NCBI RefSeq assembly: GCF_000512895.1
Contig: NZ_CP007033.1
Coordinates: 650,001 to 714,000, forward strand
Origin: Dehalobacter restrictus DSM 9455
GTDB lineage: Bacteria; Bacillota; Desulfitobacteriia; Desulfitobacteriales; Syntrophobotulaceae
Direction: 5' to 3'
DNA: 64,000 bases
A model generated the notes under the pieces. It worked only from the letters and a program-made list of their open reading frames with translations. It ran no database searches and was not told the origin of the DNA. Every line of letters begins with the position of its first letter. Position 1 is the stretch's first letter. The position numbers and the translations under genes were made by a program. This document shows, piece after piece, positions 1-64,000 of the stretch.

Positions 1-101
1 TTTTCTTTAACCTTAAATAGGATACCTCAGAATTTCAATCATTATACCGGTAAAAAATTCCTAAAAGTATTTGGAAGAAGTCATGGAAATCCTCATGGGA
101 T

Positions 102-794
102 TTATTGAATAAGAATCTCTTTCGGTAAGTCAAATGTACCTTCGGGGATGGAACCTGCACCGACTTTAATGTCTGTATATTCTGAGGTATTGGTCTGCCC
201 GTCCTGAACCAGTTCAAACTTAATGACGATTCCGTATTTTGTGCTTAACCAATCTTTATAATTCCCTTGGCCGCTGGTTACAGAAATTATTTTGCATTCC
301 AATCCGTTAAGCGTTTGTGTTCCGATGATTTGGTAACTTACATCAGCATTTTCATCTGTATCTAATGCCAGTGAATAGTCCATGGGGGTAATATTGTCAT
401 TCCCTTTATATTCGTTAATATTTACCTTGGCAGCCACAATTTGTCCTGGCCGGTAGGAAACGATTTCTCCCTTTTCTAAATCGAAGATGGAGACCGTTCT
501 TTGCCCATTCGTAATCGTATCCGTTTTCATTTTGGTATCTTTAAACCAAACGTTGCTTTCGGAAGATACTCCCGCATTCGTTGTTACAAGATGATAAGAG
601 ATCTCTCTGAGACCTGTACCTTTCATAATTAAGTTTGAAACCACTTCCTGATCACTGGTGTTATTGGTTCCAGCGGAGGAAACTGCAGCCGAAGGAGCAG
701 AAGAATTGTTTTTAAAGCTGCAAGCGGAAAGGATCAAGGTACTTATGAGCAATAGGACGGTAATCGTAAGAAGCTTCTTGTCAGTGATTTTCAT
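102..794 (-). CDS. Lipoprotein, LolA/LppX-like fold suspected
   Basis: A 230-residue secreted lipoprotein. The N-terminus has a lysine-rich start, a hydrophobic stretch and the lipobox LSAC at about residues 22-25, so the mature protein should be anchored to the outer face of the membrane by its cysteine. The start is supported by GGAGAAGG a few bases upstream. The mature part is rich in beta-strand-like segments (YSLALDTDENADVSYQIIG, LNGLECKIIS) resembling outer-membrane-lipoprotein-sorting-like domains that are common in clostridial lipoproteins; that fold assignment is inference. No catalytic motif is visible. It stands alone, facing away from the DUF1232 gene at 985. Confidence 0.8.
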   Translation of the reverse strand: MKITDKKLLTITVLLLISTLILSACSFKNNSSAPSAAVSSAGTNNTSDQEVVSNLIMKGTGLREISYHLVTTNAGVSSESNVWFKDTKMKTDTITNGQRTVSIFDLEKGEIVSYRPGQIVAAKVNINEYKGNDNITPMDYSLALDTDENADVSYQIIGTQTLNGLECKIISVTSGQGNYKDWLSTKYGIVIKFELVQDGQTNTSEYTDIKVGAGSIPEGTFDLPKEILIQ

Positions 795-984
795 GATTTA
801 CCTTCTCCAAGCGTAAGAGTTTATTGTCGGTTAAGAAGATATTCGTCATGGACAGGAAAATACCCTTTGAAACCTTGGTGCAATTGTTAGAGAAAGAAGC
901 TACAATAAAAGCAATAAAAGACGACGCCTATAAAATATTCTGTTGTACATAAAATAACGAAAAATAACGAAAAGAGGTTAGATC

Positions 985-1452
985 ATGAGTGACCAAATGA
1001 GGAACGACCATGAGAACGACCATAATGATTTTTATCAATCTCTAAGGAAAAAGATCAAGGATTACTTCACAAGTGAGGAAGGTAAAACGAATAAGTATGC
1101 AGAGTATATCCTGATTGCCCCCGACTTATTTCATCTTCTGTGCAAATTGACTATAGACAAGGAAGTCAACGTAGACGATAAAGCAAAACTGGCGATTGCG
1201 ATTGCTTATTTTGTCTCACCGATTGATTTAATCCCTGAGCTTTTTGTAGGACCGGTAGGATTTGTTGACGATATATCCGTGGCTGCTTATGTCCTGAACA
1301 CCATTATTAATAACACGAACCCGGAAGTTGTCCGCAGGCACTGGGCCGGTGAGGGTGATATCCTGATTAAAGTCCAGGAAATCATAAAAGTTGCCGATAA
1401 TATGGTTGGCACCGGACTGTGGAAGAAAATTAAAGAGATGCTTAGTAAATAA
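985..1452 (+). CDS. DUF1232 (YkvA-type) small membrane-associated protein
   Basis: A 155-residue protein with the DUF1232 signature in its middle: a hydrophobic helix followed by YFVSPIDLIPEL and then VGFVDDISVAAYV (about residues 75-105). The DUF1232 family is widespread with no settled biochemical role; members are usually small and membrane-associated. The N-terminal 40 residues are charged (HENDHND) and the C-terminus is amphipathic. The ribosome site AAGAGG lies just upstream of the ATG. It ends 47 bases before the aldo/keto reductase on the same strand, so the two may be co-transcribed. Confidence 0.85.
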   Translation: MSDQMRNDHENDHNDFYQSLRKKIKDYFTSEEGKTNKYAEYILIAPDLFHLLCKLTIDKEVNVDDKAKLAIAIAYFVSPIDLIPELFVGPVGFVDDISVAAYVLNTIINNTNPEVVRRHWAGEGDILIKVQEIIKVADNMVGTGLWKKIKEMLSK

Positions 1453-1499
1453 CGCAATAGGGTATAACAAAGAATGAAGATAAAATGGAGTGTAATATC

Positions 1500-2630
1500 A
1501 TGCAATATACGCTACTAGGAAAAACGGGACTCCAAGTTTCAAGGCTGGGGCTTGGCTGTATGCGATTCCCGAAAAGTGAAAAAGAAGCGATAGAAATGGT
1601 GCGGTATGCGGTAGATCACGGAGTCAATTACCTGGACACCGCTTACATCTATCCAAACAGTGAAATGATTACCGGGAAAGCGCTTCAAGGGGGCTATCGG
1701 AATAAGGCGTTGATCGCCACCAAAAGCCCCATATGGAAAATCGGCAAACACGGAGACTTCGAGAAATACTTGGATGAAGAGCTGAAACGCTTGGGAACCG
1801 ATCATATTGACATGTATCTTCTCCACAACATGAACCATGACAACTGGGAGAAAGTCAATCATTTTGATGGTCTTACTTTCCTTGATAAAATGGTCCAAAA
1901 GGGTAAAATACTGCACAAGAGTTTTTCTTTTCATGGGACACTGCCGGCATTCAAACAGGTCGTGGATGCCTTTGACTGGGAGATGGCACAAATTCAGCTG
2001 AATATTCTGGATGAAAATCAGCAGGCCGGGATTGAGGGGTTGAGATATGCGGCAGGAAAGGGTCTGGCGGTTGTTATCATGGAACCGTTAAGGGGCGGCT
2101 ACATGCTGGCTAACGTTCCCGAAGCAGTCGCTGATTTGGTTCATCAATATCCGGAGAAGAGATCCTTGGTCGCGTGGTGTTTCCGCTGGCTTTACAATAT
2201 GCCTGAGGTTTCCGTGATTCTTAGTGGCGCCAGTACGCTGGAGCAGTTGAAGGACAATTTGCGGATCTTTGATGAATCTGCAGTCAACGTAATGTCCGAG
2301 GCCGACCAAAATCTGATCAAAAAAATCCGGGAAGCTTTCGAGTCCAATAACAGCATCGGCTGTACAAGCTGCAGCTATTGTATGCCTTGTCCCCAAGGCG
2401 TAAGCATTCCTGAAATATTCAGACTCTACAACAGCCACCAGCTCATGAAAACGCATTGGGTAGACAAAGGGATGTACAGGGAAAGTCTGCTCCCCTCCGG
2501 TTCCGGAGCTGATCAGTGTATTTCTTGCGGAATCTGTGAGGAACATTGCCCACAGGCGCTGAGTATCCCGGTCTTGCTGAAGAAAGTACATGAGGAATTT
2601 ACAGCGAAAACAATCGGTGGGTGGAGTTGA
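1500..2630 (+). CDS. Aldo/keto reductase with C-terminal 4Fe-4S ferredoxin domain
   Basis: Residues about 1-270 form an aldo/keto reductase barrel: GLGCMRFP near the start, DTAYIYPNSE (catalytic Asp and Tyr), a Lys in ATKSPI and His in YLLHN complete the usual Asp-Tyr-Lys-His tetrad. The C-terminal 90 residues carry two ferredoxin-type cysteine groups, CTSCSYCMPCP and CISCGICEEHCP, so electrons may pass through 4Fe-4S clusters. This two-part architecture is common in anaerobic clostridia. An in-frame ATG at 1485 exists, but GGAG at 1487-1490 is correctly spaced only for the ATG at 1500, which also begins with the canonical MQYTLLGKTG. Confidence 0.93.
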   Translation: MQYTLLGKTGLQVSRLGLGCMRFPKSEKEAIEMVRYAVDHGVNYLDTAYIYPNSEMITGKALQGGYRNKALIATKSPIWKIGKHGDFEKYLDEELKRLGTDHIDMYLLHNMNHDNWEKVNHFDGLTFLDKMVQKGKILHKSFSFHGTLPAFKQVVDAFDWEMAQIQLNILDENQQAGIEGLRYAAGKGLAVVIMEPLRGGYMLANVPEAVADLVHQYPEKRSLVAWCFRWLYNMPEVSVILSGASTLEQLKDNLRIFDESAVNVMSEADQNLIKKIREAFESNNSIGCTSCSYCMPCPQGVSIPEIFRLYNSHQLMKTHWVDKGMYRESLLPSGSGADQCISCGICEEHCPQALSIPVLLKKVHEEFTAKTIGGWS

Positions 2631-2651
2631 TTTTGTAGAAAGACTATGTAT

Positions 2652-5600
2652 CTATAGGATATTGGCGCATGGTTTTCTTAATAATTCTTCGATTTCCTCA
2701 GCAGGCATTGGTCGGTAGAAATAATAACCCTGAACCTCGTCGCACATGTTCTGACTTAAGAATTGTACTTGTTTCTCGGTTTCCACCCCTTCGGCAATAA
2801 CCTCCAGGTCTAGATTTTTAGCAAGATTTATGATGACTTTGGTGATTGCTCTGTCTTTTTCATCTTTTTCAATACCGTGAACAAAATGCATATCCATTTT
2901 CAATCGATCGATCGGCAAATTTTTCAGCCTGTTTAAAGAGGAGTATTCTGTGCCAAAGTCGTCGATAGAGATGGTAATCCCTAACTTCTTAAAATCGTTT
3001 AAAACCTGAATAATATTTGCTTCATTTATCGCAGAACCTTCTGTAATTTCCAATTCCAGATACTTGGGTTGAAGTCCGGTTTCTTGAAGGACATTTGCGA
3101 TCTGACCAACAATATTCGGGTTGCGAAGTTGATTTACCGAAATATTAACAGACATCCGCACCGGAGGATATCCTTTTTCCTGCCAGATCTTATTTTGCCG
3201 GCAAGCTGTTTTAAGTACCCATTCTCCGATCGTGTTAATGATCCCACTTTGCTCGGCAATCGGGATGAATACTGCCGGGGATACCATTCCCAACTCCGGA
3301 TGCTTCCATCTTAACAAAGCTTCCATTCCGATGATTTTTGCTTCCGGAAGATGGACCTGGGGCTGGTAATACACCAACAATTCTTCGCGTTCTAAAGCTC
3401 GGAACAGACTGTTTTTCAGTATCATTTTATTCCGAATGTCCTCTTTCATCTCGGAAGAACAGAGGGCATACTGGTTTTTCCCTTTCTCTTTGGCCTTATA
3501 CATTGCAATATCCGAGTTTATAATCAACGTTTCTGTATCTTGTCCATCAATAGGATATAGCGCAATCCCTGCACTTGCTGTAACAAAGAATTCCTTACCT
3601 CTTAGTACCGCCGGTTCTTTGAATAAACCCATTATTTTATCGGCAATGGCCATAACATCTTGATAGTCGGAAATATTATTCAGCAAAATCAGAAATTCAT
3701 CGCCGCCAAAACGGGATACTGTGTCGGTTTTGCGGGTACATTCCAATAATTCCTGCCCGACTTTAGTGATCAGTTCGTCCCCGCCTTCATGGCCCAAAGT
3801 ATCATTAACCGTTTTGAAAGAATCAAGATCCAGGAAAATCACCGCGAGCATCTTTTGAATCCGGCCGGCTTGGTGGATCGCTTGCGTAACCCTGTCCTGG
3901 AACAATACCCGGTTGGGTAGCTTCGTTAAATGATCATAGTAGGCTAATTGTTTAATTTCTCTTTCCGCCTGGACTTTCGTCAGAGCGTCTCCCAAAATAT
4001 TTGCAATGACCTTGAGTAAATCAATCTGGTCTTCACGCCATTTTTTAGGGATTCTGCGGGAATCAATCCCAAATGAGCCTAATATCTGACCGTTTCCAGC
4101 AATGGGTAGGCAAATTTCTGATTTTGTATGAATAATTTTACCCTCTGATATCTGATTCATGAGGATCGAGTCTTCCGCTCCCGGGCATTCTATCGCTTCG
4201 CTGACAATAAGACCATGCCGGTACCAAGCAAACGGAAGGGTAACGCGATGTTGCTCCCTGTCCAGTAAATAAATCCATGCCCTGTCCATCTCAAAAAACC
4301 GTCCGCATTCCTCAAGCGCCTGATTGATTTTCTGCTCTAAATTCATTTGATTTGCTGTGATGAAATCCGAAGAAATCTTCGAGATTAATTTCTGCAGTTT
4401 TATCTGCTCAGCGTTTTCTCTCAGTCTGCGAATATACAGTTTATTGACATAGAAAGCCAACCAAAGAACGACAAGGAAAAATAAGATTCTTGCCAAATAG
4501 TCTTGAGCATTTATCTCAACGTTAACCTTTGGCGTGATGAACCAGCCCAGAATCTGGGTAGATATGATGGAGACTCCCAATGAAGCTAAGATAATGCGTT
4601 GATTGAACACCAGGGCAATAATTACAAAAATAATAGGAAACGCCCAAACCGTAATACTCCCGGTTTCAATAAACCTTAAAGTAAAAATTGGAATGGCCAG
4701 AACATTCACCACAAAATAAATAATATCTTTTTTATTTTCCGCGATAGGCATCCACTTCACGAACAAAATGACAAGTCCTAGAAAAAGGACAGCAATACTT
4801 GTCAATATGACAGGCGTTAAATCGTTCGTCATGTTAAAAAGAAAAAACGAAACAAAATTAATAACGCCGCAGGCAAACATAGCAAAGGCCATATAGCTGA
4901 TAATATTGCCGCGGGTGGATTCATTTAAGATGGTTTCCTCAGCATTGATGATCTTCTCAGGCTTCATCAGTCCGTATTTTTTAATAGCGTAGTAAATGAC
5001 GATGAGCGACATCGAGATAATAAAAGGAGCCAATTGGGGAAGCGGCATTTTCCAAAAAGTGCTGGCGACAATATCCGTAAAGGATGCAAAGATTAAGGTT
5101 GCAATAATCCAAGATAGGATGAGCCTTGCCTTTTTCTTACTACTCCGGGCAGAAGCTCTTCTCCCCCATAACCAAATCATTCCTGCGGAAACAATGCAGA
5201 AAATAATATAATAATAATTGAAGAAAGAATTAAAGCCACTATTCGGAACATTAATCCAGCCATTGACCGTATGAATTAATTTATACTTAGATTCCGCAGA
5301 ACCGGAGATCCCATAAATATACATTGTCAGGACGGAGGGGAAATAAAGCAGCAGGTATAGCCACCATTTGTTTAACAAATTTTTTTTCTCGGTTAGAATT
5401 AAACTGAAATGAAGCAGGATACTGAAAAACGAACCCCAACCAACGACTGAGATCCTACGCCAGATTAAGCTAAGTTCTTGATTCTGGGCAGAAACGCAAA
5501 TGGAAAACCCGAAAGCCCATAGACTCAAGGAAATACACAGTACAAAAAAAGCTTTGTTCAATCCGGCTTTCGGGTCAAGATAAAGTGTATAGGCCCCAAG

Positions 5601-5660
5601 AGAGCTGCTCATTACACAAGAAAAGAAAAATAAAACTGAAAAAAAATGTGATGATTCCAT
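2652..5660 (-). CDS. Membrane GAF-GGDEF-EAL cyclic-di-GMP enzyme
   Basis: About 1000 residues. The N-terminal half is hydrophobic with roughly a dozen membrane segments, the first block resembling the 7TM sensor region of histidine kinases. A GAF-like region follows, then a GGDEF domain with intact active site RFGGDEF and an upstream RKTD matching the RxxD product-inhibition site, then an EAL domain with EALLRW, NISVNQL, IDDFGTEYSSL and EGVETEKQ. Both cyclase and phosphodiesterase halves therefore look intact, so it may make and break cyclic-di-GMP. The open frame extends to 5774, but ATG at 5660 has AAGGG upstream and begins right at the first membrane helix. Monocistronic; no neighbour partner. 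Confidence 0.92.
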   Translation of the reverse strand: MESSHFFSVLFFFSCVMSSSLGAYTLYLDPKAGLNKAFFVLCISLSLWAFGFSICVSAQNQELSLIWRRISVVGWGSFFSILLHFSLILTEKKNLLNKWWLYLLLYFPSVLTMYIYGISGSAESKYKLIHTVNGWINVPNSGFNSFFNYYYIIFCIVSAGMIWLWGRRASARSSKKKARLILSWIIATLIFASFTDIVASTFWKMPLPQLAPFIISMSLIVIYYAIKKYGLMKPEKIINAEETILNESTRGNIISYMAFAMFACGVINFVSFFLFNMTNDLTPVILTSIAVLFLGLVILFVKWMPIAENKKDIIYFVVNVLAIPIFTLRFIETGSITVWAFPIIFVIIALVFNQRIILASLGVSIISTQILGWFITPKVNVEINAQDYLARILFFLVVLWLAFYVNKLYIRRLRENAEQIKLQKLISKISSDFITANQMNLEQKINQALEECGRFFEMDRAWIYLLDREQHRVTLPFAWYRHGLIVSEAIECPGAEDSILMNQISEGKIIHTKSEICLPIAGNGQILGSFGIDSRRIPKKWREDQIDLLKVIANILGDALTKVQAEREIKQLAYYDHLTKLPNRVLFQDRVTQAIHQAGRIQKMLAVIFLDLDSFKTVNDTLGHEGGDELITKVGQELLECTRKTDTVSRFGGDEFLILLNNISDYQDVMAIADKIMGLFKEPAVLRGKEFFVTASAGIALYPIDGQDTETLIINSDIAMYKAKEKGKNQYALCSSEMKEDIRNKMILKNSLFRALEREELLVYYQPQVHLPEAKIIGMEALLRWKHPELGMVSPAVFIPIAEQSGIINTIGEWVLKTACRQNKIWQEKGYPPVRMSVNISVNQLRNPNIVGQIANVLQETGLQPKYLELEITEGSAINEANIIQVLNDFKKLGITISIDDFGTEYSSLNRLKNLPIDRLKMDMHFVHGIEKDEKDRAITKVIINLAKNLDLEVIAEGVETEKQVQFLSQNMCDEVQGYYFYRPMPAEEIEELLRKPCANIL

Positions 5661-5855
5661 ATTTCCCTTCTCTGATGGAAATACTGCTAAGATCAGATTT
5701 ACATCATTTTTGATAAAGTAATCAACGGCTGTTAAACAAATTATTCTACTTTTAACTACATTTTCCTTCATCATTTTCAGAAAGCATCAACTATTTTACA
5801 GAACTGCCTTATAATGCAAATGAAGATTCAACTTTATGTCAAAAAACGTGTCAAA

Positions 5856-5875
5856 AAAAGGCGGTGTTGCAAAAC
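5856..5875. repeat. Left terminal inverted repeat of IS1182-type element
   Basis: Matches the reverse complement of 7874-7893 at 17 of 20 bases; defines the left end of the element. Confidence 0.8.
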
Positions 5876-5922
5876 TACAAATGTAGTGGGGCAATACCGC
5901 CTTCTCCAATAGTTAAATAAGT

Positions 5923-5960
5923 AGCCAGCAAAATCGTTATAGGTTTTAGCTGGCTTTTTT
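5923..5960 (+). terminator. Rho-independent terminator inside the left end of the IS
   Basis: AGCCAGC (5923-5929) pairs with GCTGGCT (5949-5955), flanked by AAAA/TTTT that extends the stem, followed by a T run to 5960. It would stop plus-strand transcription entering the element toward the antisense side of the transposase gene. Confidence 0.65.
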
Positions 5961-6007
5961 CATAACTGGATAGTCATAGGTATGACTAATAAGGCTCAAG
6001 AAGGCAG

Positions 6008-6113
6008 GGTGATGCAATGTCTACCCGCTTTCGGCAAGTTGCGCCCTCCGTGGCGCAAAAAGCCGCGCTGCGCAATCCATGCTCCGCTTATGCTGGTTAG
6101 ACATTGCATCGCC
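6008..6113. repeat. Structured repeat element, copy 1 (inside IS1182 element)
   Basis: A 106-nt element with a 16-bp terminal stem: bases 6008-6023 pair with 6098-6113 (GATGCAATGTCTA and its complement), extended by CC/GG. The core contains CCGCTTTCGG and a 7-bp hairpin TTGCGCC (6039-6045) / GGCGCAA (6052-6058), then GCCGCGCTGCGCAATCC. The core is homologous to the reverse complement of 59083-59192, where the terminal stem has an unrelated sequence. Coding strand unknown; GAAA-type loops appear when read on the minus strand here. It may be a structured RNA or a small mobile element. Confidence 0.75.
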
Positions 6114-6173
6114 TAATCTTTGGTCTTTGTAATCGATATGTCTTTGGAAGTAAGCATGTCTATCCCGCTAGTA

Positions 6174-7778
6174 TCAAGCCGTCTTTAGCCGGTGAAGCGG
6201 TTTCCCAATGCGCTCATTCTGTATTTTAGCATGAAGCTTGTTGAAGTTATATCCAAAGCACAACAGCATAAACTCATTTTTCACACTTACTTTGCCGCGT
6301 GTTAAGAAACGATTGAAGTTGTAATCGTTCTTCAAGACCCCGAAGGCGCCTTCCGCCTGAATAGACCGATTTACCCTAAGTAAGATACCTTTTTCGGATG
6401 TAATATTCTCATAGGATACCTGGCGTTTCTCGATGAATTTCTTGGAAACCTGCATCCGTCGGTTTCCTTTGGACTTTGTACACTTCTCTCTCTTGAGACA
6501 GCCTTGGCAGTCCTCGCATTCATATACCGTTATTTCAGACCGATAACCGGTTGCTGACATTCTATTTGTGATTCCTGCAGGTTTAAGTTGCTTGCCGTTA
6601 CTGCAGGTGTATTCGTCTTTTTCGGCATTGTAATCCATGTTTTCTCGTTTGCTGATATCATTTTTAAAACTTCTTTTCTTCCATTGCTCATACGTTTGCG
6701 GCTTGATGTAACAGGCCTGTCTTTGCTTCTCCAGATACAGATAGTTTTCTTCACTTTCATAGCCGGAGTCGGCAATGATGTTCTTGTACCGGTATTTTAA
6801 GCGGCCCTCCATCTCTTTTAAAAAGGGGATCAGCGTGTTTAAGTCGTTTCTGTCTTGAAAAATATTCATGCCCGTTATGTATTCGCCTTCGACTCCAATC
6901 TGAACATTGTAAGCCGGCTTTAGCTGGGCATTGCGCATATGGTCGTCTTTCATATGCATGAAGGTGGCATCCGTGTCTGTCTTGGAGTAGCTATTTCTGC
7001 CATTAAACAGAGCATTATGTTTATCGTATTCTGCCTGACGTAAGGAAAATTCTTTGATTTGTTCGGTATATCGCTGCAATTCTGTCTTCCGTTTGCCAAT
7101 GCCATAAACAAATTCGATGTTTTCTTCTTTTTGCTTCTCCTCTAAATACATGACTATTCCCGCCAGATCACGGCACAGGCTATCTTTGTTGACGCTGAAA
7201 TTTGTATGGTAGGTTTCATTAATTTTCTCCAGGCAACCTTGTATCTTAGTAAACATTTTGCTTTCATTTTTGCTCACTGCCTTCTTCCAAACGAAGGTAT
7301 AACGATTGGCACTCGCTTCAATTTTTGTCCCGTCGATGAACAGATTTTCGAAGGCTACTTCGCCGATCTGATGCAGATAGATGACCATTTGATAAAATAA
7401 TCCGTCGATGGCATCGACGAGATAGTCTTTTCGAAACCGGGCAATGGTCGAATGATCCGGGGTCGGATTTCCCCCCAAGAGCCACATGAAATTAATATCT
7501 CTTCGGCAGGCTTTCTCAATATTTCTGCTCGAATAGATATTGTTCATGTAAGCATAAGTCAGCACCTTGAATAGGATTTTTGGTTCGACTGCAGGTTTTC
7601 TTCCGGTAGAAGAGTATGCCTGATAGAGCTCTTTGTAGTTTAATCCCTCCAGTATGTGGCTGAGCAGTCGAACGGAGTCATCCTCCGGTATTAATACCTC
7701 AAAATTAAATGGTAAAACTAATTGATACCCATCATGATATTCTGTATAATTTTTGTTGTGTAATTTATTTAGTTGCAT
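6174..7778 (-). CDS. IS1182-family DDE transposase
   Basis: A full-length 534-residue transposase. The N-terminal half has the family's conserved GRKPAVEPKILFKVLTYAYM and the PTPDHSTIARFR segment; catalytic acidic residues are visible in FIDGTKIEASANRY, IADSGYESEENY and AEGAFGVLKNDYNF. A cysteine-rich insert (CSNGKQ, CEDCQGCLKREKC) is typical of the family and probably binds zinc. The frame is uninterrupted and the terminal repeats are present, so the element could still be mobile. A second element of this family is not seen in the window. Confidence 0.93.
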   Translation of the reverse strand: MQLNKLHNKNYTEYHDGYQLVLPFNFEVLIPEDDSVRLLSHILEGLNYKELYQAYSSTGRKPAVEPKILFKVLTYAYMNNIYSSRNIEKACRRDINFMWLLGGNPTPDHSTIARFRKDYLVDAIDGLFYQMVIYLHQIGEVAFENLFIDGTKIEASANRYTFVWKKAVSKNESKMFTKIQGCLEKINETYHTNFSVNKDSLCRDLAGIVMYLEEKQKEENIEFVYGIGKRKTELQRYTEQIKEFSLRQAEYDKHNALFNGRNSYSKTDTDATFMHMKDDHMRNAQLKPAYNVQIGVEGEYITGMNIFQDRNDLNTLIPFLKEMEGRLKYRYKNIIADSGYESEENYLYLEKQRQACYIKPQTYEQWKKRSFKNDISKRENMDYNAEKDEYTCSNGKQLKPAGITNRMSATGYRSEITVYECEDCQGCLKREKCTKSKGNRRMQVSKKFIEKRQVSYENITSEKGILLRVNRSIQAEGAFGVLKNDYNFNRFLTRGKVSVKNEFMLLCFGYNFNKLHAKIQNERIGKPLHRLKTA

Positions 7779-7798
7779 AACTAAATTATACAGTATTT

Positions 7799-7821
7799 GC
7801 GGGCTCTTTGAGCCCGCTTTT
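7799..7821 (+). terminator. Hairpin terminator upstream of the transposase start
   Basis: GCGGGCT (7799-7805) pairs with AGCCCGC (7811-7817) and is followed by TTTT on the plus strand. Lies just inside the right end of the IS1182-type element. Confidence 0.6.
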
Positions 7822-7873
7822 GCTATTTCTCACGCAATAAAAGTAGGGCTATTGCCCACGAACGGTTACGTTC

Positions 7874-7893
7874 GTTGTGCAACAGCCCCTTTT
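7874..7893. repeat. Right terminal inverted repeat of IS1182-type element
   Basis: Partner of 5856-5875 (17 of 20 matches when inverted); marks the right end of the element beside the hypothetical gene at 8069. Confidence 0.8.
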
Positions 7894-8068
7894 ATTATCA
7901 ATAATTTTTATTTTTAAGCTATTATTTGTCAGTTCATCTCTCATGGATAGCTTGCCAAGTATTATCCATACGCTCATCCCCCTGCTCCTAGGATCTATCA
8001 TATCACCGTATGAATACTTCTACAGAACTGATTTTTCCATTTATAACCATTTAAGCAAAAATATCTCT

Positions 8069-9490
8069 TTAGCGGAACCAAACTTCACAACCATCAAAGG
8101 GGTTGGCGGTTCCTAAATTCAAGTGCCCGTTTGCTGTTTTAAACAAGATCCTTGCACCGTAGTTATGCGGATTTCCCAAACCGTTTAAGGTAATTGGAGC
8201 CCAATGAATGCCATCCTTGGACTTAAACAAATCAAATCCATTAAATGGATAGATTGCATCGCCTACTGTAAGCAGCACGCTAAGAATGATTCGCAGAAGT
8301 TCTTCTAGAAATCCGGGTAAATTTAGAATTGCAGGAATGATAGCGGGAACGAGCGGTTTAAGGAGTACAGACCAGTCAAATGTGCCCAGGAAGAATTCCC
8401 CATTGTATTCTTCCAGCTGCCAGCAGTATAAATTAAAGGGATTTCCTAACCCCGAGGGTTTATGGCTTAATGCTTTGCCCCGTGTGCCCGTGGTGGGGTT
8501 GGTAGGCTTTTTAGCCTTGCCCCCGATTACCAGCTGCCAATGATCCTGCGCGTCTATCCTCACCAGGTCAAAGGGTTTAAATGCGGAGAGATTCATCGGC
8601 TGTTGCGCAAGAAGAGGGAACATAATGGCGCCAACATATAAATAATCTTTAAACGCTCCAAGTGTTAAGGGAATAATATTAAGCGCATCACCGGCTCCCT
8701 TGTCGATCACCAATTTCCATTCATTAATGATGGGTCCTGTGCCTTCAGTTCTCCAAAGTTCAAATCCTTCCACCAGATTAGAGGTAGCGGCATAAAGGTG
8801 TCCTTTAAAGCTTGCCATCATCATTACTTGCCCGCTTGGGTTTTTACCTTGGATAAATCCCGGGTTGCTTGGATCCCCTGTAACCTGCTCCCATCTGCCA
8901 TTTGGAAAGTGAACGGTAGGAGGGATATATTCATAAATCAGAGCAGTTAGAGTTTGAGAGATCTCATCTACAGTTGACATATAGAGTTTTTCGTTGGTAT
9001 GAATCACCATTGCCCTTGTGGAAGTACCGTTAAGATTATCATTGGGTATTTCAAGCCAGGACAATCCATCTGTGGACCTAAATGTCCTTACCTTACCCTG
9101 ACAATACCCACCAACATAAAGCGCCGTTTGACCATTCAGGTCGGTATAACGGATCATATACCGAAAACCTTGGATAATATTGAAATCAGCTGGAGCTTTA
9201 AAAACTTTCTCCCAACCGGCATGGGGAAGCGCTTTGTTATAACGCCAGATTTCTGCTCTGTTATCGACAACCTCAGGGGTTAGCTCCTTCGGGATTTCGA
9301 AATCCCCCAATATTCCTGCATTCTTAATAGTCAGGAGAATGTTATAGAGAATATTTCTTCCGGTCCCTACATAGAGATATTCTCCCATCTCAGCCATTGA
9401 CCAGGCATAATTGTTTTGCATGGCGTTGTTGGGATTTGTATCAAAACCGTTTCGGGGAGTTATTTTTTGGAAACCATATTTATTGAACAC
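8069..9490 (-). CDS. Hypothetical protein, probable beta-propeller
   Basis: About 473 residues, no signal peptide. The sequence contains repeated blocks of the type LYVGTGRN, LYVGGYCQG, LYMSTVDE, LYAATSNLVEG, LYVGAIMFP, FFLGTFDWS and LNLGTANPFDG, each followed by a W-containing segment such as ELWRTEG or DGIHWAPI. This periodic pattern of a strand, a small-residue turn and an aromatic is what beta-propeller proteins show; the fold is inferred and no enzyme motif is visible. The open frame begins with TTG at 9505, but that codon lies inside the ribosome site; GGAGG is spaced 8 bases before GTG at 9490, which I take as the start. Its left end is next to the IS1182-type element. Confidence 0.8.
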   Translation of the reverse strand: MFNKYGFQKITPRNGFDTNPNNAMQNNYAWSMAEMGEYLYVGTGRNILYNILLTIKNAGILGDFEIPKELTPEVVDNRAEIWRYNKALPHAGWEKVFKAPADFNIIQGFRYMIRYTDLNGQTALYVGGYCQGKVRTFRSTDGLSWLEIPNDNLNGTSTRAMVIHTNEKLYMSTVDEISQTLTALIYEYIPPTVHFPNGRWEQVTGDPSNPGFIQGKNPSGQVMMMASFKGHLYAATSNLVEGFELWRTEGTGPIINEWKLVIDKGAGDALNIIPLTLGAFKDYLYVGAIMFPLLAQQPMNLSAFKPFDLVRIDAQDHWQLVIGGKAKKPTNPTTGTRGKALSHKPSGLGNPFNLYCWQLEEYNGEFFLGTFDWSVLLKPLVPAIIPAILNLPGFLEELLRIILSVLLTVGDAIYPFNGFDLFKSKDGIHWAPITLNGLGNPHNYGARILFKTANGHLNLGTANPFDGCEVWFR

Positions 9491-9657
9491 ATAATCACCC
9501 TCCAAAAATTAGGACAGACTTTTTCCTGGTACATCATATGAACATTGTCCAGTTCTGACACAGAAATTTTTTTGAAAGGAGTCAGGGTGACTTAGCGTCA
9601 AATTGTGCGTATAATCCTCCTACCAATCAGGTTGTTTAACAAAAAAATAGAGAGTTA

Positions 9658-12600
9658 TTAGTCAAAATCAAACAGCGCATTGAGCTCCTGTTCTGTTAGC
9701 TTGGACAACATCGTTTCTCCGGGCTGGATGACGGAATCGATCAGCTTTTTCTTCTTGGCCTGCAAGGCGTTGACTTTTTCTTCGATGGTCCCTTGGGTCA
9801 AAAGCTTGATGACCTGAACCGAATTATTTTGCCCGATCCGGTGCGCGCGGTCCGTAGCCTGGTCTTCAACGGCCGGATTCCACCAGGGGTCAAAATGAAT
9901 GACAGTATCGGCGCCCGTCAGGTTAAGGCCCATCCCACCTGCTCTTAAAGAAATAAGAAAGACCTTGCCTTGACCGTCATTGAAGGCTTGGGCCATTTGA
10001 GTTCTTTCCAGAGCCTTGGTAGAACCGCTCAGGTAAAAGTGCGTGATCTTATGTTGATTAAGGTCATTCTGAATCAGATCCAGCATCGAAGTAAACTGGG
10101 AAAAGACCAGAATCCGATGGCCGGCGTTCAGCGATTCTGTCAAAATCTCCTGAAACAACAGCATCTTGCCGCTTCCCCCCGTATAATTTTCAATAAACAT
10201 TGCCGGGTGGGAGCAGATTTGCCGCAAGCGGGTTAAGGCTGCCAGTATTTTAATCTGGCTTTTGGCAAAACCTGAGACAGCCAGTTCCTCAGCAAGCTGA
10301 CGTTTCGTTTGCTGGAGGTAGGCCAGGTAGATTTTTCGTTGCTCATCTGTCAAAGCAGCTTTGATCTCCGTTTCAATTTTGGGAGGCAGTTCTTTTAGGA
10401 CATCAACTTTCAGTCTGCGCAGGATGAACGGCTTGATCTGCCTGCTCAATTCCTGAAGAGATTCCGTGTCTCCTTTCGACACGGGCAGGGCGTATTTCTT
10501 GTGAAATTCCTGGTGGCTAGGCAGATAGCCGGGCATAATGAAATGAAAGATGGACCAGAGCTCCGACAGGGAATTTTCAATGGGTGTTCCGGTTAGAGCA
10601 AAATATCCTTTGGCTTGAATTTTCTGGACAGACTTGGCATTGAGGGTTTGCGGATTCTTGATGTTTTGGGCCTCATCCAAAAAACAATAGGAGAATGCCA
10701 ACTTGGAAAATTGCTCAATATCACGGCGCAGTACGGCATAAGAAACGACAACAAGATCAGCTGGCGTAATCCGGCTGATTTGTTCCTGCCTCTCGGCAGG
10801 CTGCCCATCGATGACGAGCACATGTAGGTCAGGCGTAAATTTCTCTGCTTCACTTTGCCAGTTGTAGACCAGGGAAGTCGGCGCGATGACTAAAAACGGT
10901 AATAAAGAGGAGGGATTTTGGGCGGCAGTGAGCTTTTCCGATAGAACGAAGGCTAAAACCTGCAGGGTTTTGCCGAGACCCATGTCATCGGCAAGGATAC
11001 CGCCCAGACCATAGGAAGCAAGCGTCTTCAGCCATTTAAAACCTGTTTTCTGGTAATCACGCAGCACCTGCTGCAGCGGCAGCGGAGGATCATATTCCCC
11101 GTCCTGGGGTTCCAGGATGCTTTGGACCAGTTGTTTGAAAGCTTTATTGCGTTGGATTCCAGAAAGTTCGGCCTGCCTGAGGAAGCTGTCAATGTACAGG
11201 GCCCGGAACTTCGGGAGGTGAAGCGTTTGGTTGGTTAAATCCTGCCCCTTCAGATCCAGGTGATCGAGAAGTTTGCTCATGGCTTCCAGGTCATGCTGCT
11301 GCAAATCAAGAAATGAGCCGTCACGCAGGCGGTAGTATTTCTTCTTCATCTGCAGGGATTGAAAGATATCAGCTAATTCCCCCGGATCAATATCACCGCA
11401 GGTAAAAGAGACTTCCAGCATATCCAGGGATTCATCCAGACGAATCCGGCCGGAAAAGGTGGCGGAAGTTTGAATTTTCAATCGGAAATCATCGGAATAG
11501 TAGGTTTCCGCCAAATCTTGAAGCTCCGAAAATCCCTTGACGGTAAAATCAAAGATCTTCTCGTCATCCTCCAGACTGATTTTGCCTTCAGATACGATAA
11601 AATCAGCCTGTTCAAAGATATTCAGAATTTTTCTTTCCTGCTCAAGATCCCGGATCAGGATTTGATCATCACCTGGCGCAGTCCGGAAGCCCCCGCGTGA
11701 AGAAAACGGATTAATCGAGATCTCCCCGTAATGAAATTCCAGGCGGGCTGTAACTCCGTTTTCTCCGGCCCGGTCAAAATAGATCTTCGGCTGCAAATCC
11801 TCACGGATAAATCTATCTGCAAGTGTTGGCTCTACGCGGACTGTCGCAATTTTTTGCATCAACGGGAGGGCTTCTGAAGCAAACCGGTCTTTTTGCGCCG
11901 CAGTAAACAGAATGCCTGGACGCTGCTTGCCGTTCAGGGCTTTGAGCAGGTTGGGCAGGAATTCCGTTTGCTCCTGAGAGACCTGATAAATCTGCCGGTT
12001 GTAAAGATAATATCTCCCATCTGCGGTTAACGGGACAGGCAGTTCATTTTGCAGCAACAGAAGGATATTTTGTTCTTCGGCCTCAACGGAAAAGTCTAGC
12101 GGGATATCCTTCCGTCTGATATTTACAGTCAGAAATTCGGTTGTTTCATAGCCGTTGGCAAAACCGGCATGCAGGGAAAAAGGCTTTGATCCCAGCGCAT
12201 CCAATAATTTGCTCAAATAGTAAGTGCTGAGTACAAACGGTTTTTGACTGAACGGAGAAGCTGTATAGGCAAAATTGGAGACATTCCTGATTTCCTGGAA
12301 AGCTTCATATTGGGCCAGCATATCCTGGAGCATGGCGATCAAAGGCGCGTCAGTTTCTTTGAATTTGTGACGGGTCGGATCATAGGTGAATTTTGCCCCA
12401 AAGTCCAGAGAATGCTCATTTTTTACGGCAAGTAAAAAATCCTTTAAGTTTTTAACAACATAAGGACGCTTTAGGCCTACTTTCAGCTGGAGCTGGGCAC
12501 TTATTTTGCGAAAAACCGTACTGAGCTGAAGTCCCACCTCGAGGTTCAGCTCTTCCAGCGGATTCTCCTGCTTGCGGTCGGAGATGAAGGTCATGAACTC

Positions 12601-12939
12601 ACTGCCGGCCTTGATGGAATCCGAAAATGAAGACTGTATGGCAGAAAGTTTTTGCCGTGCAGTTTTTAAAACTGCGACGACATGTTTACAGGCCCCGGGA
12701 TATTCGGCGTAGGCCGGACAAGTGCAATGAGCGGAGCTCACGGTCCCGCTCTGATTTAACACGATACGGACATCGTAGTGCCAATTGCCGGCGACAATCG
12801 CTTTGATGGCCCTTTGCTCAGGGTCAAAATTAAAGTTGCTTACTTTCCGGCTCTGCGCATAAATGACACCGAGCTCGTAAGATTTTCGGTTGGAGGCAAG
12901 GGCTTGAATCTCCCTTTCTGTGACGTTGAATAAGGCCAT
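9658..12939 (-). CDS. SWIM zinc-finger SNF2-family DNA helicase/translocase
   Basis: 1093 residues. A SWIM zinc finger (CTCPAYAEYPGACKHVVAVL, about residues 73-95) opens the protein, followed by a long SNF2-associated domain. The ATPase core is complete: DDMGLGKTLQVLAF (Walker A), DEAQ box, ALTGTPIENSLSELWSIF, and the second lobe with RAGGMGLNLTGAD and DQATDRAHRIGQ. Family members move on double-stranded DNA and remodel protein-DNA complexes; the cellular role in Firmicutes is not settled. ATG at 12939 is preceded by AAAGGAGT. It is transcribed alone and 168 bases upstream of the propeller protein gene. Confidence 0.93.
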   Translation of the reverse strand: MALFNVTEREIQALASNRKSYELGVIYAQSRKVSNFNFDPEQRAIKAIVAGNWHYDVRIVLNQSGTVSSAHCTCPAYAEYPGACKHVVAVLKTARQKLSAIQSSFSDSIKAGSEFMTFISDRKQENPLEELNLEVGLQLSTVFRKISAQLQLKVGLKRPYVVKNLKDFLLAVKNEHSLDFGAKFTYDPTRHKFKETDAPLIAMLQDMLAQYEAFQEIRNVSNFAYTASPFSQKPFVLSTYYLSKLLDALGSKPFSLHAGFANGYETTEFLTVNIRRKDIPLDFSVEAEEQNILLLLQNELPVPLTADGRYYLYNRQIYQVSQEQTEFLPNLLKALNGKQRPGILFTAAQKDRFASEALPLMQKIATVRVEPTLADRFIREDLQPKIYFDRAGENGVTARLEFHYGEISINPFSSRGGFRTAPGDDQILIRDLEQERKILNIFEQADFIVSEGKISLEDDEKIFDFTVKGFSELQDLAETYYSDDFRLKIQTSATFSGRIRLDESLDMLEVSFTCGDIDPGELADIFQSLQMKKKYYRLRDGSFLDLQQHDLEAMSKLLDHLDLKGQDLTNQTLHLPKFRALYIDSFLRQAELSGIQRNKAFKQLVQSILEPQDGEYDPPLPLQQVLRDYQKTGFKWLKTLASYGLGGILADDMGLGKTLQVLAFVLSEKLTAAQNPSSLLPFLVIAPTSLVYNWQSEAEKFTPDLHVLVIDGQPAERQEQISRITPADLVVVSYAVLRRDIEQFSKLAFSYCFLDEAQNIKNPQTLNAKSVQKIQAKGYFALTGTPIENSLSELWSIFHFIMPGYLPSHQEFHKKYALPVSKGDTESLQELSRQIKPFILRRLKVDVLKELPPKIETEIKAALTDEQRKIYLAYLQQTKRQLAEELAVSGFAKSQIKILAALTRLRQICSHPAMFIENYTGGSGKMLLFQEILTESLNAGHRILVFSQFTSMLDLIQNDLNQHKITHFYLSGSTKALERTQMAQAFNDGQGKVFLISLRAGGMGLNLTGADTVIHFDPWWNPAVEDQATDRAHRIGQNNSVQVIKLLTQGTIEEKVNALQAKKKKLIDSVIQPGETMLSKLTEQELNALFDFD

Positions 12940-13155
12940 GAAAGGAACTCCTTTGAGGATTAATGGTGTGCAATAATCCTAGAATACCATAAAACAGAGG
13001 AAATATCATTTTAACGGCAGGTGTTCCGGTTGGCATTTTTAGCAGATATCTTGGAACAGCTGTTTATTAATAGAATGGATTGAGTCAAAAATTGCAAAAA
13101 TAATTGTAAGCTGGCTACAAGATCTGTAAAATAAAAATAAAAAGGGAGTGACAGT

Positions 13156-13479
13156 ATGTTAATCGTTACGACCGAAAATATCAAAGGTTACAAAGTAACG
13201 GATGTTAAAGGACAGGTGTTCGGTCTCGTTGTTCGCAGCCGGGGATTGGGCGGGAATATCATAGCTGGGCTGCGCAGTCTTATCGGCGGGGAAATCCATG
13301 AATATACCGCCCTGCTTGAAGATACCCGTAAACAGGCGATAGACCGTATGGTCAAGAATGCCCAGGCGATGGGAGCAAACGCTGTGGTGATGATGAGGTT
13401 TGATTCCAGCGAAATTGGACAGACCATGAGTGAGATTGTAGCCTTTGGAACCGCGGTTGTGGTGGAGAAAGAAGCTTAA
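13156..13479 (+). CDS. YbjQ / UPF0145 family protein
   Basis: A 107-residue protein that matches the YbjQ family throughout: VTTENIKGYKVTDVKGQVFG at the start, then RSRGLGGNIIAGLRSLIGGE, EYTALLEDTRKQAIDRM and AMGANAVVMMRFDSSEIG. The family is described as possible heavy-metal binding and forms pentamers in solved structures; its function is unproven. The ribosome site AAAGGGAG is well placed. The next gene starts one base after its stop, so the two form an operon. Confidence 0.92.
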   Translation: MLIVTTENIKGYKVTDVKGQVFGLVVRSRGLGGNIIAGLRSLIGGEIHEYTALLEDTRKQAIDRMVKNAQAMGANAVVMMRFDSSEIGQTMSEIVAFGTAVVVEKEA

Positions 13480-13480
13480 G

Positions 13481-13717
13481 ATGAGAATAACGGCTGAAAT
13501 CTATATATTATTGGAAGTGGGGATATTTCTTATCATTGCCTTCTGTTCATGGTTTATTTGGGATAAACGCTATCGAAAGAATCATGGAAACGATATACCC
13601 AAAGGGTATATGGCTACGGATGAGGTTTTTATCGACCCAGTGAACGGTAAGAAATTTAAAGTTTATTATGAACCGGAAACCGGTAATCGGTTTTACAAAG
13701 AGGTTAAAGAGGAATGA
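13481..13717 (+). CDS. Small single-span membrane protein
   Basis: A 78-residue protein beginning MRITAEIYILLEVGIF with one N-terminal membrane helix (ending FCSWFIWDKRY) and a hydrophilic tail (GYMATDEVFIDPVNGKKFKV, YYEPETGNRFYKEV). The open frame extends to 13445 inside ybjQ; I place the start at 13481 because it directly follows the upstream stop codon. Function unknown; its position suggests a partner of the YbjQ protein. Confidence 0.75.
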   Translation: MRITAEIYILLEVGIFLIIAFCSWFIWDKRYRKNHGNDIPKGYMATDEVFIDPVNGKKFKVYYEPETGNRFYKEVKEE

Positions 13718-13773
13718 TGACCATTGAGTTTTTATGGATTAGGCAGGGCTTTTTGGGGATTTCAAACTAAGCC

Positions 13774-13997
13774 CTAACAGCCCAGCCAGCGCTGGTTTTT
13801 TTGATCGACCAGGTAACCGAAAACCGGCTGCAAAACAGATGATGTAAGGGTAAACGCCGAAACCAAAAAAGCGCCCTTGCTTATCCCCAATCCGGCAACC
13901 ACTAAAAACGGCAGCAGTGTTTGAATAAAATTACTTGCCTTTTGGCTGTTTGCGGACCCGCTGGCGGAGGCAGGAAAATGGTGTTTTGCTAGATATC
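13774..13997 (-). pseudogene. Relic of an MFS transporter (Fsr-like N-terminal part)
   Basis: Reading the minus strand in frame gives an open stretch whose core is LLPFLVVAGLGISKGAF, then LTSSVLQPVFGYLVDQKNQRW, ending in TAG at 13774. This matches the first two membrane helices and the loop of fosmidomycin-resistance-type major facilitator transporters (PxLxPFL, SSVxQPxFGYxxD). No start codon and no downstream part of the transporter remain, so it is a decayed fragment of about 75 codons. The rest of the 13718-14063 gap holds only the promoter region of the next gene. Confidence 0.7.
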
Positions 13998-14063
13998 AAA
14001 ACAAGGAAAATTTGGTATAATTAAGAACTAAGGAAGAAAAAGAAAGGGAGGTTTCAAAAGATT

Positions 14064-15203
14064 TTGAGCAGGAAAGTAAAAAGCCGGAGAGTCATCACAT
14101 TCTCCCTGGTGCTTGTAAGCATCATCCTGCTTAGCGGATTGGTGGCTTGCAGTTCAGGCGGCACGGGCACTGAAGAAACGGTCCAAGACCAGGTGGACTC
14201 CACCGGAAACACTTTAAGCGATATCAAAACAAAACTCAACAAGGCAAATATTTATGGAGCTACTGTTTCTCCCGACAACGGGTTTGTCGCTTATATCCAG
14301 GGTAATTCGGAACTTTGGGAGGGACAGCTCTACCTTTGGCAGGTTGGCAGCAGTGAGCCGAAGCTTATTCCGAGAGTAAACGACAGGATCTGCAAACTAT
14401 TATGGTCGCCGAACAGCAGCTATCTGTTTGTCGATATCGGGACTTCTGTACAGCGCGAAGGAATCATCGTTAGCGCCCGGGAAGACAAATCGATCGGGGA
14501 TTTTGGTTACACCGGCGGGCCGTGCTGGTCGCCGGACTCCAAATGGGTGGCCGTCGGGATGGTTAACAGCAGTATCCAACCTGTTACGCCCACGGAATTA
14601 AACGGGGTCCAAGACCTGGTCCTTTACAATATCCAGACCAAGGAGAAAAAGGTGATCGTCAAAGCAACGAGCGAGTACGATTTTGTGCCGAGGGAATGGC
14701 TTGCAAATGGAAATCTTGAGTATGATAAATATTATTATAGGGGCCAAGCCATGGAAAAGTTGATTTATTCAGCTAAGCCGGACACCGCTTCAGCTCCTGA
14801 AGTTTCGAATGCCTCGGCATCGGCGCCGGCGACTCGTGCATATTTTGGAATCTGGATTATTAAGAAAGAAATTCCAACCCCCAATGTCACCTGCTTAAGC
14901 CAGGAGCAAATCGACGGCTATCTCGGCCAGGAGATCGCAGTGAACGATAAGCAAGTCGTCACAAGTAAAGGAACGATCAAAAATCCTGTTTATCAGGAAA
15001 ACATCTGGACAAATACCGACCTTTACAACAATTGGCGGATGCAGTTCAGCAGTCTGGGAGTCACGGACGATACGGTAACGGAAATCGAGATCGCCAATTA
15101 TCAGAATGATACGGAAAACGGAATTGGCTCGGGTTTTATTCTTACAAACGACAAACGGCTGTATACCAATATTGGCGGTGTTCTTTTTGAGTTAGGGAAA
15201 TAA
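14064..15203 (+). CDS. Lipoprotein with WD40/TolB-like repeats
   Basis: 379 residues starting with TTG, GGAGG lying 12 bases upstream. Signal peptide with a lipobox ending LVAC at about residue 29. The mature part contains short repeats such as VSPDNGFVAYIQG, WSPNSSYLFVDIG and WSPDSKWVAVGMV that match the PD40/TolB-like propeller repeat, followed by an alanine/serine-rich linker (ASASAPATRAYFG) and a C-terminal domain of unknown type. Likely an extracytoplasmic sensor or binding lipoprotein; ligand unknown. Confidence 0.82.
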   Translation: MSRKVKSRRVITFSLVLVSIILLSGLVACSSGGTGTEETVQDQVDSTGNTLSDIKTKLNKANIYGATVSPDNGFVAYIQGNSELWEGQLYLWQVGSSEPKLIPRVNDRICKLLWSPNSSYLFVDIGTSVQREGIIVSAREDKSIGDFGYTGGPCWSPDSKWVAVGMVNSSIQPVTPTELNGVQDLVLYNIQTKEKKVIVKATSEYDFVPREWLANGNLEYDKYYYRGQAMEKLIYSAKPDTASAPEVSNASASAPATRAYFGIWIIKKEIPTPNVTCLSQEQIDGYLGQEIAVNDKQVVTSKGTIKNPVYQENIWTNTDLYNNWRMQFSSLGVTDDTVTEIEIANYQNDTENGIGSGFILTNDKRLYTNIGGVLFELGK

Positions 15204-15283
15204 ACAACATCAGAAAATTATGCCCGTTTTGACTTATTAGAAAAGGAAATAAAGCTGTTTGTACGGCTAATGATTAAGATTTC

Positions 15284-15320
15284 TTGACTAACCGGACTAA
15301 ATTTAGTACTATATTTGTAC
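15284..15320 (+). promoter_or_regulatory. Promoter and likely operator of the Phd/RelE-type operon
   Basis: TTGACT (15284-15289), 17-base spacer, TACTAT (15307-15312). The -10 region is embedded in the short inverted repeat GTAC-N7-GTAC (15306-15320), a plausible site for autorepression by the antitoxin. Inference from position and symmetry. Confidence 0.6.
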
Positions 15321-15338
15321 AGGGGGTGATTCGTTTCT

Positions 15339-15626
15339 ATGAACATTAAGGATGATATTCGGCCGATTTCTTATATTAAAGCCAATGCAGCTGAGGTACT
15401 GGATCAAGTGAACGAGTCCCGCAGGCCGGTTTATGTAACCCAAAATGGAGAAGCCAAAGCTGTTTTATTGGATACGGAGTCTTACGAAAAAATGAAAAAT
15501 ACGCTTGGGCTGCTAAAATTGTTGACGCAAGGGGAAAGTGACATCGTTAACGGAAATGTTTTATCTCAGGATGACTTTTTTTTGAGTATGGATCATCATC
15601 TTCTTGAGCAGGACGAGCAACGATGA
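15339..15626 (+). CDS. Phd/YefM-family antitoxin
   Basis: 95 residues. The N-terminal DNA-binding fold of the Phd/YefM family is recognisable: ISYIKANAAEVLDQVNESRR followed by PVYVTQNGEAKAVLLDTESYE. The acidic C-terminus (SMDHHLLEQDEQ) should be the disordered toxin-neutralising tail. Antitoxins of this type repress their own promoter together with the toxin. The stop overlaps the toxin start by four bases (ATGA), the classic coupled arrangement. ATG at 15339 has AGGGGG upstream. Confidence 0.92.
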   Translation: MNIKDDIRPISYIKANAAEVLDQVNESRRPVYVTQNGEAKAVLLDTESYEKMKNTLGLLKLLTQGESDIVNGNVLSQDDFFLSMDHHLLEQDEQR

Positions 15627-15952
15627 ATATTAAAAAATATCAGGTTTTTTGGACCAAAACCGCTCAGCAGGATTTAAAAAAAATAATAGAGTATATTGCG
15701 ATCGACAGTACAATCAATGCGGGAAAGGTCTATACAGACATCAAAGAAAAATCCGAAAATTTATACCTATTACCCCTCCAGGGAAGGATTGTTCCGGAAT
15801 TGAATTATTTCGGAATTTTGATTTATCGGGAATTAATAATCCCTCCATGGCGGCTGATTTATAAGATTGAAGAAAATAAAGTATGGATACTTGCAGTAAT
15901 CGACGGAAGAAGAAATGTTGAGGACATATTGCTGGACAGGTTTATCGGATAG
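15623..15952 (+). CDS. RelE/ParE-superfamily toxin
   Basis: 109 residues with the RelE/ParE toxin pattern: VFWTKTAQQDLKKIIEYIA at the start, then LYLLPLQGRIVPEL, YRELIIPPWRLIYKIEENKV and a C-terminal VIDGRRNVEDILL. RelE-type members cleave mRNA on the ribosome and ParE-type members poison gyrase; the sequence alone does not decide, though the YREL..PWRLIY motif is closest to ParE/RelE-like plasmid stabilisation toxins. Followed by a strong terminator, so the pair is a self-contained unit. Confidence 0.9.
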   Translation: MNIKKYQVFWTKTAQQDLKKIIEYIAIDSTINAGKVYTDIKEKSENLYLLPLQGRIVPELNYFGILIYRELIIPPWRLIYKIEENKVWILAVIDGRRNVEDILLDRFIG

Positions 15953-16005
15953 CTTTCTTCATCCTCAATGCTGTCCGTTGGTAACAAGGGCAAAAACTAA
16001 CTATA

Positions 16006-16049
16006 AGCCGTAGATGAAGTGGGTATGCTATCCTTCATCGCGGCTTTTT
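16006..16049 (+). terminator. Terminator of the toxin-antitoxin operon
   Basis: AGCCG plus ATGAAG pair with CTTCAT plus CGGCT (16033-16045), followed by TTTTT to 16049. Confidence 0.8.
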
Positions 16050-16221
16050 CTCGCCTTAACTGGTTAATCAGGGATATAAAAAGAAAAGATGAAAGATAAA
16101 AATCAATTGCTTCACTGCAGCGTCCCGCAAAATTAATGAATGGTGTGATCGCAGCACGGTTCGCGGAATGAATACTGCTTTTTTGGGAGAAAATGAAGGG
16201 AAAACAAAAGGAGAAACCTTT

Positions 16222-17031
16222 ATGACAGAAGCAATCATTCCGCAGCCGACTTTCCCTGCTCAGCACCAGAATTTTCAGCCCGGACTGGAAACATTAATGA
16301 ACCCGAGTCCTGCCTTTGAGGATCCCAACTATCAGCCGGGAGGCAAACTCCGGGGAAAAGTTGCCCTGATCAGCGGAGGGGACAGTGGGATCGGCAGGGC
16401 CGTTGCTATTCTTTATGCCAAAGAAAGAATAGAACAGCTTGGCCGTCGCTGCCTCCTGATCGCAGGGGATGTCGCCGACGAGATGTTCTGCAATCAAGCC
16501 GTCCGGGAAACGATCCAAACCTTTGGTCATCTGGATATCTTGGTCAATAATGCCGGGGAGCAGCATCCCCAGAACTCTATTCTGGATATCACTTCCGAAC
16601 AGTTGGAAAGAACATTCAGGACAAACATCTTTGCTATGTTTTACCTGACCCGCGCCGCATTGCCTCATCTCCAAAAAGGCGCTGCGGTTATCAATACAGC
16701 TTCGATTACCGCCTATCAAGGTGAAGTCCGTTTAATTGATTACGCTTCTTCAAAAGGCGCAGTCGTATCTTTTACGCGGTCTTTGTCCGAATCCTTAGCC
16801 AAACAGGGCATCAGGGTCAACGGCGTAGCCCCCGGCCCGATCTGGACTCCGCTTATTCCCGCTTCTTTCAGCGCAGAGGAAGTCCGTACATTCGGCAGTA
16901 CGAACCCGATGCAGCGTGCCGGCCAGCCAGTGGAGCTTGCTCCTGCCTATCTTTTTCTGGCCAGTGCCGATTCCGCCTATATGTCGGGGCAAATCCTGCA
17001 TATCAACGGCGGAACGATCATCAATAATTAG
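16222..17031 (+). CDS. SDR oxidoreductase with internal deletion in the cofactor domain
   Basis: About 269 residues of the short-chain dehydrogenase family with the long N-terminal arm of the YhdF/YhxC-like group (QPGLETLMNPSPAFEDPNY). The glycine motif GGDSGIGRAVA, NNAGEQ, Ser/Tyr/Lys of the active site (TASITAYQGE, YASSKGAV) and VAPGPIWTPLIP are present. However AVAILYAKE runs directly into RIEQLGRRCLL: about 22 residues that normally form beta-strand 2 and the following helix, which set NAD/NADP choice, are missing in frame. The enzyme may therefore be inactive or altered. ATG at 16222 has AAGGAG upstream and is preferred to 16168. Confidence 0.88.
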   Translation: MTEAIIPQPTFPAQHQNFQPGLETLMNPSPAFEDPNYQPGGKLRGKVALISGGDSGIGRAVAILYAKERIEQLGRRCLLIAGDVADEMFCNQAVRETIQTFGHLDILVNNAGEQHPQNSILDITSEQLERTFRTNIFAMFYLTRAALPHLQKGAAVINTASITAYQGEVRLIDYASSKGAVVSFTRSLSESLAKQGIRVNGVAPGPIWTPLIPASFSAEEVRTFGSTNPMQRAGQPVELAPAYLFLASADSAYMSGQILHINGGTIINN

Positions 17032-17106
17032 AAGAAGCGAGGTTATAGGCCTGTTCGCTTTGCAATACAGTTTTAAGCAGGCGGCTTAACAAAATGCTGC
17101 GTGTTT

Positions 17107-17136
17107 CCGTGGAAAAGTGTCCACGGGATTTTTTTT
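17107..17136 (+). terminator. Terminator after the SDR gene
   Basis: CCGTGGA (17107-17113) pairs perfectly with TCCACGG (17120-17126); an eight-base T run follows at 17129-17136. Confidence 0.85.
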
Positions 17137-17154
17137 ATCAGGGGGCAAAAGATA

Positions 17155-17208
17155 TTGACAGATATATCGGCTGATGATATATTATATATCGTTAGAAGAT
17201 ATATCGGA
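17155..17208 (+). promoter_or_regulatory. PadR promoter with three ATATATCG operator repeats
   Basis: TTGACA (17155-17160), 17-base spacer, TATATT (17178-17183). The octamer ATATATCG occurs at 17162, 17184 and 17200, and GATATATTATATATC in the middle is almost self-complementary. The repeats overlap the promoter and leader, which fits autorepression by the downstream PadR regulator. Confidence 0.75.
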
Positions 17209-17219
17209 GGATGATTGGT

Positions 17220-17540
17220 TTGGACAATAATACACCTTTGACAGAAGCCTTGTTTTATATCTTATTGGCGGTACGCACACCGAATCATGGCTATGGGATT
17301 ATTCAGGATATCGGTGAAATGACCGGCGGAAGAGTCACATTAGGACCGGGGACCTTATACGGGGCGATTAATTCCATGCTTTCAAAGGGGTGGATCTGTT
17401 TATACAGTGAGGATAAGGAATCCAGAAAGAAAAAAGAATATCTTCTGACGAGCCGGGGTGCGGAAGTCTTTCATAACGAAGTCCAAAGGCTGAATGAACT
17501 TGTCAAGAATGCAAAAAAGATGGATGAGGGGCGGATCTAA
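17220..17540 (+). CDS. PadR-family transcriptional regulator
   Basis: About 106 residues with the PadR winged helix: LTEALFYILLAVRTPNHGYGI, then GPGTLYGAINSMLSKGWI and KKEYLLTSRGAEVF. PadR proteins repress nearby genes until a ligand binds. The open frame starts with ATG at 17211, but the ribosome site GGAGG ends at 17210, so TTG at 17220 (nine bases away) is the better start. Four bases separate it from the DUF2812 gene, its usual partner in clostridia. Confidence 0.9.
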   Translation: MDNNTPLTEALFYILLAVRTPNHGYGIIQDIGEMTGGRVTLGPGTLYGAINSMLSKGWICLYSEDKESRKKKEYLLTSRGAEVFHNEVQRLNELVKNAKKMDEGRI

Positions 17541-17543
17541 AAG

Positions 17544-18059
17544 ATGATAAAATTCAAATGGTATTATGACAAAGATGCCGAACAGGATTGGCTTCAAAAA
17601 ATGTCTTTGGAAGGATGGGCCTTTAAAAAATTCTTCCTTGGATTTTATACGTTTGAACCCTGCGACCCTGGTGAGTACAATTATCAGATCGATTTACTGG
17701 ATAAATGGGACGGGGACAAGGCTGATTATGCATCTTTCATGGAGGATACCGGCGTAGAAGTCGTCGGTCAGTGGTTCAGATGGGTCTTTTTACGGAAAAA
17801 GGCTGCGGACGGGCCATTCGAGATGTATACGGATGTCCAATCCAAAATCATGCAATACAGTAAGATCAAGCGTTTTTTCACCGTCTTTTTGGCCATAGAG
17901 ATCATCTGCTTCTTGGTGGAGTTGATGGCAGCCTTTGAAAGCGGCGAGGTTCTCTTTGGGGCTTTTACAGTGTTACTTGGGATTATTGCTATAGCGATGT
18001 TAAAGATCGTATGGAAATGCCAGTGGAAAATTGAGCAGTTAAAACGTGAGGAAATATGA
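17544..18059 (+). CDS. DUF2812 membrane protein
   Basis: 171 residues. The N-terminal half has the DUF2812 pattern: KFKWYYDKDAEQDWLQKMS, EGWAFKKFFLGFYTFEPCDP and YNYQIDLLDKW. Two membrane helices follow (residues about 110-130 and 135-155). DUF2812 proteins are almost always paired with a PadR regulator, as here; the molecular role is unknown but regulation by, or sensing for, the PadR partner is likely. Confidence 0.88.
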   Translation: MIKFKWYYDKDAEQDWLQKMSLEGWAFKKFFLGFYTFEPCDPGEYNYQIDLLDKWDGDKADYASFMEDTGVEVVGQWFRWVFLRKKAADGPFEMYTDVQSKIMQYSKIKRFFTVFLAIEIICFLVELMAAFESGEVLFGAFTVLLGIIAIAMLKIVWKCQWKIEQLKREEI

Positions 18060-18067
18060 AGAAGTGA

Positions 18068-18093
18068 CAGCCTTGGGACAAGGCTGTTTTTTT
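18068..18093 (+). terminator. Terminator of the PadR-DUF2812 operon
   Basis: CAGCCTTG (18068-18075) and CAAGGCTG (18079-18086) form an 8-bp stem with a 3-base loop, followed by seven T. Confidence 0.9.
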
Positions 18094-18167
18094 ATGACAA
18101 GCGCTGATAGCATGGGAAAAATAAAGGAGAACAAATTTATTTGGAGAATTTTACTAAAATAAAGTCC

Positions 18168-18482
18168 TTATTGCATAGGGGCCTGAAAATTTTGAGATTG
18201 CTGTTGTTGTACGGCTTGTCTTCCCTTTTCTATAGACGTCAAGTCCTTTGGACTAATCATGGCTAGCAACTGTTCTAATTCTCCGACGTGTTGTCTTTCT
18301 TCATCAGCAATATGATGGAGAACCTTTTTTACTCTCTCATCATTTGTTGCCATAGCATGAGATTCATAGCCGATAATTGCTTCGTACTCCCCTGCAATAT
18401 CAACCCGAAGGGCCTGAGCCAACTCCTCATTGGACATCTGCTTAGGGACATTCGCTACAAATGGGTTTCCAAGTAAGGCCAT
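18168..18482 (-). CDS. Short two-helix ferritin-like protein
   Basis: 104 residues. Two conserved helices carry a likely iron site: GEYEAIIGYESHA and ADEERQHVGELEQLL, giving Glu, Glu and the ExxH pair. A complete ferritin or rubrerythrin needs four helices, so this protein would have to pair with a second copy to build the di-iron site, as encapsulated ferritins do. The C-terminal tail is glutamine-rich. No encapsulin shell gene is adjacent. Possible roles are iron storage or oxidative protection; this is inference. The start is supported by AAGGA. Confidence 0.8.
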   Translation of the reverse strand: MALLGNPFVANVPKQMSNEELAQALRVDIAGEYEAIIGYESHAMATNDERVKKVLHHIADEERQHVGELEQLLAMISPKDLTSIEKGRQAVQQQQSQNFQAPMQ

Positions 18483-18628
18483 AAGATCATATCCTTCCTA
18501 TGAAAATGAGTTTATCTTATAGTCTGCCTGTTTATGAAAGCAGTAATCAGGTATTTATTGGTAACGAGTACGGCAGCCAGCAACGAAGGTGAGTAAATAT
18601 AAAAAATAATAGGTTTTGGGGAGATAAG

Positions 18629-19891
18629 ATGAATGTGCACCGGATGAAAAAAAAGAAATATGGGTGGGTTTGCCTTGCGCTAATCCTTCTGCTGGTGTCA
18701 GGCTGCGTTGCGCAGCCTGGGTCTTCCACAGGTCCTGCCGGTGCTGCTGAACCATCTCCGGCAACTGAAAACACCGGCAACCAAGGAGACATAGCGCCGG
18801 GGCTACAGGAGACCGGAGCTTCAAGTGAGAATAGTGCAGCTATCTCGGATGAAAAAAGCGACAGCATGCACAGCGGGAAGTTTTTCGCCAAGAACGGCAA
18901 CATCCTGATTTATTATGCCGAACTGCAGGATGGGATCTATATGGTGGATACCGCAAAGAATACAGTACGGCGACTGGTGAAGACCCACTCCGTGCATAAG
19001 CTCTACTTTGACGGCACCTACGTCTACTATATGCCCTACTATTATCTGGGACGGGGTATTTACCGGGTTGACCTTAAGGGAAACACAGAAAAGATCTGTA
19101 CGAACTCTTCGCTGCAACTGTGGCTGACAGAAGATAAGATCTATTTTACCGATCAGATCGGCTTTGACGATATTAACCAGACCCCGCGCGGAAATTTGTG
19201 TACGATGAATAAAGACGGCACCAACATCCAGATTTTGATCAAGAACGTCGGCAATTACTTTTCCATTCAGGACGAATGGATTTATTACACCCACTTGAGT
19301 AACAGGGACCTTTACCGGGCGGTCTTGGACGGGAGCCGCAGTGAATGTCTGGCCCAAGGGCGCACCTATATCACTGCTGCCGACAATGACTACCTGATTT
19401 ATACGGATTACGAAGACGGTGAAACGCAGCATTTGCTGAATAACCGGACCGGCGAAAATATTATCCTTGGACAGTTTGGAGGAGGCTCCCGTTATAACGG
19501 TCAATTCTACATTGTGACTGAAGAGCGGGGTCCGAATGGTATTCCTTCTTCCACAGGCTGGTCGGTCTTCCGGGTCGATCAAAAAGCAGGAAAAGCTGTG
19601 AAACTTGCTTTCCTGGAAATGGACCGGTTTGGACTCGATGGTATGAGCTATGTGTATGGTGATTGGCTCTATTTTTACACGATGGATGGCGGGCCCACTG
19701 GTCAAAGGGGGACATACCGGGTAAAATGGCCTTGTGATGATTATGAAGCCGAGTATCTCGTCGACGGATATCTTTTTTATTTGGACGGCTATGGCTATTA
19801 TATTGAGGAAGACGAGAATGCCCAGCCCCCTACTTTTGCCCGGATCAATCTGCAAACCGGGGAAGTCAGCCGCTGGTCGTTTCAGGAATAG
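18629..19891 (+). CDS. Lipoprotein with DUF5050-type propeller domain
   Basis: 420 residues. Signal peptide with lipobox VSGC at about residue 26, then a Pro/Gly/Ser-rich spacer of some 60 residues. The body contains repeated blocks: ILIYYAELQDGIYMVD, VYYMPYYYLGRGIYRVD, IYFTDQIG, IYYTHLSNRDLYR, LIYTDYEDGE and LYFYTMDGG, characteristic of DUF5050 / propeller lipoproteins of clostridia. GGGGAG lies six bases before the ATG. Probably a surface protein; ligand unknown. No neighbouring operon partner. Confidence 0.85.
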   Translation: MNVHRMKKKKYGWVCLALILLLVSGCVAQPGSSTGPAGAAEPSPATENTGNQGDIAPGLQETGASSENSAAISDEKSDSMHSGKFFAKNGNILIYYAELQDGIYMVDTAKNTVRRLVKTHSVHKLYFDGTYVYYMPYYYLGRGIYRVDLKGNTEKICTNSSLQLWLTEDKIYFTDQIGFDDINQTPRGNLCTMNKDGTNIQILIKNVGNYFSIQDEWIYYTHLSNRDLYRAVLDGSRSECLAQGRTYITAADNDYLIYTDYEDGETQHLLNNRTGENIILGQFGGGSRYNGQFYIVTEERGPNGIPSSTGWSVFRVDQKAGKAVKLAFLEMDRFGLDGMSYVYGDWLYFYTMDGGPTGQRGTYRVKWPCDDYEAEYLVDGYLFYLDGYGYYIEEDENAQPPTFARINLQTGEVSRWSFQE

Positions 19892-19938
19892 GCAGAACCC
19901 GATGGTAGTGTAGCCATCGCCAAACCTTATCCAAACCC

Positions 19939-20121
19939 ATGCAATATGTGCTGGAGAAAAAAGCAATTAGGAACGGTAAGCTAAAGGTCTGGCAAGCAAT
20001 CCGGGAAATGATTACCGATGGGGATACGGCTAAATTTATGAAGAACAGCACGGAGCGTTTTCAATTCTATTTCGATGAAAAGACAAATAAGATTGTTTTT
20101 CTTGAGCACGTTCGGCTGTAG
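19939..20121 (+). CDS. Small hypothetical ORF or gene remnant
   Basis: A 60-codon frame giving a charged peptide (KVWQAIREMITDGDTAKFM, RFQFYFDEKTNKIVFLEHV) that looks protein-like, but there is no ribosome site before the ATG and I do not recognise a family. It could be the 3' part of a lost gene. The following 20122-20407 stretch contains no convincing gene. Confidence 0.35.
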   Translation: MQYVLEKKAIRNGKLKVWQAIREMITDGDTAKFMKNSTERFQFYFDEKTNKIVFLEHVRL

Positions 20122-20407
20122 CTGATGGCTAATATTTTAACAAATATATTAGAACTGAACCAAATTTACCGAGAAGACTTCAGAATTGTAGGTATGTTTA
20201 TTTATTGGATTATGAATTACTCATCGTTATCAAGGAACTCAAACTAATATTGTGCAAGATTGGTGATCCCGTACATGTAATCGCCAATTCTGGTTCGGGG
20301 TCATTATTTTGTTTCAACAGACGATTTTGATTGAGGGTATCTTAAATTAACCGGAAACCGGAGGAAGTCAATGAGCCGCTAGATCAAATCGTTAAGGAGG
20401 TAGAATA

Positions 20408-21136
20408 ATGGAATTCAACAGCCTTAACCAGTACATACGCTATATTGAATTAGACAGGGAGCGTGTCCCCTCCTTTACGGAATACCCCTTTCATTTACCT
20501 GCCATCAAGAACTTAGACAGGTTGTCTTTTCACCCCAAAGTAACGTACATAGTCGGTGAAAATGGTTCGGGAAAATCAACAATTTTAGAATCGATCGCGG
20601 TTGCATTTGGTTTTAATGCGGAAGGCGGGACAAAGAATTTCAATTTCACTTCCAGAGCGACGCATTCAGACTTAAATCAATATATCAAAATTATTAAAGG
20701 AGCCAAAAGACCTAGAGATGGTTTCTTCTTTAGAGCAGAGAGCTTTTATAATTTTGCGTCCAATGTTGAAGATTTAATGTTGGAGGGGGCCTATGGCGGA
20801 AGGTCGTTGCATGAACAGTCGCATGGCGAGTCATTTTTCGCGGTTTTTCAGAATAGGTTTTGTCGGGAGAGTATCTATATTCTAGATGAACCGGAAGCGG
20901 CGTTATCCCCTTCACGGCAAATGTCGATGCTGACAAGGATTCATGAACTGATCAACGAAGGATCTCAGTTTATCATTGCAACGCATTCCCCGATCATCTT
21001 GGCCTACCCGGATGCCTTGATCTATCAGATTCGTGACGGATTCGAGCAGGTACGCTATGAAGAGACGGAGCATTATCAAATCACGCGTTCTTTCTTAAAT
21101 AACACGAAAAAAATGCTTGATATTTTATTGAAATAA
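20408..21136 (+). CDS. AAA/ABC-type ATPase, stand-alone
   Basis: 242 residues with a complete ABC-like ATP site: Walker A GENGSGKST (about residue 57), signature-like HEQSHGESF, Walker B SIYILDEPEAALSP and H-loop ATHSPI. No coiled coil interrupts the domain. This compact family of bacterial AAA ATPases is widespread and of unknown function; it is distinct from transporters since no permease is nearby. AAGGAGG is ideally placed before the ATG. It sits alone between a lipoprotein and a CWB2 protein gene. Confidence 0.88.
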   Translation: MEFNSLNQYIRYIELDRERVPSFTEYPFHLPAIKNLDRLSFHPKVTYIVGENGSGKSTILESIAVAFGFNAEGGTKNFNFTSRATHSDLNQYIKIIKGAKRPRDGFFFRAESFYNFASNVEDLMLEGAYGGRSLHEQSHGESFFAVFQNRFCRESIYILDEPEAALSPSRQMSMLTRIHELINEGSQFIIATHSPIILAYPDALIYQIRDGFEQVRYEETEHYQITRSFLNNTKKMLDILLK

Positions 21137-21311
21137 TTAAAATTATTCGAATGCTCATTTGTTCATTGCCAAACATTGCTAATATCTTTTCCTGTAATTT
21201 CAGAAGGAAATAAAACATGTTTTAATATATAATTTTCCTTGGTGTTATTTTTTTATATCTTATCCATTATCCACCAGATATCTTACTTACTATTTTTAGG
21301 AGGAAGAAAGA

Positions 21312-22829
21312 ATGAGCTTTCGAAAAAATTGGCTGAAGTTCCTGCTTTCAATGGCACTGGTGTTCACAATCACAATTCCTGCGATGCCTTTACAAGCATA
21401 TGCTGCCCAGGCAGTAGAAAATAAAAGACTTGCAGGGGATAGCAGGACGCTAACTGCGATTGAAATCTCCAAGGAGGGATGGACTGCAGGTTCAAATGCC
21501 GTTATCCTTGTCCGTGATAACAATTTTCCAGATGCGTTAGCCGGTGCTGTCCTGGCGGCAGCCTATGATGCCCCGATACTTTTAACGAACAGTCAATCAC
21601 TCTCTCCTGACACTGCGTTGGAGATCGAACGACTCCAAGCGCAAACGATCTATATCCTTGGCGGTACCGGTGCGGTATCCGCAGCGATTGAAGAGGATCT
21701 GTCTGCGGACTATACGGTCGAGCGTATCACAGGCGGCAATCGTTATGAGACTTCAGCGAATATTGCCAAATATCTGCAAGACAATCATAAACTGTTGACG
21801 AAAAAGGCTGTCATCGCCTATGCACAGAATTTCCCGGATGCCTTGGCGATCTCATCCTGGGCAGCGCAAAACGGTGTACCGATTCTGTTATCCGAAACAA
21901 ATTCTCTACCAGCAGCGACAAGCGAAGCTTTAACTACACTGCAAGTAACCGATACGATTATTACTGGCGGGACTGGCGTCATCAGTGCGCAAGTCGAATC
22001 CAAACTTCCGGATCCAACCCGTTATGGCGGAAATAATCGTTATGAAACAGCAGTCAACATTATTAATGGCCTTGGTCAAGCGACGGATACCCTCTTTGTT
22101 GCCACAGGGCTAAATTTCCCCGATGCCTTAGCTGGTTCCGCGTTAGCTGCAAAACAAGGAAAAGCCATTCTGCTCGTCGGTAACGGCATTGATCCTTCCG
22201 TAGAAACTTTTTTAGCAGGTAAGGTAGGACAAATCAATAAAATTTATTCTGTCGGCGGTACCAGTGTTGTGAAGCCATTGGTCCTGAATCAGATCTATTC
22301 TTGTATCGTTTTGGAGCAACCCGCCGAAGCATTTGCCAACGCGATGAACGCGATCAAAGCACTGGATCAGGATACCGTTGACCGGTATTTCAGCTACGAT
22401 GGACTCATGAATTCTGATGAATCGACCAGCACCACGATCACCGATGAAAATATTGCCTCTTTCTTCACCAAACTCGATTACAACATTGTGTCTTCAGCCA
22501 TAAACGGTGATACGGCAACCGTGACAGCGGAAATCACCAATACCGATTTCGCGGCCGTCTTGGATGCTTACCTCGATGCGGTCATGAAATTGGCGATTGA
22601 ACAGGGATTATTGCCTGAAGAGGAACAATTAAGTGATGAAGAAGCTGAACAGGCGATACAGGAGCTACTGTTTGACGCCATTGCCAATGAGGACCAGACA
22701 ACAACAGTCACAATCGAAGTGAATCTTGTGAAGAATAATAATAGTTGGACAATTACCATGGATGACGAATTTGCAGATGCGATCCTGGGTGGATTCATCA
22801 GTGCATTTGAAGATCTTCTGAAAGAATAA
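21312..22829 (+). CDS. Cell-wall-binding repeat 2 (CWB2) surface protein
   Basis: 505 residues. A signal peptide ends near AYA (about residue 33). Three CWB2 repeats follow, each with the family motif: RLAGDSRTLTAIEIS, RITGGNRYETSANIA and RYGGNNRYETAVNII, plus FPDALAGAVLAA, FPDALAISSWAA and FPDALAGSALAA, and YILGGTGAVS. Such repeats bind the anionic wall polymer and hold surface proteins in place. The C-terminal 170 residues (EAFANAMNAIKALDQDTVDR onward) form an acidic DUF-type domain like those of clostridial lipoproteins. Followed by a strong terminator. Confidence 0.93.
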   Translation: MSFRKNWLKFLLSMALVFTITIPAMPLQAYAAQAVENKRLAGDSRTLTAIEISKEGWTAGSNAVILVRDNNFPDALAGAVLAAAYDAPILLTNSQSLSPDTALEIERLQAQTIYILGGTGAVSAAIEEDLSADYTVERITGGNRYETSANIAKYLQDNHKLLTKKAVIAYAQNFPDALAISSWAAQNGVPILLSETNSLPAATSEALTTLQVTDTIITGGTGVISAQVESKLPDPTRYGGNNRYETAVNIINGLGQATDTLFVATGLNFPDALAGSALAAKQGKAILLVGNGIDPSVETFLAGKVGQINKIYSVGGTSVVKPLVLNQIYSCIVLEQPAEAFANAMNAIKALDQDTVDRYFSYDGLMNSDESTSTTITDENIASFFTKLDYNIVSSAINGDTATVTAEITNTDFAAVLDAYLDAVMKLAIEQGLLPEEEQLSDEEAEQAIQELLFDAIANEDQTTTVTIEVNLVKNNNSWTITMDDEFADAILGGFISAFEDLLKE

Positions 22830-22844
22830 ATAAGCAGTAAATAA

Positions 22845-22877
22845 AGAATGGCGGCCATTTGGACGCCATTCTTTTTT
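22845..22877 (+). terminator. Terminator after the CWB2 gene
   Basis: AGAATGGC (22845-22852) pairs with GCCATTCT (22865-22872), T run to 22877. Confidence 0.88.
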
Positions 22878-23037
22878 ATAAACTCATTACTGCCAAAAAC
22901 AATCCAATGTGAAAGTAAGCGGTTTCTAAAAAACGTTAAATAAAAAGGAATAAAAAGGAATAGAAAGATAGATATAGAAATATTAAACATTAATGTAATG
23001 GATTAATGGAATTAGAATGAGTTGGGGGATGCGCACG

Positions 23038-23136
23038 TTGAAAAAACAGATTAATAAATTGCTTTGTCTGGGATTAATTCTGATGATGCTTCTTGTTATG
23101 TCATCCTGCGCTCAAAAGTCTGAGGGTTTTGCGTAA
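23038..23136 (+). pseudogene. Orphan lipoprotein signal peptide (truncated gene)
   Basis: TTG at 23038, nine bases after GGGGG, starts a 32-residue frame with two lysines, a leucine-rich core and the lipobox SSCAQKSEGFA followed directly by a stop. Nothing of a mature domain follows; DUF1848 begins 21 bases later. This looks like the 5' end of a lipoprotein gene whose body has been lost. Confidence 0.55.
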
Positions 23137-23157
23137 TCTGAAAAAGGAAAACCGACA

Positions 23158-24091
23158 ATGATCATAAGTGTAAGCAGGCGAACAGATATCCCGGCATATT
23201 ATGCAAAATGGTTTTACCGTCGCCTAAAGGAAAAGTCTGTTCTTGTCCGTAACCCGATGAATATTCACCTAATCAGTAAAATTGACCTTTCGCCGGATGT
23301 CGTTGACGGTATTGTTTTCTGGACGAAAAATCCGGCACCGATGCTTGAACGGTTGGACGAGCTGAGAGCCTACACCTATTATTTTCAGTTTACCCTTAAT
23401 GCCTACGGAAAAGATATTGAACCGAACGTACCATCAAAAAATGATATTGTTATTCCGACATTTCAAAAACTGTCTCAAAGAATTGGCAAGGACAAGGTGA
23501 TTTGGCGGTACGATCCGATTCTGTTCAATACGGATTATACAACGGCGTATCATCTTAAGTTTTTTAAGTCGCTTGCAGTAAAGCTCGCCGGTTACACGGA
23601 AAAATGCACGGTCAGTTTTTTAGACTTTTACCAAAATACAGAGCGGAACCTTCGGACATGCAATATCATCAAACCGACAACCGATCAGAAAGTGGAATTA
23701 ATGCAGCGGTTTGCAGAGACCAAAACAGTTCGGAATGGATATGGATACCTGTGCGGAGGATATTGACTGCGGAAAATTTGGCATCCGTCAGGCGCATTGT
23801 ATTGATAAAGAGCGCTTTGAACGTTTAGGCGGATATTATCTAAACGTTGAGAAAGACAAAAACCAGCGGCTGGAATGCGGTTGTGTTACAAGCGTTGACA
23901 TCGGGGCTTATAATACCTGTAAAAACGGATGTCTGTACTGCTATGCGAATTTCAGCCCGAACGCTGTTCAGAAAAATGATGCTGCGCATCATCCGGAATC
24001 CCCATTGCTGTTTGGCGGTGTCGGCGAAAATGATGTGGTAAAGACCCGTGATATTAAATCGTGCCGCAATTGTCAGTTCGAATTGTTTTAG
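23158..24091 (+). pseudogene. DUF1848 protein gene split by a frameshift
   Basis: The first frame (23158-23766) begins with ISVSRRTDIPAYYAKWFYRR and continues through FWTKNPAPMLERLDEL and VIWRYDPILFNTDY, the N-terminal two thirds of DUF1848. A different frame (from about 23715 to 24091) continues with FGMDMDTCAEDIDCGKFGIR and the cysteine motif CKNGCLYCYAN to the end. The switch lies around 23715-23740, where MQRFAE is followed by QFGMDMD only after a change of frame. DUF1848 proteins are related to radical SAM enzymes. Either a real inactivating indel or a sequence error. Confidence 0.85.
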
Positions 24092-24234
24092 GGTTGGGAA
24101 AAAGTCCATACCTTAGAGTTTCATTGCAATTTATTGTAAAGAGGAAAAGAAAATTGGGCGGTGCTTCACAATCGCAAAAGAAGTCAAGAAAAAAATAAGC
24201 ATATTTGTTATCCTTTGAACTGGCAGGTGAGAAC

Positions 24235-25149
24235 ATGGAAAACTGGGAAAAAATTAAGGCAGTACAGCGGATGCAGGAGTATATCGATGAACACTTGACC
24301 GAACCCATTACCCTGCATTCTCTGGCCCGGGCGGCGGGGTATTCGCCCTGGCATTCAGCTAGAATGTTTAAGGAGCTGATCGGAAAAGCACCGTTTGAAT
24401 ACATCCGGGCTTTGAGGTTATCCCAGGCAGCTGTTACACTGAAGGACAGGGATCGGAAAATCATTGATGTTGCTTTCGACTTCGTCTTTGATTCCCATGA
24501 AGGATTCACCCGGGCCTTTTCTAAAGAATTCGGAATTACGCCCAAAACGTACAGCCAAAACAAAGAAACGGCATCTCTTAAACTTTTCATACCCGGCTAT
24601 GTCCGTGATTATTACCTGACGAAACAAAAAGGAGAGAGCAATATGTCTGATCATTCTCAGTCAAACACGGTCTTTGTACAAGTGGTGGAACGTTCCGCCC
24701 GGAAACTGATCTTCAAAAGCGGCTTAAAAGCGACCCATTATTTTGAATACTGCGAAGAAGTAGGGTGTGCTGTCTGGGAACAGCTTTCTGCAATTAAAGA
24801 AGCCATCTATGAACCCATTGGGATGTGGCTGCCGGACAATTTGCGCCGGCCGGATACGTCGCTTTATGCCCAAGGGGTTGAGGTTCCGGCGGATTATACA
24901 GGGGAAATTCCGGATGGTTACGAGAGCATGAACCTGTCGCCGTGCAAGATGATGGTTTTTCAGGGTCAGCCTTTTGATGATCCAAAATTTGGCGAGGCGA
25001 TCGAAGAATTATGGGAAGTCATGAAAAGTTACAATCCGGAAATCTATGGTTTTCAGTGGGCGGACGAGGACGGCCCGCGATTCCAGCTGGCGCCCATGGG
25101 CTACAGAGGGTATATCGAGGCCAGGCCAGTCAGAGAATTGAAAAAATAG
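24235..25149 (+). CDS. AraC-family regulator with GyrI-like ligand domain
   Basis: About 304 residues. Residues 1-110 are a double helix-turn-helix AraC domain (MQEYIDEHLTEPITLHSLAR, YSPWHSARMFKELIGKAPFE, FDSHEGFTRAFSKEFGITPK). The C-terminal part is a GyrI-like/AraC effector-binding domain (FEYCEEVGCAVWEQL, GMWLPDN, EVPADYTGEIPDGYE, KMMVFQGQPFDD). Such proteins sense small hydrophobic molecules and activate export or modification genes. ATG at 24235 follows AGGTGAG and is favoured over 24205. No obvious target gene is adjacent, because both neighbours are relics. Confidence 0.9.
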   Translation: MENWEKIKAVQRMQEYIDEHLTEPITLHSLARAAGYSPWHSARMFKELIGKAPFEYIRALRLSQAAVTLKDRDRKIIDVAFDFVFDSHEGFTRAFSKEFGITPKTYSQNKETASLKLFIPGYVRDYYLTKQKGESNMSDHSQSNTVFVQVVERSARKLIFKSGLKATHYFEYCEEVGCAVWEQLSAIKEAIYEPIGMWLPDNLRRPDTSLYAQGVEVPADYTGEIPDGYESMNLSPCKMMVFQGQPFDDPKFGEAIEELWEVMKSYNPEIYGFQWADEDGPRFQLAPMGYRGYIEARPVRELKK

Positions 25150-25169
25150 GTTTCACAAGGCGGGAATTC

Positions 25170-25202
25170 AAGCTGGAGCGATTCGTTTCGTTCCGGCTTT
25201 TT
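25170..25202 (+). terminator. Terminator after the AraC gene
   Basis: AAGCTGGA (25170-25177) pairs with TTCCGGCTT (25191-25199) with a central CGA/TCG extension; T run follows. Confidence 0.7.
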
Positions 25203-25573
25203 GTTTTGTTTCCCGCTAATCTTTGAGTATAATATAGGCAAAGAAGGAAAAAAACGAAAAAGAGGATAACCTGTTATCAGTATCTGTCCATTAAAAAGGT
25301 ATTTGCGAAGGATTAATGAAGGTAAACTCAACTATTTATTTATATTCTTTTCCGGAGAGTGAAATCTTGAATGACAAAGAATAAAAAGAGCATATAAGAT
25401 TGGAGCCGCAATATCATCTAGGGAAAAACCTATATATAATCGAGAAATCCCAATATTTTGGTTCTAAACTGGTACTAAAGGGAATTATACATATTGTACA
25501 CACACAAATGGGGTGGTATAATATGGATATAAAAAAAGGTAAAGTGATAGTCTTTAAAAAAGGAGGGGAAACA

Positions 25574-25723
25574 ATGAGTGCGGTAAGAGTTAACGCAACT
25601 CCCGAGATTAAAGGAAAATTTGCTGAAGAAATAATGGCTGAGGTAAGAAAAAAACCTTCCCCTCAAGCGATAGAACGTAATAAAAAGGCACATGGTCTTC
25701 TTTTAAAACTACGGAAGAATTAA
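25574..25723 (+). CDS. Small basic protein, possible antitoxin of the GNAT pair
   Basis: A 49-residue, lysine-rich protein (SAVRVNATPEIKGKFAEEIM, KKPSPQAIERNKKAHGLLLKL). AGGAGGGG is spaced ideally before ATG at 25574; a longer start at 25523 is possible. It precedes a GNAT acetyltransferase relic by 13 bases, an arrangement reminiscent of GNAT toxin-antitoxin pairs, although it lacks a clear ribbon-helix-helix pattern. Role is inference. Confidence 0.6.
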   Translation: MSAVRVNATPEIKGKFAEEIMAEVRKKPSPQAIERNKKAHGLLLKLRKN

Positions 25724-25736
25724 AAGGAGCATTTAA

Positions 25737-26121
25737 TGAGTAGGAAAAGTATATATGACCATCAAAATATCATTCAACTGATTGAATTAACAGAAGGATA
25801 TCGGTTGAATGATTTTTGTTGGCTGTCAAAATAGGTCATCTTGCGGTTGATAAGAAATATAAGGAAATCTATACGAATATTGGGTCTCTAATGGTTGAAT
25901 TAGCCCGCGGTATTTGTATAGAAATACGAACTCATGGGGTAGCCTGCCGCTTTATTACAGTCGATGCTGATGTGGAAAACGATCAAGATGTTTGTGATTT
26001 TTATATTAAAAATGGCTTTAAATTTAATGAAAGTTATCAAAATCATAAGAGAAAGAACCCCAGTTTACGATTAGATATTGACGGGGATATAGAAGAAGTC
26101 AAATTTCAGCAATCAGGATAA
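25737..26121 (+). pseudogene. GNAT acetyltransferase gene with internal deletion
   Basis: ATG at 25737 opens SRKSIYDHQNIIQLIELTEG, RLNDF and then a stop at about 25835. A second frame continues with LAVKIGHLAVDKKYKEIYTN, VELARGICIEIRTHG, CRFITVDADVENDQDVCDFY and IKNGFKFNES, which is the acetyl-CoA-binding and C-terminal half of a GNAT enzyme. About 40-50 residues that normally lie between these parts are missing, and the frame changes at the junction, so the gene is inactivated. Confidence 0.75.
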
Positions 26122-26223
26122 TTTTCATAGGATAATCTAGGAGGGACAGCCCTTCTTATTTACTAAAAATACGATAAATATACGTTTTCTTTAAAAAAAT
26201 GAAAATCTAAAGGAGGTACTGAA

Positions 26224-26652
26224 ATGGATTTTAAGGATTGTATGCAATTTATTATGGAGAGTCAGGCGACCTGTACCCTGTGTACGGTCGAGGGGGACCA
26301 GCCCCGGGGCAGGGGAATGATTCCTTTGTGGGTGAAAGATGACGGAATCTATTTTACGACTGCCGCTTCTAAGAATTTGTATAAACAACTGCGCACCAAT
26401 TCCAAGGTGGAACTTTGTTTTGTCACCTCGCAGCCCATCAAGCATTTACGGGTAATGGGCGATGTGGAGTTTGTTGAGGATTCCGCTTTAAGGGAAAAGG
26501 CCCTGGAAGAAAGGCCTTTTCTCAAGGCCCTTGGTTTTGATACCTCGAATAATCCGAACTTTATTCTTTTCCGGGTAGTCAACGGGGAAGCCCATTTCTG
26601 GACCTGGGGAGACAATCTCAAGGAAGCGGACATACCGAGGATCAAATTCTAG
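26224..26652 (+). CDS. Pyridoxamine 5'-phosphate oxidase-family protein
   Basis: 142 residues with a split-barrel flavin-binding fold: ESQATCTLCTVEGDQPRGRG, GIYFTTAASKNLYKQL, KVELCFV, LRVMGDVEFVED and the C-terminal FWTWGDNLKEAD. Small clostridial members of this family bind FMN or F420-like cofactors and are usually annotated only by family. AAGGAGG precedes the ATG. Monocistronic. Confidence 0.88.
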   Translation: MDFKDCMQFIMESQATCTLCTVEGDQPRGRGMIPLWVKDDGIYFTTAASKNLYKQLRTNSKVELCFVTSQPIKHLRVMGDVEFVEDSALREKALEERPFLKALGFDTSNNPNFILFRVVNGEAHFWTWGDNLKEADIPRIKF

Positions 26653-26799
26653 ACCGTTAGAATATTATTTTTGATTTGTCCGTTCAAACGCGCATGACAA
26701 GCACATAGGCTGTTGACATGCCGTTTTTTTATGGGGTAGAATTCAAATAATGGGAATCAGCGCAAAGAATCCTGAGAAGATCTGAAAGGAGAACAGGGA

Positions 26800-28830
26800 T
26801 TGGTAAAGAGATTATGGGTTGCGATTTCGATTTTTACCCTGGTGCTGGTGGGTTGGCAGGCACCGACGGTTTGGGCCGACTCAAGCTCGGTGACGAGCGC
26901 CGACAAGTCCGTCAGTATTGCCGGTCAATCCACCACAATTAAGGCGGTGCGCGCCGATCTGAATGATCCCAATATCCGTGTGCTTTCCGTGCCGGCAGGC
27001 AAAGTCGGCGATGTTAAGCCCTTCGAGCAGATCATCGGCAGCATAGACAAAAACAAGTATGAAGTATTGGCGGCAGTCAACGGCGCGTTCTTTGAGGCCT
27101 ACAATGAAGGCAAGAAGCCCATAAACGGGACCTTGGTACATAACGGGGCGACGATGCACTATGAAACCAGCAGCATGATAGGTTTCGGCAGCGCCGGCGA
27201 AGCGCAGCTTGATAGGGTGGCCTTCAGGCAGTACGTCTATGTCGACGTTACCGGAGGCAATTACCTTTATAAACAACTCTTTTACTTACGCAACTGGAAT
27301 GTCATCAGGCCAGCCGGCTACACAGGTTATCGCGAGGCGATCATCACCCCGGATTACGGTACGGAAACCGGGAATACCGATATGGTCTGTGTGGTGGTAC
27401 GCAATGTCAAAGACGTGACGGGTAGCGTTTATACAGCGGGCGGTGCGAAAGTTCTGCAGAAAGGTACGGTTACAGCTATCAGCCAGGGCAATACGGCCAT
27501 TCCGGCTGATGGATTTTTATTGTTGATGCCGACTAGCAGCGCCTACCGCCAGCTATTCCATGTTGGATCGACGATTGATTTTGTGCGGCAAGTATGGAAT
27601 AGCCGCACAAATACGGATGATACGGCTGATTGGATCAATTTGACCAACATCACCGGTTGCGGCCCGAGCCTCATCTTGGATGGACAGGTGACTGCCGATC
27701 CGGTCGGTGAGGGCTGGAACGACCCGAAACTCACCACGGCTGCCGGCAATCGTTCGTTCATCGGGCTGACGACCGACAAACAATTGGTTTTCGGTACCAC
27801 GCCGGGTCTTACGATCAAAAATTTGGCTCAGGTTGCCCAGGCGTATAACCTAACAGACGCCATGAATTTAGACGGCGGCGCCTCCAGCGCCCTGTGGCTG
27901 GGCGGCAGGACCATAACGCCCGCCGGACGGGAGCTTTCCAATATCATCGCCGTCGTACGGCTGAAAGTTTCCGAGCCGGCCATGCCGGCGAGTGGAATCA
28001 CTGCGGACAGAACCATTAACGGGGGCAGTACACCGGCTACCTCGGTAAAAGTGTCCCAAGAAGGATGGATAAAGGCTGATTCAGTGGTCGTCGTCCCCGG
28101 AGAAAACAACCATTTGATCGACGCCCTGGCAGCAGCACCCTTGGCCGGCCAGGAGCAGGCGCCGATCCTTATGGTGGAAGGTGGCGTCCCGACGGCCGAA
28201 GTGATTGGTGAGATAAAACGGCTGGGAGCAAAAAGAGCTTACTGCATCGGCTTCCAAGCGGATGTCGTGTCTGGAAAATTGAAAGCAGCCATCCCCGATC
28301 TCGAGGCAAAAGTGCTGCAGGGGGAAGGGCGCGCGGAGACGGCGAACCTGGTAGGAGACGAAATTGCTGATCCACGTGGGGTATTCCTCGTAGGTTTTGA
28401 TGCTCTGGCCGACGCCGTGAGTGCCGGGCCCTACGCGGCAGCCAACGGATGGCTAATCCGCATAACGGACGGAGCCGGTGTCTATCATCCCGAAGCTTGG
28501 AGTTTACTAAAGGCTGGACTAGACGCCAATAATTTGGTTATCTTGGGCGGCACGTCCAGAGTCCAGGATACAAACGGATTCCGCCGCATGTCCGGCGTGG
28601 ATCGCTACGTGACCAACCAGGATTTTAACGAGAAGATGGGACTTAATACCAGCAAGGTTTACTTTGCTGACGGTTACTCTTTGGCCGCGGCTCTGATGGT
28701 TGCACCGTTGGCTGCCCAGAACAATTGTCCGATTGTCCTGGCGGAAAAGAACGATCCGAACCAAGCCAGGTTTCCCGCCGGAGTCACTAACGACGCTACT
28801 GTTATCGGCATCGGCTCGCCTGCCCGTTAA
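26800..28830 (+). CDS. Phosphodiester glycosidase (NAGPA) domain protein with CWB2 repeats
   Basis: 676 residues starting with TTG after AAAGGAG. A signal peptide ends near VWADSS. Residues about 35-395 are a NAGPA/DUF2233 domain: AAVNGAFFEAYNEGKKPING, TGCGPSLILDG and the conserved AMNLDGGASSALWLGGR. Such domains cleave phosphodiester-linked sugars; in Firmicutes they act on the cell surface. From about residue 405 the protein has CWB2 repeats (VVVPGENNHLIDALAAAPLA, YCIGFQADVVSG, GFDALADAVSAGPYAA, LVILGGTSRV), degenerate but recognisable, which should hold it on the wall. It may remodel wall teichoic-type polymers. Confidence 0.92.
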   Translation: MVKRLWVAISIFTLVLVGWQAPTVWADSSSVTSADKSVSIAGQSTTIKAVRADLNDPNIRVLSVPAGKVGDVKPFEQIIGSIDKNKYEVLAAVNGAFFEAYNEGKKPINGTLVHNGATMHYETSSMIGFGSAGEAQLDRVAFRQYVYVDVTGGNYLYKQLFYLRNWNVIRPAGYTGYREAIITPDYGTETGNTDMVCVVVRNVKDVTGSVYTAGGAKVLQKGTVTAISQGNTAIPADGFLLLMPTSSAYRQLFHVGSTIDFVRQVWNSRTNTDDTADWINLTNITGCGPSLILDGQVTADPVGEGWNDPKLTTAAGNRSFIGLTTDKQLVFGTTPGLTIKNLAQVAQAYNLTDAMNLDGGASSALWLGGRTITPAGRELSNIIAVVRLKVSEPAMPASGITADRTINGGSTPATSVKVSQEGWIKADSVVVVPGENNHLIDALAAAPLAGQEQAPILMVEGGVPTAEVIGEIKRLGAKRAYCIGFQADVVSGKLKAAIPDLEAKVLQGEGRAETANLVGDEIADPRGVFLVGFDALADAVSAGPYAAANGWLIRITDGAGVYHPEAWSLLKAGLDANNLVILGGTSRVQDTNGFRRMSGVDRYVTNQDFNEKMGLNTSKVYFADGYSLAAALMVAPLAAQNNCPIVLAEKNDPNQARFPAGVTNDATVIGIGSPAR

Positions 28831-28897
28831 CCCGGGAGATCGTTGATAAGTGGGAATTTTATATAACACGATCATTGATTGGATGGAGGGGACATTA

Positions 28898-29428
28898 ATG
28901 AACACGAATATAGACTTTTTGAAACTGGCAGAGGAACGCTATTCAGTGCGCAACTTTACCGACAAAGCGATCGAACAGGATACGCTGAATAAAATATTGA
29001 AAGCGGGACACCTCGCGCCGACTGCTTGCAACCGCCAACCGCAGAAGATTCTGGTCATCAACAGCGAAGAAGGATTGGCAAAGCTCAGAAAATGCACGAA
29101 ATGCCACTTTGGCGCACCTGCCGCAATGCTTATCTGCTACGATAAGAACGAATGCTGGCAACGGGAATACGACGGCAAGACCAGCGGGGTTATCGACGCG
29201 AGCATTGTAACAACACACATGATGCTGGAGGCTACGACGCTGGGCGTGGGCACGACGTGGGTCATGTACTTTATACCTGAGGCTGTTAGGGAGGAGTTTG
29301 CGATTCCGGACAACATTGAGCCGGTCGCCTTGCTGGTGATGGGTTATCCTGCCCCGGCTGCAAAGCCTTCCCCCGGACATTCGGAATTCAAGCCAATAGA
29401 AGATGTCGTATCATACAACAAGTTCTGA
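28898..29428 (+). CDS. Nitroreductase-family flavoprotein
   Basis: About 176 residues. Features: AEERYSVRNFTDKAIEQDTL, LKAGHLAPTACNRQPQKILV (FMN-binding loop), IDASIVTTHMMLEATTLGVG and a C-terminal LVMGYPA. These define the nitroreductase family, FMN enzymes that reduce nitro compounds or quinones with NAD(P)H. Extra cysteines (KCTKCHFGAP) may be species features. GGAGGGG precedes ATG at 28898, preferred to 28850. Confidence 0.92.
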   Translation: MNTNIDFLKLAEERYSVRNFTDKAIEQDTLNKILKAGHLAPTACNRQPQKILVINSEEGLAKLRKCTKCHFGAPAAMLICYDKNECWQREYDGKTSGVIDASIVTTHMMLEATTLGVGTTWVMYFIPEAVREEFAIPDNIEPVALLVMGYPAPAAKPSPGHSEFKPIEDVVSYNKF

Positions 29429-29581
29429 CAACAAGTTTTGATTGATACGGTTTTCAATATGATCTGCAGGCTGATAAGCTATGCGTACAAAAATATTGAA
29501 ATATAGGAATAATTTGGGAGGTATTTGGCGTTAAGCTGAAGAATCATATAGTTACAACATAGTGGAGAGGGGAGTAACTAT

Positions 29582-31090
29582 ATGAAGATTAGAAAAAAAA
29601 CAGCCTTAATTCTTACGGTCTTATTTGTATCCGTTGTGGTATTAGCTGGTTGTACCCAAAATCAGCTGGCAATCTTTAATGCCTATATGAAAATGCAAGA
29701 TGTGACTTCAATGCAGCAGCATATGACGATGTCTCTTCAAATGTCCGGCACAGGGTTTGATCAGGCAGACCAAGAACAAATCGATTCAGTTGCTGAGATG
29801 TTAAATAATGCGAAACTCGATGTCGTTTTGAAAATGAATTGCAACGAAGAGAAAACAATCGCTAAATTACAGGCAGATTGTAACGTAATTGCATCCGGTC
29901 TTAATATTGACATGCCGTTTTGGGTAGATGAAGATTTCTCAGGGAAAACTCCAAAGCTAATTGAAGTCTTTAAAATCCCGCAAATTGCAGCAGCCTATTT
30001 ACCCCCTGGATATGCTGGAAAGCCATATATGGTTATAAATCCTTTTGATGCGAAAAATACGGATCTTAAAAATATGGATGTAACGAACCTTATAAAATTG
30101 CAGTCAGATCTACAGAAAAAAAGTACTGATTTTCTAAACAGTTATGTTCAAAGGTTCAACCCGAATATTGACGTCGTTAGTGAATCAGCAAACGATGGCC
30201 TTGGCTCACAAAAATATACGATAAAACTTAATGATGCACAATTGAAGGAATTTATCCGTTATGGGATTAATAACTTTGCGAAGGACAAAGAAGCGTCGAA
30301 CTTTTTAAATGAATACTTCACGATAATTGCTCAGTATAGTGAGCTCTCAGGCAGTTCATCGGAATTTGGTTCTATTGATGAAGAGTTTTTAACTGAATTT
30401 AATTCAGTCATGGATCAATTGAATGATGTTTCTATTCTAGGGGACAAAGGTATCGAGTTAACGTATACGATTTCAAGCGAAGGTTATATCACCCATGAAA
30501 ATGGAAGTATCAACCTAGAGCTCGATATGTCAGCATTAAATAGATTGATGAATGATACCGTAGGCGGAGAAGAAATTCAATCGGATGTTACCGGCATTTT
30601 GAATCTTACGTTTAACTATGATACAGATATAACAAACATTAACCTACCCGTGGACATTCAAATGCCTGAGCTAAATTCAAGCAACTCGTTTAGTTATCTT
30701 GACCTGATACCAAAAACAGATGTAGAAGTGGTTAACAGCACGTATAAGGTTCTGCCCGGTGATACGTTAGCTACGATCGCCTTAAACCATTACGGAAGTT
30801 ACAAATACTCCGGTAAGATATATGAGGCAAATCGTGATATTATTGAGAAGAATAATAACCGTTTATACGCAGGAATGGTTTTAACCCTTCCGCCTGAGGG
30901 GCTGCTCCCGGATATCGTTGCCGGTGAAAAGCAAAGAATATATACCGTGAAAGCAGGAGATACCCTGGCAAAAATAGCCCAATTAGAGTATGGTGATGCT
31001 TCACTTTACATGAAAATATACGCAGCAAATAAAAATATACTATCCAGTCCAGATTTGATTTATGAGGGACAAAAGATATTAATTCCATAA
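29582..31090 (+). CDS. Lipoprotein with two C-terminal LysM domains
   Basis: 502 residues. The signal peptide ends in the lipobox LAGC (residue about 23). The central 350 residues resemble DUF6612-like lipoprotein domains with long amphipathic strands and no catalytic motif. Two LysM peptidoglycan-binding modules close the protein: VLPGDTLATIALNHYGSYKY and VKAGDTLAKIAQLEYGDASL. A lipid anchor at one end and LysM at the other suggest a protein linking membrane and wall. GGAG at 29569-29575 supports the start. Confidence 0.88.
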   Translation: MKIRKKTALILTVLFVSVVVLAGCTQNQLAIFNAYMKMQDVTSMQQHMTMSLQMSGTGFDQADQEQIDSVAEMLNNAKLDVVLKMNCNEEKTIAKLQADCNVIASGLNIDMPFWVDEDFSGKTPKLIEVFKIPQIAAAYLPPGYAGKPYMVINPFDAKNTDLKNMDVTNLIKLQSDLQKKSTDFLNSYVQRFNPNIDVVSESANDGLGSQKYTIKLNDAQLKEFIRYGINNFAKDKEASNFLNEYFTIIAQYSELSGSSSEFGSIDEEFLTEFNSVMDQLNDVSILGDKGIELTYTISSEGYITHENGSINLELDMSALNRLMNDTVGGEEIQSDVTGILNLTFNYDTDITNINLPVDIQMPELNSSNSFSYLDLIPKTDVEVVNSTYKVLPGDTLATIALNHYGSYKYSGKIYEANRDIIEKNNNRLYAGMVLTLPPEGLLPDIVAGEKQRIYTVKAGDTLAKIAQLEYGDASLYMKIYAANKNILSSPDLIYEGQKILIP

Positions 31091-31229
31091 AATTGTATTT
31101 TAACTTGAATATAATATCATCATTCTTAGCATCATAAAAATATCGAGGATGGTAGGGGATGGTGGCTCGGTTCGCAGCTTTTGAGCAGCGGAGAATGATA
31201 TCATCATCTGATATCATGGAGGGTCTGTT

Positions 31230-32180
31230 ATGTCTGAGATTTATCTTGCAGGCGGCTGTTTTTGGGGTGTGGAAAAATATATTGCGTCTATTCGCGGGGT
31301 CCGTACCACGCAAGTGGGCTATGCCAATGGCAAGACCGCGAACCCGACCTATGAGGATGTGTGTCAGCGCGGCAGCGGACATGCCGAGACGGTGTATGTA
31401 GACTATGATCCGGAGATTGTGCCGCTGGAATTCTTGCTGGAATTATATTATCAGGCGATTGATCCGGTCTCACTTAACCGGCAGGGCGGCGACAAGGGGA
31501 CGCAATACCGTACCGGGATTTATTATGCGGATATGAATGATCTGCCGGTGATAGAACGGTCCCTGGCCAAACTGCAAAAAAACTACGACAAACCTGTCGC
31601 GATCGAGATAAAAGCAATCGAGAACTTCTGTCCGGCGGAAGCGTACCACCAAAAATATCTGGATAAAAACCCGGACGGCTATTGTCACATTGGCAGGGAT
31701 CAATTCACGAAGGCGGCAGGGGCCATTATTAACCCAGCCGATTATCAGGCGTCGGATCCTGGCAGGCTTCGCCAAACCCTGACCGGAACGCAGTACGAAG
31801 TGACGCAGAATAATGCCACCGAGCCGCCGTTTCATAACGCGTTCTGGGACATTTTCCGGCCGGGTATTTACGTGGATATTACGACAGGCGAGCCGCTTTT
31901 TGCCTCCTCGGATAAATTTGAATCAGGCTGCGGCTGGCCGAGCTTTACCAGGCCTATCGATCCGAATGTAGTCTCGGAGAAGACCGATACTTCCCATAGC
32001 ATGCTGCGGACCGAGGTCAGGAGCCGTGCCGGCGATGCCCATCTGGGACATGTGTTTGCTGATGGACCCAGGGAATCCGGCGGTCTGAGATATTGTATCA
32101 ACAGCGCCTCGCTGCGGTTCGTGCCTAAAGAAGATATGGAGCGGGAAGGGTACGGAAATTTAATTGGACTCGTGAAGTAA
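31230..32180 (+). CDS. msrAB: Bifunctional methionine sulfoxide reductase MsrA-MsrB
   Basis: 316 residues. The N-terminal half is MsrA with the catalytic [10 protein letters not shown] and the conserved [16 protein letters not shown]; it reduces the S form of methionine sulfoxide. The C-terminal half is MsrB with [24 protein letters not shown] and catalytic [11 protein letters not shown]; it reduces the R form. The CxxC zinc pairs of some MsrB proteins are absent. The enzyme repairs oxidised proteins. The gene ends before a strong terminator and has GGAGG upstream of the ATG. Confidence 0.96.
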
Positions 32181-32271
32181 AAGATTGCTATGATGAAATT
32201 GTGAAAATCGCTGAAAACTTAGGCAAGTAGATGGATGATAATGGCAAAAATTTCATAAAAGTGTAACAAAA

Positions 32272-32327
32272 CACCTCCCCTAATTGTTTATTAATAAATA
32301 GGCGATAATGGGGAGGTGATTTTTTTA
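32272..32327 (+). terminator. Strong terminator between msrAB and the GntR operon
   Basis: CACCTCCCC (32272-32280) pairs exactly with GGGGAGGTG (32310-32318); eight-base T run to 32327. Confidence 0.88.
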
Positions 32328-32379
32328 TTGACATCTTTGTATTGTTTGTATTATATTATATAATACAAACAATACAAAG
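32328..32379 (+). promoter_or_regulatory. Promoter with 45-bp perfect palindromic operator
   Basis: TTGACA (32328-32333) with TTATAT or TATATT near 32351-32357 as -10. Bases 32335-32355 are an exact reverse complement of 32359-32379 (21-bp arms, 3-base centre), beginning CTTTGTATTG. The arms contain two TTTGTATT-like half sites each, as expected for cooperative binding by the GntR regulator encoded next. Confidence 0.85.
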
Positions 32380-32408
32380 AACACATTAACGCAAAGAAGG
32401 GAACGCCC

Positions 32409-32783
32409 ATGCTATTAAGGATCGACATGACCAGCGATATCCCGATTTACCAGCAGATCCGCAATCAGATCGTGTTTGCTGCAGCCAAAGGGAATTTAAA
32501 GCCCGGGGATGCACTGCCGACCGTCCGCCAGCTGGCCCAGGATATTGGGGTGAATCCTATGACGGTCAACAAAGCCTATGCCCTCTTAAAAGACGAAGGC
32601 ATCATCATCATTGACCGGCGGCACGGCGCCCAGATCAGAGATTGCGGCAAGACCGGCATGGTTTTTAATCAGGATTTTGACCGCCGGCTGGAACTTCTGC
32701 TTTCGGAGGCCCGGATGAAAGGTGCGTCCAAGCAGGAGATCACAACGCATCTATCCGGTCTGATTGACTTGGTTTACGAATAA
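32409..32783 (+). CDS. GntR-family regulator, YtrA subfamily
   Basis: 124 residues: IPIYQQIRNQIVFAAAKGNL, GDALPTVRQLAQDIGVNPMT and AYALLKDEGIIIIDRRHGA form the winged helix; the C-terminal 45 residues are too short for a ligand domain and are helical, as in the YtrA subfamily. YtrA-type regulators repress adjacent transporter operons and respond to cell-wall antibiotics in some species. Preceded by the long palindrome, followed after six bases by the DUF1648 gene. Confidence 0.92.
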   Translation: MLLRIDMTSDIPIYQQIRNQIVFAAAKGNLKPGDALPTVRQLAQDIGVNPMTVNKAYALLKDEGIIIIDRRHGAQIRDCGKTGMVFNQDFDRRLELLLSEARMKGASKQEITTHLSGLIDLVYE

Positions 32784-32789
32784 GGAGGA

Positions 32790-34193
32790 ATGTTTATGCT
32801 TTTAACACTGCTCATCCTATCCTGGTTGATTTTCGGGACGATGGCTGCGTTTACGCTCTTTTATAAGAACCAGCAAAATCAGCAGATTTTGGGCGTAACC
32901 CTGTCCGCAACCCATGCCCAATCATTGGAAGTTCAGGACATCATCAGCGGCTACAAACGGATGTGTTATCTCATCTTTCTGCTGTCCGCAGGGCTCAGCC
33001 TTCTGCTGCTGCTTCCAGCCGCGGCATCCTTCACGGAGTTCTTCCTGCTGATCCTGGTACTGGTCAATATTTTCTTCAATTGGCTGGCGGTTCACCGCTA
33101 TCAGCGCAGGCTCCGGACGCTGAAGAAGGAAAAAGGCTGGATCTACCAGCGCTCGCGGATCGTAACCGTGGATATGAACGTGGTCAAAGAGAAAGGTAAA
33201 GCAGGCGTTTCCGCGGTTTGGTCCTGGTTGTTTCTGCTCCTGAGTTTCATTCCGACGTTCTACTTGCTGTTCTCACCGACGGCGCGGGCGTTCTATCCCG
33301 TTGTCTTCAGCATGATCGGTCCGTTCTGCCAACTGAATATGATTTTCTTGTATTACCAGATGCGCAATAGTCATACCCCGGCCTTAAGCGAGAACACCGA
33401 GATCAATAAGGTCTGCGCCAGAACCCAGGAGCGTATCCGTACGCAGGCGGCGACGCTGAGCGGGCTGACGATGCTGGTGTTTTGGTTTCTGTTCAGTTTT
33501 TCCGTCTTTTACGCCGGAGATGGTATCCTGATTATACTGCCGGTGTTTGTCTTGATCACCGCGCTGCTCCTCATTGCCTACTGGCAGCAGAAAAAAATCC
33601 GCGCTGCTGAAAATCACTTCTTCGGTCCTGAACTTCAAAACGAAAGCCATCTTTCCGAACAAGAAGGCGCTTACAAATGGGGATGCTACTATAACCCGAG
33701 TGATCCCAGAATCTTTGTACCCAAACGGATCGCGGGCATGGGCTTCACCATTAATCTCGCCCACCCGGTCGGTAAGGCCGTCGGCTTCGGTATCCTGGCG
33801 CTGGTCCTGGCTGCCCTGATTCCTGTATTCTACGGCGGCGCCAAGGATTATGTGATCACGGAGAACGGTTCCCAGATCACCATCGACGCCGCGATGTATG
33901 ACCTAAGCCTTGCAAAAGACCGGATCGTATCCGTTTCCACCCTGGAAAGCCTGCCCCGAAGCTTGCGTACCAACGGCTACGGCGGAGAAAGCAAAAGTTT
34001 CGGCCATTTCACTGTCGAGGGATACGGGAAATGCATGCTCTATGTGTACAGCCAGGGCGGAGCGTACATTGTCCTCAAGCTGGACGGGGACAATCCAGGA
34101 TATGTCATTGTCAACGGCAAGACCCCGGCAGAAACCGAGAACCTGTACCGATCCATCAAAGCGTGGCTGGGCGAGGGAGTCTCCATATATTAA
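32790..34193 (+). CDS. DUF1648-type multi-span membrane protein
   Basis: 467 residues with about seven or eight membrane helices: at the N-terminus (LLILSWLIFGTMAAFTLF), at 50-105, at 150-195, at 230-270 and at 335-360. The C-terminal 110 residues lie outside and include a soluble domain (ITENGSQITIDAAMYDLSLA). DUF1648/DUF5808-type proteins paired with YtrA-like regulators are common in Clostridia and B. subtilis relatives; function unknown, possibly sensing wall stress. AAGGAGG precedes the ATG. Confidence 0.85.
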   Translation: MFMLLTLLILSWLIFGTMAAFTLFYKNQQNQQILGVTLSATHAQSLEVQDIISGYKRMCYLIFLLSAGLSLLLLLPAAASFTEFFLLILVLVNIFFNWLAVHRYQRRLRTLKKEKGWIYQRSRIVTVDMNVVKEKGKAGVSAVWSWLFLLLSFIPTFYLLFSPTARAFYPVVFSMIGPFCQLNMIFLYYQMRNSHTPALSENTEINKVCARTQERIRTQAATLSGLTMLVFWFLFSFSVFYAGDGILIILPVFVLITALLLIAYWQQKKIRAAENHFFGPELQNESHLSEQEGAYKWGCYYNPSDPRIFVPKRIAGMGFTINLAHPVGKAVGFGILALVLAALIPVFYGGAKDYVITENGSQITIDAAMYDLSLAKDRIVSVSTLESLPRSLRTNGYGGESKSFGHFTVEGYGKCMLYVYSQGGAYIVLKLDGDNPGYVIVNGKTPAETENLYRSIKAWLGEGVSIY

Positions 34194-34199
34194 CAGAAA

Positions 34200-34234
34200 A
34201 GATGCTGCGAACTTCAAACTTGCAGCATCTTTTT
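34200..34234 (+). terminator. Terminator, copy 1 of a repeated hairpin
   Basis: AGATGCTGC (34200-34208) pairs with GCAGCATCT (34222-34230), then TTTTTGCAAT. The same stem and tail occur at 37054-37084. Confidence 0.85.
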
Positions 34235-34304
34235 GCAATCAGAAGATGAAAAGACTCCTTTACACATCGTTATTTTCGATGGATTGCTTTTTGGCATAGC
34301 GGTA

Positions 34305-36566
34305 TTATAAAAGCGGGCTGATCTCTCCGGTATAAAACAGGTTCAGTCGATGCAGCGCCCGCGTACAGGCAACATATAAAAGGTTTTGATCATCAGTGCT
34401 GTGATAATGCCCCTGATCGGCCTCGCAGATCAGTACGGCGTCAAATTCCAGGCCTTTGGCCAGATAGACCGGGATCAGGAATACGCCGTTTAAATCAAAT
34501 TGAACGTCACCTTTTAGCAGCTGAATATCGCTTTGGTCCTTGAGCTGCTCATATAAGGCAAGGGCGTCGTATTCCGTTTTACAGATCAACCCGATGGATT
34601 GGTAACCCATTTCCCGGCAGGTATTCATTTCCGCAAGCAGGAGAGTAGTCAGCGCCGCCCGGTTTGACGCCGCAAACACGGCAGGCGTATCTCCCGATCT
34701 CCCGAAAGGATGGAGCTTAACGCTTTGGTCAAGAAACCTGGCGCTGTACGTCAAGATCTCCTTGGTGGAGCGAAAGCTTTTGTCCAAAGTCACCAGCGTG
34801 GATTTCGGCTTAGCGAATATCTTGCCAATCTGTTCATAGCGTGCGGAATCTTCCTGTTTGCCGATCGTCTGATGAATATCGCCCAGGATGGTATAATGCG
34901 CTTTGGGAAACAGACCGTGGAGTATTTCAAAATGCAGGGGATCATAATCCTGGGCTTCATCGACCACAACCTGCTTGATATCACGGTAAGCCGTATATCC
35001 TTTGATATGGATATGGAGAAAAGTAAGGGCCAGGGCGTCATCATAAAGCAAACCATCTTTTTGCAGGTTTTCTCTGGTGAAGTCCAAAATCTCTTCCATA
35101 CAATCAGGCAGCTCCAGACCTTCGGCTAAATGATAAAAATAGCTTTTATCGCTGAACAGCTTCCGGTATAGTTCCTGACAATCCAGCTCGGTAAACCTTC
35201 GTATCTTCTTCAGCAAGGCGGTGCTTTCCAGGATGGATAACCGCCGGGCTACTTCTTTCCATTCAAATTCATGCTCGGGTTTGGCCTGAATAAACTTTTT
35301 TAATTTTTCCTGACGGCTGGGACGCAGTTCATGGACAATTTGCAGAATCGACGCTTCCAATTGCTTTAAACGTACGCTCAGCAGGAATTCCTGATCGCCC
35401 TTAAGGATTTTGGCTTTCAGCAATTGCCGGTCCGCGACGACCTTTCCGTCATAATAAATATCGGCAAACGGCAGCCAGCGATAAGGCAAGTCCTTAATGA
35501 AACGTCTTAAAATCTCAGCAAACAGGCCGGAGCCTTTAAATGCCATGCTGCGTTTGGCGAGCTTCTTGTCGTTATAACTAAGCGCTCGGTCATTTTGGCC
35601 GGGGGAGAGCAGGCCTTCCCAATATTGATTCCTGCTTTGGATAGAACCAGTCTGCAAAACCTTGCCGAATATTTCTTCAAAGACGAGCGAATGGACATTT
35701 TTCTCGCCCAGCTCAGGCAAGACATTGGCGATGTACTGTTCAAACAGGGTGTTGGGAGAAATGATCACGATCTCATTGGAAGCCAGCTTGGCCGCCAGTC
35801 CCTGGTACATCAGATAAGCCGCGCGGTGCAGCGCCACCGAAGTTTTACCGCTTCCGGCAGCTCCCTGGACCATCAGCAAATCCGTTTCCAGATCGCGGAT
35901 CACCATATCCTGATCTTTCTGGATGGTCTCGACGATGGTTTTCATTTTAGGGGAAGCATTCTGGGAAAGCAGTTCGCGCAGGAATTCGTCAATGATTTGA
36001 ATATCCGCATCGAAGAAATATTGCAGTTTGCCATCTTTGATCTCGTATTGGCGTTTTAAATGCACCTCTCCCGTTATTTTACCGCCCGGCGACTCATAGA
36101 ACGCTTTCCCCGGGCCAAAGCGGTAAAAGACACTGGCGATGGGAGAGCGCCAGTCATAGACAACCATTTCCCGGGTTAGGCCGTCCTGCAGCGAAGACCG
36201 CCCGATATAAATATTCTCAAAGGCTTCCTCGCCCGCGAACTGAAAATCAATCCGCGCAAAGTAGGGGGAATAGAGCAATCTTTTTAAAGCCAGGATCTTA
36301 GCTGCATCCCGTTCGTAATCCGACACCCGTTCCGACACCGGATTGGCGTACTGGCTCAACTCGACCAGCTCATGGAAATTATCCATATTCCAAAGACCGG
36401 AGATGGAGCGGGAAGTATCTTCCCACATATCTAACTTCGCGGCAATAATGGCGTCTTTATTTTCCTCGCTCTTTTGCAGGGCACAGTCTAATTGTTCCCG
36501 GGCGAGAGCCAGCACCTGCTCCAGGCGTCTGATTTCAAAATCTTGATCAAGGCGGTCCCGTTCCAA
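34305..36566 (-). CDS. HelD-like UvrD/Rep-family helicase
   Basis: About 753 residues. An N-terminal coiled coil (FEIRRLEQVLALAREQLDCA) is followed by a superfamily 1 core: VQGAAGSGKTSVALHRAAYL, VVDEAQDYDPLHFEIL, GDIHQTIG, LDKSFRSTKEI, YLAKGLEFDAVLI and LYVACTRALHRL. This architecture is that of HelD, which binds RNA polymerase and helps release stalled complexes; rifampicin-protective relatives exist. The open frame reaches 36617, but AGGGGG lies seven bases before TTG at 36566, which also begins at the coiled coil. Monocistronic. Confidence 0.9.
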   Translation of the reverse strand: MERDRLDQDFEIRRLEQVLALAREQLDCALQKSEENKDAIIAAKLDMWEDTSRSISGLWNMDNFHELVELSQYANPVSERVSDYERDAAKILALKRLLYSPYFARIDFQFAGEEAFENIYIGRSSLQDGLTREMVVYDWRSPIASVFYRFGPGKAFYESPGGKITGEVHLKRQYEIKDGKLQYFFDADIQIIDEFLRELLSQNASPKMKTIVETIQKDQDMVIRDLETDLLMVQGAAGSGKTSVALHRAAYLMYQGLAAKLASNEIVIISPNTLFEQYIANVLPELGEKNVHSLVFEEIFGKVLQTGSIQSRNQYWEGLLSPGQNDRALSYNDKKLAKRSMAFKGSGLFAEILRRFIKDLPYRWLPFADIYYDGKVVADRQLLKAKILKGDQEFLLSVRLKQLEASILQIVHELRPSRQEKLKKFIQAKPEHEFEWKEVARRLSILESTALLKKIRRFTELDCQELYRKLFSDKSYFYHLAEGLELPDCMEEILDFTRENLQKDGLLYDDALALTFLHIHIKGYTAYRDIKQVVVDEAQDYDPLHFEILHGLFPKAHYTILGDIHQTIGKQEDSARYEQIGKIFAKPKSTLVTLDKSFRSTKEILTYSARFLDQSVKLHPFGRSGDTPAVFAASNRAALTTLLLAEMNTCREMGYQSIGLICKTEYDALALYEQLKDQSDIQLLKGDVQFDLNGVFLIPVYLAKGLEFDAVLICEADQGHYHSTDDQNLLYVACTRALHRLNLFYTGEISPLL

Positions 36567-36765
36567 AAGTTTACCCCCTAAGTTTGGCTTAAGTTTGATA
36601 AGTTTTATCTTACACAAAATATAGGATAATTATAAGAATGTTATTAGAGAAATGTTTTTGGTATAATTAATGTAGAAAGAGTATTTAAATAATTCAGGGA
36701 ATGTATAATTGACAAAATTTTCAAGTAGCTATGTATTTTAACTTCAATATGGTATATAATATAAG

Positions 36766-36870
36766 CAAAGAGGAATCATGCAGTAACATGATTCCTCACA
36801 ACAGCCGCTTTAAGGGCGGTCGGCAGATGAATACGGATAGACCGCTATCCATGTGAGTTGGGCGGTCTAT
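36766..36870 (+). ncRNA. Candidate antisense RNA of the type I toxin
   Basis: A TATAAT box at 36755-36760 on the plus strand would start an RNA near 36767 running convergently into the 3' end of the toxin gene, as RatA does toward txpA. The -35 region is weak and the 3' end cannot be placed; coordinates are an estimate. Confidence 0.35.
36770..36797 (-). terminator. Terminator of the type I toxin mRNA
   Basis: An 11-bp perfect stem (GAGGAATCATG / CATGATTCCTC) with a 6-base loop. Read on the minus strand it is followed by TTTGCTTAT, so it should end the toxin transcript about 70 bases after its stop codon. Confidence 0.65.
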
Positions 36871-36950
36871 TTCCGTTTGTGGAAAGAAAGTATCAAAACC
36901 ACCAATGTTCCGAAGGATATCATCAGTGTTAATGTTTGATATACTTCCAT
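36867..36950 (-). CDS. Type I holin-like toxin (TxpA/Hol-Tox type), 27 residues
   Basis: The peptide begins MEVYQTLTLMISFGTLVVL and ends HKRK: a single membrane helix with a basic tail, matching the putative holin-like toxin family of Firmicutes. These peptides insert into the membrane and are silenced by an antisense RNA. AAAGGAGGTGA is a perfect ribosome site, but the bases GGAGG are covered by CCTCC just upstream (stem at 36958-36972), so translation should be self-inhibited. In addition 36976-36987 (leader) and 36814-36825 (3' region) are exact 12-base complements, allowing the long-range leader-tail pairing known in type I toxin mRNAs. Confidence 0.82.
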   Translation of the reverse strand: MEVYQTLTLMISFGTLVVLILSFHKRK

Positions 36951-37053
36951 GGCATCACCTCCTTTCCGGAGGGAATGCCGACCGCCCTGCACGCCATCTG
37001 TTGCAGGGTTATTATAACATAAATTACCAGAATAAACCATATAATAACATAAA

Positions 37054-37084
37054 AGATGCTGCGTATAACTTGCAGCATCTTTTT
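37054..37084 (+). terminator. Hairpin, copy 2 of the AGATGCTGC repeat
   Basis: AGATGCTGC (37054-37062) pairs with GCAGCATCT (37072-37080), then TTTTTGCAAT. Identical stem and tail to 34200-34234 with a shorter loop. It lies upstream of the toxin on the other strand. Confidence 0.75.
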
Positions 37085-37236
37085 GCAATTTATTGTAAAA
37101 AAGAAAAGGAAATAGAAAAATAAAAGAGAATTAAACAAAATTGGGTATTTTAGCCAAGTGAAAATATAGGGCTATGAAATGTTTAAGGGTGTAGTTCAAA
37201 AACATCAAACCAATCAATTGATAGTGGGTTGAGACG

Positions 37237-37659
37237 ATGGAAGAAAAGAAAATAACACAGGTTACTGCAGCGATCCTGCGACAGGATGAAAAAATCTTAA
37301 TCTGTCAGCGAGACAACAGCGGCAGCTGTCCACTGCTCTGGGAATTCCCGGGCGGGAAGCTGGAAGAAGGGGAGACTCTAGCCGAATGCTTGGTTCGGGA
37401 ATGCCAGGAAGAACTGGGCGTGACGATACAGGTCGGAGAGGTTTTTGCTGAGAGTCGGCATACTTATGGAGATAAAGAGATGTGCTTTACTTTCTTTGAG
37501 GGACGGATTGTTGAGGGGGAGCTGGAAAGAACGGTGCATCAGGATATACGGTGGGTGAGGGCGGAGGATTTGGGAAGGTATACGTTTTGCCCGGCGGATG
37601 TGGAAGTGGCGGAGAGGTTGGGAAAGGCAAGCAAGATGGTGAGAATAGTCCTTAAATGA
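37237..37659 (+). CDS. Nudix hydrolase, MutT-type
   Basis: 140 residues with the complete Nudix box, GGKLEEGETLAECLVRECQE followed by ELGV, about residues 37-60. ICQRDNSGSCPLLWEFPGGK and the C-terminal FCPADVEVAERL match the MutT (8-oxo-dGTP diphosphatase) branch, which clears oxidised nucleotides before they enter DNA. Other nucleoside-diphosphate substrates are possible. The ribosome site is weak. Lies at the left border of the defence region. Confidence 0.9.
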   Translation: MEEKKITQVTAAILRQDEKILICQRDNSGSCPLLWEFPGGKLEEGETLAECLVRECQEELGVTIQVGEVFAESRHTYGDKEMCFTFFEGRIVEGELERTVHQDIRWVRAEDLGRYTFCPADVEVAERLGKASKMVRIVLK

Positions 37660-37836
37660 AAGTAGGATTATGTATATAATGGGAAATTGACTAAAAGTCA
37701 TAAAGTACATTTGATGATACCAATTAGATTTTTAAATACAAAATATTTTTGTTTGTAATATTAAATCAATAACAGATAGCGCCAAGAACCAACCATCCGT
37801 TGCTAGATAGAAATGCGATTTTGAGGAGGATTTCAA

Positions 37837-39168
37837 ATGGAATGGGGAAAGCTTCTAATGCCTTATCGTTTGGGATGTCCCAAAGAAAAATGCGCTCATA
37901 GTCCGGATAGGAATGAATTTCTCAGAGATTTTGACCGCATAATTTTTTCTGCTGCGTTTAGAAGACTAAATGGGAAAACACAAGTCTTTCCATTTCCCGA
38001 AACCGATGTAATTCATACAAGACTTACACATAGTTTAGAGGCAGCATCTGTGGGAAGATCATTAGGTACTATTGTCGGAAATGAATTAAGTAAGAAAGAC
38101 CCCACTATTCAGCAGCTACAATTCGGTTCAGTTGTTTGTGCAGCTTGTCTAGCGCATGACATCGGGAATCCACCTTTAGGGCATTCTGGGGAAAAGGCAA
38201 TATCTGAGTTTTTCAACAGTGAACGTGGTGACGAAATAATGAAAGGCATTAATCCTAATGAAAGAGCTGATTTTCAGAACTTTGAAGGTAATGCGATGGG
38301 ATTTCATATCCTAACATACAGCAATCCCCAAAAGACAAATGTGGCTGGTGGTCATGGATTAACTTATCCGACTTTGGCTGCGTTCACAAAGTATCCGAGA
38401 CCCATTAACATTTATAATGAGAAAAAAGTTGCTAGTGAGAAAAAAGCTGGCCTATTTCAATGTGATGTAAACGTATTTTCTGAAATTGCAAAAGATTTAG
38501 ATATAAATATTAAGGAAGATGGTGGAAGATGGTATCGTTATCCATTGGCTTTTTTAACAGAAGCTGCAGATGACATATGTTATGGCGTTATAGATCTTGA
38601 AGATGGCTATAAGCATGGACTTATCTCATTTGAAGAAGCGTCTAGCTTATTTATTGAAGTATGTAAAGCTTCATCCGGTGATACGGATATTAACAACTTA
38701 ACCAACATTTTAAATGAGAGAGAAAGAATAGGTTACCTTCGGGCTAAGGCTGTGAATAGCTTAATTTATCAAGTTACTGATGTTTTTATTAAGAATGAAA
38801 GGGATATTCTTTCCGGCAAATTAGATAAGCAAATATGTAAACTCATTGAATCAAATGAAGTAATGGAGAAGATAGGGCAAATATCAAGTGCTAAGATTTA
38901 TTCACATCTGCCAGTTATACAAATTGAAGCTGCAGGTTTCGAAGTATTACCTGGTTTACTTGATATATTTCTTTCTGCCTTAAAAGAAAATACGAAAGAA
39001 AGTAGCAAAAAGATATTACAGCTAATACCTGAAGAATATAAGTTTGATTTTGATAAACAGCCTTATGATGCAATCTTAAGTATTACATCTTACATTGCAG
39101 GAATGACTGATACATTCGCTGTGGATACTTATAGAAATCTTCGTGGCATTAAACTTCCAAACTATTAA
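37837..39168 (+). CDS. dgt: dGTPase (dNTP triphosphohydrolase), HD superfamily
   Basis: 443 residues. HD-domain metal ligands are visible in VIHTRLTHSLEAASVGRSLG, CLAHDIGNPPLGHSGE and FLTEAADDICYGVIDLED. The length and the early RLNGKTQVFPFPETD match the E. coli-type dGTP triphosphohydrolase, which hydrolyses dGTP to deoxyguanosine and triphosphate. Such enzymes also occur as anti-phage factors that drain dNTPs. GAGGAGG precedes the ATG. It is the first gene of the AT-rich island and 100 bases upstream of the nuclease-ATPase pair, which supports a defensive role by context only. Confidence 0.93.
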   Translation: MEWGKLLMPYRLGCPKEKCAHSPDRNEFLRDFDRIIFSAAFRRLNGKTQVFPFPETDVIHTRLTHSLEAASVGRSLGTIVGNELSKKDPTIQQLQFGSVVCAACLAHDIGNPPLGHSGEKAISEFFNSERGDEIMKGINPNERADFQNFEGNAMGFHILTYSNPQKTNVAGGHGLTYPTLAAFTKYPRPINIYNEKKVASEKKAGLFQCDVNVFSEIAKDLDINIKEDGGRWYRYPLAFLTEAADDICYGVIDLEDGYKHGLISFEEASSLFIEVCKASSGDTDINNLTNILNERERIGYLRAKAVNSLIYQVTDVFIKNERDILSGKLDKQICKLIESNEVMEKIGQISSAKIYSHLPVIQIEAAGFEVLPGLLDIFLSALKENTKESSKKILQLIPEEYKFDFDKQPYDAILSITSYIAGMTDTFAVDTYRNLRGIKLPNY

Positions 39169-39280
39169 ACTGTTCAAATTCGCAATATCAATAATAATGG
39201 GCAGTACCGAGTTATGCGTGATATAGCAATAATGGGAATCTTAAGCCACATATTCTTACATACAAAGGAAGGTGAATTCG

Positions 39281-40321
39281 TTGGAACTTGCTGACACTTA
39301 TAGCAGAATACCCCATGACCTGTCAGGCTCGATGAGCAAGAATCGCTTTCGTCAAGAGTTATTCTGGGGAATAAGCAAAATGTTTGACCTCCTCGATAGG
39401 GAGAATTTTTGTATTGTTTTTGACTACAAGTGTGATATCGAAATACATCTTAGCAATTCCATTGAATTCTACCAGATTAAAACGCATAAGGTGCAGTCGC
39501 CCTATAAATTCACTGCATTAAAAAAGATTGATGGGAAGCAGAGCATCATAGCAAAGCTTTATCTTCTTAAAGACGCTTCATCGCCAGATGTACCAATCAA
39601 GTGTGCGTTGGTATCCAATGCTTTCTTTCAGATCGGTAAAACCCCGAAAGCCGACGTTGAGACTTTCTGTTTTACTGATTTGGATGACACAAGCCAGAAA
39701 ACGATAATGAAAGCACTACAGAATGAGCTAAAACGCAGCAATGTCGATTTAAATAATCTTCACTACATATATACATCTATGAATTTACTTTATCCGCAAA
39801 ATGACCTTAAAGGTAAAATAATAGGCAGTTTTGAGAAAATCAAAGGTTGTGAACCAATTAAACCAAATGCTTTATATCGATTAATTGTTGATACTGTGGA
39901 GGAAAGAGCATGTTATGAATTGTCAGCCTTTAATTACGATGAGTTGGTGAAGCGAAAAGGTATTACAAAATCAGAGCTCGATAACATGCTTGACCGACAT
40001 ATGGAAAAAGCTGATGACTCTGTTGAGCAGGTCCGTGTGCTCATTGATCAACGGCAATTGACAATTAGAGAAAAAGGAAAGCTCAAAGCAGCTTTGGCGA
40101 AAATTGTTGAGCTCGAATACTCCGCAAAGGAACTCCAACAAAGCGAAAAAAAGATATCTGGATATATTAAAGAAATAGCAACTGACGTCACAATAGAGCA
40201 AATGGCGGATATACTTCTGCAGCAATTTGGCTCGAGATTCTCAATCGAATACAGCCAAGAGGAAAAGTACGTTTTTTTGCTTTTGATCATCAAGCGTTGG
40301 GAGGGCGGAAAATATGCGTAA
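39281..40321 (+). CDS. Cap4/DUF4297-type dsDNA nuclease, Lamassu LmuA-like or ABC-3C effector
   Basis: About 346 residues. The N-terminal 150 residues show the DUF4297 PD-(D/E)xK pattern: Glu26 in the first helix, Asp52 in DIEIHLSN, and EFYQIKTHK with Gln65 and Lys67. The C-terminal half is helical and acidic, probably a protein-binding region. DUF4297 is the nuclease of Cap4 in CBASS and of the LmuA effector in Lamassu. The open frame starts at GTG 39272, but that codon lies within AAGGAAGG; TTG at 39281 has the proper spacing. The gene overlaps the ATPase gene by eight bases, so the two products are translationally coupled and probably form one complex. Confidence 0.8.
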   Translation: MELADTYSRIPHDLSGSMSKNRFRQELFWGISKMFDLLDRENFCIVFDYKCDIEIHLSNSIEFYQIKTHKVQSPYKFTALKKIDGKQSIIAKLYLLKDASSPDVPIKCALVSNAFFQIGKTPKADVETFCFTDLDDTSQKTIMKALQNELKRSNVDLNNLHYIYTSMNLLYPQNDLKGKIIGSFEKIKGCEPIKPNALYRLIVDTVEERACYELSAFNYDELVKRKGITKSELDNMLDRHMEKADDSVEQVRVLIDQRQLTIREKGKLKAALAKIVELEYSAKELQQSEKKISGYIKEIATDVTIEQMADILLQQFGSRFSIEYSQEEKYVFLLLIIKRWEGGKYA

Positions 40322-42011
40322 GCTTGTTTTTAAGGAACTGTTTCTTTTTTCGAGTATTGAAAAGAAAGCAAGAAAAATTGAGTTTTCACTTGGCAAGACG
40401 ATGATCACTTCCAGTTCGACAGATGGTACGGACAGAGGAAAATCTGTTATCATGAAATCACTGTATCATGCCATGGGCGCAGACTGCTTTTTTGAGGATA
40501 AATGGGACGATGCAAGCAAGACGTACATACTCTCATTTGCGATCGGTGATGACGGATATTATATATTTAGGCATAATAAGCTTTTTAAAGTTTTCGACGC
40601 CAATAAAGACTTGATGTTTACGTCTGTCTCTCGTCATGAACTGGCAGAGCGATTATATGAGTTATTCCACTTTGCAGTGAAACTCCCCAAGAGAAATAAT
40701 AATGAGGATGACGAACCGATCGAAAGGTTGGAAGTTACTCCTCCCGCCTACAATTACCTCTTAAACTTTGTTGATCAGGATAAACAAAACGGATCGCAAT
40801 TCGCTTCTTTTCAGAGGCTTAGTGAATATCCTGACTTTAAGGAAAACGTTCTTTATTACCATTTCGGAGCATTCGACGATAATTATTACAGCTTGATCCA
40901 GCAGCAAGAAAAAATAGAGACCGAAGGCAAAAGACTATCAAAAGAACAAGACATGATGCTTATGATGCTTGACAGAGTTTACGCAAGCATTAACGATGTT
41001 TCATATTCGATGGATATTGAACATCTTCGCGCCGACGTAAGCCGAACGAAAGATAAATACAACACGATTGCCCACACGCTTAATGATCTTCGTCAAAAGT
41101 TAGTTAACTTTCGCAATGATAGGGCTGATCTGGAATATCATCTACGTGCATTGAGTCTTCTTGATAAGGAAAACGAAAAGCAGATTGCTGCTCTAAAAGA
41201 GCATATTTGCCCTCTTTGTAAATCCAATCTTGATGACACTATGGATATTCGTATAAAACGCTATAATACAGGCGACGACATCATTTTGCTCAGTAGTGAC
41301 ATTCAGTACAGCATTGGAGAAATCGATCGAAAAATTACGGTTGTTGAAGCGGAATACTCAAACTGGCTAATAAAACTGGAAGAATACGAAGCTTCAATAA
41401 GCATCAAATCCACCGAAATTAATGATGTTATGCGTCACAAAGGATATATTGACATCAAAGAAAAAATCTCAGACGATCTTCACGCCGTGCAAGGATCAAT
41501 TGCCACGAATGAAGCTGACGCAAAGGTAGTTAAAAAGAAACTACGTAAATACAGCGATGCAAAGAAAAAGATAAATGAAAGATATTACACACTTATGCTC
41601 AGCGACAAAAATTGGTTCGGGCTTGAAGGTATTGATTCAAAAAGCTTTGAAAATATCAAGCGGACATTTTCGGCTGGAGGTAGCAACAACCCTATCTCCA
41701 CAATTATTTGGTATGTAAATTTGATCCAGTTAAAGCACGAGTTCAATCCCGATGCTATTAATTTTCCTGTCGTATTTGACAGTCCTAATAATGCTGAGAC
41801 CGACGATGAAAAAAGGAACCAGATTTACAAGTATATTTGCGAACGCATTTCCTCAAACCAACTTATTGTCTCTGGAATTGGATTTACTGAAGAAGCTAGT
41901 AATGTCCATTTTGACAAAGTGATTACGCTCGCAAATGAAAAATATGAATTACTCTGCGAAGAGGATTATATAGAGAATGTTGATCTGCTTCGCGAACTTA
42001 ATAATAGGTAA
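40314..42011 (+). CDS. Short zinc-hook SMC-like ATPase, LmuB-like or ABC-3C ATPase
   Basis: 565 residues. N-terminal P-loop TSSSTDGTDRGKSVIMKSLY (Lys43) is followed by AMGAD; the usual first glycine of the Walker motif is Asp37. A coiled coil of some 200 residues surrounds CPLC (Cys299, Cys302), a Rad50-like zinc hook. The second half of the ATP site is near residue 487: NFPVVFDSPNNAETDDEKRN, and VSGIGF follows as H-loop region. The coiled coil is short compared with Rad50 and SbcC. The layout nuclease plus SMC-like ATPase is that of Lamassu and of ABC-three-component systems; no separate LmuC or middle component is present. Likely senses foreign DNA and releases the nuclease. Confidence 0.8.
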   Translation: MRKLVFKELFLFSSIEKKARKIEFSLGKTMITSSSTDGTDRGKSVIMKSLYHAMGADCFFEDKWDDASKTYILSFAIGDDGYYIFRHNKLFKVFDANKDLMFTSVSRHELAERLYELFHFAVKLPKRNNNEDDEPIERLEVTPPAYNYLLNFVDQDKQNGSQFASFQRLSEYPDFKENVLYYHFGAFDDNYYSLIQQQEKIETEGKRLSKEQDMMLMMLDRVYASINDVSYSMDIEHLRADVSRTKDKYNTIAHTLNDLRQKLVNFRNDRADLEYHLRALSLLDKENEKQIAALKEHICPLCKSNLDDTMDIRIKRYNTGDDIILLSSDIQYSIGEIDRKITVVEAEYSNWLIKLEEYEASISIKSTEINDVMRHKGYIDIKEKISDDLHAVQGSIATNEADAKVVKKKLRKYSDAKKKINERYYTLMLSDKNWFGLEGIDSKSFENIKRTFSAGGSNNPISTIIWYVNLIQLKHEFNPDAINFPVVFDSPNNAETDDEKRNQIYKYICERISSNQLIVSGIGFTEEASNVHFDKVITLANEKYELLCEEDYIENVDLLRELNNR

Positions 42012-42130
42012 CTTTGATTTGAATAGAAGGTATAAATAAAAACTCATTTTGTACGATTAAGAGCGATAATCTATATAGAGTCCCAAAATACTAGAGCAGT
42101 TCAGGAGTAATATATGAAAGGAAGAAAATC

Positions 42131-42340
42131 ATGCCAAAAGGAGACAAATATCTCGGACTAAAGAAATTCTTAATCCGGATAGCCAATGATTAACCTATTT
42201 TTTTAGGAAATTGAGCACATAATTCATGACAAGTTACCTCTTTCGGCATATAAACACTCTGAAGATCAGTGGTCAAATAACATAGGCAGTATCATGGCTT
42301 AATGAAGGTATGAAACGGATTATGTGACTTCCCATTATGT
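42131..42340 (+). pseudogene. DUF7662-type gene relic
   Basis: The ATG at 42131 gives MPKGDKYLGLKKFL, the typical start of DUF7662 proteins, then the frame ends. A second segment encodes EIEHIIHDKLPLSAYKHSED and QWSNNIG, matching the following part of the family (EIE..I...LP.SAY....WW.N), and a third, after a frame change near 42300, resembles the closing NEGYETDYV. Several deletions and shifts separate these pieces. The rest of the 42012-42451 gap has no gene. DUF7662 genes often sit in defence islands. Confidence 0.65.
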
Positions 42341-42451
42341 TTTATTACCCTACTAAAAGTTGCATAGTTACAAACTGCTTATTATCCATATTATCTGATT
42401 CTATTTCTTGATTAACATAAGATAATAACTTTCCGAAAAGAGCTGCATTTA

Positions 42452-43306
42452 TTGGATTCTCACGAAAATTACGTCTACAAAACTGAAGTCAACTGGTCCT
42501 TATTAACCGAAGGCCTTACCCTGCCCGTAGAAAATCAGGTCATTTTTGCCCGTAACATGGGGAAATTTTTACATAGAGGTGAGGTCAAACCTATTACCTT
42601 ATACCTCAACGGAAAGGGATATCGCGCCCAAATACGTAATGTAAATTTTGATTCCAGATTCAATAGGAAAAATGATACTCTCCAAATTCGATATACAAGA
42701 AACGGCCATCTTGCCCAAGCTCTAAAGGCTTGTTTCTCCAAAAGCTATAATTATATTAAGGCTCAAAGAGAAATCCGCCTTAGAGATAACCGGTCAATCA
42801 TAAAACTGCCTGAAGGATATAAGGAATATCTGGCGATTTATACTACCGCCTATGAGGATACCTATATATTGGAGACTATCGAAGCCGAAGATATTATCTC
42901 AATTAAGAAAGCAGTCCAAAACCAGTCCGAGTTAGCCATGGAAGCAAAATTTAATTATGACATAGAAGATAAAACCGCAAGTATTTTTGAAGATGAAAGA
43001 ATATTAAAGTTCCGTAAGCTCAGCCGGAAAATCGGCGAAAACTTAAAACTGTTCTATGATTACAGGTGCCAAATCTGTGGGCAATATGTCGGTGAAGAAT
43101 ATGGTGCAAAAGTTGCCGAAGCGCATCATATAGACTACTTTGTCCAAAGCCTTAACAACGACGCGAATAACCAGCTAATCGTATGCCCTAATCATCACAG
43201 TATCATTCATGAGACCAACCCGGTATTCAACCGTAAGAAGCTAATCTATTTGTACCCTAACGGAGTTCAGGAAGGCCTGATGCTTAATCAGCATTTGCAT
43301 TTGTAG
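42452..43306 (+). CDS. HNH endonuclease with N-terminal recognition-type domain
   Basis: 284 residues. Residues about 1-125 form a domain beginning NYVYKTEVNWSLLTEGLTLP and containing FLHRGEVKPITLYLNGKGY, QIRNVNFDSRFNRKNDTLQI; this domain recurs at the front of several restriction-type nucleases and could read the DNA target. The C-terminus is an HNH nuclease with zinc cysteines and catalytic histidines: YRCQICG, EAHHIDYF, NQLIVCPNHHSIIH. No methyltransferase partner is adjacent, which suggests a modification-dependent or stand-alone restriction enzyme. TTG start; ribosome site weak, so the true start could differ. Confidence 0.78.
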   Translation: MDSHENYVYKTEVNWSLLTEGLTLPVENQVIFARNMGKFLHRGEVKPITLYLNGKGYRAQIRNVNFDSRFNRKNDTLQIRYTRNGHLAQALKACFSKSYNYIKAQREIRLRDNRSIIKLPEGYKEYLAIYTTAYEDTYILETIEAEDIISIKKAVQNQSELAMEAKFNYDIEDKTASIFEDERILKFRKLSRKIGENLKLFYDYRCQICGQYVGEEYGAKVAEAHHIDYFVQSLNNDANNQLIVCPNHHSIIHETNPVFNRKKLIYLYPNGVQEGLMLNQHLHL

Positions 43307-43315
43307 GAGGAAAAA

Positions 43316-43384
43316 ATGCAAGACCATATTATTGCATACACAAAAGTGAAATTTTACCCATTGAGTCCCATCAAAACCCAATGA
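43316..43384 (+). pseudogene. Possible N-terminal relic of an HD-domain hydrolase
   Basis: A 22-codon frame, HIIAYTKVKFYPLSPIKTQ, resembles the first strand of YfbR-like HD phosphohydrolases (TGxxFxPLxP). AGGAGG precedes its ATG. Nothing of the HD domain follows. The match is short and uncertain. Confidence 0.3.
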
Positions 43385-43441
43385 AGGATAAGGCCGATTG
43401 CTTATGAAAATGGTATATCCCGGCATTCATCATAGCTATCA

Positions 43442-43675
43442 ATGATAGTGATAACTTTTCAGCAATCTATGGCCAAATATGAATTAATTGCTCCCTTTGC
43501 AGAACAGCCAAGGCAAAAGGTGATTAAAGAAGCTTATAAGCTTCAAGTACCTATTACGTGGACATTTTCTTGTAATGCCATTGGTAGCAACCATTGCTTA
43601 CTGTGTAGAAGTTGTTATGAACGGGAAGAAGCGCTAAAATTATATGAAAAACTCTCACAGGAGGAGTCGTCATGA
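43442..43675 (+). pseudogene. C-terminal relic of a QueC-like PP-loop enzyme
   Basis: The frame encodes ELIAPFAEQPRQKVIKEAYK, then WTFSCNAIGSNHCLLCRSCY and EREEALKLYEKL. This is the end of QueC-type 7-cyano-7-deazaguanine synthases: APF...K..I...A..L..P...TWSC plus the Cys-x-x-Cys-x-x-Cys zinc site. The PP-loop ATPase half is missing. QueC-like proteins also occur in phage-defence loci (QatC), so this is probably what remains of an older defence operon. The stop overlaps the ATG of a further fragment (KLIIITYFSC, then stop). Confidence 0.6.
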
Positions 43676-44148
43676 AATTAATAATAATTACTTACTTTAG
43701 TTGTTAAATCCTAGGAAATTTAGTAAATAAAAATAATCAAAAGTTGATCTACATGTGAAAGCATCAACAATAAGAAAATTAAGCAAGTAATAATGTAGCT
43801 GTTGGTTAATACGGGTTCAAAAATATTTACATACCTGTACTATTGAAGGTCATAATTGATTTTGAGAACTGTCTTCCTCGAAATTGAATTAACTAATAAG
43901 TTAATCTGGATGATATAATAAGACCATCTAAGAGCAGGAAAATGTTCTCGCCTTATTTATTAAAAGAAGGAGAAATCTATTATGAACTATATTCATGCAC
44001 AGGAAGCTCATATAAATATGGCATCTCTTACCGACGCGTACAGGTGCTGTTTAAGCAGAACATATTCCCGATGTGGAAAGGCTTGAGAGGTTTGAGATAT
44101 TCATAGATCACATTGAAACCACAATAGCATCAAAGGAGAAGCAATCCA
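43676..44148. other. Eroded gap before the type III restriction operon
   Basis: About 470 AT-rich bases. It contains the 11-codon fragment after the QueC relic, and a 34-codon frame at 43982-44086 (ATG after AAGGAG; NYIHAQEAHINMASLTDAYR) that ends in a stop and is followed in another frame by ERLERFEIFIDHIETTIASK. This looks like a small gene with a frameshift, otherwise unrecognised. A TATAAT box at 43914-43919 may start the mod-res operon. Confidence 0.4.
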
Positions 44149-45744
44149 ATGCCAACTCTTGAATGGATAGGAAAAGATAAAGTTATCAACCATCACTTGG
44201 AAGTACCGTACCGGGTGTTGGAGCATCAGTATACTTACATTGGCAATAGACAGACCGAAGAAGAAATCACGGATGGAAATAAAATTATCCGTGGGGATAA
44301 TCTGGAAGCGTTGAAAGCTCTTCTCCCACAGTATGAGGGTAAAATTAAGTGCATCTATATTGATCCTCCTTACAACACAGGCAATGAGGGTTGGGTATAC
44401 AATGACAACGTGAATGACCCTAAAATTAAAAAGTGGCTGGGCGAGGTAGTCGGTAGAGAAGGAGAGGATTTGAGCCGCCATGATAAGTGGCTGTGCATGA
44501 TGTACCCTCGGCTCAAGCTATTACAGCGATTGCTTGCTGACGCTGGGGCGATATTCATCAGCATTGATGATGCAGAGTTGGCGAATCTGCGCCTTATATG
44601 TGACGAGATATTCGGAGCAAATAATTTCATCGATACTGTTATTTGGGAAAAAAGGTATAGCCCTCAAAATGCGGTACAATGGTTTTCTGAATCTCATGAT
44701 TTTATTATTGTCTATGCCAAAAACAAAGAACAATGGCATCCAAACCTTCTTAACCGAACAGATGAAATGAATGCGCGTTATAGAAACTTAGATAATGACC
44801 CAAGAGGTATATGGAAACCCACAGATTCCACTGCACAGGCAGGACATGGTACAGATAGTCAGTTTTATGTATTGACAGCTCCCAACGGCAAAGAACATAA
44901 TTTGCCAAATGGTAGATGTTGGGTCTACACCAAAGAAGTTATGAATAGAATGATTGCTGAAAATCGCGTTTGGTTTGGTAATAGTGGTAATAATATGCCA
45001 GCTATAAAGCGTTTTTTATCAGATGTCAAAAAGGGAATGTCTTGTAAAACAATTTGGCCTTATCAGGAGGTTGGACATAATCAAGAAGCAAAAAAAGAAA
45101 TAAAAGCTATTTTCCCTGAATCTATACCATTTGATACACCAAAGCCTACACGTTTAATGGAACGCATTCTTCACATTTCGACCGATCCAAACTCCATTAT
45201 CCTTGACTCCTTCGCTGGGTCCGGTACGACTGCCCATGCCGTCCTTAATATGAATAAAGCAGACGGCGGCAACCGAAAATTCATTCTCGTTGAGATGTTG
45301 GACTATGTCGAGAATATCACCGCTGAGCGTATGCGCCGTGTTATCGACGGTTACGGCGAAGGCAAGGCTGCTGAAGAAGGCACAGGGGGCAGTTTTGGCT
45401 TTTATGAGTTAGGAGAGCCGCTACTAAACACTGACCAAACACTCAATGAAAGAATACCTGCTGAAAAAATCCGGCAATATGTGTTTTTCATGGAAACCAA
45501 ACAACCTATGGGAGCACCCAGTGAAAATGAGCCTTATCTGCTGGGCTGTCACATAAATACTGCCTACTACTTTTACTATGATAAAGATCGTATCACGACA
45601 CTCAATTATGAATTTTTATCCTCAGTACAGACCCAGGCGGAAGGCTATGTTATTTATGCTGATTTGTGCGCACTATGCGATGGGGAATTAAAGCAATACG
45701 GCATTACCTTTAAAAAAATACCCCGCGACATTTCCAGGCTATAA
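44149..45744 (+). CDS. mod: Type III restriction system DNA methyltransferase (Mod)
   Basis: 531 residues. The catalytic motif DPPYNTGNE (Asp72-Tyr75) comes before the AdoMet-binding motif SFAGSGTT (about residue 355), the beta-class order used by type III Mod proteins, which methylate adenine N6 in one strand of an asymmetric site. The target-recognition domain should lie between them. The C-terminal region contains the subunit contact. Twelve bases separate it from res, so the two are one operon, and Mod also gives sequence specificity to the nuclease complex. Confidence 0.94.
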   Translation: MPTLEWIGKDKVINHHLEVPYRVLEHQYTYIGNRQTEEEITDGNKIIRGDNLEALKALLPQYEGKIKCIYIDPPYNTGNEGWVYNDNVNDPKIKKWLGEVVGREGEDLSRHDKWLCMMYPRLKLLQRLLADAGAIFISIDDAELANLRLICDEIFGANNFIDTVIWEKRYSPQNAVQWFSESHDFIIVYAKNKEQWHPNLLNRTDEMNARYRNLDNDPRGIWKPTDSTAQAGHGTDSQFYVLTAPNGKEHNLPNGRCWVYTKEVMNRMIAENRVWFGNSGNNMPAIKRFLSDVKKGMSCKTIWPYQEVGHNQEAKKEIKAIFPESIPFDTPKPTRLMERILHISTDPNSIILDSFAGSGTTAHAVLNMNKADGGNRKFILVEMLDYVENITAERMRRVIDGYGEGKAAEEGTGGSFGFYELGEPLLNTDQTLNERIPAEKIRQYVFFMETKQPMGAPSENEPYLLGCHINTAYYFYYDKDRITTLNYEFLSSVQTQAEGYVIYADLCALCDGELKQYGITFKKIPRDISRL

Positions 45745-45756
45745 GGAGATGACGAT

Positions 45757-48360
45757 ATGGAACTGAAAAATTATCAGAAAAAGACAATTAGTGATCTTGA
45801 CTCTTATCTTTCTTTTTTAAACTCAACTCATAATATGATAACAGCGTATCAAGAGCATTGGAACGCACAAGATGTTCGGATTGGATTTGGTGGAGTGCCG
45901 CAGTATCGGGATACTATCCCCGGCACACCGCACGTTTGCTTCAAAGTGCCTACCGGCGGCGGAAAGACGTTTATGGCCTGTGCTTCGGTAAAACCTATAT
46001 TTGACGCTATGCCCATGGGTAAACCGCGTGTGGTGGCTTGGCTTGTGCCCTCCAATTCTATTTTGGAGCAAACCATTAAGACCCTGTCCGATGTCAATCA
46101 TCCCTATCGCCAGCGGTTGGACTTCGACTTTGCTGGGCGAGTGGTGGTATATACCAAGGAACAGTTATTGAGTGGTCAGGGCTTCAATCCGACCGCTGTA
46201 CGGGAACAGCTTTCAGTCTGCATTCTCAGCTATGATTCCATTCGGAGCAATAAGAAGGACGGCCGCAAGGTCTATCAGGAGAACAGCCAGCTTGCGCCGT
46301 TCACCAAGTCATTCACCAGTCCGGAAACAATGATTGCCGATATCGATGATACGGCGCTGATACAAGTGTTGAATCAGCTGTCTCCGGTAGTAATTGTCGA
46401 CGAAAGCCACAACGCCCAGTCGGATTTAAGCGTTGAGATGCTCAATAATCTGAATCCTTCTTTTGTGCTGGATTTAACCGCAACACCTAAAAGCAACAGT
46501 AATATTATTTCCTATGTGGATGCTCGCGAGCTGAAAAGCGAAAACATGGTCAAACTGCCCGTGGTGGTGTACAATCGTACCTCTCGCCAGAGTGTGATTG
46601 CTGATGCCATTCAGCTTCGTGGCAGCATTGAGCAGCAGGCACTTGCGGAAGAAGCGGCAGGAGGGGCTTACATTCGCCCGATCGTGCTTGTTCAGGCTCA
46701 GTCGAAAGTTCATGAGGACAGCGAGACCTTTGACAAAATCAAGACTAAACTTATTGATATGGGGATTCCGAACGAGCAAATTGCGATTAAGACCGCCAAT
46801 ATTAATGAATTAAAAAATGTCAATTTAATGAGCCGAGCTTGCCCTATCCGCTATATCATCACGGTCAATGCGTTGAAAGAGGGCTGGGATTGCCCCTTTG
46901 CTTATATTTTGGCCTCGCTGGCCAACAAGACCTCCGCCGTGGATGTAGAACAGATTTTAGGGCGCATTTTACGTCAACCGTACGCCAGGCGACATCGTGC
47001 TCCGCTTCTGAATACCTCCTATGTACTGACCAGTTCGAATGATTTCCGTGATACGCTGGAAAACATCGTGAAAGGTTTGAATAAGGCAGGATTTTCCCGA
47101 AAAGATTTTCGCCTAGGAGGAGAAACACAGACATCTTCGATTCCCGAACCGGGTAAACCTGAGCAGCCTGACTTACTTGGAGCTCTCGCGCCGGAAGAGG
47201 ACGATTTTGAAGATATTGCACCAGAGGCTGTTCGTGCAGTGTTAGAAGGCGGCGTGACAGATGCCGGTATTGCAGGGATGCTGGATGAAGCGCAAAAAAA
47301 GGCCGAAGAATATAATGCCGTGCTGACTGGCAGTGAAGGCTCCGGTCTGTTTGGAGGAGAGTTGGGCGAGATGATGAATCAATGTAAAATACAGGAGCAA
47401 TTTTCAGATGAGGCCCTTAGCCTGCAAATACCGCAACTTTTCCTCAAAACCGCCCCCAGCCTTTTCGGTGGAGAATATACGCTGCTTACCAAGGAGGCAC
47501 TCAGCGATGGGTTTTCGCTCAACGGACAGGATGCTCAGATCAGCTTTGAACTTGCAACGGGTGAGATGTATCGCGTTGATATCGACAAGTTTGGTGAAGC
47601 TGTGCCAAAATATCAGCTGGCATCCAAAGCGGAAAGCGAATACTTGCGAGAACGTCTGGCCAGGCTTCCGGAAGAGGGTAAAACCAAGCTTTGTACAAGC
47701 ATGATATGCAATCAGATTAATCGAAGCAATCAACTTGCCGCAACAGAAGTTAACGAATACGTTACTCGTATTATAAAGAAAATGACAGAGGACGAGCTTG
47801 CTGCTTTGGAGACTTCCGTTTCGACCTATGCTCGCAAAATTCAACAGAAAATTGAAACGTTGGAGGATATCTACAGAGAAAATCGCTTTGATCGGATGTT
47901 GGATGGAGGCGCGATTGTCTGTCGTCCTACTTATGTATTACCAAAAGTGATCACTCCAGTAGACAGTACGGAGTCGATCCCCAAGTCGCTTTACGATGCC
48001 GAAAAGAACGATATGAACGACTTTGAGTTTCGTGTTATTAATACTATCGTTTCATTAGATAATATCAAATGGTGGCACAGGATTGCAGACCGTAAGTCTG
48101 GCGAGTTTGTCTTAAATGGTTTTATCCATCATTACCCCGATTTTATGGTGATGACCAAAAGCGGCATTTTAATATTGCTTGAAACGAAGGGCGATTATTT
48201 AGCAAACGACGAGAATAAAGCGAAACTCAATCTGGGCCGCAAGTGGCAAGCACAGTCCGGAACACAATATCGGTATTTTATGGTGTTCAAAGATAAAAAC
48301 CTGAAGGTTGATGGGGCATATATACTAGACGAATTTGTGGAAATGATAAAGGGGTTGTAA
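45757..48360 (+). CDS. res: Type III restriction enzyme subunit (Res)
   Basis: 867 residues. Superfamily 2 helicase motifs: KVPTGGGKTFMA (about residues 63-74), VVDESHNAQ (about 215), LDLTATPKS and LGRILRQPYARR. The C-terminal nuclease is PD-(D/E)xK: HHYPDFMV and LLETKGDYL (about residues 793-812). Res uses ATP to communicate between two inverted target sites and then cuts DNA. Both subunits are uninterrupted, so the system may be active. Confidence 0.94.
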   Translation: MELKNYQKKTISDLDSYLSFLNSTHNMITAYQEHWNAQDVRIGFGGVPQYRDTIPGTPHVCFKVPTGGGKTFMACASVKPIFDAMPMGKPRVVAWLVPSNSILEQTIKTLSDVNHPYRQRLDFDFAGRVVVYTKEQLLSGQGFNPTAVREQLSVCILSYDSIRSNKKDGRKVYQENSQLAPFTKSFTSPETMIADIDDTALIQVLNQLSPVVIVDESHNAQSDLSVEMLNNLNPSFVLDLTATPKSNSNIISYVDARELKSENMVKLPVVVYNRTSRQSVIADAIQLRGSIEQQALAEEAAGGAYIRPIVLVQAQSKVHEDSETFDKIKTKLIDMGIPNEQIAIKTANINELKNVNLMSRACPIRYIITVNALKEGWDCPFAYILASLANKTSAVDVEQILGRILRQPYARRHRAPLLNTSYVLTSSNDFRDTLENIVKGLNKAGFSRKDFRLGGETQTSSIPEPGKPEQPDLLGALAPEEDDFEDIAPEAVRAVLEGGVTDAGIAGMLDEAQKKAEEYNAVLTGSEGSGLFGGELGEMMNQCKIQEQFSDEALSLQIPQLFLKTAPSLFGGEYTLLTKEALSDGFSLNGQDAQISFELATGEMYRVDIDKFGEAVPKYQLASKAESEYLRERLARLPEEGKTKLCTSMICNQINRSNQLAATEVNEYVTRIIKKMTEDELAALETSVSTYARKIQQKIETLEDIYRENRFDRMLDGGAIVCRPTYVLPKVITPVDSTESIPKSLYDAEKNDMNDFEFRVINTIVSLDNIKWWHRIADRKSGEFVLNGFIHHYPDFMVMTKSGILILLETKGDYLANDENKAKLNLGRKWQAQSGTQYRYFMVFKDKNLKVDGAYILDEFVEMIKGL

Positions 48361-48378
48361 ACTCGTTAGGAGGTGCAA

Positions 48379-48621
48379 TGCTTAATTTACTACAAAGTAC
48401 ATTTGATACTTACGTGCTTTGGGAAATTAATGTTTCTTAGAACTACAAACACTACGTTCATAATTCCTACAGATAATGGCAAATTTGATCCAGAAGATGA
48501 CGACTATATTAGTAAGGAAGCTTACGGTGGTGGATGTGGACTGAATAATTTGCAAAATACTGTTGTTAATAGAAGACCAATCGCAATTTGGAACATTCGA
48601 AAATTTAAAGCAGACTATTAG
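48379..48621 (+). pseudogene. Small hypothetical gene with probable frameshift
   Basis: AGGAGG followed by ATG at 48379 starts LNLLQSTFDTYVLWEINVS and a stop. A second frame, open from 48373, continues with FLRTTNTTFIIPTDNGKFDP, GGGCGLNNLQ and NRRPIAIWNIRKFKADY. The two halves look like one protein of about 80 residues separated by a frame change near 48430. Not recognised. It follows res directly. Confidence 0.45.
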
Positions 48622-48633
48622 TTATGTATATAA

Positions 48634-48668
48634 AACAAATCTCCCCTTGCCTTAAGGGGAGATTTGTT
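48634..48668 (+). terminator. Strong hairpin after the restriction operon
   Basis: Perfect 15-bp stem AACAAATCTCCCCTT (48634-48648) / AAGGGGAGATTTGTT (48654-48668), 5-base loop. The arms carry their own A and T tracts, so it may terminate in both directions. Confidence 0.8.
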
Positions 48669-48728
48669 AAGTGAAGAATAACTCAGTTCTAATTGTTTTT
48701 TGACGACGATTCAGAATATAAATCTAAG

Positions 48729-49927
48729 GAAACACTGATTAAATCGCCCCCCGGACAAAAAAATGGTAAAATTAAAGAAAACAGTAACAGGTGGTAAAAA
48801 TGGGGCAACAAACCTTTTCGGATATAGAATACTCAAACCGACGGAAGAAAACGAAACGAGAAGAATTTCTTGAAATAATGAACGAGATCATCCCCTGGGA
48901 CGAATGGGTGGCGCTTATACAGCCGCACTATTTTGACGGTAAGCGCGGTCGTCCACCGCTCGGGATTGAAAAAATGCTGAGAATGTATCTGCTGCAGATA
49001 TGGTTTAGCCTTTCTGACGAAGGTGTAGAGGATGCCATTTACGACAGTTACGCCATGCGAAAATTTATGGGAATAGACTTCATACATGAGCAGGCGCCGG
49101 ATGCGACCACCCTGCTCAAATTCCGTCATTTGATTGAGGAAAGCGGCTTAGGGAAGGCATTCTTTGAGGCGATCAACCGTTGTTTGGAACAGTGCGGACA
49201 TATCATGAAAGGTGGAACCATTGTTGACGCCACACTGATCAGCGCGCCATCCTCAACGAAGAACGCAAGCGGTAGCCGCGATCCGGAGATGCACCAAACA
49301 AAGAAGGGTAATCAGTGGTATTTCGGCATGAAATGCCATATCGGTGTGGACGCAGGGACCGGTTATATTCATGGTATAGCGGCAACAGGCGCAAATGTGC
49401 ATGACATAGCCGAAGCGTCAAAGCTAATGAGGCCGGAAGACGAGGTTTTCTACGGTGACGCCGGATATTTGGGACTAAATAAACGACCGGAAATCACAGA
49501 GGACCCTCACAAATCACAAATTGATTACCGTATCGCTGAGCGTCCCGGAAAGAAACGCAGCATGGACAATGGCCCTGCACGGGATTTTTATTGCCATATA
49601 GAGTTTCGGAAAGCGTCTGTCCGAGCCAAAGTGGAGCACGCCTTTCATATCATTAAGAACATATTTGGCTTCAAAAAGGTTTGTTATAGAGGAATTGCCA
49701 AGAATCTGAATAGACTGTATATGCTGGCCGCCAGCGCAAACCTGCTGATGTGCGCCCGAAGCGGCGGCTGGCGAAGCCAATGCGCGTAATCCGGGGATAA
49801 GTACGCCTTTTTTCGAGAATTACTCGGAAAAGGCAGCTGAAATCGGCGGCGATAGGGCCGCTAACTTGGGATTATCCCACTTTATTATTTATTGGGATGA
49901 TAAAAAACGTTATTAATCAGTGGTTCC
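48729..49927 (+). mobile_element. IS5-family insertion sequence with CTAA target duplication
   Basis: Left end GGAAACACTGATTAA (48729-48743) matches the inverted right end at 49913-49927 (GGAACCACTGATTAA) except for one base. The flanks are CTAA at 48725-48728 and CTAA at 49928-49931, the 4-bp YTAR-type duplication typical of the IS5 subgroup. One intact transposase. Length about 1.2 kb. The right end carries the last codons of the XRE gene. Confidence 0.9.
48800..49789 (+). CDS. IS5-family transposase
   Basis: About 329 residues. MGQQTFSDIEYSNRRKKTKR at the start, RGRPPLGIEKMLRMYLLQIW, APDATTLLKFRHLIE, then the DDE residues in GGTIVDATLISAPSSTKN, EVFYGDAGYLG and RAKVEHAFHIIK. Frame complete. 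ATG at 48800 has AGGTGG upstream; the GTG at 48791 overlaps that site and is less likely. The intact ends and duplication suggest a fairly recent insertion. Confidence 0.93.
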   Translation: MGQQTFSDIEYSNRRKKTKREEFLEIMNEIIPWDEWVALIQPHYFDGKRGRPPLGIEKMLRMYLLQIWFSLSDEGVEDAIYDSYAMRKFMGIDFIHEQAPDATTLLKFRHLIEESGLGKAFFEAINRCLEQCGHIMKGGTIVDATLISAPSSTKNASGSRDPEMHQTKKGNQWYFGMKCHIGVDAGTGYIHGIAATGANVHDIAEASKLMRPEDEVFYGDAGYLGLNKRPEITEDPHKSQIDYRIAERPGKKRSMDNGPARDFYCHIEFRKASVRAKVEHAFHIIKNIFGFKKVCYRGIAKNLNRLYMLAASANLLMCARSGGWRSQCA

Positions 49928-50228
49928 CTAACATTTTTAATATGAGTTGGAGATCATTATTCGAAAGTTTTTTTAGTCGATTAACGATTTGATATATGAC
50001 TAAATCTTCATCAAGAAATGAAAAAGAGAAAAATTCATTTAATTCTATTCCTAAACTGGATAATATTTTGTCAAGGGTTTCCAAAGTTATATTTTTCTCG
50101 CCACGCTCTAATTGACCAATATATGTAGGATGTAGATCAGAATAGCTACCTAATTCTTCTTGACTTAATCCTTTTTCTTTTCTGGCAATTCTTAGGCGTT
50201 CTCCAATTAGTTTTGATAAATCACTCAT
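49917..50228 (-). CDS. XRE-family regulator, C-terminus rewritten by IS5
   Basis: 103 residues. A standard helix-turn-helix, GERLRIARKEKGLSQEELGS and HPTYIGQLERGEKNITLETL, then a C-terminal helix region (LVIYQIVNRLKKLSNNDLQL). The stop codon and the last two to three residues lie inside the right terminal repeat of the IS5 element, so the original C-terminus has been replaced. Such small regulators control restriction genes or mobile elements. It is divergent from the small genes at 50388, with a palindrome between them. Confidence 0.88.
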   Translation of the reverse strand: MSDLSKLIGERLRIARKEKGLSQEELGSYSDLHPTYIGQLERGEKNITLETLDKILSSLGIELNEFFSFSFLDEDLVIYQIVNRLKKLSNNDLQLILKMLGNH

Positions 50229-50306
50229 ATAGACACCTCAAGTTTATCATATCTTTTCAGGTATTCCTTACCAACAGACTATAAGTATTAAATAATATAT
50301 AAATAT

Positions 50307-50318
50307 ATACTATAGTAT
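50307..50318. promoter_or_regulatory. Candidate operator between divergent XRE and small genes
   Basis: ATACTATAGTAT is a perfect 12-bp palindrome in the 160-base divergent gap; TAGTAT-like half sites recur nearby (50346-50352). A likely binding site of the XRE regulator. Confidence 0.5.
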
Positions 50319-50387
50319 TGATTAATGCGCCTTTTTCACATAAAATAGTATTTGTTTAAAAATTTATCTTAAACAAGGTGGTATAAA

Positions 50388-50561
50388 ATGGCGGATTACA
50401 AAACGATGTATATGAAATTGTTCAATAAAGTAACTGCAATTATTGAGGAACTTCAGGAGGTACAGCGGCAAACGGAGCGGATGTACATAGAAAGTCCCAA
50501 ACCGGAAATTGCCCTGTTTGAGCGGGAGCAGGTTGTGATAGGCTCAATTCAGAAGGAATAG
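50388..50561 (+). CDS. Small phage/mobile-element protein, paralogue A
   Basis: 57 residues: ADYKTMYMKLFNKVTAIIEE then LQEVQRQTERMYIES. The pattern DYKxMYxxLxxKVxxAxxxL is shared with the gene at 55676, and such proteins are common in clostridial prophages and integrative elements, with no known role. AAGGTGG precedes the ATG. Its stop is followed directly by the next start. Confidence 0.7.
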   Translation: MADYKTMYMKLFNKVTAIIEELQEVQRQTERMYIESPKPEIALFEREQVVIGSIQKE

Positions 50562-50756
50562 ATGGGACTCAATGATTCCATCAAGGCTAGAGATCTGTTT
50601 TTCGATGAGGTGGCGGCTTATCTTTATCAGTTGGATTTCAATAAGGAGCAATTTATTAAAATACTGGAGATGGGTGACGTAGATGTGCAAAATGTTATTA
50701 CAACATGGCAGTTAAAACAAAAATCGAATGGACCGAAAATACCTGGAATCCTGTGA
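50562..50756 (+). CDS. Small hypothetical protein next to DUF5131
   Basis: 64 residues ([46 protein letters not shown]). Starts immediately after the upstream stop and overlaps the first codons of the DUF5131 gene (50706) in another frame, which suggests an operon. Not recognised as a family; probably part of the same mobile cassette. Confidence 0.6.
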
Positions 50757-50875
50757 CAGGCTGCACCAAAATATCTGATGGCTGTAAGAATTGCTATGCT
50801 TATCGTATGTAAGCGTAAACTCTAGCGGCGTAAAAAAGAGGCCGCCGTAACCAGCAGGCTCGCGTCATATAAAAA

Positions 50876-52477
50876 TCATTCGTCGCATTTGCTCTTAGCA
50901 TACGGTACTCGGCAATGCTCAGGAGCATTTGCCGGGAGTAATGGAATCACCCAGTCTGGATGTGTTTGATCAATGTTAGGAGCAGTGTTCAGGACATATA
51001 CCAGATACCTGTACGGATCAAGGTCATTCTCCTTGGCGGTTTCAATTAGGCTATAAATTATTGCACTGCCCTGGGCACCATTCGGCGTATTTGCGAATAG
51101 AAAGTTTTTTCGGCTCATGACAAAAGGTTTTATACTCCGTTCTGCTCGGTTGTTAGAGAGCTCCAGCCGGCCGTCCTTCAGATACTCTATCAAGTGAGGC
51201 CACTGCTGTTGCAGATAATATAAGGCTTTTCCAAGGGCAGACTTCGGAGCTGCGTTTCTTGTTTGTGCCCAAGTCAGGAAGGCATCCAGAACCGGTTTTT
51301 CCAACTCCAGCCGCTGGGTATATCGTTCTTCAGGGGTAAGACATTTAAGCTTATCCTCAATCGAGAATAGCTTGTTGCAATACTCTTGCCCAATTACTGC
51401 CGAAGATCCTTTTTGCTCGGATTTTGGCAAGGAATTGACCGCCTCATCAAATTTACGCCGAGCATGGGCCCAGCAACCGACTACCGTGATGTTTTCCGGC
51501 AACGTGTAATAAGCCTGATAACCATCCGCATGCAGGTATCCGGAGAATCCTTCCGAAAATTTCTTCGGGTTTTCAGCTTTTCGATCCGGCTTGTATTCAT
51601 AAAGTATGAGCGGGTGCTCTGTATCCCCGCCGGTTCTGTACATCCACATGTAGCTTTTGGCTTGCGCCTTCTTGCCTGGTTCTTTGAGTACTTGCAAGGT
51701 GGTCTCATCCGCGAAGAGAACACTGTGCTGCAAGAGCCGTCGGTGCATCTCCTCATACACTGGTTTCAACCAGTCCTCGGCTACTCTTAAGATCCAGCTG
51801 GACATCGTCTGACGGGATAGCATCACACCGCTTCGATTCAGCTCCTGTTCCTGTCGGTAAAGGGGAGAACACATGACGAATTTCTGGGTCATGATGTGAG
51901 CTATCGCTTCCGGGGAGGCAAAGCTTCCGGAGATGACGGGTTTATCTTTCCGTGTTTTCAACACGGGGGTTTCCAAGGCCTCTGCTTTGCAGGTCAGGCA
52001 GGCATAGCTGAAATACCGGTCTTCACGGATTTTTACCTGTGGCGGAACAATTACAAGGCTGCGGCGGACTTCCTTGCCGATTTCCTGCATGACAGTATCG
52101 CAGGCTGCACAAAGCCGTTCTTCCTCAGAAAGACGATGCTCAACGACTTCAACGGGGACATTATCCGGCAGGATTTCCTCAAGGCTGCCGGAACGCTTTT
52201 GGCGGGTATGGGCAGCAACTTTTGTTTTCTCTGGTGACTCGATTTTAATATACGCTTCTGCCTCGTTAAACAAAAGGCTCAGTTGCTCCATGACCGCTTC
52301 CTGCGTTTTTTCGGAGGAAGATCCGAAGCGTTTCTTTTGGCCCAGGCGTATCTGTTGCAGAAGCAACTCAATCTGTTTGTTTAACTCTGTGTTGTGTGCC
52401 TTAAGTGCTTCATATTCCGCACGTGAAATGGTGACCATTTCGGCGTTATTTATCTCATTTTTTTGTAGCTCTTTCAT
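50876..52477 (-). CDS. tnpC: IS66 transposase TnpC
   Basis: 533 residues from ATG at 52477 (a TTG start at 52522 is the alternative). A leucine-rich N-terminal region (EYEALKAHNTELNKQIELLL) is followed by a zinc-finger-like segment (LCAACDTVMQEIG and YACLTCKAEAL), then the DDE core: HSVLFADETTLQVLK, HADGYQAYYTLP, VVGCWAHARRKFDEA and the C-terminal LSNNRAERSIKPFVMSRKNF. Complete. Confidence 0.94.
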   Translation of the reverse strand: MKELQKNEINNAEMVTISRAEYEALKAHNTELNKQIELLLQQIRLGQKKRFGSSSEKTQEAVMEQLSLLFNEAEAYIKIESPEKTKVAAHTRQKRSGSLEEILPDNVPVEVVEHRLSEEERLCAACDTVMQEIGKEVRRSLVIVPPQVKIREDRYFSYACLTCKAEALETPVLKTRKDKPVISGSFASPEAIAHIMTQKFVMCSPLYRQEQELNRSGVMLSRQTMSSWILRVAEDWLKPVYEEMHRRLLQHSVLFADETTLQVLKEPGKKAQAKSYMWMYRTGGDTEHPLILYEYKPDRKAENPKKFSEGFSGYLHADGYQAYYTLPENITVVGCWAHARRKFDEAVNSLPKSEQKGSSAVIGQEYCNKLFSIEDKLKCLTPEERYTQRLELEKPVLDAFLTWAQTRNAAPKSALGKALYYLQQQWPHLIEYLKDGRLELSNNRAERSIKPFVMSRKNFLFANTPNGAQGSAIIYSLIETAKENDLDPYRYLVYVLNTAPNIDQTHPDWVIPLLPANAPEHCRVPYAKSKCDE

Positions 52478-52561
52478 AACAAAATTATACCATGAAAAAG
52501 CCAGTTTTTCCAGTGTTTTCAAGGGTTTCCAGTATTCTTTTCGAACCCTTTCTGAGCCTTC

Positions 52562-52918
52562 TTAAACCATGCAGAGGCCTGACGCCGGACGGTGTGCTTT
52601 GGGTTGTTCTACGCTTAAACCTTCCATTAGCCACCGGTACTGCTGTGGGGTAAGCGCCTGCGCTTCGGCGGGGCTACGCGGCCACTGAAACCTTCCGTTT
52701 TCAAGCCGTTTGTACAGGAGAACAAACCCATTGCCTTCCCAATACAGAGCTTTTATCCGGTCACATCGGCGTCCGCAAAATAGAAACAGGGTGCTCGAAA
52801 ACGGATCCAGCCGAAACTTCTGCTGGACGATTCCAGATAGACCGTCAATCCCGCATCGAAGATCGGTGTATCCGCAGGCAATATAGATGCAGTCGGCTCC
52901 GGTGAAATCATTCAGCAT
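52562..52918 (-). CDS. tnpB: IS66 accessory protein TnpB
   Basis: 118 residues with the TnpB pattern: IYIACGYTDLRCGIDGLSGI, LFLFCGRRCDRIKALYWEGN and GFVLLYKRLENGRFQWP. Required with TnpA and TnpC for IS66 movement; its biochemical role is not known. Overlaps tnpA by seven bases. Confidence 0.94.
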   Translation of the reverse strand: MLNDFTGADCIYIACGYTDLRCGIDGLSGIVQQKFRLDPFSSTLFLFCGRRCDRIKALYWEGNGFVLLYKRLENGRFQWPRSPAEAQALTPQQYRWLMEGLSVEQPKAHRPASGLCMV

Positions 52919-53259
52919 GACTTCAGCGCGCGGCAGATTGCTTCAATGGCTGATGCATCTGCGCTGGGGTAAATGTCGGCTTCGGCATTTCCGATGCGCA
53001 CTGTTGCCGCTATTTCCAGACAGTCATTCCGGCGTTCAACGGGAACTCTGGCAAAGTACGGCTCTTGATGCGTGGTCAATGCTTTAAACACTCGGCGTTG
53101 CCAATAGTAATATGTTTTCTCGACAATCCCGTTTTCCAGGCACCATTGCCTGATGCTTATTCCACTGTTCCGGCAGGATGAGATCCGCTCGCTCCACTCG
53201 GCCAGCCGTTGGTTTACGCTTAAGGTTTGCAGGCTTTGCTCCATTTGAGTCACTCCCAT
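52912..53259 (-). CDS. tnpA: IS66 accessory protein TnpA
   Basis: 115 residues: a helix-turn-helix segment (WSERISSCRNSGISIRQWCL, ENGIVEKTYYYWQRRVF) and a C-terminal region (VRIGNAEADIYPSADASAIE) that matches the IS66 Orf1/TnpA family. It probably binds the IS ends. First gene of the IS66 operon. Confidence 0.92.
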   Translation of the reverse strand: MGVTQMEQSLQTLSVNQRLAEWSERISSCRNSGISIRQWCLENGIVEKTYYYWQRRVFKALTTHQEPYFARVPVERRNDCLEIAATVRIGNAEADIYPSADASAIEAICRALKSC

Positions 53260-53443
53260 TCTATCTAAATGTCTACCTTAGACTCTTTTGGTGACACTTA
53301 GACTCTTTGGGATATTCTCTCATTCTGCTGATTCTATGACAATCCGCCTACATGGTTTACGCTTACTATCGTATGGCCAGAAGGCTTGAACTTATGGGGA
53401 ATGAAAAATATGCGATATCGCCGTTGATTTGGGTATTACAAAG

Positions 53444-53476
53444 ACAATGGAATTAATTGGTTGAAATAGAACGTAT
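53444..53476 (+). repeat. 33-bp direct repeat, copy A
   Basis: Begins ACAATGGAATTAATTG and ends with TAGAACGTAT. Matches 57211-57243 at 31 of 33 bases, same orientation. Copy A holds the -35 region and half of the LexA-type box of dinD. Could be a duplicated promoter piece or an attachment-type repeat. Confidence 0.75.
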
Positions 53477-53489
53477 GTTTGTTTATAAT
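53461..53489 (+). promoter_or_regulatory. SOS-type promoter of dinD with LexA-like box
   Basis: TTGAAA (53461-53466), 17-base spacer, TATAAT (53484-53489). The spacer contains GAACGTATGTTT (53469-53480), which fits the Firmicutes LexA box GAAC-N4-GTTC except for the last base. LexA bound there would block the promoter until DNA damage. Confidence 0.75.
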
Positions 53490-53512
53490 GGTCTCAGAGG
53501 AGGGGAGTTCAT

Positions 53513-54349
53513 ATGACTGAGATTGAAAGATATTCGGAAAAAACTTTTGAAGCTATCAAGCATTTAACTACAGAAGGTATAGAGTTTTGGTATGCCAGAG
53601 AGTTAAAGGCTGTTTTGGAATACCAACAATGGCGAAGGTTTAGTGAAGTTATCGATAAAGCAAAAATTGCATGCCAGAACAGTGGCAATATTTTGTCTGA
53701 CCATTTTGCCAACGTTGGCAAAATGGTTGATATCGGTTCAGGTGCTGAACGAGAGATAGAAGATATGATGCTTTCCCGTTACGCATGTTATTTAATTGTT
53801 CAAAATGGAGACTCTCGAAAAAAAGTGATTGCAATTGGACAAACCTATTTTGCCGTAAAGACACGTCAGCAAGAATTAATCGAAAACTATGAGCAGTTGA
53901 CCGAAGAACAGAAGCGTTTAGCAATCCGTAATGAGATTATTGCCCATAATAAGTCTTTAGCTGATGCGGCAAAAGGGGCCGGAGTTGTTGAAGCAAAGGA
54001 TTATGCGATTTTTCAGAATAAAGGCTACCAAGGGTTGTATGGCGGCTTAGGGGTGAAAGAAATCCATGAATGCAAAGGCTTAAAGAAAAGCCAAAAAATA
54101 CTCGACCATATGGGAAGCACGGAACTGGCAGCAAATCTATTCCGGGCCACTCAAACCGATGAAAAATTGAGAAGAGAGAATGTTAAAGGAAAAGAAAAAG
54201 CCAATCAGACTCATTTCCAAGTAGGGAAAAAGGTACGGCAAACGATCAAAGAATTGGGAGGAACCATGCCGGAGGATTTACCGACACCGGGTAAGAGCAT
54301 TCAGCAAATTGAGAAAGAACATAAGAGTAGGTATAAGGAAATAGAATAA
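53513..54349 (+). CDS. dinD: DNA-damage-inducible protein D (DinD)
   Basis: 278 residues matching DinD throughout: SEKTFEAIKHLTTEGIEFWY, ARELKAVLEYQQWRRFSEVI, SRYACYLIVQNGDSRKKVIA, QTYFAVKTRQQEL and FQNKGYQGLYGGLGV. The N-terminal part is a BRO-N/KilA-N-like DNA-binding region. In E. coli DinD is LexA-controlled and inhibits RecA strand exchange. Here the LexA-like box in its promoter supports SOS control. GAGGAGGGG precedes the ATG. Confidence 0.93.
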   Translation: MTEIERYSEKTFEAIKHLTTEGIEFWYARELKAVLEYQQWRRFSEVIDKAKIACQNSGNILSDHFANVGKMVDIGSGAEREIEDMMLSRYACYLIVQNGDSRKKVIAIGQTYFAVKTRQQELIENYEQLTEEQKRLAIRNEIIAHNKSLADAAKGAGVVEAKDYAIFQNKGYQGLYGGLGVKEIHECKGLKKSQKILDHMGSTELAANLFRATQTDEKLRRENVKGKEKANQTHFQVGKKVRQTIKELGGTMPEDLPTPGKSIQQIEKEHKSRYKEIE

Positions 54350-54422
54350 ATGCTTTAAGGGAAGATAAAAATATTGATCATATTTATGTTTTGGCAATGA
54401 CAAAAACCAAGGGGTGAATTCC

Positions 54423-54983
54423 GTGAAAATTTTTATTGGTGGACCCAGAGCCATTACGGTTATTGATAAAAATATTGATGAAGGGCTTAAAAAAATAATA
54501 AAACGGAATGAAACCGTTTTGGTTGGTGATGCCAATGGCATGGATCGAGCAATCCAGCAGTTTTTTTTCCAGCATCAATACAGGGATGTATTTGTCTATG
54601 CCAGTCAGGGTAAAGCCAGAAATAACGTAGGAGATTGGCCGATTCAAACAATTGAGGTCTCGGATAAGGTCAAAGGGTTCGACTTTTATGCAGCCAAAGA
54701 TAAGACAATGGCCGAGAATGCCGATCATGGCTTTATGATATGGAATGGAAAAAGCAAAGGGACGTTAAACAATATTATTAATCTCACGAAGCAGAATAAA
54801 AAAGTTTTACTCTATTATACTCCGCACAAAAAATTTTATATGATCTATGAAATGGCAGAGGTTGAAAAATTGGCTGCTGCTTGTGGGGAAGATATACGTC
54901 GATTATTCTTAAGTCTGTCATCCCAAAAGAGCAAAGATATCACGGATATAGCCTTGGAGCAAATGTCGCTATATGATGGATAA
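54423..54983 (+). CDS. SLOG-like (YspA-type) nucleotide-binding protein
   Basis: About 186 residues. KIFIGGPRAITVIDKNIDEG then ETVLVGDANGMDRAIQQFF and DHGFMIWNGKSKGTLNNII look like the Rossmann-type SLOG fold (GGxR near the first strand, G-G/D-A-x-G-x-D-R turn, and a second glycine-rich strand). SLOG proteins bind nucleotides or NAD-derived signals and often serve as sensors in conflict systems. GTG at 54423 has AAGGGG correctly spaced; GTG at 54414 lies in that site. It follows dinD by 73 bases on the same strand and may share SOS control. Confidence 0.65.
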   Translation: MKIFIGGPRAITVIDKNIDEGLKKIIKRNETVLVGDANGMDRAIQQFFFQHQYRDVFVYASQGKARNNVGDWPIQTIEVSDKVKGFDFYAAKDKTMAENADHGFMIWNGKSKGTLNNIINLTKQNKKVLLYYTPHKKFYMIYEMAEVEKLAAACGEDIRRLFLSLSSQKSKDITDIALEQMSLYDG

Positions 54984-55013
54984 GTAATCAAAGATCATTG
55001 AAAGTCGATGGTT

Positions 55014-55241
55014 TTATTTAACTTCCTGCTCCAAATTGCGAAAATCATCTGTGTTAAAAAAGTCCGACAGGGAGATGTTCAATCCGTCGCATAACTTTTT
55101 GATCGTCACGATACCCGGATTTTGGCTTTCATCATTCAGAATACTTTTTATTGTCGATTGTGGTACCCCGGCTCTATAGCTTAACGCATTTGGTGTTATA
55201 TCCCGCCCTCTACAAAGATCAACAATTCTATCACCGGAGAA
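55014..55241 (-). pseudogene. XRE-family regulator lacking a start codon
   Basis: In frame on the minus strand: DRIVDLCRGRDITPNALSYR, GVPQSTIKSILNDESQNPGI, VTIKKLCDGLNISLSDFF and FRNLEQEVK, stop TAA at 55014-55016. This is a compact helix-turn-helix protein of about 75 residues. The usual N-terminal Met-Ser-x-x is missing: upstream in frame there is no ATG, GTG or TTG near the domain. Either a decayed gene or one using an unusual start. Confidence 0.6.
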
Positions 55242-55675
55242 AATAACCGAAGGGATTACTTTGTTGAAAGAAAATGGTTATTTTTGGAATTAAATACTAG
55301 GTTGCTGAAACAAGCTAAATTTCATGGGATTAGTTAATCAAAAAGGCTCCCCATCAAGTGATTTATGAAAAACAATTACTGTGGGGAGCTTTCATTCAGC
55401 TTCGCTGTCGTGGTCAACGATAAGGTTTTCCATTATCCCAGCAAAAGCCAATAGTTATACCATAGAATTTCGCGAACATAATTTGTGAGGATTTTATGCG
55501 AATAGTGCATATAAATCAATTCTCCTCATTACGTGAAGTATAATAGGGTTCGGTGATAAATTTTATATACAAAAGTATGTATTGAAGATCTTATGTTAGT
55601 GTTATATCGCAAACATAATATCTTTATATTTTGTATGCTTAGTTAGTGATATGACACGAGAGAGGTGTATTTCTC
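55242..55675. other. Gene-free stretch between XRE relic and small protein
   Basis: AT-rich. It holds the bidirectional hairpin at 55345-55391, and a possible promoter upstream of the gene at 55676. No coding frame with a family match was seen. Confidence 0.6.
55345..55391. terminator. Hairpin with GCTCCCC stem
   Basis: GGCTCCCCA (55345-55353) pairs with TGGGGAGC (55382-55389), flanked by A and T tracts; probably a bidirectional terminator with a long loop. Confidence 0.55.
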
Positions 55676-55846
55676 ATGCCGGATTACAAGGAAATGTATT
55701 TTCAACTTGCCGCCAAAGTAGCAAATGCTGTTGATATCCTTGTTGAAGCGCAGCAGCAAGGAGAACACGATTATACCGAAGAAGAAACCCCGGTTATTTC
55801 GCTCAAAAATTCTAAAAGAGAAAAGAAGGGGGGCGATCAAGCATAA
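55676..55846 (+). CDS. Small phage/mobile-element protein, paralogue B
   Basis: 56 residues: PDYKEMYFQLAAKVANAVDI, LVEAQQQGEHDY and a lysine-rich end. Shares the DYKxMYxxLxxKVxxA pattern with the gene at 50388. AGAGGTG lies upstream of the ATG. Function unknown; such proteins mark clostridial prophage or integrative-element DNA. Confidence 0.68.
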   Translation: MPDYKEMYFQLAAKVANAVDILVEAQQQGEHDYTEEETPVISLKNSKREKKGGDQA

Positions 55847-55890
55847 TGATGATTCAAGTAACCCTAAAGAATTTATGAGGAGCGGGAAAC

Positions 55891-56229
55891 ATGCAAGAAG
55901 GTAAAAATAAGCAAATGGACGAAACGATCCGGCTGGTCAGGTGGTTATCCGAACATCCCAAAATCCAAAGCAGGCTATGTGATGGGGAATTTGAATCGAC
56001 ACCCGAAGAATGTATCGAAATGATCGAAATGCTGGAGAAATATTCATTCTACGATATGATCTTCATTCTTTTGATGAAGAACCGGCACGACCCGGTGATC
56101 GATGAAGCCCTTACCAAGATGGTTACGGAAAAGATCGCCAATGAATGGGAAAGAATCGGAACGGAGCAAATGTGCCGGGATATTAAAGAACGGATCAGAA
56201 AGGAAATAAAGATAAATGAGGTTTCATAA
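55891..56229 (+). CDS. Hypothetical acidic protein
   Basis: 112 residues, rich in charged and amphipathic helices (KQMDETIRLVRWLSEHPKIQ, EECIEMIEMLEKYSFYDMIF, EKIANEWERIGTEQM). No known motif. It follows paralogue B by 44 bases and ends before a weak terminator. Not recognised. Confidence 0.7.
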   Translation: MQEGKNKQMDETIRLVRWLSEHPKIQSRLCDGEFESTPEECIEMIEMLEKYSFYDMIFILLMKNRHDPVIDEALTKMVTEKIANEWERIGTEQMCRDIKERIRKEIKINEVS

Positions 56230-56243
56230 TAACAGGACCATAC

Positions 56244-56271
56244 AAAAAAAGCCCCCTAAGGGTCTTTTTTT
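56244..56271 (+). terminator. Weak terminator after the hypothetical gene
   Basis: AAAAAAAGCCCCC and GGGTCTTTTTTT form an A/T-flanked short GC stem with a tight loop. Confidence 0.5.
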
Positions 56272-56333
56272 GTTCATCAGTTGTTAAAAAATCGAAACGG
56301 GGGATCATGGTTAAGTTAATTTATAGGAGTTCT

Positions 56334-56945
56334 TTATTTTTTCTTTTTTCTTAATAGAAACCAGGCTGCAATGGCAGCTACAACACCATAGCCGAGAACA
56401 GAAGAACCGGATTCATCTTGATCGCTGACTGTTGAAACAGGCTCTGCTTTTTCGTCAACATTTAAAGTGATACTATTTGTTTTTCCGTTACTTGACTTAG
56501 CTGTTATGATCGCGGAACCAGGATTTGCTGCTGTAACGATACCATTTTCACTAACTATAGCAACATTGATATCACTTGATGACCAAGTAATAGATTTATT
56601 CTCTGCATCTGAAGGGTAAATAGTAGCACTTAATACAGTTTCGCCTCCAACTTCTAATATAGTGTTATCTATAGAATTGATCATTACAGAGCTAACGTCA
56701 ACTGGTTCAGGTATTGTTATTTTTTTTGGTGTTTCATATGGGCAGACTCCATTAGGATGTAAGTGGGGGCCGTAACCATGATGATAATGGTAATAACCTA
56801 ATCCACTAGCATTTTTGTTATCTCTATGTCCGCCGTTTGAATCAGTTCTTCCTGAATGGGCAAAAGTATTAGATGAAAATAACAACAAAATAATTACGAT
56901 AGGTAATAGGATTCTTCCAATTGTTTTTATTTTTTCTCTTATCAA
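56334..56945 (-). CDS. Secreted YHYH-domain protein with Ig-like Big_2 domain
   Basis: 203 residues. Signal peptide ending NTFAHSG (about residue 31). The mature start has the YHYH motif region: GRTDSNGGHRDNKNASGLGY followed by YHYHHGYGPHLHPNGVCPYE. A bacterial Ig-like Big_2 domain follows (ILEVGGETVLSATIYPSDAE, WSSSDINVAIVSENGIVTAA, GSAIITAKSSNGKTNSITL), then a linker and a C-terminal membrane helix with LRKKKK, so the protein is anchored at the membrane. A histidine cluster suggests metal binding. Confidence 0.88.
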   Translation of the reverse strand: MIREKIKTIGRILLPIVIILLLFSSNTFAHSGRTDSNGGHRDNKNASGLGYYHYHHGYGPHLHPNGVCPYETPKKITIPEPVDVSSVMINSIDNTILEVGGETVLSATIYPSDAENKSITWSSSDINVAIVSENGIVTAANPGSAIITAKSSNGKTNSITLNVDEKAEPVSTVSDQDESGSSVLGYGVVAAIAAWFLLRKKKK

Positions 56946-57327
56946 CGCACCATCTCCCTAGTATAGTAAAGAATGAGCCTATTTAAGTGTTGAAAATTGT
57001 AAATTTCTATATAAAAAAGTCGAAAACCCTTAACAACATAAGAACCATTATTCTTTCAAGAATAACAGTTCAAATTTTGGATACATTTATGAAGTTGATT
57101 CGATTGCTAAAAATTCGGATTTTAGAAAATTACAAATATATTTTAACATAATCTACTAAATATTTGTGAAAAAAAATAATGCCTTGAAATATTTTCATGA
57201 TTGCATATAAACAATGGAATTAATTGATTGAATTAGAACGTATACCTGAAAGACAACCGTTTAATTTGGACCGGATTCTATGATATATTAAAAATAAGAT
57301 GGTAATGAAGAAAGCAGGGGCATTATT
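56946..57327. other. Gene-free stretch with direct-repeat copy B
   Basis: Strongly AT-rich, without coding signals. It contains the second copy of the 33-bp repeat (57211-57243) and the leader of the response regulator gene. Confidence 0.6.
57211..57243 (+). repeat. 33-bp direct repeat, copy B
   Basis: 31 of 33 bases equal to 53444-53476. Here the LexA-type box is broken (GAACGTATACCT) and no -10 follows at the same distance. Marks a duplication or an element boundary just before the bce-like module. Confidence 0.75.
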
Positions 57328-57996
57328 TTGGAAAAAATACTGATTATTGAGGATAATAAAAAAATCCGGGATGAGCTTTGCATCTTCCTGTCCCAGAACG
57401 GCTATGAATGCCATGCGCCTGGAACATTTGAGGACATGATCGGCTTCACGCTTTCTTTAGCGCCGCAGCTTATCCTGATTGATCTCAACCTGCCTGTGTA
57501 CGACGGCTTCCATATCTGCCGGGAAATCAGGAAGCACAGCGAGGTACCGGTCATCGTGGTCACCAGCCGCGATACGGAAATGGATGAACTGGCCGCCATG
57601 AACCTGGGCGCCGATGACTTTATCACCAAACCTTACAATACCCATATCCTACTGGCACGGATCGCGGCGGTCATGAAACGGGTATATCGCGAAACAGCGC
57701 AGGACAGGCTGACTTGCGGTGAATTTACGATCAATCTTGCCAAAAGCAGTTTGGAGGTTGCCGGCAGTTCGATTGAACTTACCAAAAACGAAATCAAGAT
57801 GCTGACCTGTCTCTGTGAAAAAAAAGGCGCGATTGTAAGCAGGGACGAATTGATGCGTTATTTATGGAACAGCGATCTTTTTATCGACGACAACACCCTG
57901 ACTGTCAATATGGGCAGGCTGCGCCGCAAACTGGAGGACGCCGGCCTTGAAAATGTCATCGAAACCAAACGCGGTCAGGGGTACTTGATCATATGA
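57328..57996 (+). CDS. OmpR-family response regulator (BceR-like)
   Basis: 222 residues, TTG start with AGGGG upstream. Receiver domain: ILIIEDNKKIRDELCIFLSQ, LILIDLNLPVYDGFHICREI (phosphorylated Asp in LIDLNLP), VVTSRDTEMDELAAMNLGAD, ITKPYN. C-terminal winged helix: LTKNEIKMLTCLCEKKGAIV, DDNTLTVNMGRLRRKLED and TKRGQGYLI. The pairing with an intramembrane-sensing kinase and a BceAB-type transporter identifies it as the regulator that turns on the transporter when peptide antibiotics are present. It overlaps the kinase by four bases. Confidence 0.93.
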   Translation: MEKILIIEDNKKIRDELCIFLSQNGYECHAPGTFEDMIGFTLSLAPQLILIDLNLPVYDGFHICREIRKHSEVPVIVVTSRDTEMDELAAMNLGADDFITKPYNTHILLARIAAVMKRVYRETAQDRLTCGEFTINLAKSSLEVAGSSIELTKNEIKMLTCLCEKKGAIVSRDELMRYLWNSDLFIDDNTLTVNMGRLRRKLEDAGLENVIETKRGQGYLII

Positions 57997-59012
57997 CGAT
58001 AAGAGACTTTATCAAAGAAAAAAGAGCCTATATCGTCTGTCACCTGTTGGTAGCCGTCATGACCATTCTGATGCTGGCAGCTTTAAATCCGGCCGGAGGA
58101 AAGGCTTTCGCCGCCGTCATCGGAACCATTTATGTCGTCGGAGCGTTGATTCCGCTGGCGATGGAGTTTAAGAAAAAATACGCGTTTTATCAGACGCTCG
58201 TTAGTTCCTTTGACAGGCTCGACCGCAAGAACCTCATTGCCGAAATGGTCTCGGAACCGGATTTCTATGAAGGCGCTCTGCTCCACGACATTTTAAAAAC
58301 ATCCAACAAGGCCTGTCTTGAAGAAATCAACCAATATAAAAATAAGCATGACGAATACCGTGAATATATCGAAATGTGGGTTCATGAAATCAAAACGCCC
58401 ATCTCCTCGTCCAAGCTGATTGCGCAAAATAACAGGAGCGAAGCAACGGACAGCATGGCCGAGGAGTTGGACGCGATTGAAAACTATGTGGAACAAGCCT
58501 TGTTTTACGCCCGAAGCAGCGCCGTCGAAAAGGATTACCTTATTAAAGAGACCAGTCTGGAAAAGCCGGTTTTAGCGGCAATTAAGAGAAACGCCCAACA
58601 GCTGATCGGAACCGGCATGTCCGTTGCGACGGATGACCTGGAGAAGACCGTTTATACGGACACTAAATGGCTGGAATTCATGCTTCATCAAATCATTTTG
58701 AATTCCCTGAAATACGCAAACGAACAGGACGCCCATCTAAAATTTACAGCTGCTGAGCGTGATAACCGTTGTATTCTTGCGGTTACCGATAACGGGCTGG
58801 GAATTCCCGCAAATGAACTGCCCAGAATTTTTGACAAGGGGTTTACCGGAACAAACGGCAGGCTGAGGGGGAAATCCACAGGCATGGGCCTTTACATCTG
58901 CCGCAGACTCTGCGAAAAATTAGGCATAGCCATCAGCGCGGAATCTATCCCCGGCAGCGGTACGACCCTATATCTTGTTTTCCCCAAGAGCTCAATGACC
59001 GACATCATCTAA
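57993..59012 (+). CDS. Intramembrane-sensing histidine kinase (BceS-like)
   Basis: 339 residues. Two membrane helices (about residues 13-31 and 38-56) with almost no extracellular loop, as in BceS/GraS. The kinase H box is WVHEIKTPISSSKLIAQ; ATP-binding boxes are HQIILNSLKYA, VTDNGLGIPANELPRIFDK and KSTGMGLYICRRLCEKLG. Such kinases do not sense drugs directly but through the BceAB transporter encoded downstream. Confidence 0.93.
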   Translation: MTIRDFIKEKRAYIVCHLLVAVMTILMLAALNPAGGKAFAAVIGTIYVVGALIPLAMEFKKKYAFYQTLVSSFDRLDRKNLIAEMVSEPDFYEGALLHDILKTSNKACLEEINQYKNKHDEYREYIEMWVHEIKTPISSSKLIAQNNRSEATDSMAEELDAIENYVEQALFYARSSAVEKDYLIKETSLEKPVLAAIKRNAQQLIGTGMSVATDDLEKTVYTDTKWLEFMLHQIILNSLKYANEQDAHLKFTAAERDNRCILAVTDNGLGIPANELPRIFDKGFTGTNGRLRGKSTGMGLYICRRLCEKLGIAISAESIPGSGTTLYLVFPKSSMTDII

Positions 59013-59082
59013 CCATGAACTCGTACAATATTCTATAATTCTTTACTCAAATGATTTCATAAAATCTGATTACCCCATATTA

Positions 59083-59192
59083 GGTCTGTGTGCCACAAGT
59101 TCCAGCGTCAAGCGAAGCACGGATTGCGAAGCGCGGCTGTTAGCGCCAAGGATGGCGCTATCTGCCGAAAGCGGAATTGTGGCACACAGACC
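59083..59192. repeat. Structured repeat element, copy 2 (bce locus)
   Basis: A 110-nt element with a perfect 16-bp terminal stem: GGTCTGTGTGCCACAA (59083-59098) and its complement (59177-59192). The core holds GGATTGCGAAGCGCGGCT, the hairpin TAGCGCC (59141-59147) / GGCGCTA (59154-59160), and CTGCCGAAAGCGGAA. Its reverse complement is homologous to 6013-6100, but the terminal stem sequence is different, and one pair inside the hairpin differs in a compensated way (T-A against A-T). Confidence 0.78.
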
Positions 59193-59228
59193 AACCCCAG
59201 ATAAAAAGAATGTTAACATGACAAAAAT

Positions 59229-59244
59229 GTAAGGTTACCGTAAG
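59229..59244 (+). promoter_or_regulatory. Candidate BceR-type operator
   Basis: GTAAG (59229-59233) and GTAAG (59240-59244) are direct repeats with an 11-base period, as expected for two OmpR-family subunits, located 150 bases before the ABC gene. Inference from spacing and position. Confidence 0.45.
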
Positions 59245-59393
59245 CTTAAGTCATGGCAGATCCTAACAAGACCTTTTAAAATAAACTCGTTGATTGATTG
59301 CTTAGCGCTAGCTATCCATTACGCTGACTAATTCTTAGCTATTATCGGGATTTATGAATCGATCTACTCGTAGAAGTGAGCAGGGAGGTAACC

Positions 59394-60161
59394 ATGGGCG
59401 AAATTTTAAAGGTCTTGAATGTGGAAAAATATTACGGCAACAAAGGGAGCCTGACCAAGGCCCTTGACAATGTATCCTTCAGTGTCAGCGAAGGGGAATT
59501 TACCGGCATTATGGGAGCCAGCGGCAGCGGGAAGACGACGCTCTTAAACTGCATCGCGACCATTGACACCGTAACGGCGGGGAATATCCGTATCCGGAAC
59601 AAGGATATCACAGCGATGAAAAGCCGGGCGTTGGCCAAATTCAGACGCGAAGAACTTGGGTTTATGTTTCAGGAGTATAACCTGCTGGATACGTTAACCG
59701 GGTTTGAAAATATCATTCTGCCGCTGACGATTGCGGGAGAGCAGCACCAAACGGCGATAGCAAAAGTGACTCAGGTCGCCCGCAGACTGGAAATCGAAGA
59801 AATCATCAATAAATACCCTTATGAGATGTCGGGCGGGCAGCGCCAGCGTATTGCCGCGGCCCGGGCTATCGTCAACAATCCGGCCCTGATTCTGGCGGAC
59901 GAACCCACCGGAGCGCTGGATTCCAAATCCGCGCGGATGCTGATGGAATGTCTGGAGAAACTGAACCAAGACCTGCGGGCAACGATCCTGATGGTAACCC
60001 ATGATGCGTTTACGGCCAGCTATTGTCACCGGATACTCTTTATTAAAGACGGGAAGCTTTTCAATGAATTGAACCGCGGTGCTGATTCCAGAAAAGAATT
60101 CTTCCGAAAAATCATTGATGTCGTGACCCTGCTCGGAGGTGACGCAGCCAATGTACTTTAA
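59394..60161 (+). CDS. ABC transporter ATPase (BceA-like)
   Basis: 255 residues. Walker A GASGSGKTTL, Q-loop FMFQEYNLLDTLTGFENI, signature MSGGQRQRIAAARAI, Walker B LILADEPTGALD and H-loop VTHDAF are all intact. The MacB/BceA subgroup fits through LNVEKYYGNKGSLTKALDNV. It powers the BceB-like permease that removes peptide antibiotics such as bacitracin from their target. ATG at 59394 has GGGAGG upstream. It overlaps the permease gene. Confidence 0.95.
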   Translation: MGEILKVLNVEKYYGNKGSLTKALDNVSFSVSEGEFTGIMGASGSGKTTLLNCIATIDTVTAGNIRIRNKDITAMKSRALAKFRREELGFMFQEYNLLDTLTGFENIILPLTIAGEQHQTAIAKVTQVARRLEIEEIINKYPYEMSGGQRQRIAAARAIVNNPALILADEPTGALDSKSARMLMECLEKLNQDLRATILMVTHDAFTASYCHRILFIKDGKLFNELNRGADSRKEFFRKIIDVVTLLGGDAANVL

Positions 60162-62217
60162 ACTGTCCTTCCGCAATGTCCGCAAGAGCTTCTCGGATTA
60201 TACCCTGTATTTTCTGACACTCACTTTCGGAGTTTGTGTGTTTTATGTCTTTAACTCCCTTGAAGCACAGAAAGCCATGATGCATATCTCGGATTCTGCT
60301 TTGGCGATTATGCAAAGCATCACTAAGATAATGAACGGGGTTTCCATCTTTATCTCGTTTATTCTCGGGTTCCTGATTATTTATGCCAATAACTTTCTGA
60401 TCCGCAGGCGCAAAAGAGAATTTGGGATCTATATGACCTTAGGAATGGAAAAACACAAAATCGCCAGGATCCTGATCATGGAAACGTTCATCATCGGTCT
60501 CGTTTCCCTGGCGGCAGGCCTTTTGGCCGGAATATTCCTTTCACAGGGTTTATCGGTGGTCACGGCGAAGCTTTTTGAGGTGGACATGACCGCCTACACC
60601 TTTGTCTTTTCTCTTCAGGCTTTCTGGAAAACCATCGTCTATTTTGGGATTATTTTTGCCATCGTGATCGGCGCCAGCACGTTTGCCGTTTCCAAGTATA
60701 AGCTGATTGATCTGATTAATTCCGTAAAACAAAATGAAAAACAGCGGCTTAAAAATCCATGGCTTACGCTTGTTCTCTTTTTGTTAGCGATCATTTTGAT
60801 CGGGGCAGCTTACCGGAGTGTCCTGATCTACGGTATTATGGTCTTTGACCGCAGGCTTCTTATCGCCTGTATACTCGGGGCGGTCGGCACCGTTTTGTTT
60901 TTTGCCTCGCTGTCCGGTTTTCTGCTCAGTATGATTCAAGCCAACAAAAAAGTATACCTCAAAGGGCTGAACATGTTCATCCTGAAGCAGATCAACAGTC
61001 GGATCAATACGGCTTTTATCTCCATATCATTAATTTGCTTAATGCTTTTTGCCACCATCGGCATTTTTTCCACCGGCATCGGCATGACCAATGTGCTGAA
61101 TAAGGGCTACAAAGATGCCGCCCCGTTTGATATCACCATTACCGGGACGGCGGACACGGATCTTTCGGACTATCTGAGCAGCCAGGGATTGAATGTGGAA
61201 GCGTATACGCAAAACTCCTGCCAGTACCCGTTTTATGAATATCAGAAACAGAAATTGAACCTGCAAACGGTATTTCAAAGTATCGAGGATCTTTTTCCCG
61301 CCCAAGACCTGAAAATGATCCGGGACAAAATATATCCGCTGCCGCTGTACTATATAACGCAAACCGATTACAACAAGATTATGATGCTGCAAAACAAAAA
61401 AGGCATCAGCCTTGCAGGCAATCAGGTCGCGCTGTTGACGCAATATGCCTGGTCTGAAGCCGATTACCAGGAGTATCTGGAAAAATATTTGGCGCGCGAA
61501 CCCCGCTTAAATTTGAACGGGACCGAATATACCGTTTACCCCGAACTTCTGGCCGCAGGTATTAATAATGGAAATGAAAATGGCGATAACAGTATTTTGA
61601 CGCTTGTCCTTCCGGATAGGCTAAAACAGGACGGCGTTGTTCACCAAAACGTTCTCTGCTTGAACTGTGTTGGCGATTCAATAGCGGCTCAGGATCAATT
61701 TATGAGAGCCTTTAATTCAAGGAAAGATGCCCTTCAGGATGCCGCTTCACCATCTGCTCCGTCCGAGCCAAAGATTACCGCCATTTCCAAGAATGAGATA
61801 CTCGCCCAGGCAGGCGGTTCCAAAGCAATTATTTCCTTTGTGGGAATCTATGTCGGCTTGATCTTTCTGATTACGAGTGCGGCTGTCCTGGCGCTGCAGC
61901 AGCTTTCCGAAGCCGCGGATAACCGGCACCGGTATGCGATTCTCAAAAAGATCGGCGCGGATCATAAGCTGTTAAGCCGGACGATTTTCAAACAAATCGC
62001 TGTTTATTTTCTGATTCCGCTTACCCTGGCCTGTATCCATTCCATCGTCGGCATTAAGGTTGCCAACGAGGCCGTCCGGCAGGTTGGCAGTATCAACGCG
62101 GTCTCGAACATCGTGATTACTGCTGTGGCCATTCTCCTCATCTACGGTGCCTATTTTCTGGCGACCTATTTTGGCAGCAGAAATATTATCTTGAAGAACG
62201 GGATTCACGATGAATGA
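60151..62217 (+). CDS. ABC transporter permease (BceB-like)
   Basis: About 688 residues. FKLSFRNVRKSFSDYTLYFL at the start is typical of BceB/VraG. Ten membrane helices can be counted: one near the N-terminus, then groups at about 55-75, 105-140, 150-170, 200-225, 230-255, 285-310 and three at the C-terminus. A large extracellular domain lies between about residues 320 and 560 and is the peptide-sensing part of the family. ATG at 60151 (GGAGG 11 bases upstream) is preferred to GTG 60139, which overlaps that site. Confidence 0.92.
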   Translation: MYFKLSFRNVRKSFSDYTLYFLTLTFGVCVFYVFNSLEAQKAMMHISDSALAIMQSITKIMNGVSIFISFILGFLIIYANNFLIRRRKREFGIYMTLGMEKHKIARILIMETFIIGLVSLAAGLLAGIFLSQGLSVVTAKLFEVDMTAYTFVFSLQAFWKTIVYFGIIFAIVIGASTFAVSKYKLIDLINSVKQNEKQRLKNPWLTLVLFLLAIILIGAAYRSVLIYGIMVFDRRLLIACILGAVGTVLFFASLSGFLLSMIQANKKVYLKGLNMFILKQINSRINTAFISISLICLMLFATIGIFSTGIGMTNVLNKGYKDAAPFDITITGTADTDLSDYLSSQGLNVEAYTQNSCQYPFYEYQKQKLNLQTVFQSIEDLFPAQDLKMIRDKIYPLPLYYITQTDYNKIMMLQNKKGISLAGNQVALLTQYAWSEADYQEYLEKYLAREPRLNLNGTEYTVYPELLAAGINNGNENGDNSILTLVLPDRLKQDGVVHQNVLCLNCVGDSIAAQDQFMRAFNSRKDALQDAASPSAPSEPKITAISKNEILAQAGGSKAIISFVGIYVGLIFLITSAAVLALQQLSEAADNRHRYAILKKIGADHKLLSRTIFKQIAVYFLIPLTLACIHSIVGIKVANEAVRQVGSINAVSNIVITAVAILLIYGAYFLATYFGSRNIILKNGIHDE

Positions 62218-62257
62218 TTAAAAATGAAGAATAGAAGAGTTATTTCTCGTTGTACGA

Positions 62258-62340
62258 GGGCGGCCTTGCGGCCGCCCATTCCTCGAAATGATGCCTTGAA
62301 ACCAGCCATGCTCTCCGGACAGCTTAGCCGGAGTATTTTA
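62258..62340 (+). terminator. Two hairpins at the end of the bce-like operon
   Basis: GGGCGGCC (62258-62265) / GGCCGCCC (62270-62277) with a TTGC loop, then CTCCGG (62313-62318) / CCGGAG (62328-62333) followed by TATTTTATT. The second is the likely plus-strand terminator. Confidence 0.6.
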
Positions 62341-62577
62341 TTCTTGTGGGGGATCGAAGAGATCGTCCGTGGTAGTATCTACCACTTTAATATCTCTCTT
62401 GCTTGCCAGATCCCCACTGGAAGTGGCAAAAATGTTTTTTGCCATGATGAGGTCCATGACCGTCCCGACTTGGGCAAGCGTAAGGCCTGCCTTTGGCTGG
62501 GGAAGGGTAATGGTAAACGCCTTACCACCTACGGTCGTAAATACCATTCTTAAAACTTTCTGGCTCGTTATTGCCAT
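62338..62577 (-). CDS. DUF2922 protein
   Basis: 79 residues: VLRMVFTTVGGKAFTITLPQ, KAGLTLAQVGTVMDLIMAKN, IFATSSGDLASKRDIKVVDT. This is the DUF2922 pattern, a small Firmicutes protein usually paired with DUF1659. Function unknown. Located 38 bases after the DUF1659 gene on the same strand. Confidence 0.9.
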   Translation of the reverse strand: MAITSQKVLRMVFTTVGGKAFTITLPQPKAGLTLAQVGTVMDLIMAKNIFATSSGDLASKRDIKVVDTTTDDLFDPPQE

Positions 62578-62615
62578 GCTCTGTCACCACCCTGGAATTA
62601 TTTGCTCCGGCCGGT

Positions 62616-62840
62616 TTACTCATCGGCCAACTCGAAAATATTCAGGCGGCGGATATCTGCCAATGGATAATCCACCAGGCTTGATAAAGCGACAGCCACA
62701 TCGTATACGTCCTGATCAGTTGCCGTTGCTTTAACGCCGGTCAGGCTTTTTTGCTTGAGAACCGGGCCGCCGCCGGCAGTAGTCCCTGTCTGATAGCGGG
62801 TTGCCAGCACGGAGTCCAATGTGTTTACCACTAATGTCAT
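62616..62840 (-). CDS. DUF1659 protein
   Basis: 74 residues: VVNTLDSVLATRYQTG, VLKQKSLTGVKATATDQDVY, VAVALSSLVDYPLADIRRLN. Typical DUF1659 sequence. The open frame reaches 62927, but AGAGGTAAGCTT before ATG at 62840 and the family's usual MTLVV start decide for 62840. Operon with DUF2922. Confidence 0.9.
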   Translation of the reverse strand: MTLVVNTLDSVLATRYQTGTTAGGGPVLKQKSLTGVKATATDQDVYDVAVALSSLVDYPLADIRRLNIFELADE

Positions 62841-62932
62841 AAGCTTACCTCTTTTCCTGGTTTTCTGCTTGTCCGAAAAGCATGTCCTTTTTAGTATATG
62901 CCCCTTGTTTTCCAGGCGTTCAGGCAAAGAGA

Positions 62933-63820
62933 TTAATCTTTTTCAGGATTTTCCGGAGCTTTCGGAACTGCCATGGTCGTTTTCTCTATGCGCTTTAACT
63001 TGTTCATCGCTTTAGACATTAACTGATTGGCATAAGTGATATATAATTTGCAAGCATCCGGGTCTGCTGCGGCCATTTCTTTGATGGCGATAAAAAGATC
63101 ATCGAGTCCTTTGGCTATCAGCTCAAAGCGGGCATCTGCCTGGCTCATGGAGAGGTTGAGCTTTAAGAGCTTACTTTCGTATTCTATCTCGGCGATGCGT
63201 TTAGCTGCCGTATTTTCATTTTCCAGGACGTCAAGCTTCCGCTGCAGCTTCAAAACATTTCCCTGCTCGGCCCATACGGCTTGCAGGTTATCCGTGGCTT
63301 CTTTTTTCGCCCGATCGCGCTCATCTGATAATTTGGAGATTTTATCTTTTTGCTCAGCAAAGACTTTCTGCAGGTCTTCGTCTTCTTCCCCGGCAAGCTC
63401 CTGGTTCTTCACATATATCGCCTGCTGCAGCTGCCGACTGCTCATGCTGCCTGCATCATTCTCAGCGATAAACGCATCCCGTTCCTCTACCGGGAGCCCA
63501 AGAAGGATGAGGGCCTGGGTGTAGGTTAAATTCGCCATCGGCGGCGAATTTGAACTACCGTCATCTTCGGATGAGACGAGCAGTTTAATCCCATATTCAT
63601 CGAAGACTTGCATCAGTTTTTCTGCAGTTCTTTGAGAATAACTTACCGATTCCTCCAGCCATTTGCCCCACTCCCCATGAGGCAGCAGCGCTTTGGCTTC
63701 CTTCAGACGTTTTCCTACTTCGACGGCGCTGGCCAGCAGAATTTTATTGGTTTGTTGTTTGATTATATTGATTTCAGCCGCTATCACAGGCGGTGTACGC
63801 TCTGTCAGCAAATCACTCAT
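62933..63820 (-). CDS. DUF3102 protein with coiled coil
   Basis: 295 residues. N-terminal DUF3102 domain: AAEINIIKQQTNKILLASAV, GKRLKEAKALLPHGEWGKWL, VSYSQRTAEKLMQVFDEYG. The middle (about 125-215) is a long coiled coil (DKISKLSDERDRAKKEATDN, LQRKLDVLENENTAAKRIAE). DUF3102 proteins occur on prophages and plasmids and resemble ParB-like or NoxR-like regulators, but no activity is established. Positions 63821-64000 hold only its upstream region. Confidence 0.88.
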   Translation of the reverse strand: MSDLLTERTPPVIAAEINIIKQQTNKILLASAVEVGKRLKEAKALLPHGEWGKWLEESVSYSQRTAEKLMQVFDEYGIKLLVSSEDDGSSNSPPMANLTYTQALILLGLPVEERDAFIAENDAGSMSSRQLQQAIYVKNQELAGEEDEDLQKVFAEQKDKISKLSDERDRAKKEATDNLQAVWAEQGNVLKLQRKLDVLENENTAAKRIAEIEYESKLLKLNLSMSQADARFELIAKGLDDLFIAIKEMAAADPDACKLYITYANQLMSKAMNKLKRIEKTTMAVPKAPENPEKD

Positions 63821-64000
63821 ATTGATACCGTCTTTCCTGTACTTTATTCACATCATATGGGATAAGCCTGAGAATCGTGATAAAAGGTTTGTAACCTTAA
63901 AGGCAAAGCGCTTACCCTATGTAAAATTTGAACACTTATGACAGACAAGTCATATAATAATATTGGGTCATATAGGTCATTGGTAGTCGTATCAATCATA

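Follow-up and report, generated by a model that had tools for sequence, protein, structure and literature searches.

Small mobile repeats in bacterial genomes are usually seen as the defective leftovers of transposons. Transposition in the Tc1/mariner group, to which the non-autonomous IS630-family MITEs belong, is established to have no ssDNA intermediate (PMC2170065), and a reference in that source describes a preference of IS630 for TA within CTAG. REP sequences are 20-40 bp and carry GTAG or CGTC tags (PMC3733652). Hexaloops of the sequence CANGGANG have been described as high-affinity CsrA/RsmE sites (PMC4894983), and stable d(GCGNAGC) mini-hairpins have also been described (PMC4686876). 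The repeat reported here has features in common with several of these systems.

Copies in the analysed sequence

The window is the whole 64,000 nucleotide stretch of the Dehalobacter restrictus DSM 9455 genome that was analysed. Two structures with a common core had been predicted in it, and both are present, at 59083-59192 and 6008-6112. The reverse complement of the first core (59099-59176) aligns with the second (approximately 6024-6097), the two having in common the blocks CCGCTTTCGGCA and GCCGCGCTnCGCAATCC and a GCGCC hairpin; in the sequence alignment, one pair of the inner hairpin is T-A in one copy and A-T in the other. The 16 bp terminal stem of the copy at 59083-59192, supported by sequence and fold, is perfect, with its left arm (GGTCTGTGTGCCACAA) at 59083-59098 and its right arm (TTGTGGCACACAGACC) at 59177-59192, both on the plus strand. 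The stem at 6008-6112 is of the GATGCAATGTCTA type and includes one G-T. When folded, both copies are much more stable than shuffled sequences, with z of -5.5 and -8.6. Their covariance model scores of 145 and 118 bits confirm family resemblance only, because both copies are in the training set, and the model identifies no further full copies in the window.

For the copy at 59083-59192, the plus strand of the core is referred to as the ANGGA strand, since ANGGA is present in the loops of both of its hairpins. Hairpin 1, TAGCGCCAAGGATGGCGCTA, is at 59142-59161 and hairpin 2, GC-GAA-GCACGGATTGC-GAA-GC, is at approximately 59113-59134, both as read on the plus strand. Between this element and an ABC transporter gene there is a further arm, GCTATCCATTACGCTGAC (59311-59328, plus strand), which is of another stem class, being the reverse complement of GTCTCCGTAATGGATAGC with 2 mismatches. 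It is probably a decayed neighbouring copy.

Copy numbers in Dehalobacter and its relatives

The element was originally predicted to be in two copies, which holds for the window but not for the genome sequence as a whole (2,943,336 bp), where approximately 70 copies were identified using BLAST and the covariance model, most at E <= 4e-11. Four congeners have 91 to 99 matches each, a count that takes in some opposite-strand matches, and each Dehalobacter-type genome has approximately 70 to 100 copies. Several genomes of the same family have 1 to 54 matches each. Some copies have extra hairpin branches. For the model, 21 copies were aligned using MAFFT without fitting to structure; copies taken from the congeners were mostly the top-scoring ones, and copies were read as separate sequence stretches. 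No copies were found in the plasmids, phages, and viral contigs searched.

That the element belongs to no named family agrees with the searches made here. It has no Rfam match at the gathering score and no description was found in the partial literature collection searched. The one Rfam match in the window is elsewhere, to BsrG, a type I toxin-antitoxin antisense RNA (36773-37003, minus strand, 70.8 bits against a gathering score of 55). The element belongs to a family of small mobile DNA repeats that is abundant in Dehalobacter-type bacteria and apparently undescribed.

IS630-type ends of the whole unit

From the sequences on either side of 97 model hits, the hairpin is seen to be inside a larger unit of approximately 200-285 bp. 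The unit ends are TIRs, (C)TA followed by GTACAACRTTCT, within 5'-CTAG-3'. Both ends are inverted copies of CTAG followed by TACAACRTTCT, and the DNA outside them is unrelated between copies except for CTAG. In the window, the hairpin had thus been located correctly at 59083-59192, but the repeat unit around it is larger, extending from 59023 to about 59217 on the minus strand, the strand of the model orientation (CCGCTTTCGGC..), with the right end approximate. The left end, 59023-59052, agrees with the IS630 end at 23 of 30 bases, a match seen in 0 of 500 shuffles. The outer TIR here, CTCGTACAATATTCTATAATTCTTTACTCAAAT, is at 59020-59052 on the plus strand and has a degenerate CTCG target, rather than the CTAG of other copies. 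The right end, AGAATGTTAAC at 59207-59217, is decayed and is a weak match.

When 74 genomes of the order were searched with the unit end, an inverted pair of unit-type ends, 1.24 kb apart and at CTAG, was identified in G020, a genome of the same family (L390 823-2063). This pair encloses a 374 aa ORF with DDE_3, which matches the NCBIfam IS630 family (NF033545) at 212 bits, the cut-off being 100. Both ends of the G020 IS630 are 74-90% identical to the unit ends over 30-49 bp. A truncated second copy of it is present in L391. No copies of the core were found in G020, the carrier of the intact IS630, and it is only in this same-family genome that an autonomous IS630 with matching ends was found. 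Within the genus, a non-exhaustive TIR search identified no autonomous IS630 partner and no end match that bounded a transposase gene; the end matches fetched were mostly beside the core or a variant core, and the rest were isolated or without a partner end. The 200-285 bp unit is too short for any gene.

Given the preference of IS630 for TA in CTAG, the boundary is read as C-TA, then GTACAAC...GTTGTAC, then TA-G. Full units have CTAG at each end even though their flanks are unrelated, and the filled and empty pheS-pheT sites agree with this. The TA is read as having been duplicated under the IS630 rule; the flanks alone do not separate duplication of TA from that of CTAG.

The unit ends, the left end in the window, and the element-free sites together identify the vehicle as an IS630-type MITE. 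Ordinary IS ends had been set against the idea of a structured element. Ends of an IS630 are indeed present, as the vehicle, but the element is not simply a pair of IS ends. With a probability of approximately 0.78, we consider it to be an IS630-type MITE with a conserved cargo, in which pairing and a bias to one strand have been maintained and that strand presumably acts single-stranded. Units would be mobilised in trans by an IS630-family transposase. The cargo between the IS630-type ends consists of a terminal stem closing two hairpins, or more in the branched copies; the stem may have nearly any sequence provided that its arms pair, the hairpin loops read ANGGA or CANGGANG on one strand, and it is this ANGGA strand that would act in single-stranded form.

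Empty sites

A different explanation for the variable stems, raised with the original prediction, is that the core inserts inside palindromes that were already there. The stems are wholly different from copy to copy, with a separate stem for every Marinospirillum copy, as this idea would expect. The comparison of orthologous loci shows otherwise. The pheS-pheT gaps of G003 and G006 have no element and no palindrome, and the element's own genome has no unoccupied palindrome of the GTCTG..CAGAC type, which is the common one. In addition, the whole unit, stem included, lies between IS630-type ends, with identical stem classes at many sites. Since the empty pheS-pheT sites lack a palindrome, insertion into pre-existing palindromes fails as an explanation; it is contradicted in Dehalobacter, and we have rejected it as highly improbable.

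Pairing and strand bias of the core

Across 93 distinct copies, 95.3% of the pairing cells pair. There are 239 double-change cells, compared to 49 in shuffled and 16 to 35 in slid controls, with the significance against shuffles being overstated because the copies are related. Double changes are seen in 12 of the 15 pairs of the terminal stem. Alignment A5 is structure-fitted, and the same pattern is present in alignment A2, which is not.

The mismatches in the model orientation, with the outermost pair left out, are A.C in 56 cases and G.T in 9, and therefore G.T mismatches outnumber A.C on the complementary strand. Counted as distinct sequence contexts, there are 28 A.C and 9 G.T (P = 0.003), a count in which descent is corrected for only in part. 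It is also the complementary, ANGGA, strand that folds better, in 75 of the 93 copies using RNA parameters and 92 using DNA parameters, although these counts are not independent because the core is common to the copies. The CANGGANG sequence is on the ANGGA strand of 85 of the 93 copies (two or more times in 24) and on the other strand of 2. Hairpin 1 contains ANGGA in 84 of 91 copies, against a shuffle mean of 7. Hairpin 2 has the form GC-GNA-GC-(ANGGA)-GC-GNA-GC, the first N being mostly G and the second free, and nearly all of its loops contain GGA. One Dehalobacter copy (L155 1171-1300) has hairpin 1 in the opposite orientation to the rest of its core, and the extra branch of the Gracilibacter copies (L088, L089, and L110) is likewise inverted with respect to the core.

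The strong covariation, coupled with a strand preference in both wobbles and stability, bears out the suggestion that pairing is under selection. Base pairing has been kept in the core, as has the preference for one strand. Stems could also come to match without any selection, if quasi-palindrome correction or template switching copied one arm onto the other. This would account for wholesale stem changes on both arms in units that are otherwise homologous, and for the different stem classes found between species at a single gap-pyk site (G000 1440196 and its orthologues in G003, G004, and G005), where two species have the CTCCATAATGGATAG class and two others have GTCTGCATGCCACAATTCC. What it fails to predict is that wobbles and stability are both biased to one strand, that the loops are conserved, and that the core recurs in other phyla. 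As wobble and stability favour one strand, palindrome correction alone is insufficient, and we regard the absence of selection as quite unlikely, though such correction may contribute to stem turnover.

Arrangement relative to genes

Genes were called heuristically from simple ORF rules, and on this basis the assessed copies are in intergenic DNA, flanked by genes that are either co-directional or convergent. The orientation of the copies is balanced, with 23 having the ANGGA strand in the sense of the gene and 22 not. A cis-acting mRNA element of fixed sense was therefore rejected, and the presence of copies in both orientations weakens any fixed RNA role. At the sampled loci, neighbouring copies have the order + - in 21 cases, and the orders - + and - - occur in 2 cases each; one of the loci entered this count two times. 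There is a CTAG in the spacer of several + - pairs, and these look as if one unit had inserted at the tail of another. Plus and minus copies are approximately equal in both halves of the chromosome, hence there is no replication-strand bias.

Other carriers and other phyla

The second copy in the window (6008-6112, plus strand, stem class GGTGATGCAATGTCTA), supported by sequence, fold, and the covariance model, is inside an IS1182-like insertion sequence (5856-7893, minus strand), which was delimited by its duplication boundary and its ends, AAAAGGCGGTGTTGCA and AAAAGGGGCTGTTGCA. The copy is downstream of the transposase gene (6174-7778, minus strand; DUF772 and DDE_Tnp_1_6) and before the IS end, and its ANGGA strand is the minus strand, which is the sense of the adjoining transposase mRNA. 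This IS1182-like insertion sequence, with the element inside, occurs for a second time at approximately 1.84 Mb of the genome. The core is thus carried by at least two kinds of vehicle.

A scan of 84,980 species genomes with a 23-base core pattern identified matches beyond the Dehalobacter relatives in Marinospirillum alkaliphilum and Marinospirillum perlucidum, which are Gammaproteobacteria, and in one Oscillospiraceae MAG. The letters of the pattern are conserved in these matches by construction. Features outside the pattern are still present, with quite different sequences: the flanking CGGC, a hairpin 1 whose loop carries GGA on the same strand, and a terminal stem that closes the structure. 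Each of the seven Marinospirillum copies has its own stem, closed with small internal loops, and the core there is not enclosed by IS630-type ends. The family is rare outside these groups, as judged from two samples, one of 369 Gammaproteobacteria and one of 398 genomes from the phylum of the window. Apart from Dehalobacter, the latter sample gave only weak single matches, under strict filters that can lose matches. Weak Gammaproteobacterial matches outside Marinospirillum (24-33 bits) were rejected, as the full architecture is absent. Other GC-rich repeats have hairpins tipped with TCC/GGA, such as GGTTTCCGCGCTACGCAGTCCCTGCTTCGCTTGAAACC, in L245, L253, and L255 (from the Gammaproteobacterial G340) and in L246 and L248; these have only the second-hairpin motif in common with the core.

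An interior that is conserved between phyla, with a one-strand fold kept despite stem turnover, points to selection on folded RNA or ssDNA within a MITE.

Possible functions of the cargo

The leading idea for the ANGGA strand, though of less than even probability, is that it acts as RNA that presents docking hairpins of the CsrA/RsmE type whenever a copy is transcribed. Because CANGGANG is a described CsrA/RsmE site and all three lineages have csrA, docking of CsrA is the most specific testable idea. A fuller version of it, which we hold only tentatively from the sequence features, is that the cargo is a functional RNA in which at least two CANGGANG hairpins dock CsrA dimers, serving as a decoy or for tuning of the element or its neighbours by CsrA. 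The ANGGA of hairpin 1 and GGA of hairpin 2 have been kept while the stems change, the CANGGANG hexaloop matches the described high-affinity sites (PMC4894983), the Dehalobacter, Marinospirillum, and Oscillospiraceae genomes have csrA, and the extra branches supply more such hairpins. On the other hand, there is no orientation bias relative to genes, the extra branch is inverted in Gracilibacter, as is hairpin 1 in one Dehalobacter copy, and genomes without copies have csrA just as often, making its presence uninformative as a discriminator of hosts. If the CANGGANG hairpins do bind CsrA, then mobile DNA would seed the binding sites of a global regulator throughout the genome.

After RNA, the likeliest form is folded ssDNA. 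An enzyme might, for example, recognise the folded strand while DNA is being replicated or transferred, in the way that TnpA-REP recognises REP hairpins. Using DNA parameters, the ANGGA strand folds better in 92 of 93 copies, the fold is independent of gene orientation, and the GNA units of hairpin 2, with N free, are as in the d(GCGNAGC) mini-hairpins (PMC4686876). Set against this, the vehicle is DDE/IS630-like, a type without an ssDNA intermediate (PMC2170065), there is no replication-strand bias, and no Y1/RAYT gene was found in G003-G005, despite more than 90 matches in each, nor were any copies found near Y1 genes elsewhere. We regard function as ssDNA as unlikely. Y1/RAYT was also rejected as the mover of the element, being absent from several copy-rich genomes and not adjoining copies.

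A broader reading would have a cross-phylum folding module, with a free stem and conserved CANGGANG tips, ride unrelated transposons and act as a mobile CsrA-binding RNA genome-wide. Its vehicles would be IS630-type MITEs, the IS1182-like insertion sequence, and others in Marinospirillum and Oscillospiraceae. We consider this unlikely.

Comparison with described systems

The REP/BIME/REPIN sequences associated with RAYT (TnpA-REP) are likewise multicopy palindromes outside genes that frequently form inverted pairs and can fold as single strands, but the Dehalobacter units are 200-285 bp and have IS630 (GTACAAC) ends. The CsrA-sequestering RNAs of the CsrB/RsmX/Y/Z type have several hairpins with CANGGANG/ANGGA loops in approximately 110 nt, and multiple CANGGANG-type GGA loops, as expected of such RNAs, are found in this family. 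In contrast to these RNAs, the Dehalobacter copies are dispersed, mobile, and in both orientations, with a variable closing stem and no Rfam match. The MITEs of the IS630 family are also short units with no ORF, with TIRs that match an IS630 insertion sequence, with a TA target in CTAG, and with copies dispersed in intergenic regions. The Dehalobacter unit differs from them in that its interior is a conserved folding core, rather than the remnant of a transposase gene, and this core is also present in other phyla without these ends.
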